Of a stretch of DNA of 54,730 nt, positions 1-54,730 are shown piece after piece; the stretch's first letter is position 1, and each line of letters starts with the position of its first letter. Below the pieces are notes generated by a model. That model did no database searches, was not told the DNA's origin, and saw only the letters and a list, made by a program, of their open reading frames with translations. Position numbers and translations under genes: made by a program. The stretch is from an uncultured bacterium (GTDB lineage Bacteria; Desulfobacterota; Syntrophorhabdia; Syntrophorhabdales; JANXAF01): NCBI GenBank assembly GCA_938084905.1, contig CALKEQ010000014.1, positions 1 to 54,730 on the forward strand. Reading direction: 5' to 3'.

Positions 1-699
1 ATAGATTCTAAATGGAGTTACATCTTCATTAAATGCCCAAGATTTTTCAATTGCTTTTTGTGCTAATAGGGTAAAGTCTGTATCACGGCTTTCTTGCCAT
101 CTTTTCTCAAACCAATTATTCAAATATTTATAATTATCATCCCCTAAAATTCTAGCATTAAGTTCTGTATTTAAACTGAGGCCACTTAGAGAAAAATTAC
201 TTGATCCTAAAATAGCTTCTCCAATTCCATACCCTCGGTCTTTATATTCAAAAAGATAAAGTTTAGCATGAAGAGGTTCTTTAGTATAGATTCTAATTTC
301 AATCTTCTTTTCTCTAAGTTTTTCTAAAAACCATTTCAAAAATTCAATTGTTTCTTTATTAGCTTTTAAATAACTCAAATCTTCTATTAATCCTCTAAAT
401 TCCTCATCTAAAATTTTTTGCTTTTTTTCAGGATTTAAAAATTTTGCCCTTTCTAAAATATCAGCAACTTTTTCTTCCCACTTTTTTTCCAAAAGCAACA
501 CTTCAGCAGTTTGCCTATTTGTTCTTGGAGAAGTTAAAATTTCTAATTTTTCTAATTGATCAATTTCATCTTTTAACTTTTCAAACCCACTCAAAAATAA
601 CCACCCTACTGCAAATTTTGCTCTTTTCGAAACACGCAATTTTTCCTTCAAAACCTCAATTAACTTTACATTTATATTATCAATAATATCCTGCGGCAT
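1..699 (-). CDS. PLD-domain protein, N-terminal part (probable PLD-helicase), cut by window edge
   Basis: An open frame runs from an ATG at 699 to base 1 without a stop: 233 residues, with the C-terminus outside the window. A phospholipase-D-type half-site is visible: H144-x-K146 in a EPLHAKLYLF context, followed by GSSN at 165-168 and a SLNTELN stretch at 175-181. This arrangement is typical of the N-terminal PLD nuclease domain of large SNF2/DEAD-type helicases found in restriction and defence loci, so I infer a helicase follows, but the helicase motifs are not visible here. It lies 55 bases downstream of the OLD-family gene on the same strand and shares its AT-rich composition, so it is probably the third gene of that operon. 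Shine-Dalgarno signal is weak. A stand-alone PLD nuclease is the alternative. Confidence 0.75.
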   Translation of the reverse strand, partial: MPQDIIDNINVKLIEVLKEKLRVSKRAKFAVGWLFLSGFEKLKDEIDQLEKLEILTSPRTNRQTAEVLLLEKKWEEKVADILERAKFLNPEKKQKILDEEFRGLIEDLSYLKANKETIEFLKWFLEKLREKKIEIRIYTKEPLHAKLYLFEYKDRGYGIGEAILGSSNFSLSGLSLNTELNARILGDDNYKYLNNWFEKRWQESRDTDFTLLAQKAIEKSWAFNEDVTPFRIY

Positions 700-754
700 T
701 ATTTAAATTTTACCTAAAATCAAAAAGAGCTTTAAATTTTTTTAATTATTTTTG

Positions 755-2590
755 CTAATTATTTTTGTTAATATCATTTTTAGGCGTTAATAATTGAGGT
801 GTTTTTAACTCTTGTTTAATAAATTCATTTAATTTATTCCTTAACTCTTCTATATTCTCCTTATTTTTTTCAATAAGTTTTTTTAACTTATCATCGTCTC
901 TACAATTCTCATTGAAATAAACCAATGCTAAAGCATAAATATCTCGAGGACTTGGTTTATCATTATCAGTAGGTAGATTGAATTTTTCACGGATTAATTT
1001 TAAAAGTTCCTCCCAATTTTCTATTTTGTTCTTTAATACAGTTTCTAAGTTTTTACCAAAAACTAAAAGATGACCTTTATTAAAAATTTCGCCTTCTTGA
1101 ACATTTGTAATTTCTTCTAATGAAATTTCTATTTTTGTATCATCAGGATTAACTGCATTTTCTTGAGTAAGCATTTGAACTATTTTAGTATTATCTCTAG
1201 AATTTGAATTACTATCTATTACAACTAAACAAGGAATGCCAAATGCAGTTAAAAAGGAATAAATGGCGGGGATATTAGTTTTACCACCAGCAGACACAAT
1301 ACCTATTTGCTCCTTTTCAGCATCGCTAAAAAATTTAAAGAGCATAACCTCTGACGGTCCTTCTACAATAACAGCTTTAGAAGTAAATAACGCCTCTTTT
1401 AAACCTTGAGAAATTGTTTCTATAAGATTGTAGTAAATATGTTGATCACTAATTTCGTTTGTCGATGGATAAAGTGCTAGTGTATGTTTTTTCATGGTTT
1501 CTTTTTTTATGTTTCTAACCTCTATAGCATCAAAGTTTGTTTTACGTAAAAAAATCACAATATTATCAAAATCACCACATTCAATAAAATCTTCAGAATG
1601 AGTTGTGTAAATAATTTGACTTTTAGCAGAGGTGTTGTTTTTTACAAATTCTTTTAAAACATAAAACAAAGTCTTTCTTGCTTGTGGATGTAAATAGGCT
1701 TCGGGCTCTTCTATAAGGAAAATTGCTTTTTCATTCCTTTCGTGTCTTTTAAGATAAGTGTGATATAGAGCAATAATTGCAAGACGTTGTACACCTTCAC
1801 CCAATGTTTCAAGTGGTACATATTTACCATTTTGCATTACTGTGAGCTTAAATTGTCTGTATAATCGCCATGGGTCATAGTCAAGAAATTTTAATTCTAT
1901 TCCAGTTAAATTTTTAGGTTTCATTGCATTCCAAAATTCTCTTATACTATCTTCAATTTCCTTAAATTCATCAGTCCTAAGTAGCTCTACTGCGTCTTTT
2001 ATTTTTTCTTCAAAATTTTTCTTACGACTCGCATCTAATCTTAAATTATCATCTACCCTTTGCAACAGCCTACCCAAAACACTCCATCTATTTGTTGGTT
2101 GTTCTGTAGTTAATTTGGCAAGAGGTACTGTAATGACTATAGGCAGTTGATTTCTAATTTCCGCACTTATAGACTTAAAACTATCAAGTGTATCAAAATT
2201 TAATCTATCAAAGTCTACATCGTCTTGTAGTAATTTATACTTCACACTAATAGAGGTGTCGCCGTAGCCAGTAGATAGATATTTTGCTCCTACTGCTACC
2301 CCCTTTGCATCAATAAAATTGTTTTCACTTAGTTGAACACGTATAGGATCAAAAAATTGACATGCGAGAATAATTTCATTTTGTAGGTTATAGTTATGAA
2401 AATCTTCTTCAGTAAACCGTCCGAATGGCCACTTATCACCTAATAGAATCTCAAGTGCTTTTAAAACTGAACTTTTCCCAACATTATTTGGTCCTATTAA
2501 TGCATTTAACCCAGAATCAGAAAATTCAATAACTGTGGAATCACTTCCAAAACATCGGTAATTTTTTATATACAGTTTTTTAACAATCAT
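755..2590 (-). CDS. OLD-family ATP-dependent endonuclease (ABC-type ATPase plus TOPRIM)
   Basis: A 611-residue protein of the OLD (overcoming lysogenization defect) family, an ATPase that controls a metal-dependent TOPRIM nuclease in phage defence. The ATPase has Walker A GPNNVGKS (33-40), an ABC-like signature LGEGVQR (263-269), Walker B FLIEEPEAYLHP (from 291) and an H-loop THS (330-332). The TOPRIM domain follows with VEGPSE (acidic residue E410) and VVIDSNSN (D459); the usual second aspartate of the DxD motif is Asn here. Its ATG overlaps the stop of the upstream methylase gene (TAATG) and an AAGGAG lies in front, so translation is coupled. OLD proteins usually pair with a UvrD-like helicase (Gabija) or stand alone; here the partners are a methylase and a PLD protein. 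Family is clear, biological role is inferred. Confidence 0.88.
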   Translation of the reverse strand: MIVKKLYIKNYRCFGSDSTVIEFSDSGLNALIGPNNVGKSSVLKALEILLGDKWPFGRFTEEDFHNYNLQNEIILACQFFDPIRVQLSENNFIDAKGVAVGAKYLSTGYGDTSISVKYKLLQDDVDFDRLNFDTLDSFKSISAEIRNQLPIVITVPLAKLTTEQPTNRWSVLGRLLQRVDDNLRLDASRKKNFEEKIKDAVELLRTDEFKEIEDSIREFWNAMKPKNLTGIELKFLDYDPWRLYRQFKLTVMQNGKYVPLETLGEGVQRLAIIALYHTYLKRHERNEKAIFLIEEPEAYLHPQARKTLFYVLKEFVKNNTSAKSQIIYTTHSEDFIECGDFDNIVIFLRKTNFDAIEVRNIKKETMKKHTLALYPSTNEISDQHIYYNLIETISQGLKEALFTSKAVIVEGPSEVMLFKFFSDAEKEQIGIVSAGGKTNIPAIYSFLTAFGIPCLVVIDSNSNSRDNTKIVQMLTQENAVNPDDTKIEISLEEITNVQEGEIFNKGHLLVFGKNLETVLKNKIENWEELLKLIREKFNLPTDNDKPSPRDIYALALVYFNENCRDDDKLKKLIEKNKENIEELRNKLNEFIKQELKTPQLLTPKNDINKNN

Positions 2591-5500
2591 TACACACTCC
2601 TTGCCTTTTCTAATCTGTTTTTTACTAATTCGGCGACTGCCCAGTAGACTTCTTTTCGTTCTTTCTCTGTTAATCCTAATGCATCAAAAACAATATCATC
2701 TAAGGCTTTTCGGTCTGGCAATGGATTTGGCTCTTGATCCCTTATGGGCTTCTTTGGGTCAAAGCCTAGTTCGGTGAAGATGGAATGAATTTCTCTTTCT
2801 AAAAAATTTTCTAAAAATGAGGTTTTTTTAATTTTAACACTAATTGGATTTAAAATTTCCAAAATTTTTAAATCAAATGGAACTAAATAAAGAGCTCCTT
2901 CTCCTAAAGTAGACCTTCCAAAAAGTTCTATGCACAGAATAGTTAAAGTTGAATTTAATATGTAACATAAGTCGAGATTATTTTTATAGTTTATTCCAAT
3001 AAACTTATGTTCAAATAGTAAGTTGTCCAAATTAAGGTGAAATATAAAAATATTATCTTTCGTGTCTCCTGTTAAAATATTTGCTCTTTTATTCAAAAAT
3101 CGATTTTCTTTCTTTATCAACCATTTGGCGTCTTCAGATTTTATTTTTATTTTTCTTACATCTTTAGGTGATTTAAAAACTTTTTCATACTCATTTTTGT
3201 CAAAAATTTGTCCTTCATATCTTTTGTAGTATTTTTTGTTATTTCCTGTAATAATTCCAGCTTTCACCTCCGCAATATCTCCCAATCTTACCAATTTCCC
3301 TTTTCCCTTTCCCAAAATCTTCCAGTAAATTTCTGGTGCTCGAAGATATTTTCCGCCCCATTTGTTGCCAATATATTCTCCTTCTCGCTGACTTCCAATA
3401 AGACGTTTTCCTGTACTTTCTTTTCTTCCATATTCATATAAATCTCTTTGATTAACAAGATGTAGTCTATAAATTTCAGTTTCTCGTCTTTTTCCTTCTG
3501 GATATTCTTTTAAATTTTCGTTTTTTTCTAAATCAATAAAAATTTCAGAGTACATTATTTCTTCAAAGGGTTTTTTGAAATTTACAAATCTTACATCGTT
3601 TGTTTTAATTTCCTCATCAAAATCTTCATCTTTTGGAGCTTTCATTAAGGCAATGATTGTATTAATGTCAGCATGTTTAAAACTTCTTTTTGCTAAATTA
3701 TCATAAATTGCAATAATTGGCACTCTCTTTAATAAAATCTCTTGTATTTTGGTTCCGTAGCCTACATCAAGCCAGGAATTTGAGGAAATATAACAAAGAA
3801 TGCCGTCAGGGTTAAGAAGTTTTAAGCCTTTTAAATAGAAATAAACATACAAGTCTGCTTTTTTATCAAAATTACTTGGAGTAAAGGGGGCTTTACATGG
3901 TTTTCCCTCAAAATTGTAAGACCAATCTCGAAACATTTGCTCGATTAATTTCTCTTTATATTCTTTTTTTGAATAAAAACCAATTAAATCTTCAATTCTT
4001 TCTTGCCTCACATAAGGTGGATTAGCAATAACAATATCAAAGCCATTCTTAATTTGAAAAACTTCGGCAAAAGCCAAATCCCATAACATAGGTGCCTCTT
4101 TTTGTTTGCTCAATTCTTCTTTTAATTTAGTGATCTCTTTCAATTCCAGCTCTTGTCTCTCTTTTTCTTTTGATCTTATTCCAAATAAGGTACCCCGTAG
4201 TAAATCATTTTTTAGTTGAAAATTTATTTTTTGGACTTCTTTTTGAATTTTTATTTCGTATTCTTCCAAAGCATTAATTAACAATTTTTTTTCAAGATAA
4301 AGCGTCTCCCTGTACTCCTTTTCACCGCTAGTTTCGTAAACATGCTTTTTCTTCTGAACCAAAAATTTCAGGTCATCCTCTCTACTCTTCATGAAACTTT
4401 TAATTTTTCTTAGCGGAAGAATGTTATTCCCCAATCTTTGAACTAACCCATCACCGCATCTAATTTTAAAATTTAAATTTGGTAAAAGAGGTTCTATTTG
4501 ATTTTTCAAAATTTCATCTTCGGCATCAACAAATAAATCAAGCCATAACCTAAGTTTTGCTACTTCTATCGCCCATTCTTTAATATCGTTGCCATAAAGG
4601 TTTTTATTGATTATCTTTTTCTTTTCCTCGTATTTACCTAAATGCGGATAATTTAACTCCTTCCACAACGGCTCTTTTAATTGATAAAGAATTTGAAGAG
4701 CAACAACCAAATAATGCCCCGATCCACAGGCTGGATCTAAAATAAATATTTCGTCCAATTCCTTTAAAATTTTTTGAGCTTCTTGAAGAGTGAAAGGGTC
4801 TTGAATTTGCTCTCCAAATTCTGGAAAAACAAACTTGTACAATCTTTCTTTATCCATTCCGGTTTTTTTAAAAAGAAATTCGACTAAACTTCTTTTTATC
4901 ATTAACTCAATTTCTACTTTTGGAGTGTAAAAAATGCCGGCCCTCGCTTGTTCTTCTCGCTCTTCAACATTAACTAAGTGCTCGTATATATTACCCAGCA
5001 TCTCGGGATTTATCGCAATCTCAATGTCAAAAGGCGTTGATTCTTCGATAGTAAAATTATAACTCTCAAAGAATTCAAAAATATCATCGAAAAGTTCGTC
5101 TGGAATTATCCAGCCGATTTTGTCTAATTCATTTTCTTGAAATAAACCGCCGTTAAGATAAGGAGCGTTTTTTAAAATTTCATTAAACTCCTCTAAATAT
5201 GCTTTCTCTTTGTAAAGCCAAGATGGTTGAGAAAGAGATTCAAAAAATAAAACGTTCAACCATTTTTGATGAAATTCGTCTTTCCCCCCTGAATTTGCTT
5301 TATAAGCTTCCCAAAAATTTGCTAAGAAGTTTTGGTCTTGGCCAAAAGAGCCCCTTTTTTGCACAAAATAAAGGAACATAAGCCTGTTTAACGTTTGATG
5401 AATAAAGTTTCTGACCCTTCCTTCTTTTTCTTTCCCAGATGCCTGTACATTTTGTTTTATTAGGGTTTTTTTAATTTCGTTAAAAATTTCAATGTAACTT

Positions 5501-6033
5501 TCATAGAATTTCTCTGTCACCGCTTCCACACTAAAAGCTTCTTCAATCTTGTTTTTTATGTCAGAGAAATCTAATTTTCCTTCCGCTAAATTCAATTTCT
5601 CCAACTGCTCACAAGCGGTTCTAAGTTTATTTCTATTTTCCGGACAAATAAAAAATCTTTTTAACCTAATATTGCCCCCGATTTTTTCTGCTTTTAAAAA
5701 ATCTAAATAGTTAAAATTGTTAGCCGCAAATACGAAAACACAGTTTTCAATGTCAAGTTCTTTTCCGCGAGTTAAAAAATGAACAGTTTTTCTTTCAAAT
5801 GATTTTAGTTTTCTTTCAGGTGAGCTTAAATCGTCGATCTCAAAAAAAAGAACCTTAAATTGATCCCTTTCACTTAAAATTAAAGAGCAAGTAATCTCAT
5901 TTTTTAATTCAAGGGGAAAACTAAAATGTGGTTTTGGAATTTTTGGTAACTCCCAATTCCATTTTTCAATAAATAATTCTCTTAATTTATTTACCGAATT
6001 AATTTCCGCCAAATAGAAGCTAGGTTTTTCCAC
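2590..6033 (-). CDS. Eco57I/PglX-like N6-adenine DNA methylase (restriction-modification type)
   Basis: A 1147-residue protein with the layout of large amino-methyltransferases of type IIG restriction enzymes, BREX PglX and DISARM DrmMI. An N-terminal domain of about 150 residues without an obvious PD-(D/E)xK site precedes a helical region (about 205-360, with YFVQKRG and PYLNGGLF). SAM-binding motif I is DPACGSGHYL (433-442) and catalytic motif IV is NPPY (671-674). Between them is a long charged coiled-coil insertion (about 545-650). A target-recognition-type segment follows (GDIAEVKAGIITGNNKKYYK). The family modifies adenine to mark self DNA; whether this one also cuts cannot be told. It is first in the operon. 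The start is a GTG with no clear Shine-Dalgarno and an in-frame stop just upstream, so a later start is possible. Confidence 0.88.
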   Translation of the reverse strand: MEKPSFYLAEINSVNKLRELFIEKWNWELPKIPKPHFSFPLELKNEITCSLILSERDQFKVLFFEIDDLSSPERKLKSFERKTVHFLTRGKELDIENCVFVFAANNFNYLDFLKAEKIGGNIRLKRFFICPENRNKLRTACEQLEKLNLAEGKLDFSDIKNKIEEAFSVEAVTEKFYESYIEIFNEIKKTLIKQNVQASGKEKEGRVRNFIHQTLNRLMFLYFVQKRGSFGQDQNFLANFWEAYKANSGGKDEFHQKWLNVLFFESLSQPSWLYKEKAYLEEFNEILKNAPYLNGGLFQENELDKIGWIIPDELFDDIFEFFESYNFTIEESTPFDIEIAINPEMLGNIYEHLVNVEEREEQARAGIFYTPKVEIELMIKRSLVEFLFKKTGMDKERLYKFVFPEFGEQIQDPFTLQEAQKILKELDEIFILDPACGSGHYLVVALQILYQLKEPLWKELNYPHLGKYEEKKKIINKNLYGNDIKEWAIEVAKLRLWLDLFVDAEDEILKNQIEPLLPNLNFKIRCGDGLVQRLGNNILPLRKIKSFMKSREDDLKFLVQKKKHVYETSGEKEYRETLYLEKKLLINALEEYEIKIQKEVQKINFQLKNDLLRGTLFGIRSKEKERQELELKEITKLKEELSKQKEAPMLWDLAFAEVFQIKNGFDIVIANPPYVRQERIEDLIGFYSKKEYKEKLIEQMFRDWSYNFEGKPCKAPFTPSNFDKKADLYVYFYLKGLKLLNPDGILCYISSNSWLDVGYGTKIQEILLKRVPIIAIYDNLAKRSFKHADINTIIALMKAPKDEDFDEEIKTNDVRFVNFKKPFEEIMYSEIFIDLEKNENLKEYPEGKRRETEIYRLHLVNQRDLYEYGRKESTGKRLIGSQREGEYIGNKWGGKYLRAPEIYWKILGKGKGKLVRLGDIAEVKAGIITGNNKKYYKRYEGQIFDKNEYEKVFKSPKDVRKIKIKSEDAKWLIKKENRFLNKRANILTGDTKDNIFIFHLNLDNLLFEHKFIGINYKNNLDLCYILNSTLTILCIELFGRSTLGEGALYLVPFDLKILEILNPISVKIKKTSFLENFLEREIHSIFTELGFDPKKPIRDQEPNPLPDRKALDDIVFDALGLTEKERKEVYWAVAELVKNRLEKARSV

Positions 6034-6472
6034 GTTCAGTTAAGATAGAAATAACCTGGTCATTATCTTTATTTTAGCATCGTCCAAATGTTCCAATAAA
6101 ATTCAAATTTCATTTTAGCACAAATTTATTACAGGGGTCTGACCCCCGTGAAATATTCCAAGTTTTCGCCAAGTTGGCGAGTAAATTTTTCGTGAGGGTC
6201 GACTTTGTGAGCTGGACTCTCCATTTTTTGAAAACAAGTATCAATTTTTTAGCGTAAAGGCAATTTTTTCTTCGTGCTAACTAAACCAGCTATTTTGTAT
6301 CCTTTTATTCTGTGTTTTGAATTGCTAGCAAATCCTCCGTGAAATTTTCTCTCTTTGAAGCTTTGAAGAGTGCAGACAAAGTACATAACAAATACTCTTC
6401 AGGCCGTGAACCAGAGCAAAACCACAGTTCACAGCCATCTACCGTATTTGCGAAGCAAACCCTTCTAAATTA
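6034..6472. other. Gene-free junction between defence operon and tRNA-Asn
   Basis: About 440 bases without a credible gene. It contains two short perfect inverted repeats: GGGGTCTGACCCC (6134-6146) and TCGCCAAGTTGGCGA (6166-6180). The first resembles short palindromes that I recall, without being able to check, being scattered in Deltaproteobacteria genomes. The AT-rich promoter of the methylase gene must lie near 6040-6110, but I find no convincing -35/-10 pair. No integrase or attachment-site duplicate is visible. Confidence 0.5.
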
Positions 6473-6546
6473 CTCCCCGGGCAGGACTCGAACCTGCAAC
6501 CTACGGGTTAACAGCCCGCCGCTACTGCCGGTTGAGCTACCGGGGA
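6473..6546 (-). tRNA. tRNA-Asn (GTT)
   Basis: Read on the minus strand, the 74-base gene has acceptor strands TCCCCGG and CCGGGGA plus discriminator G, a D arm with AGCTCAACCGGCAG, an anticodon loop CTGTTAA (anticodon GTT) and the T arm GGTTCGAGTCC. CCA is not encoded. It follows tyrS by about 47 bases and its 3' end faces the AT-rich defence region. Confidence 0.95.
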
Positions 6547-6558
6547 ACTAGTCACATT

Positions 6559-6588
6559 AGTTAACTACAGCTTGAGCCTTTATGTCAA
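6559..6588 (-). promoter_or_regulatory. Candidate promoter of tRNA-Asn
   Basis: On the minus strand TTGACA (6588-6583) is followed after 18 bases by TTAACT (6564-6559). Transcription would start a few bases before the tRNA 5' end. The -10 box is weak, and the region overlaps the first bases after tyrS, so read-through from tyrS is also possible. Confidence 0.45.
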
Positions 6589-6593
6589 GTTAA

Positions 6594-7835
6594 CTAGCTA
6601 CCAAAAAGGACTTTAACGAACTTCCTTTTTCCCACTTTAAAGACAAGTTCTCTGATCTTGCCAATTGCTATCCATTCGTCCGTTAGCTTTTGCAAAACGC
6701 CCGATTCCCCATAGGAGATCTTTATCCCACCCTGGGAGAGGAGCCTTCTTCCCTCAGACGATGAGGAAACCAATCCTGCCTCTTTAAGGAACTGGGGAAC
6801 ATTTATCCTCTCTGGCACCACATTCATATGGATCACTGGAACCTTTTCAGGTATCAGTTTCTCTCTATGAATCCTCTCAAAGTTATAGTGAGCTTCATCA
6901 GCCTTTTCCTTTCCATGAAATCTTGAAACTATCTCTTTAGCGAGATTTATTTTTGCTTGCCTCGGGTGAATTCTACCTTCTAGCAAGCCTTCTTTGAGCT
7001 CTTTTAATTCGTCTATTGATATGTCACTTAAAAGCTCGTAGTATTTGAGCATAAGCTCATCCGATATAGACATGAGCTTGCCGAACATCACATCTGGAGG
7101 CTCTGTTATACCGACGTAGTTCCCGTAAGTTTTACTCATCTTGTTCACTCCATCTATGCCCTCGAGAAGTGGAACAGTGACTATCACCTGTGACTCCTGG
7201 CCGTACGCCCTCTGAATCTCCCTTCCAACGTAAAGGTTAAAAATCTGATCGTGGCCTCCAAGTTCAACATCGGCATTCAAAGCCACAGAATCGTAGGCCT
7301 GGATAAGAGGATACAGGAATTCGTGAATGCTTATGGGCAGGTTCTTTTCATATCTCTTCCTGAAATCCTCCCTTTCCATCATCCTGGCGACAGTGTACTT
7401 GGCACATAGTTTTACCATATCTGCGGCATTCATAGACTCGAACCATTCGCTGTTGAATCTTACCTCAGTTTTCTCCGGATCCAGGATTTTAAAGACTTGA
7501 GCCTTATAAGTCTCCGCATTCTTTAAAAGCTCCTCCTTTGTAAGTGCAGGTCTGGTTTCAAGTCTGCCCGTCGGGTCACCTATCATCCCAGTGAAATCCC
7601 CGATCAAAAAAATGGCAGTATGACCAAGATCCTGAAACTGTTTCAACTTCTGAAGTACAACAGTATGTCCAAGGTGAAGGTCCGGTGCCGTTGGATCGAG
7701 ACCGAGTTTGACTCTTAACGGCTTTTTTTCCTTCCTAGATTTTAGCAGTTTTTCCTTAAGCTCCTCCTCAGAGATCAAATCAACAACGCCCCTCTTTATT
7801 ATTTCCAATTCCTTCTCAAGGCTCAATTCGTTCAT
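6594..7835 (-). CDS. tyrS: Tyrosyl-tRNA synthetase
   Basis: A 413-residue class I synthetase that charges tRNA-Tyr with tyrosine in the cytoplasm. The signature HLGH is at 53-56 after GLDPTAPDL, and the KMSKT loop is at 232-236. The C-terminal 65 residues look like an S4 RNA-binding domain ([19 protein letters not shown]). Length and the [13 protein letters not shown] form match the TyrZ-like branch of bacterial TyrRS rather than the E. coli TyrS form. Its ATG overlaps the end of ymdB by four bases. It is the last protein gene of the long aspS-tyrS string. Confidence 0.96.
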
Positions 7836-8614
7836 AGCTCAAGCTTAACCTTTAATCTCTCAATTTCAAGACACTTCTTTGTTGAGGGATCGATCCTGAC
7901 CCTAACTCCCTGCACCTCAACATTCTCCTTCCCAACGGAAAACTTCTGAGGGATCTGGGTTAAAAATCTCTCGATAATCACGTTTTTCTCCATTCCTATC
8001 ACAGAGTCCTGGGGACCTGTCATACCTACATCCGTTATGTAACCAGTCCCTCCTGGCAGAATCCTTTCGTCCGCGGTCTGTACATGGGTGTGGGTGCCGA
8101 GGACTGCCGAAACTTTCCCATCAAGGAACCAGCCCATTGCTATTTTCTCTGATGTGGCTTCTGCATGAAAGTCGACTATAACAGGCGCATCCATCTTTTC
8201 CCTTTCGAGAAATTCGCTTACAGTTCTAAAAGGGCAAAGAAGGGGGTTCATGAATACCCTTCCCTCCACGTTTATGACACATAGCGCCTTCTCTCCCTTT
8301 CTCACAACTGTAAATCCAGAACCTGGTGCTTCAGGAGGGTAGTTAAGAGGCCTAAGAATCCTTCTCTCTCCGTTTAAATACGGAAGTATTTCCTTTTTTT
8401 TCCACACGTGGTTTCCCGTTGTTATCACATCCACACCGCAAGAAAACATCTCCTCCGCCACTTTTGGCGTGATCCCGATCCCACCTGCCAAGTTTTCCCC
8501 GTTTATGATGAAAAAGTCGAATTTCAATTTTTTCACAATCTCCCTAACAGCCTGCCTGCCAGGTTTACCGATCACATCTCCCAGAAATATCACATCTATT
8601 GCGCTATCTTGCAT
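7832..8614 (-). CDS. ymdB: YmdB-family metallophosphoesterase (2',3'-cyclic nucleotide phosphodiesterase type)
   Basis: A 260-residue calcineurin-like phosphoesterase. Metal-binding motifs are visible: [10 protein letters not shown] near the N-terminus, [26 protein letters not shown] and [11 protein letters not shown]. Members studied in Bacillus and Deinococcus cleave 2',3'-cAMP and affect gene expression. The gene overlaps rny by 11 bases and tyrS by four. The rny-ymdB pairing is widely conserved and suggests a link with RNA turnover, for example disposal of cyclic-phosphate products; that link is inference. Confidence 0.93.
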
Positions 8615-10154
8615 ATTCTACAGCCCTCGTCTCGCGTATAACAACAACCTTTATCTGTCCCGGGTAAGTCAGTTCACTTTCGATCTTTTTTGCAATATCC
8701 CTTGAGAGAGCGTAGAGTTCATCATCACTTACCTCATCGCTTCTCACAACAACCCTTATTTCTCTACCAGCCTGGAGTGCATAACACTTTTCCACACCTG
8801 GGAAGCTACTAGCAATCCTCTCTAGATCCTCAAGCCTTTTTATGTATGTCTGGAGCATCTCTCTCCTCGCACCTGGTCTGGCTCCAGAGAGAGCATCAGC
8901 CGCCTGAACAACAACATCAAGGATCGATTGGGCTTCAATTTCCTCATGGTGGGCAAGTATTGCGTGGACTATCTCCTCGCTCTCTCCATATTTCCTTGCA
9001 AAATCAGCTCCGATCTGCGCGTGGGAACCTTCAACTTCATGGTCAACGGCTTTGCCGATATCGTGGAGAAGACCGGCTCTTTTTGCGTCCTTCACATTTA
9101 TTCCAAGCTCAGCGGCTATTATTCCAGAGATGAAGGCAACCTCTATTGAATGCCTGTAGACATTCTGGGCATAACTACTTCTGAACTGGAGTTTACCCAA
9201 AAGTTTTATAAGCTCCGGATGGACATTGTGGAGGCCAAGATCAAACACTGCCTTTTCGCCTGCCTCTTTTATCTTCTCCTCCAGTTCTTCCGCCACCTTA
9301 GCCACAACCTCCTCAATCCGTGCAGGATGAATTCTTCCGTCAGCTACAAGCCTCTCCAAAGCGAGTCTTGCAACTTCTCTTCTTATCGGATTAAAGCATG
9401 AGAGGATTACAGCCTCTGGAGTATCATCGATTATAATGTCCACACCTGTTGCAGCCTCAAGGGCTCTTATATTCCTTCCTTCCCTTCCTATTATTCTTCC
9501 CTTCATCTCCTCATTTGGCAGCTGCACAACAGAAACTGATTCCTCGGTCACATATTCTCCGGCGTACCTTTGTACGGCCAGTGCAATGATCTCTTTCGCT
9601 TTTTTGTCGGCCTTCTCCTTTGCCTCCTCCTCTATCCTTTTACAGATCTTTAAGGCCTCAAATCTTGCATTTTCCTCAACCATCTGGAGAAGTAGATTTT
9701 TCGCCTCTTCAGCTGTCATACCTGAGATTTTCTCTAATTTCTCCCTCTCTTTCTCCAAAAGTATTTCATACTCCTTTATTTTTTGGCTTGCCTCAGCTTC
9801 TCTTCGTGAGAGCTCCTTTTCCCTTTCTAGAAGTTCACCTTCCTTCCTTTCGAGGATCTCCAATTTTTTCTCAAAACTCGCCTCTTTTTGAGCGAGTCTT
9901 TGCTCAATTTTCTCCAATTCAAGTCTTCTGCTCTTAATCTCCTGGTCAAATTCGGTTCTTGCCTGAAGGATCATATCTTTGGCCTGAAGGGAAGCCTCCC
10001 TCTTTATAGTTTCGGCTTCCCTTTTCGCGTCCTCGAGGATCTTCCTCCCTATCCTTTCGTATTCTTCAAGCTTTCTTTTTTGTACAATTCTTGAGAGATA
10101 AAAACCGACAACGAGAGACAAAAGAGAAATGGCAATATAGACGAGAACTTTCAC
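8604..10154 (-). CDS. rny: Ribonuclease Y
   Basis: A 516-residue membrane-anchored endoribonuclease that starts mRNA decay. The order of parts is standard: one N-terminal membrane helix (about 2-23), a long coiled coil (about 25-200), a KH RNA-binding domain with [10 protein letters not shown] (219-228), and an HD domain with the catalytic pair in GLLHDIGK (H364, D365). The start is GTG with a strong GAGGGG in front. RNase Y is typical of Firmicutes, but some Deltaproteobacteria and thermophiles carry it. The 5' leader holds a long imperfect inverted repeat (see 10189-10268). Confidence 0.96.
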
Positions 10155-10188
10155 TTTCCCCTCTTTTTCTCAAGGGGTTAGGTGATGA

Positions 10189-10268
10189 GGGCAAAAGAGA
10201 CTATTTTACGTTCTACTTACCTTTACCTCCTTACTTTTGATTTTTATATGTACAATCTCTTTTTGCCC
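10189..10268 (-). promoter_or_regulatory. Long imperfect inverted repeat in the rny leader
   Basis: The arms are GGGCAAAAGAGACT (10189-10202) and AATCTCTTTTTGCCC (10254-10268). They can pair apart from a bulge and a mismatch, closing an AU-rich loop of about 50 bases. On the rny-sense strand the loop contains an AAGGAGGT that precedes no usable start codon. The element lies between 6S RNA and the rny start. It could be a regulatory leader, a processing site or the end of the 6S precursor. Confidence 0.4.
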
Positions 10269-10299
10269 AGCAACTAACCCTCTTAGTTGTTTATATAAA

Positions 10300-10470
10300 C
10301 CCCGCAATGCCGTGTAAATAGTAGATCTTGAACCTCAAAACTAAAGTGGGTGCCTCATTGTTGCCTTCGGCTTCTCGCCTTTTGTGCGAGCTTGCTCCCG
10401 GCAACAAAATCTGGCTCCCATAATTGAGGTGTTGGCTCGAAGTCACTATTTATCACGAGCATTGCAGGGA
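10300..10470 (-). ncRNA. ssrS: 6S RNA
   Basis: On the minus strand a roughly 171-base RNA is closed by a long stem, CCCTGCAATGCTCGTG at the 5' end against CACGGCATTGCGGGG at the 3' end, extended inward by AAATAGT/ACTATTT. A single-stranded central region and a GC-rich terminal hairpin (GTTGCC...GGCAAC) follow, as in 6S RNA, which mimics an open promoter and binds sigma70 RNA polymerase. It sits immediately downstream of zapA, the classic proteobacterial position of ssrS. Exact ends are estimated from the closing stem. Confidence 0.9.
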
Positions 10471-10473
10471 ACT

Positions 10474-10734
10474 TTAAACCTCCTCCATTTTTTTAAGGAG
10501 ACGGTCCGCGCTTCTCTCTATTTCCCCAACTCTATCTTTTAATTCCAAATACTCGTCGGCCATCTCCATAAGTGCCATTATGAGTGCATTCACTGTATTT
10601 ACTATCCTGTGCTCGGTCAAAACCTCACTCACTTTCCTGTCAACGTACATTGCAGCCCTTTTTATCCTTTCCTCATCCTCCCCTACAAACGTGTAAAGCT
10701 GCCTTCCTATCGTTACTTCCACTCTCTTCTCCAT
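10474..10734 (-). CDS. zapA: Cell division protein ZapA
   Basis: An 86-residue protein that binds and bundles FtsZ filaments at the division ring. The family pattern is visible: VEVTIGRQLYTFVGEDEE, then IKRAAMYVDRKV, an alanine-rich helix NTVNALIMALMEMADEYLEL and a C-terminal coiled coil. It lies six bases after the zapB-like gene and just before the 6S RNA, an arrangement seen across many proteobacteria. Confidence 0.9.
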   Translation of the reverse strand: MEKRVEVTIGRQLYTFVGEDEERIKRAAMYVDRKVSEVLTEHRIVNTVNALIMALMEMADEYLELKDRVGEIERSADRLLKKMEEV

Positions 10735-10740
10735 CTATCC

Positions 10741-10968
10741 TTAAGCGTTCGATATCTTTTCAATTATAGCCCCAATCTTCTCTATAATGAGATCCTTCTC
10801 GTTCTTCATTAGACTCATCTTTTCCTTCAACTCCTTGTTTTCCGCCTCAAGAGCTTTGAATCTCTCCTGATATTTCTGATTTTCCTCCTTTAAGGCCTTG
10901 TAATTCTTTAGAAGAGCGTCGATTTTTTCTTCAAGTTCTAAAAGCTTTTGATCGCTGAAAAGCTCCAT
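10741..10968 (-). CDS. ZapB-like coiled-coil protein
   Basis: A 75-residue protein that is almost entirely coiled coil (LEEKIDALLKNYKALKEENQ and onward). ZapB proteins are of this size and work with ZapA at the FtsZ ring. Assignment rests on length, coiled-coil content and position directly before zapA; sequence similarity among such short coiled coils is weak evidence. A general septum-associated coiled-coil protein is the fallback description. Confidence 0.7.
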   Translation of the reverse strand: MELFSDQKLLELEEKIDALLKNYKALKEENQKYQERFKALEAENKELKEKMSLMKNEKDLIIEKIGAIIEKISNA

Positions 10969-10983
10969 AGTTATTAGATACAG

Positions 10984-12115
10984 CTAATTACCCTTGAAAG
11001 TCAAGTGCAAAAGGTACGCCTTTATAAACTCGTCTATTTTTCCATCAAGAACCTCTTCTGCGTTGTACACCTCAACCTTCGTTCTGTGGTCCTTCACAAG
11101 CTTATAAGGGTGAAGAATGTAGGAACGGATCTGGCTTCCCCATGCTATCTCCTTTTTATCCTGGGACAAAGCCTTAATCTTCTCCTCCTTCTTTTTCTTC
11201 TCCAGTTCATAGAGTCTGGATCTGAGTATCGCCATTGCTATTGCTTTGTTCTTGTGCTGGGAACGTTCATTTTGACACTGGACAACGATTCCAGTTGGAA
11301 TGTGAGTTATCCTTACTGCCGATTCCGTCTTGTTCACATGCTGACCCCCAGGCCCACTAGATCTATACGTATCTATACGCAGATCCTCATCTCTTATCTC
11401 CACGACTATATCTTCTGGAAGCTCAGGATAGGCGTAAAAAGAGGCAAAAGAGGTGTGCCTTCTATTACTGGCGTCAAAAGGAGAAATCCTCACGAGCCTA
11501 TGTATACCGTTTTCGCATTTTAAATATCCATATGCGTAGGGTCCTTTGACAAGGAAAGTTACGTTTTTTATACCTGCCTCTTCGCCATGGAGTATATCGA
11601 CTATCTGGGTTTCAAATCCCTTCCTTTCCGCCCACCTTAGATACATTCTTAGAAGCATCTCTGCCCAGTCCTGAGCCTCCGTTCCTCCTGCACCCGCGTT
11701 TATATAGACTATGGCGTTGTCTTTATCGTGCTCTCCTCCTAGCATTCTCTCTATTTCAAATCTGGTCAACTCATTCTCTAGCTTCTCAACCTTCGATTTT
11801 AGCTCTCTTAGGTCCTCAGGATCCTGGGTTTCTTTGAAAAAATCCTGAAGGATGACTATTTCCTCAAACTCTCTCTCGCAGCTCTCCCATTTCTCCTTCT
11901 CTTCAGATAGCCTTGCTCTCTCCTTTAATATCTGATGAGCCCTTTCAGGATTTTCCCAGAAACCTACCTTACTAGTTTCAGAGTCAAGCTCGGCGATTCT
12001 TTTTTCTATTGAGGAGATGTCAAAGATGTCCTCTTAGAGTGTAAAATCTCTCTGAGAGGACAGTTATCTTTCCTCTGAGATCTTCAAAAGTTATGGAGTC
12101 CTTTTTCTTCTCCAT
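10984..12115 (-). CDS. prfB: Peptide chain release factor 2, programmed +1 frameshift
   Basis: The gene is split: 12115-12023 encodes 31 residues ([10 protein letters not shown]...RGHL), then CTT TGA C (12025-12019) is reached; skipping the T at 12022 continues as GAC ATC TCC into 12021-10984, giving 376 residues in total. RF2 recognises UGA and UAA and the in-frame UGA makes its own synthesis self-regulated. The GGQ peptidyl-hydrolysis motif is in [14 protein letters not shown]. An AGAGGA lies upstream of the slippery site, at the usual place of the stimulating Shine-Dalgarno-like element. The gene begins five bases after icd, so it is likely co-transcribed with the citrate cassette. Confidence 0.95.
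12019..12025 (-). promoter_or_regulatory. RF2 programmed +1 frameshift site
   Basis: The minus-strand heptamer CTTTGAC is the canonical RF2 recoding site (Leu codon followed by UGA C). It follows 30 sense codons. AGAGGA six bases upstream resembles the internal Shine-Dalgarno that promotes slippage. Confidence 0.93.
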
Positions 12116-12120
12116 TGCGG

Positions 12121-13248
12121 TTATTCCAGTCTTTGAAGCAGTGCCTTTCCAAATTCAGAACATTTAACAGGCTTGACACCGTCTAGATGCCGGGCAAGGT
12201 CATACGTCATTATACCTTCCTTTAAGGTCCTCTCTATAGCCTTCTCTATAAGTTCCTTTGCCTTCGGGAGTTTAATGTGTTCGAAAAGCATGCACGCTGA
12301 AAGAATAAATGAGATAGGATTGACCATATCAAGACCAGCATATTTAGGAGCACTACCATGGGTAGGCTCAAATATGGCGATTTCGTCTCCTATATTTGCA
12401 CCCGGTGCCACGCCCAGCCCTCCAATCAGTGCTGCGCAGCAGTCTGAGAGATAGTCTCCATTTAGGTTCGGGCAAAGAAGTACATCGTACTCTTCTGGTC
12501 TCAGTATAACTTGCGCGAACATGTTGTCTGCGATTATATCATTAATTTGGATATCATTTCCATAAGAGCCTCTGAAAAGCTCCTCCCATATGTTGTAAGC
12601 CCATGCTCTGAAGGCTCCTTCAGTGTACTTCATTATATTCCCTTTATGGACTATTGTAATCTTCCTTCTTTTGTGCGAGATAGCGTAATTGAGGACCCAC
12701 CTTACGAATCTCTCCGTCGCCTTTTTACTCATAGGCTTTATTCCAATGCCCGAATCCTCTGCAACATCCACCCCCATCACCTCATTGAGGAACTTTATGA
12801 CCCTTCTTGAATCTTCAGTAAAAGCCTCCCATTCTATCCCCTTGTAGACATCATCTGTGTTCTCTCTAAATACGATAAGGTCGATCCTCTCTGGATTTTT
12901 AATGGGGCTTGGAAGACCTCGAATGTATTTTACAGGTCTCATGCAGACGTAAAGATCGAATATCTGTCTTAAATAGACGTTCATACTTCTGAAACCGCCA
13001 CCAACAGGCGTAGTAAGAGGACCCTTTATGGCAAACTTTACCTCTTTTACTGTTTCTACGGTCTCTTCGGGAAGTAGAACACCCTTCTCTTCAAGGGCTT
13101 TCTGACCTGCAAGAAGGTAGATCCATTCTATCTCCTTTTCATGATCGTAGGCCTTGATCACAGCCTCTTCAAGGAGTTCTCGAGAGGCGTTCCATATATC
13201 AGGGCCTGTACCATCCCCCATTATATAGGGTATCCTTATCTTTTCCAT
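12121..13248 (-). CDS. icd: Isocitrate dehydrogenase, probably NADP-dependent
   Basis: A 375-residue isocitrate/isopropylmalate dehydrogenase family protein that oxidises isocitrate to 2-oxoglutarate and CO2. It follows the E. coli Icd pattern closely: PLTTPVGGGFRSMNVYLRQ (substrate serine retained), DLYVCMRPV, FRENTDDVYKGIEW, VHKGNIMKYTEGAF, LNGDYLSD, PGANIGDE. Coenzyme residues match the NADP type: K-Y in HGSAPKYAG, V in MVNP, and the Y..R pair in TYDLAR, which correspond to Lys344, Tyr345, Val351, Tyr391 and Arg395 of E. coli. It is shorter than E. coli Icd (about 416). It adjoins the small isomerase subunit without a gap, completing the citrate to 2-oxoglutarate route. Confidence 0.88.
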   Translation of the reverse strand: MEKIRIPYIMGDGTGPDIWNASRELLEEAVIKAYDHEKEIEWIYLLAGQKALEEKGVLLPEETVETVKEVKFAIKGPLTTPVGGGFRSMNVYLRQIFDLYVCMRPVKYIRGLPSPIKNPERIDLIVFRENTDDVYKGIEWEAFTEDSRRVIKFLNEVMGVDVAEDSGIGIKPMSKKATERFVRWVLNYAISHKRRKITIVHKGNIMKYTEGAFRAWAYNIWEELFRGSYGNDIQINDIIADNMFAQVILRPEEYDVLLCPNLNGDYLSDCCAALIGGLGVAPGANIGDEIAIFEPTHGSAPKYAGLDMVNPISFILSACMLFEHIKLPKAKELIEKAIERTLKEGIMTYDLARHLDGVKPVKCSEFGKALLQRLE

Positions 13249-13746
13249 TTACACTCTTAGTCCCCCGTTTTTTTTCACGTATGGAACAAGTCCACCTGCC
13301 TTTAGGATTTCCCTCATTATCGGTGGAAGAGGCTTGAATTTTTTCTCTGTCCCTTTGGTTATATTCCTCAATAATCCCTCATCCAGAATCACCTCCACCA
13401 GATCACCATCCTCTACACCTTCTGTTTCGCATATAATAGGACATAAACCAACATTTATTGCATTTCTAAAAAATATCCTTGCAAATGACGGTGCAACAAC
13501 GCCATCTATCCCTGCCATTTTTATGATTAACGGAGCATGTTCCCTGCTCGAGCCAAGGCCAAAGTTCCTCCCGGCGAATATTAAATCACCCTTTTTTACC
13601 TTTTTGTAAAACCCTGGACAGATGTCTTCAAAGAGGTGTTTTTTTAGCTCCTCTAACTTCGACCTCAAATGGTAAAACCTTCCAGGTATAATATGGTCTG
13701 TGGAGATGCTATCGCCAAATTTCCATACTCTTCCCTTTAGTATCAT
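13249..13746 (-). CDS. Aconitase/IPM-isomerase-type hydro-lyase, small subunit (swivel domain)
   Basis: A 165-residue LeuD-type swivel subunit. Visible motifs are [33 protein letters not shown] and AIKMAGI-like [17 protein letters not shown]. Together with the large subunit it would interconvert a 2-hydroxy and 3-hydroxy acid through a cis-enoate. The substrate loop reads GRFYHLRS; in family studies an LRT-type loop with arginine belongs to homoaconitase and hydrophobic loops to isopropylmalate isomerase, so LRS suggests a tricarboxylate such as citrate. This and the position between Re-citrate synthase and icd point to aconitase function. It starts 38 bases inside the large-subunit gene. LeuD proper is the alternative. 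Confidence 0.8.
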
Positions 13747-15004
13747 CCATTACCTCCCTCACGTCCGTGATTCTTCCAAAGATAGCTGAGGCAGCTGCCG
13801 TTGCTGGAGAGGCAAGAAATATCTCCGAATCTGGGTTTCCCATCCTTCCAAGGAAGTTCCTGTTCGATGTCGATACGCATCTTTCCCCATTTCCCAAAAC
13901 ACCCATGTGAAGGCCTATACATGGACCGCAGCCTGGTGGCAATATTACAGCTCCTGACTCAACGAGAGTCTCTATAATACCCTCCTTAAGAGCGTTTAGG
14001 TAAATGGATCTTGATGCAGGACAGACTATTAGCCTTACATCTTTATGCTTCTTCCTTCCCCTTAAGATTCGTGCCGCAACTCTTAGATCATTTAGTCTGC
14101 CATTGGTACATGATCCAATAAAAACCTGACTTATCTCAATATTCTGAGTGGAAAGTTCCTCCACGCTTTTCACGTTATCAACCCTGTGCGGCAGACTAAC
14201 CTGCGGTGTTATACTTCCAAGGTCTATTTCAAAGATCCTCTCGTATTCCGCATCTTCATCAGGTTGAAGCTCAACGTAACTCTCCTCCCTTCCCTTCTCC
14301 CTTAGGTACAAAAATGTCAGAATATCGGAAGGAAAGATTCCGCACTTGGCCCCCGTTTCAACCGCCATATTGGCAATCGTCATCCTTTCTTCCATTGGCA
14401 TCTTTCTTACAGCTTCACCAACAAACTCCATTGACTTGTATGTGGCACCCTCCGCTCCTATCATCCCGATAATAAATAGTATCACGTCCTTACTGGAGAC
14501 CCATTCCTTAAGCTCACCCAAAAGCACGAATTTGTAACATTCCGGCACCCTTATCCACGTTTTTCCAAGTCCCATTGCTACTGCTATATCTGTCGATCCC
14601 ATCCCTGTGGCAAAAGCACCAAGTGCACCACCGGTTGTGGAATGAGAATCGGCTCCTAGAAGTACCTCTGAAGGAGAAAGGAACCTCTCGCACATTACCT
14701 GATGGCAGATACCTTCTCCCACGTCGCTTAAAGAGGTGCCGTAGCGTTTTACAAATTCTCTTATCTTTATGTGATCATTGGATAGTTCATGCCTCGGACT
14801 GGGGGAAGCATGATCTATAAAGAAAACCACGTTCTTTGGGTTAAAAACTTTTGTAAATCCAAGCTCCTCAAACCTGCTTATGGCCAGGGGAGCTGTCCCA
14901 TCCTGCAGAAGGATCCTGTCCGCATTTACAACTATGTAGTCTCCCTGCCTCACATCTGTTTTTGTGTTGAGACTCAGAATCTTTTCAGTTATTGTCTTTC
15001 CCAC
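13709..15004 (-). CDS. Aconitase/IPM-isomerase-type hydro-lyase, large subunit (4Fe-4S)
   Basis: A 431-residue large subunit of the LeuC/homoaconitase/aconitase superfamily. Three cysteine ligands for the 4Fe-4S cluster are visible, in IGSCTNGR and PPGCGPCIG. Other motifs are [10 protein letters not shown] (DH pair), [20 protein letters not shown], and [11 protein letters not shown] at the end. Length fits the two-subunit LeuC type (about 420), not the monomeric aconitases (over 750). It begins three bases after the Re-citrate synthase gene. By context it most likely converts citrate to isocitrate; no separate leu genes are near. Confidence 0.82.
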
Positions 15005-15007
15005 CTT

Positions 15008-16831
15008 TTAGCCCTCCTTTGTCTCTTCCTCCGCTTTTGCAAGATCCTCGAACCTTATGTCAAATCCGAGAACTCCTACTATCTCTCCTGATTCATCCCT
15101 TATGGGACCTGAAACAGTTACACAGAGCGCGCCTGTAATACGGGAGGAGTAGAGGTTGGTTGTGTAAATTTTTCCAGTCTTCATTGGATTTATGAACCAG
15201 TCTCTGTCTGAAAAGTCCTCGTGGAGTCCGATCTTGTAATACTTAGCGCGGTCTTCAACCTGAGTTATGTTTTTCGTAATCTTTATACCTTCGCTGTTTA
15301 CCACGTACGCAAACTGTATATATGGATATTCACTTACAACGCTTTTTAGGACCCCTTCAATCTTTTCAGGGATCATGCTTCTTATGTCTGGGTGGTCTAT
15401 GTAGCGTTCAACAAGGTGAGCAGCCATGTCATATGCCCTTTTCTTGAAGAGCTCAAATTCTGAAACGAATATTTCTGGTATGTATCTTCTTGCCAGATGC
15501 TCAAGCTCAGCGTCTGAAATACATGTGGTTCTACCTTCCTCGTACTGCTTCAAAACCCATCTGTTTATCTTTGCCACACCAGGGTGATTTTTATCGATTC
15601 TATCTTTTCCTGTTAGGGCGAAGTGTGTATTTATCCAGTGGGCGATGCCTGAGAGTCCGGACTTGTCAGTGATGTTCACGGAAACTGGCCTATTGAGTAT
15701 TTTCTCAGTATCAAAGGGTGTGTAAACCTCCTTGTCCTTCATTAATCCGTCTATGTGAATTCCAGCAGACGTGGTATTGAAATCCGCACCAACTAGGGGC
15801 TGGTTTTTTGGAACATGGTAACCTATTTCCCTTTCGAAATAGTTCCTTATCTCAGTAATTACCGTTGTGTCGAGCCCATTTTCCGTGCCTGTGAGTGAAA
15901 TGTATTCGATTATGAGTCCCTCTATTGGAGCGTTTCCAGTCCTTTCCCCTATTCCGAGGAGGGTTCCGTTAACGTATGTGCAACCGTAAAGCCATGCACA
16001 CACACTATTTACAACGACCTTATAAAAATCGTTATGTCCGTGCCACTCAAGGTACTCAGAAGGGACGCCTGCATCGTCTATCATCGCCCGCACTATTTTT
16101 CCTATAGACCTTGGAAGGGCGGCTCCTGGATAAGTAACACCTAGTCCAAGTGTGTCGCAAAGTCTTATTTTTACAGGAATCTTTGCCTGGCGAGAAAGTT
16201 CCATCAGCGCTTGAGCGAAAGGTACGCAGAATCCGTATATGTCCGCTCTCGTTACATCCTCAAAATGGCACCTAGGTACAATTCCATTATCTAGCGCATT
16301 CTCAACAATCTTCAGGTATTCCTTAAAAGCTTCTGACCTCTTCTTCTTGAGCTTCATAAATATGTGGTAATCGGAGACACTCGTTAAAATCCCGGTCTCC
16401 TTTATTCCCATGCTCTTTACGAGTTTGAGATCTTCCTCTCTGGCCCTTATCCATCCAGTTATCTCTGGATAACGGAATCCCTTCTCCATACATTTCTCAA
16501 CAGCCTCTCTGTCCCTCTGAGTGTAAAGGAAAAACTCACACTGCCTTATCACACCATTCGGCCCGCCAAGTCTGTGCATCAACTCATAAAGATCTACGAT
16601 CTGTTTAACAGTGAAAGGAGGTCTCGCCTGTTGCCCATCTCTGAAGGTGGTGTCTGTTATGTAGATCTCCTCTGGAGGATCTATTAGTTCAATTTTATGG
16701 TCGAACTTGACCTTACAAACCTCATGATAGGGGAAGATGTCCCGAAAGAGCTGGGGTTCTTCCACATCCACAAGAGGGAACTTGGTTGTTTTGTAGGTGT
16801 TCTGAGAGATAAACCCTCTTTTTTTCTTCAT
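15008..16831 (-). CDS. Re-citrate synthase-like enzyme with C-terminal Cache-like domain
   Basis: A 607-residue member of the homocitrate/isopropylmalate synthase (DRE-TIM) family. The barrel shows TDTTFRDGQQARPPF, HFEDVTRADIYG, RLCDTLGLG, EWHGHNDFYKVV (HxHxD-type metal site) and NGTLLGIGERTGNAP; a GADFNTTSAGIHIDG segment follows. This form matches (Re)-citrate synthases known from Clostridium kluyveri and Syntrophus, which make citrate from oxaloacetate and acetyl-CoA. The last 140 residues instead resemble a Cache/PAS-like ligand domain (SEYPYIQFAYVVNSEG, SDRDWF, TGKIYTTNLYSS, VSGPIRDESGEIVGVLGFD), with no membrane segment. The ATG at 16831 is chosen over one 15 codons earlier because GGAGGG sits five bases before it. 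Homocitrate synthase is a less likely alternative. Confidence 0.82.
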   Translation of the reverse strand: MKKKRGFISQNTYKTTKFPLVDVEEPQLFRDIFPYHEVCKVKFDHKIELIDPPEEIYITDTTFRDGQQARPPFTVKQIVDLYELMHRLGGPNGVIRQCEFFLYTQRDREAVEKCMEKGFRYPEITGWIRAREEDLKLVKSMGIKETGILTSVSDYHIFMKLKKKRSEAFKEYLKIVENALDNGIVPRCHFEDVTRADIYGFCVPFAQALMELSRQAKIPVKIRLCDTLGLGVTYPGAALPRSIGKIVRAMIDDAGVPSEYLEWHGHNDFYKVVVNSVCAWLYGCTYVNGTLLGIGERTGNAPIEGLIIEYISLTGTENGLDTTVITEIRNYFEREIGYHVPKNQPLVGADFNTTSAGIHIDGLMKDKEVYTPFDTEKILNRPVSVNITDKSGLSGIAHWINTHFALTGKDRIDKNHPGVAKINRWVLKQYEEGRTTCISDAELEHLARRYIPEIFVSEFELFKKRAYDMAAHLVERYIDHPDIRSMIPEKIEGVLKSVVSEYPYIQFAYVVNSEGIKITKNITQVEDRAKYYKIGLHEDFSDRDWFINPMKTGKIYTTNLYSSRITGALCVTVSGPIRDESGEIVGVLGFDIRFEDLAKAEEETKEG

Positions 16832-16847
16832 AGCTGCCCTCCAAGTG

Positions 16848-18593
16848 CTAAATGCTGATTTTGATTTTAACCTCATCTAACTGCTTTTTTGTCACAGGAG
16901 ACGGCGCTCCTGTAAGAGGGCAAATCCCTTTTTGAGTCTTTGGAAAAGGTATAACGTCCCTTATGCTTTTTTTCCCAAGCAACATCATAAGCAATCTATC
17001 AAAACCGATTGCGATCCCTCCATGCGGAGGAGCACCAAACTCCAAAGCTTCAAGAAGAAACCCAAACTTATCCCTTGCCTCTTCCTCTTCGATATTTAGC
17101 ATCTTGAAGATCTGCATCTGCTCATCCTTACGGTGAATCCTTATGCTTCCTCCTCCTATCTCTACTCCATTTAGAACCAAATCGTAAGCTTTCGCTTTTA
17201 TCTCTTCGGGTTTTCCAATGAAGTCTTTTATATTTACTGCCGGGGAGGTAAATGGATGGTGCCTTGCCACGTACCTTTTCTCCTCCTTACTGTACTCGAG
17301 AAGAGGAAAATCTGTGATCCAAACAAATCTCATATCTTCCGTTTTTAATGGACAATATTTCTCACCCAAGTAAAGCCTGAATTTGCCTAAAACCTCATTT
17401 ACCTTTTCTTTCATCCCAGCAACTATAAAGATCGTGTCTCCATCAAGAAGCTTAAGTCTATCCTCCAGTTCCTTTATCTCCCTTTCCTTCAGATATTTGA
17501 TCACCGGAGAGTGATATGAATTTCCCTCCTTCTTTATCCAGATAAGACCATCCGCTCCAAGTTCAATGGCCTTTTCAACAGAAAGATCCAGTTCTTTTCG
17601 CGAAAGATTCCTTTTTTGAAGGTGCACGCATTTTACGATCCCTTTGTTATCAAGAACCCTTCTTAAGATTCCGAGCTCAGTTGAATAAAATACCTCCGTT
17701 ATATCTATAAGCTTAAAATCTATTCTCAAGTCTGGCTTATCTGTGCCATAGAACTCTATGGCCTCATCATAGGTTAAGCGAGGAAAGGGCGTATCAATCT
17801 CTTTTCCTTTAAGGCCCTTTACAAGTTCCCTGATGAGACCTTCGCTCACCTCAATTACGTCTTCCACTTCCACAAAACTCATCTCCACATCAATCTGGGT
17901 AAACTCAGGCTGCCTATCCGCTCGAAGGTCCTCATCTCTGAAACATCTGGCAATCTGAAAATACTTGTCGAACCCTGCCACCATGAGTATCTGCTTAAAG
18001 AGCTGGGGCGATTGTGGAAGAGCGTAAAAATGACCAGGATTTAGTCGACTCGGAACTATGAAATCCCTTGCACCTTCAGGAGTGCTCTTTGTGAAATAAG
18101 GGGTCTCGAATTCGACAAACCCCTTCGAAAAGAAGTAGTCCCTGACGATTTTGTACGCCCTACTCCTTATTTTAAAAATTTCCTGAACTTGCGGTCTTCT
18201 CATGTCCAAGTACCTGTACTTCAACCTTATGTTCTCGTTAGGCTCTTCCTCGTCCAGATTAAATGGAAGCTCTTTACATTCATTCAAAATCTCAAGGGAA
18301 TGGGCAGCCAGTTCTATCTCACCTGTGGGGATTTCCTCGTTCTCGGTTCCCGGTGGTCTCCTTTTCACAACCCCTTCAACCCTTATCACGTATTCAAGGC
18401 CTAAATCTTTTGCAAGTTTATGTGCCGCTTCCGAGTAATCAGGGGAAAAAACAACCTGTATAATACCAGTCGTATCCCTTAAGTCCACGAAGATAACCCC
18501 ACCGTGGTCGCGCCATCTGTAAACCCAGCCGCATAGGTTAACCTTTCTTCCCACATCTGCCTTATTTAGGGTACCACAGTAAGCGTCTCGCAA
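16848..18593 (-). CDS. aspS: Aspartyl-tRNA synthetase
   Basis: A 581-residue class II synthetase of the bacterial type, charging tRNA-Asp. An N-terminal OB fold (GRKVNLCGWVYRWRDHGG) precedes class II motif 2 (FRDEDLRADRQPEFTQID) and motif 3 (GIAIGFDRLLMMLLG); a GAD insertion domain lies between. The TTG at 18593 is preferred to an in-frame TTG four codons earlier: GGAGG lies five bases before it and the resulting MRDAYCG start matches the family. No separate asnS or gatCAB is in view, so whether it is discriminating for tRNA-Asp cannot be told. It heads the long minus-strand string and has its own promoter. Confidence 0.95.
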   Translation of the reverse strand: MRDAYCGTLNKADVGRKVNLCGWVYRWRDHGGVIFVDLRDTTGIIQVVFSPDYSEAAHKLAKDLGLEYVIRVEGVVKRRPPGTENEEIPTGEIELAAHSLEILNECKELPFNLDEEEPNENIRLKYRYLDMRRPQVQEIFKIRSRAYKIVRDYFFSKGFVEFETPYFTKSTPEGARDFIVPSRLNPGHFYALPQSPQLFKQILMVAGFDKYFQIARCFRDEDLRADRQPEFTQIDVEMSFVEVEDVIEVSEGLIRELVKGLKGKEIDTPFPRLTYDEAIEFYGTDKPDLRIDFKLIDITEVFYSTELGILRRVLDNKGIVKCVHLQKRNLSRKELDLSVEKAIELGADGLIWIKKEGNSYHSPVIKYLKEREIKELEDRLKLLDGDTIFIVAGMKEKVNEVLGKFRLYLGEKYCPLKTEDMRFVWITDFPLLEYSKEEKRYVARHHPFTSPAVNIKDFIGKPEEIKAKAYDLVLNGVEIGGGSIRIHRKDEQMQIFKMLNIEEEEARDKFGFLLEALEFGAPPHGGIAIGFDRLLMMLLGKKSIRDVIPFPKTQKGICPLTGAPSPVTKKQLDEVKIKISI

Positions 18594-18617
18594 ATCTTCC
18601 TCCAAGTAAAGCCTCTA

Positions 18618-18647
18618 ATTATACATGTTAAGAACTTCTGATGTCAA
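18618..18647 (-). promoter_or_regulatory. sigma70-type promoter of the aspS string
   Basis: On the minus strand, consensus TTGACA (18647-18642) and consensus TATAAT (18623-18618) are 18 bases apart. Transcription would begin near 18611, leaving a leader of about 18 bases before the chosen aspS start. It is the only strong promoter I see for the genes down to tyrS. Confidence 0.75.
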
Positions 18648-18748
18648 TTTGATGGCCACCTACCTTAGTTTTAGGCTACTTACAGCGAATCGGTTGTAAA
18701 CTGACACATCCCCTACTGAACTCTTCTCAAAAAAAGAAAGAATACGGT

Positions 18749-18778
18749 TTGACATAAAAGGCTCTTTCTTGATAATCT
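18749..18778 (+). promoter_or_regulatory. Candidate promoter of the rpmH operon
   Basis: TTGACA (18749-18754) is followed after 18 bases by TAATCT (18773-18778), with rpmH starting 27 bases later. It is back to back with the aspS promoter in a divergent 200-base region. No DnaA-box cluster or origin-like repeat is apparent here, although rpmH is often near oriC. Confidence 0.55.
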
Positions 18779-18804
18779 ATTTCCCAAAAGGACAGAGGTG
18801 AAAA

Positions 18805-18939
18805 ATGAAGCGAACCTATCAGCCCCACAACAAAAGAAGGAAAAGGACACACGGATTTCTTGTCAGAATGAGAACAAAGGCCGGAAGAAGGGTGATCAAT
18901 AGAAGAAGGGCAAAAGGAAGAAAACAACTCGCTGTCTAG
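18805..18939 (+). CDS. rpmH: 50S ribosomal protein L34
   Basis: A 44-residue, very basic protein: it begins [18 protein letters not shown] and continues with [21 protein letters not shown], the standard L34 pattern. Eleven of its twelve arginines use AGA or AGG. A GAGGTG precedes the ATG. It is the first gene of the conserved rpmH-rnpA-yidD-yidC-jag-mnmE order. Confidence 0.97.
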
Positions 18940-18968
18940 ATGTCTCCTCACTAGCTATTGCCGAACCT

Positions 18969-19334
18969 ATGTCAACTTTTTCTTTTAGAAGGGAAGAAAG
19001 GATAACTAGAAAAGACACAAGAGGCAAGAATTGGAAGCAGCTTGGCGAAACCGAACACTTCCGTCTTTTGGAATCAGAAAATGATCAGGGTTTGACAAAA
19101 TTCGGCGTATTTGCTGGAAAAAAAAGCGGCAGTGCGGTCGAGAGGAATAGGATAAAAAGGATCGCAAGAGAATTTTTTAGGTTAAACAAGCAGCTCTTAC
19201 CAAAGGGAAAAAATATAATTGTCAGAGTAAAGAGGAGGCCAGAGAAAATTAGAATGTCCGAACTTAGAGAAGAGTTTCTTTCTTTACTGAGAATGAGGGA
19301 TCTCGATGAAAAGGATGCTCATTCTCCTCATTGA
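18969..19334 (+). CDS. rnpA: Ribonuclease P protein component
   Basis: A 121-residue protein subunit of RNase P, which helps the catalytic RNA trim tRNA 5' ends. The RNR-type motif is recognisable as AVERNRIKRIAREFFR at about 58-73, with LPKGKNIIVRVK after it. Position directly after rpmH is conserved in nearly all bacteria. Its 3' end overlaps yidD by 29 bases, so the two are likely translationally coupled. The N-terminal 20 residues are charged and less conserved; a slightly later start cannot be excluded. Confidence 0.93.
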   Translation: MSTFSFRREERITRKDTRGKNWKQLGETEHFRLLESENDQGLTKFGVFAGKKSGSAVERNRIKRIAREFFRLNKQLLPKGKNIIVRVKRRPEKIRMSELREEFLSLLRMRDLDEKDAHSPH

Positions 19335-19515
19335 TACTTACAGATCTTTTATTTCTCCCTTTTTGCCATTCCAATGCAGGTATTACCCAACCTGCTCATC
19401 CTACGCCAGGGAAGCTATTGAAAAAAAGGGCGTGATAAGGGGTTTTTTCCTTTCCGTAAAAAGAATCCTTAAGTGTAACCCTTTCTTTCCAGGTGGTTTC
19501 GACCCTGTAGAATGA
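19306..19515 (+). CDS. yidD: Membrane protein insertion efficiency factor YidD
   Basis: A 69-residue protein with the family hallmarks: IDTYRSFISPFLP, then the cysteine-containing CRYYPTCSSYAREAI and RILKCNPFFPGGFDPV at the end. YidD assists YidC-dependent membrane insertion and has an amphipathic N-terminal helix. It lies between rnpA and yidC as in most bacteria. A second ATG three codons in is an alternative start. Confidence 0.95.
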   Translation: MKRMLILLIDTYRSFISPFLPFQCRYYPTCSSYAREAIEKKGVIRGFFLSVKRILKCNPFFPGGFDPVE

Positions 19516-19527
19516 CGGAGGAACTAA

Positions 19528-21075
19528 ATGGAAAAAAGAGCGATTCTTGCTTTCATATTAATGCTTCTCGTACTTTTCGTATTTCAAACGTACTTTTCCC
19601 CAAAACCACAAGATGGCAAGGAAAAGAAGGAAAAAGTAGAAAAAAAAGAGCCTCAGAAAAAGCTTGAAAAGGAAAGTCAGGTAAAATTCACCTTCCAGAA
19701 AATCCCTCCAAAGGAGATGACTGTTGAAAACCAACTCTTTAGGCTCACCTTCACGGAACAGGGAGGGGGAATAAAGAGCGTTAAATTGAAAAAGTACAAA
19801 GAAACTGTTAAGGATGATAGGGAAAAAGAGATCATAGAGGACATAAGACCTTACGCCTCTATCCCCGCACTGAGGGAGATTTCGGACGACGTAAGACAAG
19901 AGGATACTATCTGCCGTGGAAATTTGAGTACTTCTAAAGTATTGGAAAAGCCAGAAGAGATCAGATTCGAGTGTGGCCTTTCCGACGGTGGGGTTGTGAT
20001 AAAAACTTACAGGATATATCCGTCAGAGTACGTCATTGACTTAGACATAGAGATAATGGCACCCAGAAAGGTGAATTTTGAGCTGGACATATGCGCCATA
20101 TCTCCCGTTAAAAAATCGCATAGTTTTAAAGGACCTTTCATCTTCGACGGAAAAAACCTTGAGCAAATAGAAAAGATAGACAAGAGACAGAACGTGAAAA
20201 GCACATATAAATACGCCGGTCTGGACGAGGGTTACTTTGCGGTAATCTGGATTCCTAACGACCAAAACTCTGATGTGGCAATAGCCAAAACTGATTCAGG
20301 GATACCGGCCATCAGGCTTTTGCCAAAATCGAATAGGATATCGGGCAAACTCTTCTTTGGACCGAAGCAGGAGGAGGTTCTCAAATCTCTAAATGTGAAA
20401 GCTGAAAAGATAATAGATTTTGGATGGTTCGACATAATTGCCAAGCCTCTTGTGAGCTTACTCAAACTTTCTCACAAAATCACACACAACTATGGCCTTG
20501 ACATAACTCTTTTGACTATCCTTATAAAGGTCATTTTCCATCCCCTTACCCTGAAAAGCTACAGATCTATGAAGGAAATGCAAAGACTTCAGCCTCAGAT
20601 CATGAAACTCAAGGAAAAGTACAAAGATAATAGAGAAAAATTGCATCAGGAACTGATGGAACTTTACAGGAGAAGGGGTATAAATCCAATGAGCGGTTGT
20701 CTGCCCCTTCTTGCACAGATACCAGTTTTCTTTGCACTTTACAAGGTACTTACTGGAGCAATAGAGTTGAGGCATGCACCCTTCGTTTTATGGATAAAGG
20801 ATCTATCCGAACCAGAGGACCTTTTCTCCCTTTCTATTTTAGGCTTCACCATTCCTGTGAGGGTCCTTCCACTTGTTATGGGGGTGACACAGGTTATCCA
20901 GCAGAAGATGACCCCCACTGGAGGAGATCCTATGCAGGAAAAAATAATGCTTATTATGCCAATTTTTTTCACTTTCCTATTCTGGGGCTTCCCATCCGGA
21001 CTTGTGCTTTATTGGCTTGTAAATAATGTGGTATCCATATTCCAGCAGTTACTAATCAATAAAAAAATGAGGTGA
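19528..21075 (+). CDS. yidC: Membrane protein insertase YidC
   Basis: A 515-residue inner-membrane insertase of the Gram-negative type. An N-terminal membrane helix (about 5-24) is followed by a lysine/glutamate-rich linker, a large periplasmic beta domain (about 55-300), and the conserved core of five helices, with the SGCLPLLAQIPVFFALYKVL segment and KMTPTGGDPMQEKIM. It inserts membrane proteins alone or with SecYEG. The large periplasmic domain is evidence of a diderm cell. Confidence 0.97.
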   Translation: MEKRAILAFILMLLVLFVFQTYFSPKPQDGKEKKEKVEKKEPQKKLEKESQVKFTFQKIPPKEMTVENQLFRLTFTEQGGGIKSVKLKKYKETVKDDREKEIIEDIRPYASIPALREISDDVRQEDTICRGNLSTSKVLEKPEEIRFECGLSDGGVVIKTYRIYPSEYVIDLDIEIMAPRKVNFELDICAISPVKKSHSFKGPFIFDGKNLEQIEKIDKRQNVKSTYKYAGLDEGYFAVIWIPNDQNSDVAIAKTDSGIPAIRLLPKSNRISGKLFFGPKQEEVLKSLNVKAEKIIDFGWFDIIAKPLVSLLKLSHKITHNYGLDITLLTILIKVIFHPLTLKSYRSMKEMQRLQPQIMKLKEKYKDNREKLHQELMELYRRRGINPMSGCLPLLAQIPVFFALYKVLTGAIELRHAPFVLWIKDLSEPEDLFSLSILGFTIPVRVLPLVMGVTQVIQQKMTPTGGDPMQEKIMLIMPIFFTFLFWGFPSGLVLYWLVNNVVSIFQQLLINKKMR

Positions 21076-21087
21076 GGAGGAGACAGC

Positions 21088-21753
21088 ATGGATTACATTG
21101 AAGTAGAAGGAAAGACATATGAAGAGGCAGTGAAAAAGGCATGTATAGAGCTAAATGCAAAGGAGGAAGACCTCGATATAGAGGTCAAGGAAATAGACAC
21201 AAAGGGAATACTTGGGATAATAGGCTCAAAAAAAGTGAGAATAACTGCGCGCCTTAAAGAGAAGGACGAAGAAAGAGAAACTCCAGAAGAATACGGTAAG
21301 AAATTTCTAAAGAAAATGGCTGAAATGCTCGGGATCCCTTCAGAAGTTGAGGTAAAAAAAGTGGGAGACAGGATCGTTTTCAGTCTATCTTCAAGAGAAG
21401 GGGGTTTATTCATCGGAAAAAATGGGGAGGTTATGGAGGCAATCCAGTTCATTTTGAGACTTGCGATAGCAAAGAAATTCAAGCAGAGTTACAGACTTCT
21501 CTTTGATATAAATGGGTACAGGGAGAAGAGGAAGAAGGCTCTCATCGATCTGGCAAAAAGGTTGGCACAGAGGGTCAGAAAAACGGGAAAACCGGTGAAG
21601 ACTAAACCCTTAAATGCCTACGAGAGAAGGACCCTTCACACTTTCTTTAAAAATGACAGGGGAATTGAGACAAAAAGCGAAGGTGAGGGACCCCAAAAAA
21701 GGGTTGTGATAAGTCTGAGAAAAGATAAGAAAGATGAAAATGGCAAAGGATGA
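21088..21753 (+). CDS. jag: Jag/KhpB RNA-binding protein
   Basis: A 221-residue protein with three parts: Jag-N (MDYIEVEGKTYEEAVKKA, residues 1-50), a KH domain containing LFIGKNGEVMEAIQFILR (about 110-130) and a C-terminal R3H domain (LNAYERRTLHTFFKNDRGI). KhpB proteins bind RNA and influence cell division and elongation in Firmicutes; the role in Gram-negatives is less known. It overlaps mnmE by 20 bases. Confidence 0.94.
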   Translation: MDYIEVEGKTYEEAVKKACIELNAKEEDLDIEVKEIDTKGILGIIGSKKVRITARLKEKDEERETPEEYGKKFLKKMAEMLGIPSEVEVKKVGDRIVFSLSSREGGLFIGKNGEVMEAIQFILRLAIAKKFKQSYRLLFDINGYREKRKKALIDLAKRLAQRVRKTGKPVKTKPLNAYERRTLHTFFKNDRGIETKSEGEGPQKRVVISLRKDKKDENGKG

Positions 21754-23107
21754 TACCATCTGTGCCATATCTACACCACCTGGTGAGGCGGGAATAGGTA
21801 TAGTCAGAATAAGCGGACAAGAATCCTATCCTATACTTAAGAGAATCTTTAGGCCAAAGTCCAAAACAGAGGTCCTTCTCTCCCACAGGTTCTATCTTGG
21901 AAAGATAGTTGATCCAAAAACGGAAAAGGAGGTTGACGAGGTTTTAGCCGTCTACATGAAAGCACCGAAAACTTACACACGGGAGGATGTTGTTGAAATC
22001 CATTCGCATGGTGGCTATTTTGTCCAGCAGAAAATCCTCTCCCTCGTATTGGAGCAAGGCGCAAGACTTGCAGAACCTGGTGAATTTACAAAAAGGGCCT
22101 TCCTTAATGGGAGGATAGACCTTCTTCAGGCAGAGTCTGTTTTAGCCATAATTGAAAGTGAGAGTGAAAGTGAACTTGAGTGTGCGTTGGCCCAGTTAGA
22201 TGGCAAGGTTTCAAGAAGAATCGGGAGAATAAAGGAAAATATAAAAACAGCTTTAGCGCTTGTTGAAGCCCAGATAGACTTTCCTGATGAGGATGTGAAT
22301 GTAAATCTAGAAGAGATCTTTCACTCTTTGAGGAAGGCGCACCGTGATGTCTTATACCTTTTAGAGTCCTATAGTAGTGGACGAATCATAAGGGAGGGCT
22401 ACCTTGTCCTCCTTGTTGGAAGGACAAACGTTGGAAAGTCGAGTCTTTTAAATGAGATGGTTTTGAAAGAAAAGGCCATTGTTACACCCTATCCAGGAAC
22501 AACGAGGGATTTAATTGAAGAGGTGATCAAGATAAATGGGATGAAATTTAAGATTGTCGATACTGCCGGGTTTAGAGACCCGAAAGACCCTGTGGAAAAG
22601 GAGGGAATAGAACGAGTAAAGAGAAAGATTCCAGAGGCTGATCTTATCCTTTGGGTTATAGATGGCTCTTCTGGAATAGTCGATGAGGACTTGAAAATTT
22701 ACGAAGAGATAAAAGGGTTTGATCTCCTTGCCGTGATCAATAAGATAGACCTCGATCAGAAGGTGGACATGGACTTCTTCAGTAAAAACGGCACTCCCTT
22801 TGTTAAAACCTCCGCTTTAACTGGACTGGGAATAGAGGATTTGAAGGAGGCAATGTACAGAAGGTTGATTAGAAAATCTCCAAAAAGGGGAAGGATCGTC
22901 ATCACAAGTGCAAGACACAGAGATGTTTTAAGTAGAACCAGAGACTGTCTGGAGAGAGCAAATTCTGGTCTGGAAAAAGGTATCCCCGATGAACTTATCG
23001 CTTTCGAACTTAGGGAAGCTTTAAACAGTGTTTGTGAGATCACAGGTGAGGTTTACTCAGATGAAATACTAGCTGAAATATTCAGCAGATTCTGTATTGG
23101 GAAGTGA
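21734..23107 (+). CDS. mnmE: tRNA modification GTPase MnmE
   Basis: A 457-residue GTPase which, with MnmG, installs the (c)mnm5 group on wobble uridine 34 of certain tRNAs. The N-terminal tetrahydrofolate-binding domain (DTICAISTPPGEAGIGIVRI), the helical domain and an inserted G domain are present: G1 GRTNVGKSSLL, G2 GTTRD, G3 DTAGF, G4 NKID. The C-terminal tetrapeptide is CIGK, the conserved CxGK. It overlaps jag and ends one base before the next start. Confidence 0.97.
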   Translation: MKMAKDDTICAISTPPGEAGIGIVRISGQESYPILKRIFRPKSKTEVLLSHRFYLGKIVDPKTEKEVDEVLAVYMKAPKTYTREDVVEIHSHGGYFVQQKILSLVLEQGARLAEPGEFTKRAFLNGRIDLLQAESVLAIIESESESELECALAQLDGKVSRRIGRIKENIKTALALVEAQIDFPDEDVNVNLEEIFHSLRKAHRDVLYLLESYSSGRIIREGYLVLLVGRTNVGKSSLLNEMVLKEKAIVTPYPGTTRDLIEEVIKINGMKFKIVDTAGFRDPKDPVEKEGIERVKRKIPEADLILWVIDGSSGIVDEDLKIYEEIKGFDLLAVINKIDLDQKVDMDFFSKNGTPFVKTSALTGLGIEDLKEAMYRRLIRKSPKRGRIVITSARHRDVLSRTRDCLERANSGLEKGIPDELIAFELREALNSVCEITGEVYSDEILAEIFSRFCIGK

Positions 23108-23108
23108 T

Positions 23109-23543
23109 ATGAAACTGAAACTAGATCACATAGGTTTCGTAACAGAAGAGAGAGATAAAATAGAAGGGGTTCTAAGAAGAATAGGTTTCGAGAAGATAAC
23201 AGAACCTGTTCCGGATCCCTTGCAGAAAGTCTCCGGATCCTTTGTGGACATTGGAGACAAAGACAGAATCTACCTTGAAATCTTAACTCCCACTGACAGG
23301 GATTCGCCTGTAGCAAAATTTCTCAAAAAGAAAGGACAGGGTTTGCACCATCTCTGTTTTGAAGTGGAAAATATAGAAGAGGCAAAAAAGATATTGGAAG
23401 ATGCAGGATTTCAGACTGTATGTGAGCCAGTTGAATGTGAGGCTTACGATATAAACTTTGGAAGAAACCCGCAAAAAAAAACGAAAATAGCTTTCTTTTT
23501 CATTCCTAACCTTGTACTTATCGAGCTTATAGAGAAGGGCTAG
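23109..23543 (+). CDS. mce: Methylmalonyl-CoA epimerase-like VOC protein
   Basis: A 144-residue glyoxalase-fold (VOC) protein. Metal-ligand positions are visible in LDHIGFV, GLHHLCFEVE and VLIELIEK, and LEILTP and QTVCEP regions match methylmalonyl-CoA epimerase, which converts the S and R forms of methylmalonyl-CoA in propionate/succinate metabolism. The ATG at 23109 is chosen over one four codons earlier because it follows GGGAAG at good spacing just after the mnmE stop. No mutase or carboxylase genes are nearby, so another VOC activity remains possible. Confidence 0.8.
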   Translation: MKLKLDHIGFVTEERDKIEGVLRRIGFEKITEPVPDPLQKVSGSFVDIGDKDRIYLEILTPTDRDSPVAKFLKKKGQGLHHLCFEVENIEEAKKILEDAGFQTVCEPVECEAYDINFGRNPQKKTKIAFFFIPNLVLIELIEKG

Positions 23544-24175
23544 GATTCTATTTTTATCTCAGGGAGACTCGTTCTCTTAAAGAGGGATAAGAAATAGTAG
23601 CACGCCAAAATTAGGACATAGTAAGTGGCAAGAGATGAAAGAAAAAAACCGAAGTATGGAATTCTCATGAGGCTCTTTGCAATGTAAAATCCGAGAAAAA
23701 CAAGTAAGTATCCTGAGACGTAAGGGAAAAAAACTTCTCTTATCCCTCGGACTATCTTCTCGTAATCGAATGCTTTTTTAACGTCTAAATATTCAACGTA
23801 TATAGAGAGAGCGAAGGGTAAGGGAAAGGTGAATATAAGGAAAACGGGATAGGAGAGTTTCATGCAAACTCTTCCAAAAAATCCAACAATCCCTGGCATA
23901 CTGGAGAGAAGGAAGCCACATGAAAAGATAAAGAAAGGGATCGCCTCGTAGAGTACGCATATTAGAACAATCCGTATTCCCTCAATCCACATTCTCAACT
24001 TATTTTCCCATGTTGGTAGACCTATATTTCCGATCAAAAGGAGCCTTCCAATATGGGACAGGTAGCCAAGGGAAAAAAAATTCAGAACCGGGACGTAAAC
24101 TACTATTCCCGGAAGAATCCACCTAAGTACGTATCTCGAATTGAACGTAAACTGGACAAATGAGAGAAGTTCCAT
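23540..24175 (-). CDS. DUF4013-like integral membrane protein
   Basis: A 211-residue hydrophobic protein with about five membrane helices. The N-terminal pattern VPVLNFFSLGYLSHIGRLLL followed by GNIGLPTWENKLRMWIEGIRI resembles DUF4013 proteins, whose function is unknown. It starts one base after the SDR gene stop, and its end overlaps the convergent mce gene by four bases. It is last in the 27019-23540 cassette. No transport or enzyme motif is visible. Confidence 0.7.
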   Translation of the reverse strand: MELLSFVQFTFNSRYVLRWILPGIVVYVPVLNFFSLGYLSHIGRLLLIGNIGLPTWENKLRMWIEGIRIVLICVLYEAIPFFIFSCGFLLSSMPGIVGFFGRVCMKLSYPVFLIFTFPLPFALSIYVEYLDVKKAFDYEKIVRGIREVFFPYVSGYLLVFLGFYIAKSLMRIPYFGFFLSSLATYYVLILACYYFLSLFKRTSLPEIKIES

Positions 24176-24176
24176 T

Positions 24177-24974
24177 TCACTTCCCCTTCTTAAGGGAAGC
24201 TATAAAATCTACAAAGCTATCCTTTACATAACCTGTCATACCTCCGTCCATCGCTATCGTTTCCCCGTTTATGTAGCTGGCCTCTTTACTGGCGAGAAAG
24301 AGAACAAGTGAAACAAATTCGCCAACTTCTGCCATTCTGCCCATCGGCGTCCTTTGTGAGAGAAATTCAACAAAGACATCTTTTTTAATTAAACTCTCAT
24401 TCATTCCACCTTTTATAAAACCAGGTGCGACAGCGCAGAGTGTAACTCCGTACTTGGACCATTCCTGAGCGAGAATTCTCGTCATGAGCATTACGGCCCC
24501 CTTGCTCACTGCGTATGGTAAAAAGCCCTTCTCTCCAAAAAATCCTACTTGGGACGCGATACTTACAATACGTCCCTGTCCCCTCTCTATCATTTTTCTG
24601 CCAAAAACCAAAGTTGTGTAGAATGTGCCTTTAAGGTTTACATCAATCACTCTGTCGAAATCATCCTTTTTTATATTTTCCGCTGGTACAAGCGAATTAA
24701 CAATCCCGGCGTTGTTTATAAGCACATCTATTCTTCCGTATTTTTGGACAAAATCCTCTGCAATTTCCTCCATCCTTTTGTAATCTGAAATATCCCCTTG
24801 ATATACTGTAAGACTTTCATCCTCTTTCCATTCCTCTTTCAGAGCATAGATTGAGTTAGGGTCTCTTCCGTTTACACCAACCTTTGCCCCCTCTTCCAGA
24901 AATTTAAGCACGAGAGCTTTCCCTAGCCCTCTTGAGCCACCAGTAACGAATACTACCTTATCTTTAAACCTCAT
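24177..24974 (-). CDS. Short-chain dehydrogenase/reductase (FabG-like)
   Basis: A 265-residue classical SDR. The nucleotide-binding TGGSRGLG lies near residue 11, NNAG near 87, the catalytic serine in IASQVG and the Y-x3-K in PYAVSKGAV; the C-terminal INGETIAMDGG is typical. An NGRD after the second strand suggests NADP preference. Substrate cannot be deduced; 3-oxoacyl reductase or a polyol/sugar dehydrogenase are both compatible. It overlaps the radical SAM gene by four bases, so it belongs to the same operon. Confidence 0.85.
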   Translation of the reverse strand: MRFKDKVVFVTGGSRGLGKALVLKFLEEGAKVGVNGRDPNSIYALKEEWKEDESLTVYQGDISDYKRMEEIAEDFVQKYGRIDVLINNAGIVNSLVPAENIKKDDFDRVIDVNLKGTFYTTLVFGRKMIERGQGRIVSIASQVGFFGEKGFLPYAVSKGAVMLMTRILAQEWSKYGVTLCAVAPGFIKGGMNESLIKKDVFVEFLSQRTPMGRMAEVGEFVSLVLFLASKEASYINGETIAMDGGMTGYVKDSFVDFIASLKKGK

Positions 24975-25933
24975 ATTGAACCTCCATACATTCTTTTTAT
25001 TCTTTCATCGAATCTCTCTATGAGATCCTCATCCGTTTTCAAATCCTCGCCAGTAACCTCTTTCCACACATGCGGTCTCTCCATGCACAAATAGATGAAA
25101 AGGTCATTTTCCCTCTCCTTGAGGAGCTCGTAAAGGTACCTATAGATGCGTATCCTTTCTTTTTTTAAATATCTGAACTTCCCGTCCTCCCCTATCACAA
25201 ATTCTCCATGGAGAAGGTTGACCCTTTTTTCCTCAAGAAAAATCTCATAAAGTTCCCTTGGAAATCTGAGCGTACCAAGGCTTACCCATATCACCTTTTT
25301 TAGATCAAGAACCCTTGCTATATCTTCAATCATGGATTTGTAGTCCTTTTCAAATCCTGGATAGACGATCACCGGATCAAAATGTAATCCTACGTAACAA
25401 CCGATGTCAATGGCCTTTTTTAGAGTGAGGAGCCTCTTTCTCAGCGGGCTTGTCCTTTTTTCCTCTTTTTCAATGATTTTTTGGGGTGCGAGGGAGAACG
25501 AGATGACCGTGTACCTGTTTAGATAGGGAAGAAGATGGTCAATGTAAGCCCATTTGGACTTAAGCTCGAGGATCGCCTTTTTTTCCATTCCAAAAAACTC
25601 TATTAGAGGGATATTAAGTCCGTATTTTTTGTCGAGTGCCAGACTATCGGAAAGCTCACCAGTACCGAACCTCAAAATGTGCTTGTTATTCTTAGTTATC
25701 GTCTCTCTTATCTGGTTTAGTACGTAGTCCGGATCTTTTATAACCCTTATCTCCCTATGCGTCAGATAGTAGCGAAGAATGCAATAAGAACAGAAAAGAA
25801 CGCATCCTTCTATTAAATCTATCGTTTTATAACCGCAGCACACATGATTTTTTGTTCCCGGGCAGTCCCTTACAACACTTCCCCTTCCTTTAGTAACTAC
25901 CAGATGTGAGCTCAAAGATCCTATGGAAATCAC
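24971..25933 (-). CDS. SPL-family (spore photoproduct lyase-like) radical SAM protein
   Basis: A 320-residue radical SAM enzyme. The cluster-binding cysteines are C44-x3-C48-x2-C51 in EGCVLFCSYCILRYY, preceded by DCPGTKNHVCCGYK. ELSDSLALD and IWVSLGTLRFP are characteristic of COG1533 (SplB-like) proteins. Spore photoproduct lyase repairs a UV lesion in endospores, but many relatives occur in non-sporulating bacteria with unknown substrates. It starts 44 bases inside the ParB-like gene, indicating coupling; the first ten residues are uncertain. Confidence 0.82.
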   Translation of the reverse strand: MISIGSLSSHLVVTKGRGSVVRDCPGTKNHVCCGYKTIDLIEGCVLFCSYCILRYYLTHREIRVIKDPDYVLNQIRETITKNNKHILRFGTGELSDSLALDKKYGLNIPLIEFFGMEKKAILELKSKWAYIDHLLPYLNRYTVISFSLAPQKIIEKEEKRTSPLRKRLLTLKKAIDIGCYVGLHFDPVIVYPGFEKDYKSMIEDIARVLDLKKVIWVSLGTLRFPRELYEIFLEEKRVNLLHGEFVIGEDGKFRYLKKERIRIYRYLYELLKERENDLFIYLCMERPHVWKEVTGEDLKTDEDLIERFDERIKRMYGGSI

Positions 25934-26813
25934 CCCTTTTCAGAGCGGATTGTAACTTAGTTAACGCATTCTCTATATCCTCGGTCCTTTTTGCCTCTAT
26001 TGATATCTCCACCTCCTCCTTCTCAAAGTATGGGTCGACTCTAACCTTCGCATTTGGAGGAAGTTTCATTTTTGCGCAAATCTCCGTAAACTCATCCCCA
26101 AGCTTAGAAAGTGTAGGTGATACCTTTTTTTTGAGTAAGCCTATGGCCTCTTCTAAGCTTTTTACCGTTTTTAATTCCTCATATGGGGGTCTGCCAAATT
26201 TCACGAGGAAAACTGAGAAAGAAAAGAAGAACTCCCTAAGCAGGCTTTCTGTAATCTTCTTTCCTTTAAGAAAGGAGATCACCATTTCCCTTTCTTCTTT
26301 CCCGAAATTTAGAAAGTAGCTTATGGTCTTTATGGAAAGCGAATGCTCTACAAAATAAGATTTTGTGTCTTCGTCCTCTTTGGCTATTTTGAGACAAACG
26401 TCTAGAATCCTTTCGCTCCCACCAAGACCTAGCTTCGCCATCTCCTTAAGTATGTCTCCCTTTTGGAATCCCAATTTGAACATTTTATAAACTGCTGTGG
26501 CTTTTTCTACTACGTTCAGCCCCCTTAAGAAGTTTTCGTATATTGCAATAAGTAGAGCCTCCTGAGGAGAAACACTCAACACACAGGCCGGAACATCCTT
26601 CTTGCCAATATCCAGCGCGTATCCCACCCTTCGAAAACCGTCAATCAGAATGTAAGGTTTTGTTTGAAGAAGAAGGACAGGACTTATAAAACCAGTTTTA
26701 CTGAGGATCGTACAAAGAGAGGGTTCATCGCTTGGAAAGGAAATCCGGTATTGCCTATTCTCAAAATCTATTTCCCCAAGGTTTACAAATCTTAAATCGG
26801 CAATTTTTTCCAA
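25890..26813 (-). CDS. ParB/Spo0J N-domain-like protein of unknown function
   Basis: A 307-residue protein whose N-terminal third resembles ParB N-domains: a FISPVLLLQ strand, then DGFRRVGYA (58-66) in the place of the ParB GERRxRA box, and IAIYENFLRGLNVVEKATAV in the place of the ENxxR helix. A helix-turn-helix-like central region follows. The C-terminal third does not match chromosomal ParB dimer domains. It is in an operon with an SPL radical SAM gene, not with parA, so chromosome partitioning is unlikely. CTP/DNA binding is possible but inferred. Confidence 0.65.
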   Translation of the reverse strand: MEKIADLRFVNLGEIDFENRQYRISFPSDEPSLCTILSKTGFISPVLLLQTKPYILIDGFRRVGYALDIGKKDVPACVLSVSPQEALLIAIYENFLRGLNVVEKATAVYKMFKLGFQKGDILKEMAKLGLGGSERILDVCLKIAKEDEDTKSYFVEHSLSIKTISYFLNFGKEEREMVISFLKGKKITESLLREFFFSFSVFLVKFGRPPYEELKTVKSLEEAIGLLKKKVSPTLSKLGDEFTEICAKMKLPPNAKVRVDPYFEKEEVEISIEAKRTEDIENALTKLQSALKRGDFHRIFELTSGSY

Positions 26814-26827
26814 AGACTTTTCTCAAT

Positions 26828-27019
26828 CTAGAGGGCGTGGGTTAAATCGTAATCCTTGAAAAAGTACTCGAGGTTCTCGTCTTCTAAGAGTTCCTCGATG
26901 GATATTTCCCTTGTAACAACGCTACTTCCGCACTCAGGACAGAAAATGTTCTTTCTATCTAACGAATAGAAAGAAAAGCCACACATTCCACAGATATATT
27001 CCTCTATGAAATTTTTCAC
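26828..27019 (-). CDS. Small zinc-ribbon protein
   Basis: A 63-residue protein with two CxxC knuckles (C10, C13 and C27, C30) in YICGMCGFSF and IFCPECGS, followed by an acidic tail. A rubredoxin-like or zinc-ribbon metal site is likely. The GTG at 27019 is preferred to an ATG 18 codons earlier because a perfect AGGAGG lies four bases before it. First gene of the cassette. Confidence 0.7.
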   Translation of the reverse strand: MKNFIEEYICGMCGFSFYSLDRKNIFCPECGSSVVTREISIEELLEDENLEYFFKDYDLTHAL

Positions 27020-27087
27020 TTTTCCTCCTTGAAATGTGGTGAAGAATTTTTTTGGATTGCGAAAACCTCTCAAGATGTCCTATGGTA

Positions 27088-27116
27088 ATTATAAGTACCA
27101 ATTCGAAAAAATTCAA
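27088..27116 (-). promoter_or_regulatory. sigma70-type promoter of the zinc-ribbon/ParB/SPL cassette
   Basis: On the minus strand TTGAAT (27116-27111) and consensus TATAAT (27093-27088) are 17 bases apart. The leader to the GTG start would be about 60 bases. Confidence 0.65.
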
Positions 27117-27178
27117 CATAAAAGGGATCATCCGTTCTCCAACCCGAGACCAAAAGTCAAGGAGGGGCTTCTGAAAGG

Positions 27179-27211
27179 TTGACTTTAGAGGGATGCGTGT
27201 CATATTATAAT
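27179..27211 (+). promoter_or_regulatory. Candidate promoter of the rplU operon
   Basis: TTGACT (27179-27184) is followed after 18 bases by TATTAT (27203-27208), overlapping a TATAAT at 27206-27211. It is divergent from the cassette promoter in the same 220-base gap. Confidence 0.55.
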
Positions 27212-27242
27212 ATGCTTTAAAGTCAAGAAAAGGAGAGAAGGG

Positions 27243-27587
27243 ATGTACGCAATAATAGAGTCAGGAGGAAAGCAGTACAAGGTAAAAGAAGGACAGAAAT
27301 TAAAGGTGGAGAAACTTCCTTTTAACGAAAACGAGACCATACAGATAAACCAGGTTCTCTTTGTAAAAAAAGACGAAAAGGTGTACACTGGAACGCCTTA
27401 TGTTGAGGGGGCAAGCGTTGAAGCAAAGGTCCTTTCCCATGGAAGGAACAAGAAGATAATAGTCTTTAAATACAAGAGAAGAAAGGACTATAAGAAAAAA
27501 AGGGGACATCGCCAGCATTACACCGAATTACTTATAGAAAAAATCAACTTGGAGGAGAAAAATGGCACAGAAGAAAGCAGGGGGTAG
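27243..27587 (+). CDS. rplU: 50S ribosomal protein L21
   Basis: A 114-residue L21, beginning [18 protein letters not shown] and containing [21 protein letters not shown], the conserved C-terminal rRNA-binding segment. AAGGAGAGAAGGG precedes the start. Its end overlaps rpmA by 26 bases. The rplU-rpmA-obgE order is near universal. Confidence 0.97.
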
Positions 27588-27816
27588 TTCACGAAACGGA
27601 AGGGACAGCAAAGGTCAGAGGCTCGGTGTAAAAATCTTCGGAAATCAGATTGTAAGGGCAGGACAGATCATTGTGAGACAGAGGGGAACGAAAATACACC
27701 CTGGAAAGAATGTTGGTTGTGGAAAGGATCATACTCTTTTTGCACTATGTGATGGTATCGTGAATTTTGAAACTTCAAAGTTGAGGAAAATTGCAAATGT
27801 GATTCCCATCAGATGA
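27562..27816 (+). CDS. rpmA: 50S ribosomal protein L27
   Basis: An 84-residue L27: [23 protein letters not shown] at the start, which reaches the peptidyl transferase centre, and [22 protein letters not shown] in the middle. There is no N-terminal extension of the Firmicutes kind. GGAGGAG precedes the ATG inside rplU. The stop overlaps the obgE start (ATGA). Confidence 0.97.
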
Positions 27817-28808
27817 GATTCGTCGATGAGGTTAGCATATTTGTTAAGGCAGGAGACGGGGGAAGAGGCTGTGTCAGTTTCAGAAGGGAAAAGTACGTGC
27901 CAAAAGGTGGGCCGGACGGAGGAGACGGAGGTAAAGGCGGGGACGTTATAATCAAGGGAGATAAAAACCAGATTAGTCTACTCGATTTTAAATACAGAAG
28001 AGTCTTCAAGGCTGAAAAAGGTTCAAACGGATCTGGAAACAATAAAAAGGGAAGGGACGGAAAAGACTGTATAATAAGGGTTCCCCTCGGAACACTTATC
28101 TACGAGGAAAAAAACGGATTAGTACTTCTAAAAGAAATATTGAATGAAGAGGATTCTTTTGTTGTAGCAAAGGGCGGCAGGGGCGGAAGAGGAAATGCCC
28201 ATTTTGTCTCGCCGGTAAACCAGGCACCTGAAAAATTTGAGTACGGAGAAAAGGGTGAGGAAAAGAGGTTAAGGCTTATTTTGAAGCTTATGGCTGATGT
28301 TGGCCTTGTGGGACTTCCAAATGTTGGAAAGTCAACGCTTATCTCAAAAATCACCCGCGCGACTCCAAAGATCGCAGAGTATCCATTTACCACACTTAGC
28401 CCCAACTTGGGGGTTGTAAATATCGATGATGACTATTTTGTTATCGCTGACATCCCCGGGATCATAAAAGGTGCCTCATCTGGGAAAGGGCTTGGCCTCA
28501 AGTTTTTAAGACACATTGAACGGACATCTTCACTTATCTGGGTAATAGATGGATCTTTGGATAATCCAAAGACGCAGTATGAGATTTTGAAGGAAGAGTT
28601 ATCTCTTTATGACAAGAGTTTGCTTCAAAAGAAAAGGTTGATTGTCTTAAACAAGGAAGATCTGATCCCAGAGGAAAAGAAAGCAAATTATGAAAAGCTT
28701 TTTAAAGAAATGGGAGAAAAGGTTATTCTCACAAGCGCATTATACGGCACAGGATTGGATAGGCTGATTGAGGAGATAAAGAACCTGGATGAGAAGCGTA
28801 ATAAGTAG
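27813..28808 (+). CDS. obgE: GTPase Obg/CgtA
   Basis: A 331-residue GTPase linked to 50S ribosome assembly and growth control. The glycine-rich Obg fold ([20 protein letters not shown]) covers residues 1-158, and the G domain follows with G1 [10 protein letters not shown]2 TTLSPN, G3 DIPG, G4 NKED. The C-terminal extension seen in some Obg proteins is absent. The end overlaps proB by 20 bases. Confidence 0.97.
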
Positions 28809-29895
28809 ATTAGTCGTCAAAATCGGTACATCTGTTATAACGGATAAGCTCGGAAAGGTAAGTGGTAGAAAAATAAGAGATATAGGCCGGCAGATAAAAG
28901 AGGTAACTGCACTGGGTGTGAAAACAGTGATCGTTACAAGTGGGGCAATAGCCTCAGGAATGGAACTCTTAAGTATCAGCAAAAAACCGAAGGAGATAGG
29001 AAGAAGGCAGGCTCTCGCTTCTGTTGGACAGGTCTCCCTTATGGAACTTTACGCTCGCGCCTTCAGAGCCTATAATCTTCACGTGGGACAGATTCTCGTC
29101 ACCCATGAAGATTTCAAGGATAAGAACAGATGTCTCAACCTAATGAACACTCTCAGTACACTCATCTCTATGGGAATAATCCCTGTTATCAACGAGAACG
29201 ATGCCCTCTCTTTTGAGGAAATTCAGTTTGGAGACAATGATAATCTATCCGCGATGGTTGCGCAGATAGTGAATGCGGATCTTCTACTTTTGCTTTCAGA
29301 TGTGGATGGCCTCTACGAGAGGAATCCAAAGAAGTATCCAGGTGCAAATCTATTGACAGTGGTAAAAAAGATAGACGACAAAATATGGAGCATAGCAGAA
29401 GGAACTGAAAGCGAAAGAAGCATAGGGGGAATGGTAAGTAAGATAGAGGCAGCAAAGAAGGCAGGTCTATACGGCATACATACAAGGATAGTTAACGGGA
29501 GTGTCAAAGATGTGATAATAAGGGTTGTAAAAGGTGAAGAGATAGGTACACTTTTCTTACCGGAGAGAAAACTGAGCAGAAACAAGTGGTGGACCGCGTT
29601 TGCTTACAGACCAAAGGGAAGGATATGGATAGATGAAGGTGCGGAAAAGGCGATAAGGGAAAACGGAAAGAGTCTTTTACCTTCCGGCATCTTTAAGGTG
29701 GAAGGCCAGTTCTCAAGGGGTGAATGTGTGGAGATTCTAAATAAGGAAGGTATTCTCATTTCAAAGGGGATTACCAATTATCACTCCTACGAAATTGAAA
29801 TGATAAAAGGACTGAAAACTGTTGAGATTGAGAAAAAACTCGGATATAAATACACCGACGAAATAATCCATAGGGATAATATGGTGGTGCTATGA
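28789..29895 (+). CDS. proB: Glutamate 5-kinase
   Basis: A 368-residue kinase that phosphorylates glutamate in the first step of proline synthesis. The amino acid kinase domain shows [34 protein letters not shown] and SDVDGLY; a PUA domain occupies about 275-365 ([13 protein letters not shown] onward). Together with proA it forms glutamate semialdehyde; proC is not in the window. The glutamate supply could come from the 2-oxoglutarate made by the citrate cassette. Confidence 0.96.
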
Positions 29896-31136
29896 GTCCG
29901 AAAGAGTTGGCACAAAAGGCAAAAGAGGCGAGTTTTGTCTCGGCAAGTCTTTCAACGGAGAAAAAAAACAGGATCCTTTCCCGGCTGAAAAACCTTATAG
30001 AATCTGAAAAATCCTATATCCTACAGGAAAATCAGAAAGACCTTGAGGAAGCTCAAAAGATCGGTCTCTCAAAGAGCCTTATAGAGAGAATGAAAGTCGA
30101 CGAAAAGGTCCTAAGGGAGATGACCTCGAGTATAGGGGATGTCCTTTCCCTCCCTGACCCTGTCGGAGAGATTACAAAAATGTGGAGGAGGCCGAATGGT
30201 CTTCTGGTTGGGAGGATGAGAATCCCAATAGGTGTAATATTCGTTATCTACGAATCCAGACCAAACGTGACAGTTGAGGCATTTTCCCTCTGTTTGAAAA
30301 GTGGGAACGCAGTAATACTTAAGGGAGGATCGGAGGCGTTAAACTCAAATCGTGCCTTATATACGCTGATAAGAAGAAGTCTTTCTGAGGAGGGTGTTTC
30401 GCCAGAGATAGTTCAGATGGTGGATACCCAGGACAGAAACTACATATACCAGCTACTTGAATTAGATGAGCTCATAGACTTAGTAATACCGAGAGGCGGC
30501 GAGGAGCTGATAAGGACAGTTGTAGAAAAGTCAAAAATTCCAGTTCTCAAGCATTACAAGGGGGTTTGCCATATCTTTGTTGATGAATCTGCTGACCTTT
30601 CAATGGCTTACGAGATATGCTTAAATGCAAAGGTCCAAAAACCGGCAACCTGTAATGCGATGGAAACCCTCCTCGTTCATGAGAACATAGCTCAAGTATT
30701 TCTCCCAGAGATGGAGAAGAGGTTCTCACAATACGGGGTGAGGTTGAAGGGGTGCGAAAAAACAAGGAAGATACTGAAAATGGTTGAACCGGCAGATGAG
30801 TCAGATTGGTACACCGAGTATCTGGATCTTATCCTCTCAATCAGAGTCGTTACTGACATTGAGGAGGCTATAGCCCATATAAAGAGGTACGGTTCTAACC
30901 ATACTGACGCGATAATCACAAGGGATTACGAGAGGGCATGGAAGTTCTTAAGAGAGGTCAATTCATCCCTTGTCCTTGTAAACGCTTCAACAAGGCTGAA
31001 CGATGGCTTTCAACTTGGACTCGGGGCCGAAATGGGTATAAGTACAACGAGGATCCATGCTTTCGGACCTATGGGCTTAGAGGAATTAACAGTTACAAAG
31101 TTCGTTGCTTTTGGTAACGGACAACTGAGGTATTAA
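29892..31136 (+). CDS. proA: Gamma-glutamyl phosphate reductase
   Basis: A 414-residue aldehyde dehydrogenase-fold reductase converting gamma-glutamyl phosphate to glutamate semialdehyde with NADPH. Motifs include [29 protein letters not shown], and the catalytic cysteine in [12 protein letters not shown]. It overlaps proB by four bases and nadD by one (TAATG). Confidence 0.96.
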
Positions 31137-31771
31137 TGAGAATAGGAATCCTAGGTGGTACTTTTGATCCCGTTCACTTTGGACATCTGCGTGCTGTGGA
31201 AGAAGTGAGAAACTCCTTCATGCTAGATAAAATAACCATAGTCCCTGTAAATATTCCTCCACACAAGAAGGACTTAAAAATCTCTCCTCCAGAAGATAGA
31301 CTGAACATGCTGAAGATGGCAATAGATGGGAATGAGGCTTTAGAGGTTTCTGATGTGGAAATTGCTAGAGGTGGCATATCTTATACAATAGAGACTCTTC
31401 TCGATTTCGAGAAGAAATACGAAGATCTGTACTATCTTTTGGGTGTGGATTCTTTCCATGAGATAGAGACCTGGCACATGTACGAGGAACTTTTCTATCA
31501 TACCAACTTCATCGTCATGGCCAGACCGTCAAAAAAGAGGTTTTTAGGCTTAGATTCTTTTCCCGAAAAAGTGAGAGACAAGTTCGTGAAAATTGACGAA
31601 AGGACCTTTAAACACGTTTCTCAGAAGATGGTTTATGTACTTGAGGTAACCCAGCTCGATATTTCCTCTTCGAAGATAAGGGAATACGTGAAGAGGGGGT
31701 TTTCCATTAAATATTTAGTTCCTCCAGCTGTGGAGAGATACATTTATCAGAGGGGGCTGTACAGGGAATAA
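31136..31771 (+). CDS. nadD: Nicotinate-nucleotide adenylyltransferase
   Basis: A 211-residue adenylyltransferase making deamido-NAD from nicotinate mononucleotide and ATP. The nucleotidyltransferase motif GTFDPVHFGHLR is at the N-terminus and the ISSSKIREYVKRG motif near the C-terminus. The nadD-rsfS neighbourhood is widely conserved. Confidence 0.95.
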   Translation: MRIGILGGTFDPVHFGHLRAVEEVRNSFMLDKITIVPVNIPPHKKDLKISPPEDRLNMLKMAIDGNEALEVSDVEIARGGISYTIETLLDFEKKYEDLYYLLGVDSFHEIETWHMYEELFYHTNFIVMARPSKKRFLGLDSFPEKVRDKFVKIDERTFKHVSQKMVYVLEVTQLDISSSKIREYVKRGFSIKYLVPPAVERYIYQRGLYRE

Positions 31772-32146
31772 TTGGATCCTTTTGAAATTGCCAAGAGAAC
31801 AGGAAAACTGGCTGAGGAGAAAAAGGCAAGAGACATCGTAATTCTGGAGCTTGCCGGATTAACGGATATTGCCGATTACTTTTTGATAGTAAGTGGAAGA
31901 AATGAAAGGCATGTGAAGACCATTGCAGGCCATATACTCGAGTCGATGGAACTTATGGGAGTGAGACCTTACTCCACTGAGGGATTTGAAAACGGTAGAT
32001 GGGTAATAATAGACTATCAGACCGTTGTGGTGCACGTGTTTTTGCAACCGATAAGAGAGCTTTACGATCTGGAGAGTCTCTGGTTTGATGCGAAAAGACA
32101 CACTTTGGGAAGTGAAAAAACCTTAAAAGGGGTGAAAGATGGATAA
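31772..32146 (+). CDS. rsfS: Ribosomal silencing factor RsfS
   Basis: A 124-residue RsfS/Iojap protein that binds L14 and blocks subunit joining in starvation. Family motifs are DIVILELAGLTDIADYFLI, SGRNERHVKTIA and VVVHVFLQPIRELYDLESLW. The start is TTG, directly after the nadD stop. The end overlaps the next gene by eight bases. Confidence 0.94.
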   Translation: MDPFEIAKRTGKLAEEKKARDIVILELAGLTDIADYFLIVSGRNERHVKTIAGHILESMELMGVRPYSTEGFENGRWVIIDYQTVVVHVFLQPIRELYDLESLWFDAKRHTLGSEKTLKGVKDG

Positions 32147-32492
32147 GGAAAAGATTGCCATTTTCAAAAAAAGGCTTCTTAAAATGAGGGAAGAAATTGT
32201 AAGTAAGTCAAAGCGCCTCAAAGATGAGTCACTCTCAATAGGCGTTGACGGCATTCAGGACATGGCTGATGCTGCAAGTAATACGTACAACGTTGACATA
32301 CTTATGAGTCTCAGTGACAATGATATCAATATGCTCAAAGATATTGATGCAGCCCTCGACAAAATTGAAAAAGGACAATACGGCATATGTGAGGGCTGTG
32401 ATGAACCGATAAACGAAAAAAGACTCGAGGTCAATCCTACTGCGAGGTACTGCATAGAGTGTCAACGGATGGTGGAAAAGAAAGGTCCGTGA
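32139..32492 (+). CDS. dksA: DksA/TraR-family C4 zinc-finger protein
   Basis: A 117-residue protein with an N-terminal helical pair and a C-terminal C4 zinc finger (CEGCDEPI ... RYCIEC). DksA proteins bind the secondary channel of RNA polymerase and, with ppGpp, adjust rRNA and stress transcription. The length is shorter than E. coli DksA (151) and fits the many short Deltaproteobacterial versions. The DxxDxA tip is seen as DMADAAS. Its stop overlaps the next start (TGATG). Confidence 0.85.
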   Translation: MDKEKIAIFKKRLLKMREEIVSKSKRLKDESLSIGVDGIQDMADAASNTYNVDILMSLSDNDINMLKDIDAALDKIEKGQYGICEGCDEPINEKRLEVNPTARYCIECQRMVEKKGP

Positions 32493-33850
32493 TGAAGTAC
32501 AAGTTATTTTTTCTCCTCCTCGTCCTCTTCTTTCTGTTTTACCTTTATCTCTCCTATCTTAACCCCGAAAAGGTAAAGTTTTACGTTGGGGGAGGACGCT
32601 TCTTTGAGGCGAGTATTGCCACCCATGTAGTTGTCGGATTTCTCGTAGGTCTTCTTCTTTCGTTAGTTGCAGGTTTTTTTTTCGATCTGAAAAGGTTCTT
32701 TGAAAAATGGAAAATAGAGAGGGAGAAAAGGAAAAAGCAAGAAGTACAGGCCCTTCTTGAAAAGGCGAAATATTACGACTCAAAGGGGGAAAGGGAGAAA
32801 GCCATAGAAATAATAAACAAGTTGATTCTTAAAGAACCTACTGCCGAGGACCCTTATACGCTTTTGTCCCAAATTTACTCATCCTCAAAGGACTATCAAA
32901 AGGCTTTAGAAGTACTTAACCTTGCAGAAATAAATGTGGGAAAAAAGGAGACCATCCTCATGCAAAGAGCTATTTTTCACATTGAAAGGAAGGATTATGA
33001 GAGCGCTGAAAAGGATCTTAGGGAGATTCTAAGGTTAAATGAACTCAACTTCAAGGCCCTCTCAATGCTCCGAAAAATCTATGTACTTCAAAAAAGGTGG
33101 GAGGACGCTCTAGATATTCAGAAAAGGATATCTAGACACATAAGAACCGCTGAAGAAGAAAGGAATCTTTTGGGAGTAAGATTTGAGAGAGCAAAAAGTC
33201 TCTATGAAAAAGGAGGGTCCTCAAACAGCGATGCGATAGTTAAGGAATTAAAGGAAATACTGGCTGAAGACAAACGTTTCGTTCCAGCCTACATCCTTTT
33301 AGCAAAGATATACGAGAAAATGGGAAAACTTAACGACGCAGGAAGGGTGTATGGAAGGGGTTATTCGAAAACAGGGCACGTTGTTTTCCTTAAAAAAATG
33401 GAGGACCTATACATAGGGAGAGGTGAACCGAGCGTTATTCTAAAGATTTACAGGAGAATACTCGAGATCTCACCTAAAGATAGACTTATATCCTTTCTTT
33501 ACGCGCTACTTTGCCTGAGGTTGGAAATGATTGGTGAGGCAATGGAGATGCTCAACCAGCTCCATTATGAGGGTCTAAACATTCCGGCTTTGTACAGGGC
33601 GATGGCCGAGGTGTACATCCACAGGGGAGATCTAAAAAAGGCTGTGGAGAACTTTAGCAAGGCATGTCCCTCTGGCGAGTCATTTATACCCTTTGAATGT
33701 ACAAACTGCCATGCACCCAAGGCAGAATGGGTAGATTTTTGTGATACTTGTTTTTCATGGAACACAATTAACGTTAAGAGGGATGAGTTTGTCTTCGAAG
33801 AATCCCAGGAATTTAAAAGACTATATGAAGAGGAAGGAGGCACCATTTGA
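32492..33850 (+). CDS. LapA/LapB-like fusion: two membrane helices, TPRs and rubredoxin-type zinc site
   Basis: A 452-residue protein. Residues 1-75 look like LapA: a membrane helix (LFFLLLVLFFLFYLYLSYL), a short loop with NPEKVKFYVGG, a second helix (VVVGFLVGLLLSLVAGFFF) and a basic exit. Residues about 85-400 are TPR-like helical repeats, and the end carries two CxxC knuckles, CTNCHAPKAEWVDFCDTC, like the rubredoxin-type domain of LapB (YciM). In E. coli separate LapA and LapB guide LpxC proteolysis and so LPS amount. The ATG at 32492 is preferred to one 11 codons earlier, as it is coupled to the dksA stop. Confidence 0.8.
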   Translation: MKYKLFFLLLVLFFLFYLYLSYLNPEKVKFYVGGGRFFEASIATHVVVGFLVGLLLSLVAGFFFDLKRFFEKWKIEREKRKKQEVQALLEKAKYYDSKGEREKAIEIINKLILKEPTAEDPYTLLSQIYSSSKDYQKALEVLNLAEINVGKKETILMQRAIFHIERKDYESAEKDLREILRLNELNFKALSMLRKIYVLQKRWEDALDIQKRISRHIRTAEEERNLLGVRFERAKSLYEKGGSSNSDAIVKELKEILAEDKRFVPAYILLAKIYEKMGKLNDAGRVYGRGYSKTGHVVFLKKMEDLYIGRGEPSVILKIYRRILEISPKDRLISFLYALLCLRLEMIGEAMEMLNQLHYEGLNIPALYRAMAEVYIHRGDLKKAVENFSKACPSGESFIPFECTNCHAPKAEWVDFCDTCFSWNTINVKRDEFVFEESQEFKRLYEEEGGTI

Positions 33851-35043
33851 TAGAGAGTGTTATACTTAAAAATGAGAAAAAGATCATCTTTTTGGTGCTC
33901 GACGGATTGGGAGACATACCGGACAGGAGATTCTCTGGTAAAACTCCCCTTCAGGCTGCAAAAAAGCCGAATATTGATCAACTTTCGCGGGAATACGGTA
34001 TTATCGGAAGAATGATCCCTGTTGAGATTGGAATAACTCCCGGAAGTGGACCAGGACATCTGAGTCTATTCGGATACGATGCATCATCTTATGAAATCGG
34101 AAGAGGAGTTTTAGAAGCACTAGGACTCGATATGGAACTTGAAGACGGAGATGTGGCTGTGAGAGCAAACTTCTGCACAAAAAAGGACGGAATCGTTCTT
34201 GATAGAAGGGCGGGAAGGTTGAGATCGGAGGAAACGGAGAGAATATGTGCAATGATTTCAGAACGTATCAGGGAGATAGACGGAGTGAGAATCATCATCA
34301 AGCCGGGGAAGTCCCACCGCTTTGTTGTCGTTTTCAGAGGAGAAGGGCTTTCGGATAAACTTACCGATGGTGATCCACACAAAGACGGGCTACCATACGT
34401 ATATCCTGAGCCTAAAGATGAAGGTGCCCTTTTTACAGCGAAAATAGCCAAGGAGTTTCTTTTTAAGGCACATGAGGTTATCTCATCAGAAACTGTTGCC
34501 AATGGAATACTTCTCAGGGGCTTCTCAATGAAGCCAAAGATTCCCCCTTTTCAAGAAAGATACGGAATGGGCGCCTGTGCAATAGCAACTTTTCCCATGT
34601 ATAGAGGGATATCTAAGATATTGGGAATGGACGTAGTGGGAAATCCTGAAACTTACGAACAGATGGTTGAGCTTTTAAAACTCAACTTCAATAAGTATCA
34701 GTTCTTCTTTCTCCATGTGAAAGAAACAGACATAGCTGGTGAGGATGGAGATTTTGAGGCAAAGAAAGAGGTGATTGAAAGGGTTGATAAGTTGGTACCG
34801 GAAATATGGGGACTTGGCCCCGATGTTCTCGTAATAACGGGAGACCACTCCACTCCTTGTGCCTTAAGAGGACATAGCTGGCATCCCGTTCCCGTACTTA
34901 TAGTAAACAGGCTTGGAGAGACTGACTCCCTTCCTTTTGATGAAAGGAACTGTATTGTGGGAAGCATCGGTACGATATATGGAAGGAATCTTATCAATTT
35001 AGCCCTCGCCCTTAGTGCAAAACTTGATAAGTACGGCGCTTGA
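33847..35043 (+). CDS. apgM: Cofactor-independent phosphoglycerate mutase, archaeal type
   Basis: A 398-residue alkaline phosphatase-fold mutase interconverting 3- and 2-phosphoglycerate. Metal-binding motifs include FLVLDGLGDIP near the start and TGDHSTPC near the end; GSGPGHLSLFGYD and RANFCT are typical of the archaeal-type aPGAM, which also occurs in many anaerobic and thermophilic bacteria. The start is TTG overlapping the previous stop by four bases. The end overlaps comF by 29 bases. Confidence 0.92.
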   Translation: MIESVILKNEKKIIFLVLDGLGDIPDRRFSGKTPLQAAKKPNIDQLSREYGIIGRMIPVEIGITPGSGPGHLSLFGYDASSYEIGRGVLEALGLDMELEDGDVAVRANFCTKKDGIVLDRRAGRLRSEETERICAMISERIREIDGVRIIIKPGKSHRFVVVFRGEGLSDKLTDGDPHKDGLPYVYPEPKDEGALFTAKIAKEFLFKAHEVISSETVANGILLRGFSMKPKIPPFQERYGMGACAIATFPMYRGISKILGMDVVGNPETYEQMVELLKLNFNKYQFFFLHVKETDIAGEDGDFEAKKEVIERVDKLVPEIWGLGPDVLVITGDHSTPCALRGHSWHPVPVLIVNRLGETDSLPFDERNCIVGSIGTIYGRNLINLALALSAKLDKYGA

Positions 35044-35728
35044 AACTCTAAAGTGCATCACTGATCTTATCTTTCCCGACTTATGCGCAGGCTGCGGCAA
35101 AAAAGAGAAGACCTTCTGTGAGGATTGTAAAAGAGGTATAGAAGAGGTAGATCCTTACCGTTCCTGTCCTCTTTGCGGAAGATTTACTGGAAGAAGTATT
35201 ATATGCGGGGAATGTTTAGGGGAGAAGAGGAACTATTCCCGGGGCTTTTTCCTCTACTACTACACTACGCCTATAAAGAACGCAATTTACGCTTTTAAAT
35301 TTGATGGAAAAAAAAGAGTTGGGAGGATACTTGTACAGATGGCAAATGAGAGGATAATGGGGTTGAGGAATAGATTCGACTATCTTCTGCCAGTTCCTGT
35401 TACAGAGAGGAGATTGAAGGAAAGAGGCTTCAACCAAGCTTACATCATAGCAAAAGAAATCTCTCGCATTATTTCGGTTCCTGTTCTGTCAAATACTGTT
35501 ATAAAACTGAAAGAGACAAAGGACCAATACACCCTAGATAGGACTGAAAGGGCAAAAAATGTAAAAGGTGTTTTTGCATTAGTTGAGAAGGATCACCTTA
35601 AGGATAAAAACATTCTTGTCGTAGACGATCTTTTCACAACTGGCTACACAGTAATGGAAGTGGTAAAAACGCTAAGGTCCGCACAACCGAAGGATGTGTG
35701 TATCTTTGCCATAGCAAGAGCACTTTAA
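35015..35728 (+). CDS. comF: ComF-family phosphoribosyltransferase-like protein
   Basis: A 237-residue protein with an N-terminal zinc-binding part (CAGCGKKEKTFCEDC, CPLCGR, CGEC) and a PRTase domain with PRPP motif NILVVDDLFTTGYT near the C-terminus; the conserved LLPVPVTERRLKERGFNQA is present. ComF proteins help take up or process single-stranded DNA during transformation, though many carriers are not known to be competent. It overlaps apgM by 29 bases; the start is GTG. Confidence 0.9.
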   Translation: MQNLISTALETLKCITDLIFPDLCAGCGKKEKTFCEDCKRGIEEVDPYRSCPLCGRFTGRSIICGECLGEKRNYSRGFFLYYYTTPIKNAIYAFKFDGKKRVGRILVQMANERIMGLRNRFDYLLPVPVTERRLKERGFNQAYIIAKEISRIISVPVLSNTVIKLKETKDQYTLDRTERAKNVKGVFALVEKDHLKDKNILVVDDLFTTGYTVMEVVKTLRSAQPKDVCIFAIARAL

Positions 35729-38700
35729 TGAAAAAATTGATAATCGTCTTTTCGATCGTCGGTATTTTACTGGTCAGCCTATTCTACGTGAAGTCTAAAA
35801 TTTTTCCATTCGCAACGTACATGTTAGAGAAAGCAATAGGTTTGAGGGTCGTGTGGTCCCACGCTGATGTGCGGTTTAGGCCGTGGATCCTAGAGGTGGA
35901 TCTTGAAGGGGTCACTCTTTCCGGATTTGTACATGGCCGCATAAAAAACCTAAGCCTAACTGTAAACTTAAAAAAGGGGTTATGGTTTCAGTACGTTAGG
36001 CTTTCGAGTTTTAACGGAGAAATTAAGGTACCACTGGAAAAGAAAGTACTATTCTCTTTGCCTCCAATTGAATTCCTAGAAGCAGATGATGGAAGTTTTA
36101 CCTTAGAGGGTAAAAAAATCATCGTAAGAAAGGCAAAGATAGAGGGGCTTATTCCGGGGAGACCTTTTACTTTTTACGGACGGGGAGCCATAGAGCCTTT
36201 CTTCAAGGAAGGGACATTCCACATTAGGGGAATCTATGGAGAGGGTTTTAGCACCCTTAAGGGTTACTGCGATGTAAAGGGCTTAAGCCTTTTTTCATTA
36301 AATGGCTATGTTCAAGGGAAAACAGATCTTAATGGAACTTTCACATTTGAAGAAGGTCAGCTCACCCTGGGCGGCCAAATCAAAACAGAAGATGTATCAG
36401 TAAGGTCAGAAGTTCTAAAGGAGCCGTACAGATTTATCGGAGCGAAAGGATCCTTCAAGGTTGTAACTTTTAGAGAGAAGTTCTCTTTAACGACTTCTCT
36501 TATGAATTCCGACGGCATTCATATGGACATCATACTCCATCTTAAGGAAGGAAAGTTAAAGGATCTAACGCTAAGGACTAACAGGATGGGGATGGAGTTT
36601 TTTAAAAGGTACGTGAGGCTGGAAAAGCTTACAGGTTCCGATCCACTAGATCACGTAGTCACTGGAAAAATAAGGATTGAAAAACTATCCTACACTGACG
36701 ATCCCCCTTCCCTTTACACGACGATCTCACTAAGTGAAACCTCCTTTTATCTTAATCGTTTTCTCTTCGAAGAAGTGGAAGGTCAAATGGAATTGGATAA
36801 TGACAAAGTCCGAATATCTAACGCAAAGGCCCGTTATAGGTCAAGTTATGTTAGAGAGCTAGTAGGTGAGATTATTCTCAATGAGGAAAGAGGGAAACTG
36901 CGCGGAGCCTTTTTTTCAGACCTTTCCGATTTCTCCGAATATCTAAAATCCAATGAATTCCGCGTATATGAAGGGTGCGCAAAGGGAAATTTTGAGCTAA
37001 GCTGGGACAAAACTGGAGATATCGTATACTCTGGTGAGGCAGAAATAGCAAATGGCAGAGGCCACCTTTACGGGATTGACCTTGAGTTTAAGGGAAGAAT
37101 CAGATTTTCAAACGACTCCATTGAGCTTAAACCAATTTTCCTTTCTCATATGGGTACAGGTTTAAATCTCTTTGGCTCTGTGGGAAAAAATTCCGAATTC
37201 GATCTTTTAGTAAATGGAGATGTTTCATCGGAGAGTATAAGGTCACTAGTACACCTACCTTTTAAAGAGTTGGACGGCCTCTTACGAGTCGATCTGAGAA
37301 TGAAAAAGTGGCAAGACGAATTGAGTCTTATCGGAAAATTTGATCTAACAGACCTTAGCATACTTTTACCTGGAACATTTACAAAGTCACAGGGGGTCAA
37401 TTGTGATCTCGCACTCTCCGTTGAAAAAAGGGACGAAAGAATAGAGGTAAAGGATTTGAACTTAAACCTCGGTAGTCTAAATCTAAAAGGATCGGGAAAA
37501 GGTGATCCTCAAAGGATGGATTGCGATTTTTCCCTCGATGTTGAAGATACTTCACAGTTGGCCTCCCACTTCTTTTTGCAGGATTTCTCCCAAAAGGGTA
37601 ACCTTAAGGCGAATGTATCAGTAAGGGATCTCCTTTTCTCTTTGGAAAAACTTCCATACGTTAGGGGGTACGTTGAGATCGAAAACGGCTTTTTCAAGTT
37701 GCCCACATTTAAGGCTCCAATAAGCAGTATCAATTTGCGCGCTCATTTTGAAGGTGAAAAAATGGATGTGATAGTTTATAAAGCGAAGATGGGAAATTCT
37801 CTTCTCAGATCAGCTGAAATTAAGGTAGAGGGGCTCGAAGAACCTCATTTCAGCGGATATTTACATCTTGAAAAAATAGAAACCTCAGACTTTGAGGAGG
37901 AAGAGAAAAGTACTTTAATTTTTCCCGTCTTGAAAGAGGGAGACCTCGCCTGGAGAAGCAGGATCTCGATGAGATTAATGGTAGATGAGATCTACCATAA
38001 CCGGACCCTTTTACCTGGCCTTTCTTTAAGAATATCTAAAGAGGGTTCTCACATTTCATTTGAGGGCGACACTCTCTTTTTTGGAGGAAAAGCGGAATTG
38101 GTAGGCAAGCTTGCGCTTTCAGAACCAAAGCCTCAATTTAATTGCCAAATGAAAATTACTGGCATAGAGATGAAGGAGGTAAGCTCCGCTTTAGGATGGG
38201 ATGACATCTTAGAAGGAAGGGCCACTTTCTCCGTAAAGCTAAATAGCAAAGGAAAGACCTTAGAGGAAATGGGTGAAAATCTGTCAGGACAAATAATCGC
38301 TTTGGCGAAAAATGGGACTATCAGGAAATGGAACCTCCTTGCCAGAATACTCGAATTCTTAAACCTTTATCAAACGATCAAATTGAAGCTCGACTTTGCG
38401 CGGGAGGGTCTCTTCTACGAGCGGATGGGTGGGTCATTCACAGTATCTCAAGGTATACTCCACACTGAAAATTTCACCATTCACAGTCCTTCGATGATCA
38501 TAGTTGGAAAAGGTGACATAGACATCTTCCACGACAGGATAAAAGGTTCATTTTCAGTATCGCCACTTGTCGCACTCGAAAAAACAATAGACAAGATTCC
38601 TCTGCTGAGAAATATTCTCAGAAGGGAAAAGGGTTTTATCACGGTGGAATACAAGGTAAATGGAAGGCTATCAGATCCTGAAATAAGGGTAGATGTGGTA

Positions 38701-38787
38701 AAAACTGTACCGGGAAAGATTTTCGATATTTTGAAAAACATTCTCATTCTTCCAAGAGATATCATTGAACTTGATACTGGAAAATAG
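35728..38787 (+). CDS. AsmA-like large envelope protein
   Basis: A 1019-residue protein with one N-terminal membrane helix (about 2-24) and a long beta-rich periplasmic part made of repeating strands. The final 160 residues (LNSKGKTLEEMGENLSGQ, then GDIDIFHDRIKGSFSVSPL and VNGRLSDPEIRVD) match the AsmA C-terminal domain. AsmA-like proteins are thought to form bridge-like lipid channels between the two membranes. The ATG at 35728 is chosen because it overlaps the comF stop (TAATG); an ATG ten codons upstream lies inside comF. Confidence 0.82.
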   Translation: MKKLIIVFSIVGILLVSLFYVKSKIFPFATYMLEKAIGLRVVWSHADVRFRPWILEVDLEGVTLSGFVHGRIKNLSLTVNLKKGLWFQYVRLSSFNGEIKVPLEKKVLFSLPPIEFLEADDGSFTLEGKKIIVRKAKIEGLIPGRPFTFYGRGAIEPFFKEGTFHIRGIYGEGFSTLKGYCDVKGLSLFSLNGYVQGKTDLNGTFTFEEGQLTLGGQIKTEDVSVRSEVLKEPYRFIGAKGSFKVVTFREKFSLTTSLMNSDGIHMDIILHLKEGKLKDLTLRTNRMGMEFFKRYVRLEKLTGSDPLDHVVTGKIRIEKLSYTDDPPSLYTTISLSETSFYLNRFLFEEVEGQMELDNDKVRISNAKARYRSSYVRELVGEIILNEERGKLRGAFFSDLSDFSEYLKSNEFRVYEGCAKGNFELSWDKTGDIVYSGEAEIANGRGHLYGIDLEFKGRIRFSNDSIELKPIFLSHMGTGLNLFGSVGKNSEFDLLVNGDVSSESIRSLVHLPFKELDGLLRVDLRMKKWQDELSLIGKFDLTDLSILLPGTFTKSQGVNCDLALSVEKRDERIEVKDLNLNLGSLNLKGSGKGDPQRMDCDFSLDVEDTSQLASHFFLQDFSQKGNLKANVSVRDLLFSLEKLPYVRGYVEIENGFFKLPTFKAPISSINLRAHFEGEKMDVIVYKAKMGNSLLRSAEIKVEGLEEPHFSGYLHLEKIETSDFEEEEKSTLIFPVLKEGDLAWRSRISMRLMVDEIYHNRTLLPGLSLRISKEGSHISFEGDTLFFGGKAELVGKLALSEPKPQFNCQMKITGIEMKEVSSALGWDDILEGRATFSVKLNSKGKTLEEMGENLSGQIIALAKNGTIRKWNLLARILEFLNLYQTIKLKLDFAREGLFYERMGGSFTVSQGILHTENFTIHSPSMIIVGKGDIDIFHDRIKGSFSVSPLVALEKTIDKIPLLRNILRREKGFITVEYKVNGRLSDPEIRVDVVKTVPGKIFDILKNILILPRDIIELDTGK

Positions 38788-38788
38788 T

Positions 38789-39685
38789 GTGAAAATAGGC
38801 ATAATAGGCGCCGGCAAAGTGGGAATATCAATGGGGTACGTCCTAAGGAAGAACGGTCTCAACGTTATTGGATTCTCTTCCACGAGACAGGATGCTCTCG
38901 ATACTGCTAGATTTTACTGCGGAGAGTCTTTGATGTACACGAAGGATAATTTTGAGCTTGTTTGCGCCTCCGATGTGATTGGAATAACAACTCAAGACAG
39001 GAACATAAGGCCAGTTGCCAAAAGCATAGCTGAGAAATTCAGCGACTTAAGTGGGAAACTTTTTTTTCACACAAGTGGCTCCCAATCTATAGATTCTCTT
39101 CTTCCATTAAAGAAAAAAGGGGCTCTTCTCGGCTCCATCCATCCTCTTCAGACTTTTCCAGATATTCAGAGCGCCATAAGGGTTCTGCCGGAGACTTTCA
39201 TTTTTATAGAAGGCGAGAAGGATTCGATCCCCCTTCTTACGATGATAGGAAATAAACTCGGTTTCCGTACGATCCACATAGAGAGCGAAAAAAAGGTTCT
39301 CTACCATGTTTGCGCTGTCTTTGTCTGTAATCTCTTATGTGCCCTCATATATGCCGGATCAAAGCTCATGGATAGAATAGGGACAGATCTTGAGCCCTTT
39401 TTTCCCATAATAGAAACAACACTTGCGAATATAAAAGAAAAGGGTCCCATCTATGCTCTTACCGGTCCAATTGTGAGGGGAGATGTGGAGACGATTCTGT
39501 CCCATCTTGAAAACATGAGAGATATGCCTCTTTTTCTCGAAACGTACAGATCCCTTTCCCTTTTTGCGCTTGAGATCGCAAAAAAGAGAGGAACACTTGA
39601 CGAGAATACGGAGAAAGAGATAGAAAGAATCCTTATACCCCCAAAAGGAGGCACAGGTGATAGAGGAAGCAGTACGGATTCTTAG
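38789..39685 (+). CDS. Rossmann-fold oxidoreductase, DUF2520 type
   Basis: A 298-residue protein starting VKIGIIGAGKVGISMGYVLR, an NAD(P)-binding fold, with a helical C-terminal domain (VCAVFVCNLLCALIYAG...GPIVRGDVETI) of the DUF2520 kind. The family is related to ketopantoate and pyrroline-carboxylate reductases; the substrate is unknown. The GTG at 38789, just after the preceding stop, fits the family start best; TTG codons at 38765 and 38771 are alternatives. The end overlaps the sirtuin gene by 29 bases. Confidence 0.82.
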   Translation: MKIGIIGAGKVGISMGYVLRKNGLNVIGFSSTRQDALDTARFYCGESLMYTKDNFELVCASDVIGITTQDRNIRPVAKSIAEKFSDLSGKLFFHTSGSQSIDSLLPLKKKGALLGSIHPLQTFPDIQSAIRVLPETFIFIEGEKDSIPLLTMIGNKLGFRTIHIESEKKVLYHVCAVFVCNLLCALIYAGSKLMDRIGTDLEPFFPIIETTLANIKEKGPIYALTGPIVRGDVETILSHLENMRDMPLFLETYRSLSLFALEIAKKRGTLDENTEKEIERILIPPKGGTGDRGSSTDS

Positions 39686-40388
39686 GCAAACTTCATCCCT
39701 TTTAGTTATAACTGGAGCAGGAGTATCTCAAGAAAGCGGGATACCCACTTTTAGGGGAAAAAACGGACTTTGGCAAAACTACAGGGCAGAAGATCTTGCC
39801 ACCCCATGGGCATTTGAAAGGGATCCGGAGACTGTCTGGAGGTGGTACGATTGGAGAAGGGGGATAATAAAAAATGCTCAGCCAAACAGGGGGCATCTGG
39901 CAATAAAAGAGCTAGAGGAACTGTACGAAAATTTCTATCTCATTACTCAGAATGTGGATGGTTTGCACGGAAGGACTGGTGTGAAAAATATGATCGAAAT
40001 CCACGGTAATCTCTGGAGAGTAAGATGCACAAGGGAAAACATAACATTTATGCTTCTGGATGTTCCCCTTAAAGAGATTCCACCAAGGTGCAAATGTGGC
40101 GCCCTTTTAAGGCCAGATGTGGTATGGTTTGGAGAATCCATCCCTAATGAGCTTATGGAGAAAGCTTTTTCTCTACTAGAGACCTATGAAACACTAATTG
40201 TCGCTGGAACCTCTGGGGTTGTATATCCTGTAGCTTCCTTCCCAACGATTATGAAATCCAGAGGAGCAAGCGTTATAGAAATAAACGTTGAGAGGACACC
40301 AATAAGTGACGTTGCAACTGTGTCGATCATGGGAAAGACTGGGGACGTCCTCCCCGAAATTGTTGAACGATTGAAGAAGATGGTTTAG
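39657..40388 (+). CDS. cobB: Sir2-family NAD-dependent protein deacylase
   Basis: A 243-residue sirtuin that removes acyl groups from lysines using NAD. Motifs are ITGAGVSQESGIPTFRG (18-34), TQNVDGLH (97-104) and the catalytic histidine H116 in EIHG. Y64 and R67 form a YxxR motif, which in class III sirtuins and E. coli CobB binds succinyl and malonyl lysine. The zinc site is altered: C124 is followed by TRE instead of xxC, and the second pair is C145-K-C147. The start is GTG after AGGAGG. It could reverse acylation by reactive acyl-CoA. Confidence 0.92.
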   Translation: MIEEAVRILRQTSSLLVITGAGVSQESGIPTFRGKNGLWQNYRAEDLATPWAFERDPETVWRWYDWRRGIIKNAQPNRGHLAIKELEELYENFYLITQNVDGLHGRTGVKNMIEIHGNLWRVRCTRENITFMLLDVPLKEIPPRCKCGALLRPDVVWFGESIPNELMEKAFSLLETYETLIVAGTSGVVYPVASFPTIMKSRGASVIEINVERTPISDVATVSIMGKTGDVLPEIVERLKKMV

Positions 40389-40402
40389 AATTAGAAACCT
40401 CT

Positions 40403-41686
40403 GTGAGACTAAAAAGGATCGTTCTTCTCTCCCTTTTTCTTCTTTTCGCAAAAGATCTTTTCGCAAAGGTATACCTTGACGTTTACGCAACTGGAATTAG
40501 GAAGGTTATAATTGCGGTCCCCTATTTTAAAAGTACTGAGGCTACAAGGCTTAGAGCAGAATTGCCAGAACTCCTACAGAAAGATCTTGATTTTTCCGGT
40601 TTTTTTGCCTGTGCACCCTGGTCCTTAATGGACAGAGATTTGTTGGATGAAGGAATAGAAAGAAGTCAAATAGCCTTCAGTAAATGGAGGTCAATCGGTG
40701 TTGAGCTTCTACTAAAAGGGAAAGTGGAGGAACAAGGGGAAGAGGTTGTGACTGAGATTTATTTATACGATACTTCAGATGGATCCCTCGAATTTGCAAA
40801 AAGATACCGGTCAAGAAAGGATTTAGTTAGGGTCCTTGTACACAGAATAGCCGACGACATAATTGAATCGGTTACTGGTCAAAAAGGGATACTAAGTTCA
40901 AAACTCGTCTTTACCGCAGGTCAAAAGGGTTCAACGGATGTTTACATTTCCGGAATTGACGGTTTTGGAATAAGAAGGCTAACAAACTACAGAACAATAA
41001 CTGTTCTCCCATCCATTTCTCCTGATGGAAGGTATCTCTCGTACACTTCATACAAGGGTGGAAAACCCGACCTCTACGTTGTTGACTTAAAAACCGGCCA
41101 TGAGGTCTTTGTGGACAGAGATGAAGGGATGAAGGTTGGGAGGGAATGGCTCGATAGAAAGACACTATTGTACTCTCACACTTACGGAAAATTCTCATCC
41201 ATAGTTAAACTCGACCTTGAAACTAAGACGAAAAAAACGATCCTTAAAAAAGAGGGAATTATAACAAGCCCGTCTCCATCACCAGACGGAAAGAGGATCG
41301 TATTTACTTCCGATATGCATGGAACACCGCAAATATTCTCAATGGATATGGTCACAGGAGAGATAAAGAGGCTCACATATCAGGGTAAGTACAACACATC
41401 ACCATCCTACTCACCAAGGGGTGATCTTATAGCATTTGTGGCAAAAATAGAGGGGGCTCTGGAGATATGCGTTATGGACCCTTCCGGAAGTAACGTAAGG
41501 ATACTTACCAATTCAGGTGATATAAACGACTCTCCCCATTTTTCAAATTGCGGACGGTACATAGTATTCTCTTCCCAGAGGAAAGGAAAAACAAAGATAA
41601 ACATAATGTTCACAAATGGGGAAAATAAGAGGGTACTCGATCTCACAAATCAAAATGAGATGCAACCAAGATTTGTTCCCCAATAA
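40403..41686 (+). CDS. tolB: Tol-Pal system protein TolB
   Basis: A 427-residue periplasmic protein with a signal peptide (basic start, then IVLLSLFLLFAKDLFA), an N-terminal alpha/beta domain and a six-bladed beta propeller with repeats such as SPDGRYLSYTS, SPDGKRIVFTS, SPRGDLIAFVA and SNCGRYIVFSS. TolB binds Pal and takes part in outer-membrane constriction. The start is GTG. tolQ, tolR and tolA are not in the window. Confidence 0.93.
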   Translation: MRLKRIVLLSLFLLFAKDLFAKVYLDVYATGIRKVIIAVPYFKSTEATRLRAELPELLQKDLDFSGFFACAPWSLMDRDLLDEGIERSQIAFSKWRSIGVELLLKGKVEEQGEEVVTEIYLYDTSDGSLEFAKRYRSRKDLVRVLVHRIADDIIESVTGQKGILSSKLVFTAGQKGSTDVYISGIDGFGIRRLTNYRTITVLPSISPDGRYLSYTSYKGGKPDLYVVDLKTGHEVFVDRDEGMKVGREWLDRKTLLYSHTYGKFSSIVKLDLETKTKKTILKKEGIITSPSPSPDGKRIVFTSDMHGTPQIFSMDMVTGEIKRLTYQGKYNTSPSYSPRGDLIAFVAKIEGALEICVMDPSGSNVRILTNSGDINDSPHFSNCGRYIVFSSQRKGKTKINIMFTNGENKRVLDLTNQNEMQPRFVPQ

Positions 41687-41699
41687 TTGGAGGGCTAAG

Positions 41700-42260
41700 A
41701 TGAAACTACTAGCACCTATGCTTGTAATCTTTCTTCTTCTCAGTGGGTGTGCGCCAAAAGTTCTTGAGGTACCTATTAGTGATGAATGGCAAAGATTAAA
41801 GGAGACGGACGCAAAAGAGGAAGAAAGAAGGAAAGTCTCTTTAGAGCCTGAGACGAAAATTGATGAAGCAAAGATTGAGGTGGAGGAGATTCTAAAGAGA
41901 GAAAGGGAGAAAGTGGTAAAAATAGAGGAGACCCCCTTCAAAGACATTCTTTTCGACTTTGACAGTTATGCAATTAAAAGGGAGTACTATCCTTTGCTTG
42001 ACTCGATATCCGAGTGGTTAAAGATGAGGAAGGAAAAAAACGTGCTAATTGAGGGCCACTGTGACGAGAGAGGAACCCACGAATACAACCTCATTTTGGG
42101 ACAAAAAAGGGCAGAAGCTGTAAAAGAGTACCTAGTAAGGAAGGGAGTCGATGAAAAGAGGCTTAAAACAATATCTTACGGGAAGGAGAGACCCCTCGAT
42201 CCCCGCCATACAGAAGAGGCATGGGCAAAAAATAGAAGGGTCCATTTCGAGTTAAAATAG
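41700..42260 (+). CDS. pal: Peptidoglycan-associated lipoprotein Pal
   Basis: A 186-residue lipoprotein with signal sequence and lipobox LLSGC (Cys near residue 18), a charged linker and a C-terminal OmpA-like peptidoglycan-binding domain (FDFDSYAIKREY, IEGHCDERGTHEYNLILGQKRA). It tethers the outer membrane to the wall and interacts with TolB. The ATG at 41700 is chosen for the lipoprotein signal and the GGAGGGC before it; upstream in-frame ATG codons lie inside tolB. Confidence 0.95.
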   Translation: MKLLAPMLVIFLLLSGCAPKVLEVPISDEWQRLKETDAKEEERRKVSLEPETKIDEAKIEVEEILKREREKVVKIEETPFKDILFDFDSYAIKREYYPLLDSISEWLKMRKEKNVLIEGHCDERGTHEYNLILGQKRAEAVKEYLVRKGVDEKRLKTISYGKERPLDPRHTEEAWAKNRRVHFELK

Positions 42261-42270
42261 GAGAGGAGAG

Positions 42271-43053
42271 ATGAGAGTCCTTTTGATCTTTTTTGCCATC
42301 CTTTTTCTCTTCGGATGCGCGGCAAACGATGAGCTCGTAAAGACCCAAAGAACCGTTACCTATCTTAGCGCTGAACTCCAGACTCAGAGGGAGGAACTAA
42401 TAAGGGCAGTTTCACGTTTGGAAAAGGTTGAAAAGATATTAAAGGAGCAAGAGGACAGGATCATTGGAGAAAGAAAAGAAAGGGAGAGAGAGAAGGAACA
42501 GATCATAAACCTTCTCATCATAACGGACGGGCTTAGTGAGAAAATGAAGACACTTTTAGGGAAAGTTGACGAAATAGAACACCAACTAAATACTTACTGG
42601 AGGGAGACGAAGGAGGAGATTTCAAGTATTAAAAAGGCCCTCACTCCGCCCCATCCGGAAAAGAAGTTAGAAAAGTCATACGAGGAGTTTTATAAGGAGG
42701 CCTTAGAAGCTTACCAAAAGGGAAATTACGAAGAAGCAGCAAGAATGTTCAGTGAGTTTCTGAAACACCATTCTGACAAGCCTTTTGCTCCAAATGCCTG
42801 TTATTGGTTGGGAGAGAGTTTTATGGCACTAAAAAACTACGAGAAGGCTATTTTGAGTTTTCATGAAATCATCGAAAAGTACGGAACATCAGATTTCGTT
42901 CCCAGAGCTTACCTCTCCCAAGCTGAGGCTTTCTCTTTAATTGGCGACAAAAAGAGTGCACGAACTATACTAAAAAGACTGATTGAACTTTACCCCAAAT
43001 CGGAGGAGGCCAAAATAGCTGAAAGGAGATTAAAGATCCTCCTTTCAGACTGA
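42271..43053 (+). CDS. cpoB: Tol-Pal coordinator CpoB/YbgF (lipoprotein form)
   Basis: A 260-residue protein with a short signal ending in FLFGC, so probably a lipoprotein rather than the soluble periplasmic form of E. coli. A coiled coil (about 25-115) is followed by TPR repeats ([60 protein letters not shown]). CpoB links outer-membrane constriction with wall synthesis. The 3' end overlaps the convergent rpoC gene by nine bases. Confidence 0.9.
43019..43048. terminator. Possible bidirectional hairpin at the cpoB/rpoC convergence
   Basis: A perfect inverted repeat, CTGAAAGGAG (43019-43028) and CTCCTTTCAG (43039-43048) with a ten-base loop, covers the overlapping ends of two convergent operons. 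There is no following T-run on either strand, so intrinsic termination is uncertain. Confidence 0.4.
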
Positions 43054-46000
43054 GGTCACCTCCATTATCTCAGGTTTTTGCTCCTTTTTGTCTGCAACTC
43101 TCATTTCGTAATGTTTGTATCTGGGGAAACCTGTCCCGGCAGGTATTATTCTTCCCATTACCACATTCTCCTTAAGCCCCCTAAGATAATCTATCCTCCC
43201 CTCTATTGCAGCCTGGGCCAAGACCTTTGTGGTGTCCTGGAAACTTGCGGCAGAGATGAAGCTGTCAGTTATTAGGGAAGCCTTCGTTATCCCAAGGAAG
43301 AGTGGTTCCGCATGAGCCGGCCTTCCGCCTCTTGCTATGACCTTCTGGTTCTCCTCTTCAAATATCCACCTCTCCACAGGTTCATCTATAATGAAGTTCG
43401 TATCTCCAGGATCTGTTATCCTTACCCTTTTTAACATCTGTCTCACTATTATCTCGAAGTGTTTGTCATTTATCTTCACACCCTGTAACTGATACACCTC
43501 CTGGATCTCATCCACAAGGTACCGGGCCAGTTCCTTAAGTCCACTTATTCTCAGTATGTCGTGCGGGTTCACTGGACCATCCATAAGGGGTTCACCAGCC
43601 TTTACGTAGTCACCCTCGTGAACTAGGATGTGTTTTCCTCTCGGAATAATGTACCTCCTCTGGTCGCCTCTCTCACTTGTCACTATAATTTCCCTTCTTC
43701 CCTTACTCATCTTCCCGAATGAGACAAAACCGTTTATCTCACTTACTATAGCGTGCTCTTTCGGTTTCCTAGCCTCGAAAAGTTCAGCAACCCTCGGCAG
43801 GCCACCTGTTATATCTTTCGTCTTTGTTGTCTCTCTTGGCATCTTAGCTATAACGTCTCCAGCGTGTACTTCATCTCCCTCATTCACAACTATGTGAGCT
43901 CCGATAGGAAGGATGTACCTTGCAGGGCTTGTCGTACCAGGAACCATCATTGTCCTTCCCTTATCATCCTTTATGGAGATTCTAGGCCTCTTCTCAGGGT
44001 CTCTTGGCTGAATGATCACCTTGTAGGCGAGTCCAGTAACCTCATCCTTTCTTTCCTGCATCGTTATACCTTCTTCTATGTCTCCGTACTTGACCCTTCC
44101 AGTGACTTCAGAAAGTATCGGGATAGTGTAAGGATCCCATTCGGCGAGAATCTGTCCCTCCTCCACGTGCTGACCCTCTTCTACCTTCAACTTTGCTCCG
44201 TATATAAGCGGATATCTTTCTCTTTCTCTCCCTGTCTCCTCGTCAACGATCACAATTTCTCCATTTCTGTTCATAACAGTCGGAACACCTTCTCTATCCC
44301 TTACCAGCTTTGTGTTCACAAGTTTGACCCTACCAGGGTTCCTACACTCAAGTGTTGATTGTTCAGCTCTTCTCGCTGCTGCCCCTCCAACGTGGAATGT
44401 CCTCATTGTTAGCTGAGTACCAGGTTCCCCTATTGACTGGGCAGCGATTATTCCAACAGCTTCTCCTATGCTCACAAGCCTACCCCTTGCGAGATCCCTA
44501 CCGTAGCACAGCACGCATACTCCCCTCTTCGACCTACAGGTCAAAACTGAACGGATCTTTACCTTTTCGTAGCCTGCCTCCTCAATTTTCTTTAGGTGTT
44601 CCTCTCTTATTTCTTCGTTCTTTCTAACTATAATCTCTCCAGTGTCCGGATCTTTGATGTCTTCCAAGGCAACTCTTCCGAGTATTCGCGCATCAAGTCT
44701 CTCTATAATTTCGCCTCCTTCAATTAACGGACCAACCTCAATCCCATCTAGAGTACCGCAGTCGTATTCGGTCACCACCACATCGTGTGCCACATCTATA
44801 AGCCTTCTTGTCAGGTATCCTGCATTTGCGGTCTTTAGCGCAGTGTCCGCAAGTCCCTTTCTAGCACCGTGTGTTGAGATGAAGTACTGATGAACATCTA
44901 GGCCCTCTCTAAAGTTACTGGTTATGGGTGTCTCTATTATTTCACCAGAGGGCTTTGCCATAAGTCCTCTCATCCCTGCAAGCTGCCTTATCTGCTGTGC
45001 GTTTCCTCTAGCACCAGAGTTGGCCATCATGTAGATCGGGTTAAGACTGTTCTGGTACTCGATTCTCCCATCAGGTGTAACGATTTTTTCTATTCCCAGT
45101 TCTTTCATAAGCTCATCAGCTATCCTCTCATTTACGTCTGCCCATATATCAACGACCTTGTTGTACCTCTCGCCATCCGTTATGAGACCTTCCCTATACT
45201 GGTTCTGAACTGCCAGTACTTCCTCCTTAGCCTTGGCAATCAGTTCTTCTTTTTTAGCCGGTATTTTCATATCATCTATACATATGGATATTCCCCCAAC
45301 TGTTGCATAATGGAAACCGAGATCTTTGAGCCTATCCGAAACTATAACAGTTACTTTCTCTCCTCCGAGCATGTAGCACCTTTCTATGAGCTGGGATATG
45401 GCCTTTTTGTCCATTATTCTGTTTATATCGTCAGTTAGCTGTCTCAGTATTTCGTCAGTCCTCTCTCTATCAGCTTCCTCCAAAGCATTTCGGAGTACGT
45501 CCCATAAAATGACTCTTCCAACCGTCATCTCCTTGATGGAACCGTCCATCCTGACCTTTATTCTCGCATGAAGGTCCACTTCCTGGCTGTTATAGGCAAC
45601 GAGAACCTCCTCTGGACAAGAAAAGATTTTCCCCTCCCCTTTTACATACTTTCTGTCGAGGGTTAGGTAGTAAAGCCCAAGGACTATATCTTGGGTTGGA
45701 ACTATTATCGGTTTTCCGTTGGCTGGAGAGAGAATGTTGTTTGTGGACATCATCAAGACTCTTGCCTCAGTTTGGGCCTCAATTGACAATGGCACATGAA
45801 CTGCCATCTGGTCTCCGTCAAAATCCGCATTATACGCAGGACAGACAAGGGGATGGAGCCTTATAGCCTTACCATCTATTAGGATCGGTTCGAAAGCTTG
45901 GATACCGAGTCTATGAAGAGTTGGAGCCCTATTGAGAAGGACAGGGTGCTCCTTTATTATCTCCTCCAAAACATCCCAAACCTCTGGTCTTTCTTTCTCA

Positions 46001-47199
46001 ACCATCTTCTTAGCAGTCTTTATTGTTGTGGCGTAACCCTTCTGAATCAACTTCCCAAAAACGAAGGGCTTAAACAATTCCAGTGCCATGTACTTTGGCA
46101 AACCACACTGATGGAGCCTGAGCTCTGGTCCGACCACGATAACCGATCTTCCAGAGTAGTCAACCCTTTTCCCTAAGAGGTTCTGACGAAATCTCCCCTG
46201 CTTACCTCTGAGCATATCACTTAGGGATTTTAGAGGCCTTCTGTTTGTTCCCTGAACAACCCTTCCCTTTGAATTGTCAAAGAGAGCATCTACAGCTTCC
46301 TGAAGCATCCTTTTTTCGTTCCTTATTATTATGTCAGGGGCATTCAGTTCTATGAGCCTTTTGAGTCTGTTATTCCTGTTTATGACCCTTCTGTAAAGGT
46401 CGTTCAGATCTGATGTTGCGAATCTTCCACCATCTAAAGGTACAAGTGGCCTAAGTTCCGGTGGGATGACAGGGATTATGTCTAGTATCATCCATTCTGG
46501 CTTTACTCCTGACTGTCTGAAAGCATTCACTATTTTAAGTCTTCTAGCTATTTTCTTTTTCCTTGCTTCGCTTGTCGTCTCGTTCATCTCCTTCCTCAGG
46601 TTCTCCGCAAGCTCTTCAATGTTTATCCTTTTCAAACACTCCTTTATCGCCTCGGCACCAATTCCTGCAACAAAAGAATCTCCGTACTTTTCTTTTGCCT
46701 GCAGGTATTCCTCCTCAGATATCAACTCCCTCTCTCTGTAAGGCGACTTTCCAGGATCGATTACGATGTAAGACTCGAAATATAGAACCCTCTCCACATC
46801 CTTCATTGTGAGCTCTAGAAGGGTCCCAATTTTACTGGGCATGCTCTTTAAGAACCAGATGTGCGCCACTGGAGAAGCCAGTTTGATGTGGCCCATCCTT
46901 TCCCTTCTCACCTTCGATTGAATTACCTCAACTCCACACTTCTCACAGACAATTCCCCTGTGTTTCATCCTTTTGTACTTGCCGCAAAGGCATTCATAGT
47001 CTTTGACAGGTCCAAATATTTTCGCGCAGAAAAGGCCGTCCTTTTCCGGTTTGAAGGTCCTGTAGTTTATCGTCTCCGGCTTCTTCACCTCTCCGTATGA
47101 CCACTTCTCTATCATCTCAGGAGATGCGAGACTTATCCTTATTGCTGTGTAAGCCAGAGGATCTTTGTTTCTTTCACCAATTTTGAAGTACTCGTCCAA
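43045..47199 (-). CDS. rpoC: RNA polymerase beta' subunit
   Basis: A 1384-residue beta' subunit. The N-terminal zinc ribbon ([19 protein letters not shown]) and the catalytic [12 protein letters not shown] (about residue 457) are visible, as are the second zinc site ([13 protein letters not shown]) and the trigger-loop region. The start is TTG with AGGAGGT in front, 12 bases after rpoB. Length is close to other proteobacterial RpoC without the large thermophile insertions. Confidence 0.98.
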
Positions 47200-47211
47200 G
47201 GCTTACCTCCT

Positions 47212-50200
47212 TTATTCCTTTAGTAGTTCAACATTTATGCAAAGGCTCTGGAGCTCTTTTACAAGTACATTGAAGGACTCAGGCAGACTCGGGGTAAGCA
47301 CATCTTCTCCCTTCACTATTGCCTCGTATGCTTTGACCCTTCCTGAAACATCATCAGATTTTATGGTAAGGAACTCCTGTAATGAGTATGCAGCTCCATA
47401 AGCCTCCAGAGCCCACACTTCCATTTCTCCAAGGCGCTGACCTCCGAACTGGGCCTTTCCACCAAGTGGCTGCTGAGTGACGAGCGAATAGGGACCTATG
47501 GATCTGGCATGGATCTTGTCTTCCACAAGATGGTGGAGCTTGAGCAAATACATGTAGCCGACTGTTACCGGGTGGTGGAAGGGTTCACCGGTCCTTCCAT
47601 CATAAAGGGTAACCTGCCATGAATCGTTCATTCCGGCCAGTTTGTAAAGCTCCTTTATTTCCTTTTCCTTTGCGCCTTCAAACACGGGTACGGCAAAATA
47701 GACACCATCTCTCATTTTTGAGGCCAGATCGATCAGCTCTTCATCCGAAAGCCTGTCAATAAATGAGTTAAAATCAGGATCGTTGTATATTTTCTTTATG
47801 TAGTCCCTTATTACCTGAGGAGATGTAACCCTGGCATAATATTCATCCACCAATTTTCCTATTCTCTTTCCAAGCTCCTTTGCAGCCCAGCCAAGATGTG
47901 TCTCAAGTATCTGCCCAACGTTCATTCGCGAAGGGACTCCAAGAGGGTTCAAAACCACATCAACGGGGGTTCCATCCTCCATAAAAGGCATGTCTTCCTC
48001 AGGAAGGATTATCGAGACAATACCCTTATTTCCATGCCTTCCCGACAGCTTATCGCCCACGGCTATTTTTCTCTTCATCGCTATGTATACCTTTATAGTC
48101 TTTAAAACACCAGGTTGCAACTCATCCCCTCTTTTCAACTTATTGATCTTGTCCTCGTAGTAAAGCCTTACAAGATCGAGCTCGCTCTCCATAGTGTCGA
48201 GTATTCTATCTATCTTCGCCTGAATTTCCTCATCTTTTACCTTCAAGTTTCTCAACTTCTCCACACCTATTTTATCCACAATATCAGGAGTTATTCTTTC
48301 GCCTTTCTTTATCAGTGCCTTTCCCTTTGAGTCTTTCAGTTCTCCCTGAACGTTAGATGCTGCGAGCACCCTTTTTATCTTTTCCTTTGCACTTTCTATG
48401 ATTATGTTCATCTGATCTTCCTGATCCTTGAGTATGTTAGAGATCTCTCTATCCTCAATGTCCCTACTTCTTTCGTCCTTTTCAAGTCCCCTCCTCGATA
48501 GAACCTTCACATCTATGACTATACCTTCTATTCCGTGTGGCACCCTTAAGGAGGTGTCCTTAACATCCGCTGCCTTCTCTCCGAAGATTGCCCTTAAAAG
48601 TTTTTCCTCAGGGGTCAGCTGGGTCTCCCCTTTTGGAGTAACCTTACCTACGAGTATGTCTCCTGGTTTTACCTTTGCTCCAATCCTCACAATTCCGCTC
48701 TCATCAAGATCCTTGAGCATCTCCTCCGCCACATTCGGGATATCCCTCGTTACCTCCTCCTTTCCAAGCTTCGTATCCCTTACGACGCATTCAAGCTCTT
48801 CTATGTGGATGGATGTGAGCACGTCATCTTTGACTAATCTCTCACTTATAAGAATGGAGTCCTCGTAATTGTAACCCCTCCATGGCATAAAGGCCACAAG
48901 AAGGTTCTTTCCCAATGCAAGTTCACCCCTATCAGTAGAAGGGCCGTCCGCAAGTACATCTCCCTTTCTTACGTAATCACCTTCATTTACTATTACTCTC
49001 TGGTTTATACAGGTATCCTGGTTTGATCTCTTGAACTTCATGAGATTGTAAACATCAACTTTGACCACCGGCTCTCCATTCTGGTTTTCCTCGTACTGAA
49101 CAATTATTCTATTTGCATCCACACTTTTCACCACACCATCATGCTTCGCAATGATCGTCACTTTAGAGTCCCTACCCACTATTCTCTCCATGCCAGTTCC
49201 GACGAGGGGAGCCTCAGGGACTATAAGCGGTACTGCCTGTCTCTGCATGTTTGAACCCATGAGAGCCCTGTTGGCGTCATCATGTTCGAGAAAGGGAATA
49301 AGGGAAGCAGAGACACTCACAAGCTGCTTTGGAGATACATCCATAAAGTCAACCTGTTCAGGGCTGACGTAATAGAAATTCCCACCTTTCTGTGCCTCTA
49401 CCAAATCGACTAAAAAGTTCCCCTCTTCATCAACAGGAACAGAAGACTGGGCAATGTAGTACTTTTCCTCCTCATCTGCGGTGAGATAGACTATCTCGTC
49501 TGTTACCTTACCATTAACCACCCTCCTATAAGGTGTCTCTATAAAGCCAAACTCGTTTACCCTCGCGTATGTTGCAAGAGAAGATATAAGCCCTATGTTT
49601 GGTCCCTCAGGTGTCTCAATTGGACAGATTCTTCCATAATGGGTTGGGTGAACATCCCTAACCTCGAATCCAGCCCTCTCCCTTGTCAGGCCTCCAGGAC
49701 CTAACGCACTGAGCCTCCTTTTGTGAGTGATCTCACTTAGAGGATTTGTCTGATCCATAAATTGGGATAGCTGGCTTGTTGCAAAGAAGTCCTTAATAGC
49801 AGTCATAACAGGTTTTGGATTCACAAGATCGTGGGGCATAAGCGTTTCCATTTCTGGAAAGGCCATTTTTTCCCTTATCGCTCTTTCCATCCTCATAAGC
49901 CCCATTCTGAACTGATTTTCAAGTAACTCCCCAACCGTTCTCACTCTTCTGTTTCCCAAATGGTCTATATCGTCTCCAGGCCCTCTTGTATCCTTCAATT
50001 TGAGAAGGTGTTTAATGGTCTCTAAGATATCCTTTTTTGTAAGAACAGTTTCCTCAAGGGGTATATTGAGACCGAGTCTCTGATTCATCTTTAGCCTTCC
50101 AACTTGCGATAGATCGTACCTTTCTGGACTGAAGAACATGTTATGGAGAAGAGCTTCTGCAAATTCCAGGGTCGGAGGATCACCTGGCCTCAATTTTCTG

Positions 50201-51324
50201 TATATTTCCAGAAGAGCCTCCTCCTTTGTCTGAACCTTGTCCTCAAGTAACGTGTTTCTAAGTGAGGGGCTTACATTCAAATTATCTATGAAAAGTACTT
50301 CAAAGCTCTTGACATTACGGGATTTTAATAGTTCAAGGTCCTCCTTTGTAATCTCCTTGTTCAAAGGTAAAAGAACTTTTCCCGTCTCCGGATCCTTTAT
50401 TTCCTGAGCCGTCACCTTCCCTATCACGTCGTCCTCATCTATGGGGATCGAGGTTATGTTCAGAGCTTCCATTTTTTTGAGAACGGCCTGTGTTATCTTC
50501 TTATGCTTTTTGACCAGAACCTCCTCAGTCTTTTCGTCAACTATATCCGTTGGTGCCTTCTGACCTAAAAGCAGGTGGGATGGTGTACTCTTAAGGAGAG
50601 TATTGTCATCCTTGATGATAATCGTCTCCTTTTCGTAAAAATAATCGAGTATTTCCTGCGGAGTATACCCAAGGGCTTTCAGAAAAAGAGTGACGGGAAT
50701 CTTTTTCCTCTTGTCTATCCTTACGTAGAGGAGCTCCCTATTATCAAATTCGAAATCGAGCCAAGATCCCCTGTACGGTATTATTCTTGCCGTGTAAGAT
50801 GGGAGACCACTTAGCGGAGATTTTTTCTCCTCGCAGTCGAAGTATACACCGGGAGATCTGTGTAACTGATTCACCACAACCCGTTCAACGCCATTTATGA
50901 TAAAGGATCCCCTCTCAGTCATTAAGGGGATCTCTCCAAAATAAACGTCCTGTTCCTTTATCGCCTTAACCTCTTTAGTTTTTGTCTCAGGGTTAGTACT
51001 CCAGACAATGAGCCTTATTGTGACTTTCATTGGCGCAGAGTAAGTTAGTCCCCTTATTAAGCATTCCTCTTCAGTGTTCTTTGGTTCCCCAATCTCGTAC
51101 TTAACAAACTCTAAAGATGTGCTTCCGTGGGCATCCTTTATGGGAAAAACAGACTCGAAGACGCCTTGTAAGCCAATCTTCTTCCTTTTTTCCGGCGGCA
51201 CATCCTTCTGGAGGAAGTTGTTAAAGGAGTTGATCTGGATCTCTATAAGATTAGGTACTTCGAGGATCTCCTTCTTTCTGCCGAATTTTTTTCTAAAGAT
51301 CTTCGTATGAAAGGTTTCTTTCAT
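47212..51324 (-). CDS. rpoB: RNA polymerase beta subunit
   Basis: A 1370-residue beta subunit. The rifampicin-region residues are visible in [29 protein letters not shown], and [13 protein letters not shown] and the C-terminal [20 protein letters not shown] are conserved. The ATG at 51324 (MKETFHTK) is chosen over an in-frame ATG 17 codons earlier, which would read through the rplL-rpoB palindrome and yield residues unlike any RpoB. Confidence 0.97.
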
Positions 51325-51351
51325 AGTGTATTCACCCCGTGGTGCCTTAAT

Positions 51352-51375
51352 TTGGGGGCAGAATTCTGCCCCCAA
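51352..51375 (-). promoter_or_regulatory. 24-base perfect palindrome between rplL and rpoB
   Basis: TTGGGGGCA and TGCCCCCAA flank a GAATTC centre. In RNA it can fold to a ten-base-pair hairpin with an AATT loop, starting six bases after the rplL stop. No U-run follows, so an attenuator or RNase III-type processing site is more likely than a full terminator. E. coli has both an attenuator and an RNase III site at this same position. Confidence 0.6.
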
Positions 51376-51380
51376 GGGAT

Positions 51381-51776
51381 TTATTCAATCTTTACCTGAG
51401 CGCCTACCTCCTCAAGCTGCTTTTTGATCTTTTCAGCCTCTTCCTTCGACACACCCTCTTTTACAGCCTTCGGTACGCCCTCAACGAGGTCCTTTGCCTC
51501 CTTAAGTCCCAGGTTTGTCACTGCCCTTACAACCTTTATTACCTGTATCTTCTTGTCAGCCTCATATCCTGCAAGGATCACATTGAATTCCGTTTTCTCC
51601 TCAGCCTTCTCCTCTTTGGCTACCTGCTGGGCTCCGACAGTCGCAACCTGGGAGGCAACTGGCATCGCCTGAGCCTGAACTCCAAACCTTTCCTCAAGTG
51701 CCTTTATAAACTCTGAAAGCTCTAAAACTGTCATGTTTTCGATGAATTTTATCACCTCTTCCCTTGTTATACTCAT
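51381..51776 (-). CDS. rplL: 50S ribosomal protein L7/L12
   Basis: A 131-residue L7/L12: N-terminal dimer domain ([20 protein letters not shown]), an alanine/glutamate-rich hinge (about 40-60) and the factor-binding C-domain ([34 protein letters not shown]). It sits two bases after rplJ. Confidence 0.97.
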
Positions 51777-51778
51777 CT

Positions 51779-52309
51779 TTACGCCTCCTTACTTTTTTCT
51801 TTTTTTGACCTTATCGCCTCTAAGGTCCACATTAGTCTAAACAAATTCCATTTCAAAGCTGTCACAAGCCTGACCGGCATGTTGTTAAGCAGGCCAAGTA
51901 ATGATCCAAGAAGTACGTCCCTTGTGGGAAGCGTGGATAGCTTCTGAAATTCCTCAGGTGTGAGAAGTCTTTCTCCCAGAAGTCCCGCTTTAACTCTAAG
52001 CTGGGGCATCTCCTTCATAAAGGAGCTTAAAGTCTTTGCCACACTCACAGGATCCCGGTAAACGGAGACAAGGGCATTTGGCCCAAGAAGATACTTACTT
52101 AGTTCCTCACCAGATGTTCCTCGAAGGGCAATCTTCAGCAGGCTGTTTTTTACCACTCTAAATTCAGCATCGAGCCCTCTTAACTCCTTTCTTATCTTCG
52201 ACATTTGAGCCACGTTTAACCCACTGTACTCCGTTAAAAAAAGTGAGTTTACCCTACCTAACCTTTCTTTCAACTCTTGAACGACCTTTTCCTTCCTTAG
52301 CCTCTCCAA
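51779..52309 (-). CDS. rplJ: 50S ribosomal protein L10
   Basis: A 176-residue L10, which anchors L7/L12 dimers to the ribosome stalk. [33 protein letters not shown] and [15 protein letters not shown] match the family. The TTG at 52309 is preferred to a TTG 11 codons earlier since AGGAGGAGG lies six bases before it and the length then matches typical L10. Confidence 0.93.
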
Positions 52310-52365
52310 GTATATCCTCCTCCTTTCCTCCTTAATGGTCAAGGGAAGTCAGGGACAAACCTATA

Positions 52366-52425
52366 CTTAAGTCTCGGCAGGCCGTGATCGTTTAACATAA
52401 TTGCACCTGCTGTCTCTGACTTATT
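52366..52425 (-). promoter_or_regulatory. L10 leader (ribosomal protein autoregulatory RNA)
   Basis: In the rplA-rplJ gap, the minus strand reads AGCAGGTGCAATTATG, then TTAAACG, then CCTGCCGAG, matching the conserved core of the L10 leader: GCAGG pairs with CCTGC and the internal loop resembles the L10-binding site on 23S rRNA. Binding of L10(L12)4 is expected to limit translation of rplJL. Confidence 0.75.
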
Positions 52426-52429
52426 CCCT

Positions 52430-53134
52430 TTATTTTGAGAGTTTCTTTACATAGTTTGGATCGATCTTTATTCCTGGACTCATCGTTGTTGATATTGCGA
52501 TACCCCTTATATAGGTACCTTTGCTCGTAGGAGGTTTCAGTCTCAGAACCGTCTCAAGGAAAGCGTCGATGTTTTCCATCAGTTTCTCTTTTCCAAAACT
52601 GAGTTTCCCGACGGGAGCGTGAAGATTACCCGCTTTATCCACCCTGAATTCTACTCTCCCCGCTTTGAACTCTTTCACAGCTTTTGCTACGTCAAATGTG
52701 ACTGTACCCATCTTTGGATTTGGCATAAGCCCCCTTGGCCCTAATATCTTTCCTAGCTTACTCACCATCCCCATCATGTCCGGAGTCGCAATTGCTTTAT
52801 CAAATTCCAGCCAGCCTTTCTGGATCTTTTCAACAAGATCTTCTGCACCCACGTAGTCTGCTCCTGCTTCCAGGGCTTCCTTCTCCTTCTGCCCCTTAGC
52901 AAAAACAAGTACTCTAACTGGTCTTCCCAATCCATTTGGAAGGGTCACACTCCCCCTTACCATCTGGTCAGCATGCCTAGGGTCAACACCGAGCCTCAAT
53001 GCTATCTCCACCGTTTCATCGAACTTCGCATATGAGATCTGGGGAAGAAGGTCGAGTGCCTCTTCCATCGAGTACCTTCTCTCCCTATCTATCTTCTTTT
53101 TAGCTTCCAAATATTTCTTGCCCTTCCTTCCCAT
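52430..53134 (-). CDS. rplA: 50S ribosomal protein L1
   Basis: A 234-residue L1, with the conserved [36 protein letters not shown] and [16 protein letters not shown] segments. It binds the L1 stalk of 23S rRNA and can regulate its own mRNA. It follows rplK by 20 bases. Confidence 0.97.
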
Positions 53135-53154
53135 AGTTGCTCTCCAGAAATTTA

Positions 53155-53583
53155 TTAACCTTCGACAATTTCTAAGCCCATGCTTTTTGCCGAGCCCTCA
53201 ATTATCCTTATGGCTCCCTCAATATCTTTTGCGTTCAGATCAGCCATTTTAATTTGAGCTATCTCACGTATCTGAGATTTTGTCACAGTTCCAACAATTT
53301 CCTTCTTTGGATTTGAAGATCCTTTAGCAAGCTTCGCCGCCCTTTTCAGAAGGAAAGTAACAGGTGGGGTTTTTGTGACAAAGCTGAAACTCCTGTCGGA
53401 GTAAATCGTTATGAGGACAGGAACTATCGTCCCCTCCTGCCCCTTTGTCCTCTCATTAAAAGCCTTGCAAAACTCCATGATGTTTGCTCCGTGCTGACCG
53501 AGTGCTGGCCCGACTGGAGGGGAAGGTGTGGCCTGCCCAGCTTGTAACTGCAATTTGACAACTGCTACAACTTTCTTTGCCAT
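53155..53583 (-). CDS. rplK: 50S ribosomal protein L11
   Basis: A 142-residue L11, with the proline-rich switch region [20 protein letters not shown] near the start and [17 protein letters not shown]. It binds the GTPase-associated centre of 23S rRNA. It follows nusG by 13 bases. Confidence 0.97.
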
Positions 53584-53596
53584 TCTGTTTCTCCTT

Positions 53597-54130
53597 TCAA
53601 ATCTTCTCTATCTGAATGAAATCGAACTCGACTGGGGTAGTCCTGCCGAAAATGTTTAGTAAAACTTTAGCCTTTCCCTTTTCAGGCTTAATCTCTTCGA
53701 CTGTTCCTGTAAAGTTCGTGAACGGTCCATCTGTGACACGAACGCTATCGCCTTTCTCGAACTTTATCTTCGGTTTTATCTTACCCTTTCCTTCCTGAAT
53801 CGCTTGCAGTATCTCCTGAACCTCTTTTTCCGGTAAAGGTGTTGGATTCATTTTGTCATGACCAACAAATCCCGTCACTTTCGGTATATTTCTCACAAGG
53901 TACCATGTGTCGTTGTTCATCACCATATTCACAATAACGTATCCGGGATAGACAACCCTCTGAGACTTCTTTATCTTTCCTTTCACTCTCTCCACAACCA
54001 TTTCGGAAGGGACTATTATCTCCCCAAAGTACTCTTCCATACCATTCAACTTTATACTCTCTTCCAGTGCCTCCTTCACCTTCTGTTCATATCCGGAGTA
54101 AGTATGTACGACGTACCATTTTTTTTCCAT
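53597..54130 (-). CDS. nusG: Transcription antitermination factor NusG
   Basis: A 177-residue NusG with the NGN domain ([40 protein letters not shown]) and a C-terminal KOW domain ([20 protein letters not shown]). It links RNA polymerase to Rho or to the ribosome. The ATG at 54130 is chosen: an earlier ATG in frame would read out of secE sequence and does not fit the family. Confidence 0.96.
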
Positions 54131-54138
54131 AAGGTCGC

Positions 54139-54342
54139 CTAACCTCGCAAAAGTGCCTGTATTAACTTTGCAAGACCCACGTCTATGATTCCGAGGAAGA
54201 TGGCAGCTATTATGACCGTTATAAGAACCACGTATGTTCCCTTCATGGTCTCCTTTTTCGGAGGCCACGTGATCCTTTTCCCCTCTAGGTAAACCTCCTT
54301 AAAGTACTCTTTCAAACTTATAATTTTGCCCTTTATGTCCAT
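54139..54342 (-). CDS. secE: Preprotein translocase subunit SecE
   Basis: A 67-residue single-span SecE: a cytoplasmic amphipathic helix (SLKEYFKEVYLEGKRITWPP), the conserved PPKKET segment and one membrane helix (TYVVLITVIIAAIFLGIIDV). It is the short, one-helix form. It is followed directly by nusG. Confidence 0.95.
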   Translation of the reverse strand: MDIKGKIISLKEYFKEVYLEGKRITWPPKKETMKGTYVVLITVIIAAIFLGIIDVGLAKLIQALLRG

Positions 54343-54363
54343 CTTTTACTTCCAAAAGCCAAT

Positions 54364-54437
54364 CAGGCCAGGAGGGATTCGAACCCCCATCACCCGGATT
54401 TGGAGTCCGGTGCTCTATCCGTTGGAGCTACTGGCCT
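54364..54437 (-). tRNA. tRNA-Trp (CCA)
   Basis: On the minus strand acceptor AGGCCAG pairs with CTGGCCT (discriminator G); the anticodon loop CTCCAAA carries CCA, and the T arm GGTTCGAATCC is standard. It sits between rpmG and secE, its usual place. The first base of the tRNA follows the rpmG stop codon without a gap, so rpmG mRNA and tRNA must be separated by 5' processing. Confidence 0.96.
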
Positions 54438-54587
54438 TTACTTGGTTTCCCTGTGCAAAGTGTGCTTTCTACAAAACTTGCAGTATTTTCTAAACTCAAG
54501 TCTGTCAGGAGTTTTCTGTTTATTCTTGGTCGTGGTGTAATTCCGATTTTTGCATTCAGTACATGCGAGTATGACAAGCTGCCTCAT
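54438..54587 (-). CDS. rpmG: 50S ribosomal protein L33
   Basis: A 49-residue L33 with two CxxC zinc knuckles (ACTEC and YCKFC), beginning [17 protein letters not shown], then [19 protein letters not shown]. The four-cysteine form is retained. It starts three bases after tuf and abuts tRNA-Trp. Confidence 0.96.
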
Positions 54588-54590
54588 TTC

Positions 54591-54730
54591 TTACTCCAAT
54601 ATCTCAGTTACAACCCCTGCACCAACTGTCTTTCCACCTTCACGGATTGCAAATCTTAGTTCTTTCTCTAGGGCAATTGGGGTTATAAGCTCAACCGTTA
54701 AAGTGACGTTATCTCCTGGCATGACCATCT
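54591..54730 (-). CDS. tuf: Elongation factor Tu, C-terminal end, cut by window edge
   Basis: The last 45 residues of EF-Tu are visible: [20 protein letters not shown], then [20 protein letters not shown] and VVTEILE before the stop. The remainder lies beyond the right edge. Upstream in transcription of rpmG, so the tuf-rpmG-trnW-secE-nusG order is preserved. Confidence 0.97.

Follow-up and report, generated by a model that had tools for sequence, protein, structure and literature searches.

An OLD gene occupies the exchangeable slot of a putative restriction–modification-like operon built on a PglX-like methylase and an HKD–SNF2 helicase

The window, by which we mean the whole 54,730-nucleotide stretch analysed, carries at its left end three open reading frames, all on the minus strand and transcribed in the order methylase, OLD, PLD N-terminus (Table 1). 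The original prediction described them as a defence-like, co-directional and partly overlapping three-gene operon. The strand and domain assignments are confirmed, and the overlap holds for the methylase and OLD genes, whose stop and start share one base (TAATG), but not for the OLD and PLD frames, which lie 55 nt apart. The window starts with the first base of contig C14; the PLD–helicase gene is therefore cut off, and the operon cannot be extended leftwards in this assembly. The remainder of the helicase is absent from the other contigs of the host genome, a 98%-complete assembly.

Table 1. Features of the operon and its right flank, in window coordinates
Feature	Position	Strand	Remarks
Methylase, PglX/Eco57I family, adenine-specific, with C-terminal target-recognition region	2590..6033	-	1147 aa, GTG start
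OLD-family ABC ATPase + TOPRIM protein, gene in exchangeable slot	755..2590	-	611 aa
HKD/PLD nuclease–SNF2 helicase fusion, N-terminal 233 aa	1..699	-	runs off contig
Altered TOPRIM metal-A motif D459-S460-N461 (relatives: D-x-D)	1208..1216	-	alignment with relatives
PLD-domain nuclease motif H-A-K ... G-S-S-N ... E	163..270	-	alignment with homologues
tRNA-Asn (GTT), directly upstream of operon	6472..6547	-	ARAGORN

The operon has a GC content of 30%, against 43% for the remaining window, and lies on a low-GC island beside the tRNA-Asn gene, which likely forms the island boundary. The TyrRS/tRNA-Asn neighbourhood is present without the operon in four relatives, and the acquisition is island-like. 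Direct repeats around the operon, searched on the left as far as the contig end, were merely AT-rich chance matches, and therefore no attachment-site duplication was found.

The first gene encodes what its sequence and predicted fold identify as a PglX/BrxX-like N6-methylase, in agreement with the Eco57I/PglX-like assignment made originally. The translation contains the motifs DPACGSG and NPPY and matches the Eco57I Pfam family (E=3e-29). A phmmer search of the PDB returned no match, but a Foldseek search with the AlphaFold model (pLDDT 71, pTM 0.69) placed the PglX/BrxX structures 8q56, 8c45 and 9ewz at the top, with E-values of 2e-15 to 3e-14.

The second gene encodes an OLD ATPase/TOPRIM protein, as had been proposed, with an AAA_15 domain (E=2e-40) and an OLD-like TOPRIM domain (E=4e-13). 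PADLOC assigns it to its ‘Old’ class (E=1e-43), and its best PDB match is TsOLD (6p74; E=1e-38 over ~460 residues). A single-sequence AlphaFold model reached a pLDDT of 36 and was left out of the analysis. Its neighbours are the methylase and HKD–SNF2 genes, with no UvrD gene adjacent, and the protein thus has the class 1 OLD layout of an ABC ATPase plus TOPRIM without UvrD beside it. In TsOLD the metal ligands are E377, D431 and D433 (PMC7049728). The window protein keeps the corresponding glutamate and first aspartate of the metal-A site (E410 and D459), but N461 replaces the second aspartate, and the conserved E/D/D set is broken. The four OLD relatives compared have DND (L100 and L086), DGD (L103) or DAD (L101) at this position. 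Because DxN replaces DxD, the window OLD may act through its ATPase domain, or by weakened nicking, and not by full DNA cleavage.

The third gene, suspected earlier of encoding a helicase, is by sequence comparison an HKD/PLD nuclease fused to an SNF2 helicase, predicted at ~1060 aa. The window itself shows the HKD part, which matches PLDc_2 (E=1e-11) and RE_NgoFVII and the PADLOC class C3a139 ‘HKD+Snf2’ (E=1.5e-16). The remainder is supplied by an intact 1060-aa relative in locus L018, which has PLDc_2, SNF2 and Helicase_C domains and whose residues 2-232 are 71% identical to the window frame over 231 aa. The PLD motif residues are invariant in an alignment of eight sequences that includes the window, and the H-x-K...N...E pattern occurs in 61 of 66 homologues. 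PADLOC scores the helicase at 186 bits for HKD+Snf2, 100 for DrmD and 81 for HmaA.

The methylase and the helicase are also paired beyond this genome. A PglX-type methylase lies within five genes of the helicase, on the same strand, in 80 of 98 related helicase loci. Among loci retrieved with the helicase only, 40 of 60 are paired, and several of the remaining ones are cut by contig ends. The pairwise divergences of the two proteins are correlated (Mantel r=0.81, 65 pairs, 0/2000 permutations, uncorrected for shared species phylogeny). The pair stands alone on two closed plasmids, Pelobacter pPRO1 and Thermus oshimai pTHEOS02. On viral contigs, queries with single proteins (OLD, helicase) found no relatives; queries with alignments did. 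With the pairing recurring in scores of loci, and given the GC contrast of the operon, the arrangement in the window is not due to chance. The window has the same unnamed pair, a same-strand PglX-like methylase and a C3a139-type helicase, here visible by its HKD part. We did not find it described as a named system of its own in the literature searched, a scope that took in few of the subscription journals.

The place between methylase and helicase, held by OLD in the window, is an exchangeable slot. Elsewhere it is occupied by Fic, SLFN_AlbA_2 (three loci), PIN, HigB/HigA with PIN, HepT–MNT (two), AbiEii (two), DUF1016/YhcG (two), BRO-N (three), zeta toxin, Mrr_N or VapBC, and in some loci it is empty. 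The slot genes are mostly of toxin or abortive-infection type, and almost all are co-directional with the core. The slot is filled in 11 of 15 methylase-first loci versus 14 of 65 helicase-first loci (Fisher p=0.0003, the loci being phylogenetically non-independent). Since the slot holds different genes in relatives, the three genes look like one variant of a modular design that is widespread, and not like a fixed new system. The conserved core is probably the methylase plus the HKD–SNF2 helicase, and a ‘three-gene system’ the wrong unit. Of the three-gene system first considered as possibly new, the core would survive, with OLD as one of many slot genes.

The strongest alternative, which we nevertheless judge improbable, is an obligate three-component system, fixed and new, with OLD as an integral effector activated by the methylase–helicase complex. 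The tight operon with its 1-nt methylase/OLD overlap would fit this, as would a Mesorhizobium plasmid on which an N6-methylase lies directly upstream of an OLD relative, the helicase not being adjacent. A further point in its favour is that OLD comes after the core in L086 and L131/L210 too, there downstream and hence in another position than in the window. The exact methylase–OLD–helicase order found no second case among the loci compared. The original prediction had named such uniqueness as a refutation, and it is refuted in part, since OLD, unlike the order itself, does recur near the core. Against the obligate system, most loci of the core are without OLD, their slots empty or filled with unrelated genes. 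A profile of the window's OLD clade matched in just 15 of 395 genomes of the phylum, and among the OLD-clade genomes examined the window OLD alone adjoins the core. Close relatives of the window OLD occur in other restriction–modification operons (N6-methylase–OLD; C5-methylase/Vsr-like/OLD; HsdS–OLD–HsdR in L213, where OLD lies at the corresponding place of a type I operon; type III Mod; and a BREX-like DUF6079 locus), which speaks for OLD as an exchangeable effector.

It is rather unlikely that the operon belongs to a decaying island and is non-functional in this strain. The helicase is truncated with its remainder missing from the assembly, the TOPRIM site of OLD is damaged, and the methylase of the nearest relative is broken within the recognition region. 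Against this, the methylase and OLD frames are open and full-length, the PLD motif is intact, and the helicase breaks exactly at the contig end, as assembly would give.

Slightly less probable still is a self-contained type IIG restriction-methylase amid unrelated genes of a defence island. For the methylase the top PADLOC class is REase_MTase_IIG (181 bits), and MmeI, BpuSI and DrdV are among its fold matches. However, the best fold match is the methylase PglX/BrxX, at the sequence level no D/E/K nuclease triad is conserved in residues 1-160 among 36 homologues, and in most loci the methylase goes together with the helicase.

It is very improbable that the operon is part of a larger DISARM, ARMADA, BREX or Hma/BR locus with its other genes past the contig end. 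In favour, DISARM class I and ARMADA have in common an SNF2 (BrxHII/RapA-like) helicase and PglX-like methylase pair (PMC12458937), an HKD nuclease sits at the N-terminus of type-2 BR helicases (PMC12839542), and the left side is missing here. Against it, MZB/DUF1998 (PF09369; DrmA–DrmB/YprA-type), PglZ (PF08665) and DUF499 (PF04465) are all absent from the host genome, DUF499 also from those slot and flanking genes that were tested. Of 51 genomes with the helicase, 17 have MZB genes, in no case near it; the pair stands alone on closed plasmids, and HKD+Snf2 outscores DrmD and HmaA. The operon is therefore not assigned to these systems, DISARM and ARMADA being rejected on MZB and the plasmids, BREX on PglZ and Hma/BR on DUF499, and the DISARM-like locus that, in the original prediction, might continue leftwards is not supported.

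We favour, with a probability of roughly 65%, a two-component ATP-dependent restriction–modification-like core with an exchangeable back-up effector. The PglX-like methylase would recognise a motif through its own C-terminal domain and methylate adenine there; methylation as a self mark, also proposed originally, is likely. The HKD–SNF2 protein would be the restriction subunit, an ATP-driven translocase whose PLD-family nuclease cuts unmethylated DNA. OLD would form a second layer, its ABC ATPase sensing a failing restriction core, anti-restriction proteins or DNA ends; once triggered, it may kill or arrest the cell or attack phage DNA, in the manner of PrrC in type Ic operons. PrrC and RloC are precedents for effectors embedded in restriction–modification operons (PMC2610378), and TOPRIM/OLD genes are reported as auxiliary effectors of BREX/BR loci, OLD being a backup effector there (PMC12839542). 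Counting against this reading are the truncation of the helicase, the altered TOPRIM metal site, the single occurrence of the exact gene order, and a slot that is filled as a rule only in methylase-first loci and exceptionally in helicase-first ones.

A broader proposal, which we advance tentatively and at somewhat under even odds, is that the PglX-like methylase and HKD–SNF2 helicase form an ATP-dependent restriction–modification class of their own, unnamed but widespread and stand-alone, in bacteria, archaeal plasmids and viral contigs. The class would have an exchangeable slot dedicated to effectors, where OLD would sense restriction failure through its ATPase and not its degenerate TOPRIM. 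If so, a compact two-gene core, far simpler to test, stands at the root of, or beside, the larger DISARM/ARMADA/BR families. The slot would then be a natural collection of back-up effectors for one restriction core, and through its genes the sensing of restriction failure would be directly testable. The principle of PrrC, in which an ABC ATPase guards a restriction enzyme, would extend to OLD proteins.

Among known systems, the window OLD shares its ATPase–TOPRIM fold with Gabija (GajA–GajB) but has no adjoining UvrD/GajB partner, and Gabija and class 2 OLD were rejected for this reason. Gabija-like OLD–UvrD pairs do lie downstream of the same methylase–helicase core in L086 and L131. Class 1 OLD (TsOLD, 6P74) has the same layout, but the window protein differs from TsOLD by N461 and by its embedding in a restriction–modification-like operon. 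As in DISARM class I and ARMADA, an SNF2 helicase accompanies a PglX-like methylase; unlike there, no MZB gene is near the pair, and PLD nuclease and helicase form a single protein instead of separate ones. Hma/Type-2 BR (DUF499–N6-MTase–HKD/SNF2 helicase–DUF3780) likewise joins HKD to the SNF2 N-terminus with an N6-methylase partner, whereas the host genome has no DUF499 and the methylase of the window is of PglX/Eco57I type, not the COG1743/N6_N4_Mtase type of Hma/BR. Type I restriction–modification with PrrC, RloC or the OLD of L213 offers the same succession of modification and recognition, an ABC ATPase effector in the slot and then an ATP-dependent SWI2/SNF2-type restriction subunit; in the window, however, the methylase itself carries the recognition domain, with no HsdS, and a PLD nuclease stands in place of HsdR's own nuclease domain.

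The true unit of this locus is probably the pair formed by the PglX-like methylase and the helicase that combines an SNF2 motor with an HKD (PLD-family) nuclease domain; the OLD gene occupies the position between them, which we call the slot. The original prediction of a defence-like methylase, OLD and PLD operon had placed three minus-strand ORFs correctly, as we found on re-locating them (Table). The methylase and OLD genes are joined by a 1-base overlap (TAATG), and 55 nt separate the OLD and PLD genes. Contig C14, one of 16 in the 1.54-Mb host genome, begins at window base 1, so the PLD gene is interrupted by the assembly and not by a stop codon; its remainder was absent elsewhere in that genome when searched with the PADLOC HKD+Snf2 model and an intact homologue.

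Over 231 residues, the available PLD protein shares 71% identity with a protein of 1060 aa that has PLDc_2, SNF2 and Helicase_C domains and is encoded at L018 in the MAG ‘Parcubacteria bacterium GBS-2’. There the order is methylase (65% identical), Fic and helicase, the window layout with another middle gene. An H-A-K…GSSN…E motif, invariant in an alignment including the window protein and found in 61 of 66 homologues, resembles that of PLD nucleases with a single motif, of the BfiI/NgoFVII type. As PADLOC already includes an HKD+Snf2 model, such helicases had been noticed earlier.

We searched 395 genomes of the phylum for the helicase and read the neighbourhoods, adding plasmids and viral contigs. 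A same-strand methylase lies at most five genes away in 80 of 98 helicase loci, a set that includes some loci retrieved through the methylase; of the 60 retrieved with the helicase alone, 40 have the pair, several unpaired loci stopping at contig edges. Pairwise divergences of methylase and helicase are correlated (r=0.81, 65 pairs, 0/2000 permutations). The pair stands alone on closed plasmids, including Pelobacter pPRO1 and Thermus pTHEOS02 (methylase frame split in two in the latter), and is also found on a Thermococcus plasmid and a haloarchaeal plasmid.

The slot is exchangeable: it holds many different genes (Table), nearly always co-directional, and is empty in some loci. It is filled in 11 of 15 methylase-first versus 14 of 65 helicase-first loci (Fisher p=0.0003, with loci non-independent and counts taking in a few ORFs without an assigned family). 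Among the loci examined, the methylase–OLD–helicase order was seen only in the window. Outside the slot, the ABC-ATPases of L034 and L046 are possibly further backup effectors.

Table. Features of the window and of comparison loci (L-numbers) from other genomes, plasmids and viral contigs
Feature	Location	Strand	Remark
Methylase ORF	window 6033→2590	minus	
OLD ORF	window 2590→755	minus	
PLD N-terminus ORF	window 699→1	minus	open at contig end
tRNA-Asn	window 6472-6547		immediately upstream of operon; its region (6034-6593) divides 30% GC operon from 43% GC housekeeping block
Slot: OLD	window		
Slot: Fic	L018, L134		L134 by BLAST
Slot: SLFN_AlbA_2	L023, L049, L125		
Slot: PIN	L040		
Slot: HigB/HigA + PIN	L051		
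Slot: MNT–HepT	L042, L091		
Slot: AbiEii with partner	L098, L038		
Slot: DUF1016/YhcG PD-(D/E)XK	L052, L081		
Slot: BRO-N	L028, L029, L032		
Slot: zeta toxin	L077		
Slot: Mrr_N	L067		
Slot: DUF4258 + DUF2851	L071		
Slot: VapBC	L114		
601-aa protein	L038:7775-9580		Thermococcus plasmid, methylase/AbiEii interval; no Pfam or PADLOC match
Broken methylase gene	L018:9995-14261		938-, 203- and 281-aa ORFs, break in recognition region; 281-aa ORF matches window methylase residues 996-1147, 203-aa ORF without Pfam match
Putative AbiEi/AbiEii pair	L018:7777-9034		two upstream ORFs
1944-aa ORF	L080:1869-7703		between helicase and methylase; no Pfam match
Large ABC-ATPase	L034:11384-14032		directly 3' of methylase; matches PADLOC Ppl
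Large ABC-ATPase	L046:2336-5248		directly 3' of methylase
More distant SNF2 helicase	L082:11662-18937		with DUF4391, type III-type methylase and Res-type nuclease; lacks HKD motif pattern of other homologues
Gabija-like OLD + UvrD-type gene	L086:2564-5186		directly 3' of helicase–methylase pair
Gabija-like OLD + UvrD-type gene	L131:10859-15042		directly 3' of helicase–methylase pair
OLD relative + N6-methylase	Mesorhizobium plasmid		
OLD relative + C5-methylase-like gene cluster	L103		genes named from sequence
OLD relative + type III Mod-like methylase	L117		
OLD relative + DUF6079 BREX-like locus with Fic	L119		
HsdS–OLD–HsdR	L213:6637-12556		type I R-M operon, contig from viral collection
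OLD-clade members alone	L115, L118		
OLD-clade member adjoining UvrD	L116		

The window methylase carries Eco57I and N6_Mtase domains. The best structural matches of its AlphaFold model (24 sequences, pLDDT 71, pTM 0.69) are PglX/BrxX over ~1100 columns (8q56, E=2e-15; 8c45; 9ewz), with CamA, MmeI and BpuSI ranking below. Comparison of 36 homologues found no conserved D/E/K triad in residues 1-160, which, at the level of sequence, makes a pure methylase more likely than a type IIG enzyme.

The nearest match of the window OLD is the class 1 Thermus scotoductus protein, TsOLD (6p74, E=1e-38). Of the TOPRIM metal ligands, E410, E414 and D459 are kept, and N461 replaces the second Asp of the DxD retained in four aligned relatives. 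In TsOLD the metal-A ligands are E377/D431/D433, and mutation of all three lowers cleavage 12-15-fold while nicking persists (PMC7049728). The DxN site suggests that the output of the window OLD may be other than full TOPRIM cleavage. In several loci its nearest relatives are linked to modification genes, most tellingly in L213, where OLD sits between the specificity and restriction subunits of a type I system. OLD and UvrD also lie downstream of the same methylase–helicase core in L086 and L131/L210.

The operon has a GC content of 30.3% against 43% for the remaining window, all 2-kb segments outside the operon being at or above 39.9%. The adjacent TyrRS–YmdB–RNase Y block is kept with the tRNA-Asn in four relatives (L218, L219, L220 and L222) and, with no tRNA detected, in a fifth (L221); the operon is missing from this site in all five. 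Genes downstream of the same tRNA site differ from relative to relative. The closest homologues reside in the MAG labelled Parcubacteria, and horizontal acquisition is the simplest reading.

In the best-supported scheme on this analysis, the methylase would mark self DNA, the HKD-SNF2 protein would translocate and cut unmarked DNA, and OLD would be a second layer, set off by a blocked first layer or by phage DNA ends. PrrC offers a precedent for such a layer on a restriction core: its linked type I R-M enzyme keeps this ABC-ATPase anticodon nuclease silent until an anti-restriction factor from a phage sets it free, and type I loci also contain inserted genes of a related kind, termed ‘restriction linked orf’ (PMC2610378). 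A backup-effector role in BREX and BR loci has been reported for OLD–TOPRIM genes (PMC12839542).

We found no paper naming the methylase–HKD-SNF2 pair, within an incomplete coverage of the literature. BREX requires PglZ, which is absent from the host genome. DUF499, also absent there, is required in Hma/BR, which has the HKD-SNF2 helicase in common with the window core (PMC12839542). The MZB domain that marks DrmB/YprA-type genes is absent from the host genome and in no case neighbours the pair across 51 genomes; DISARM and ARMADA have an SNF2/PglX-like pair in common with the window core but additionally carry this YprA/MZB helicase (PMC12458937).
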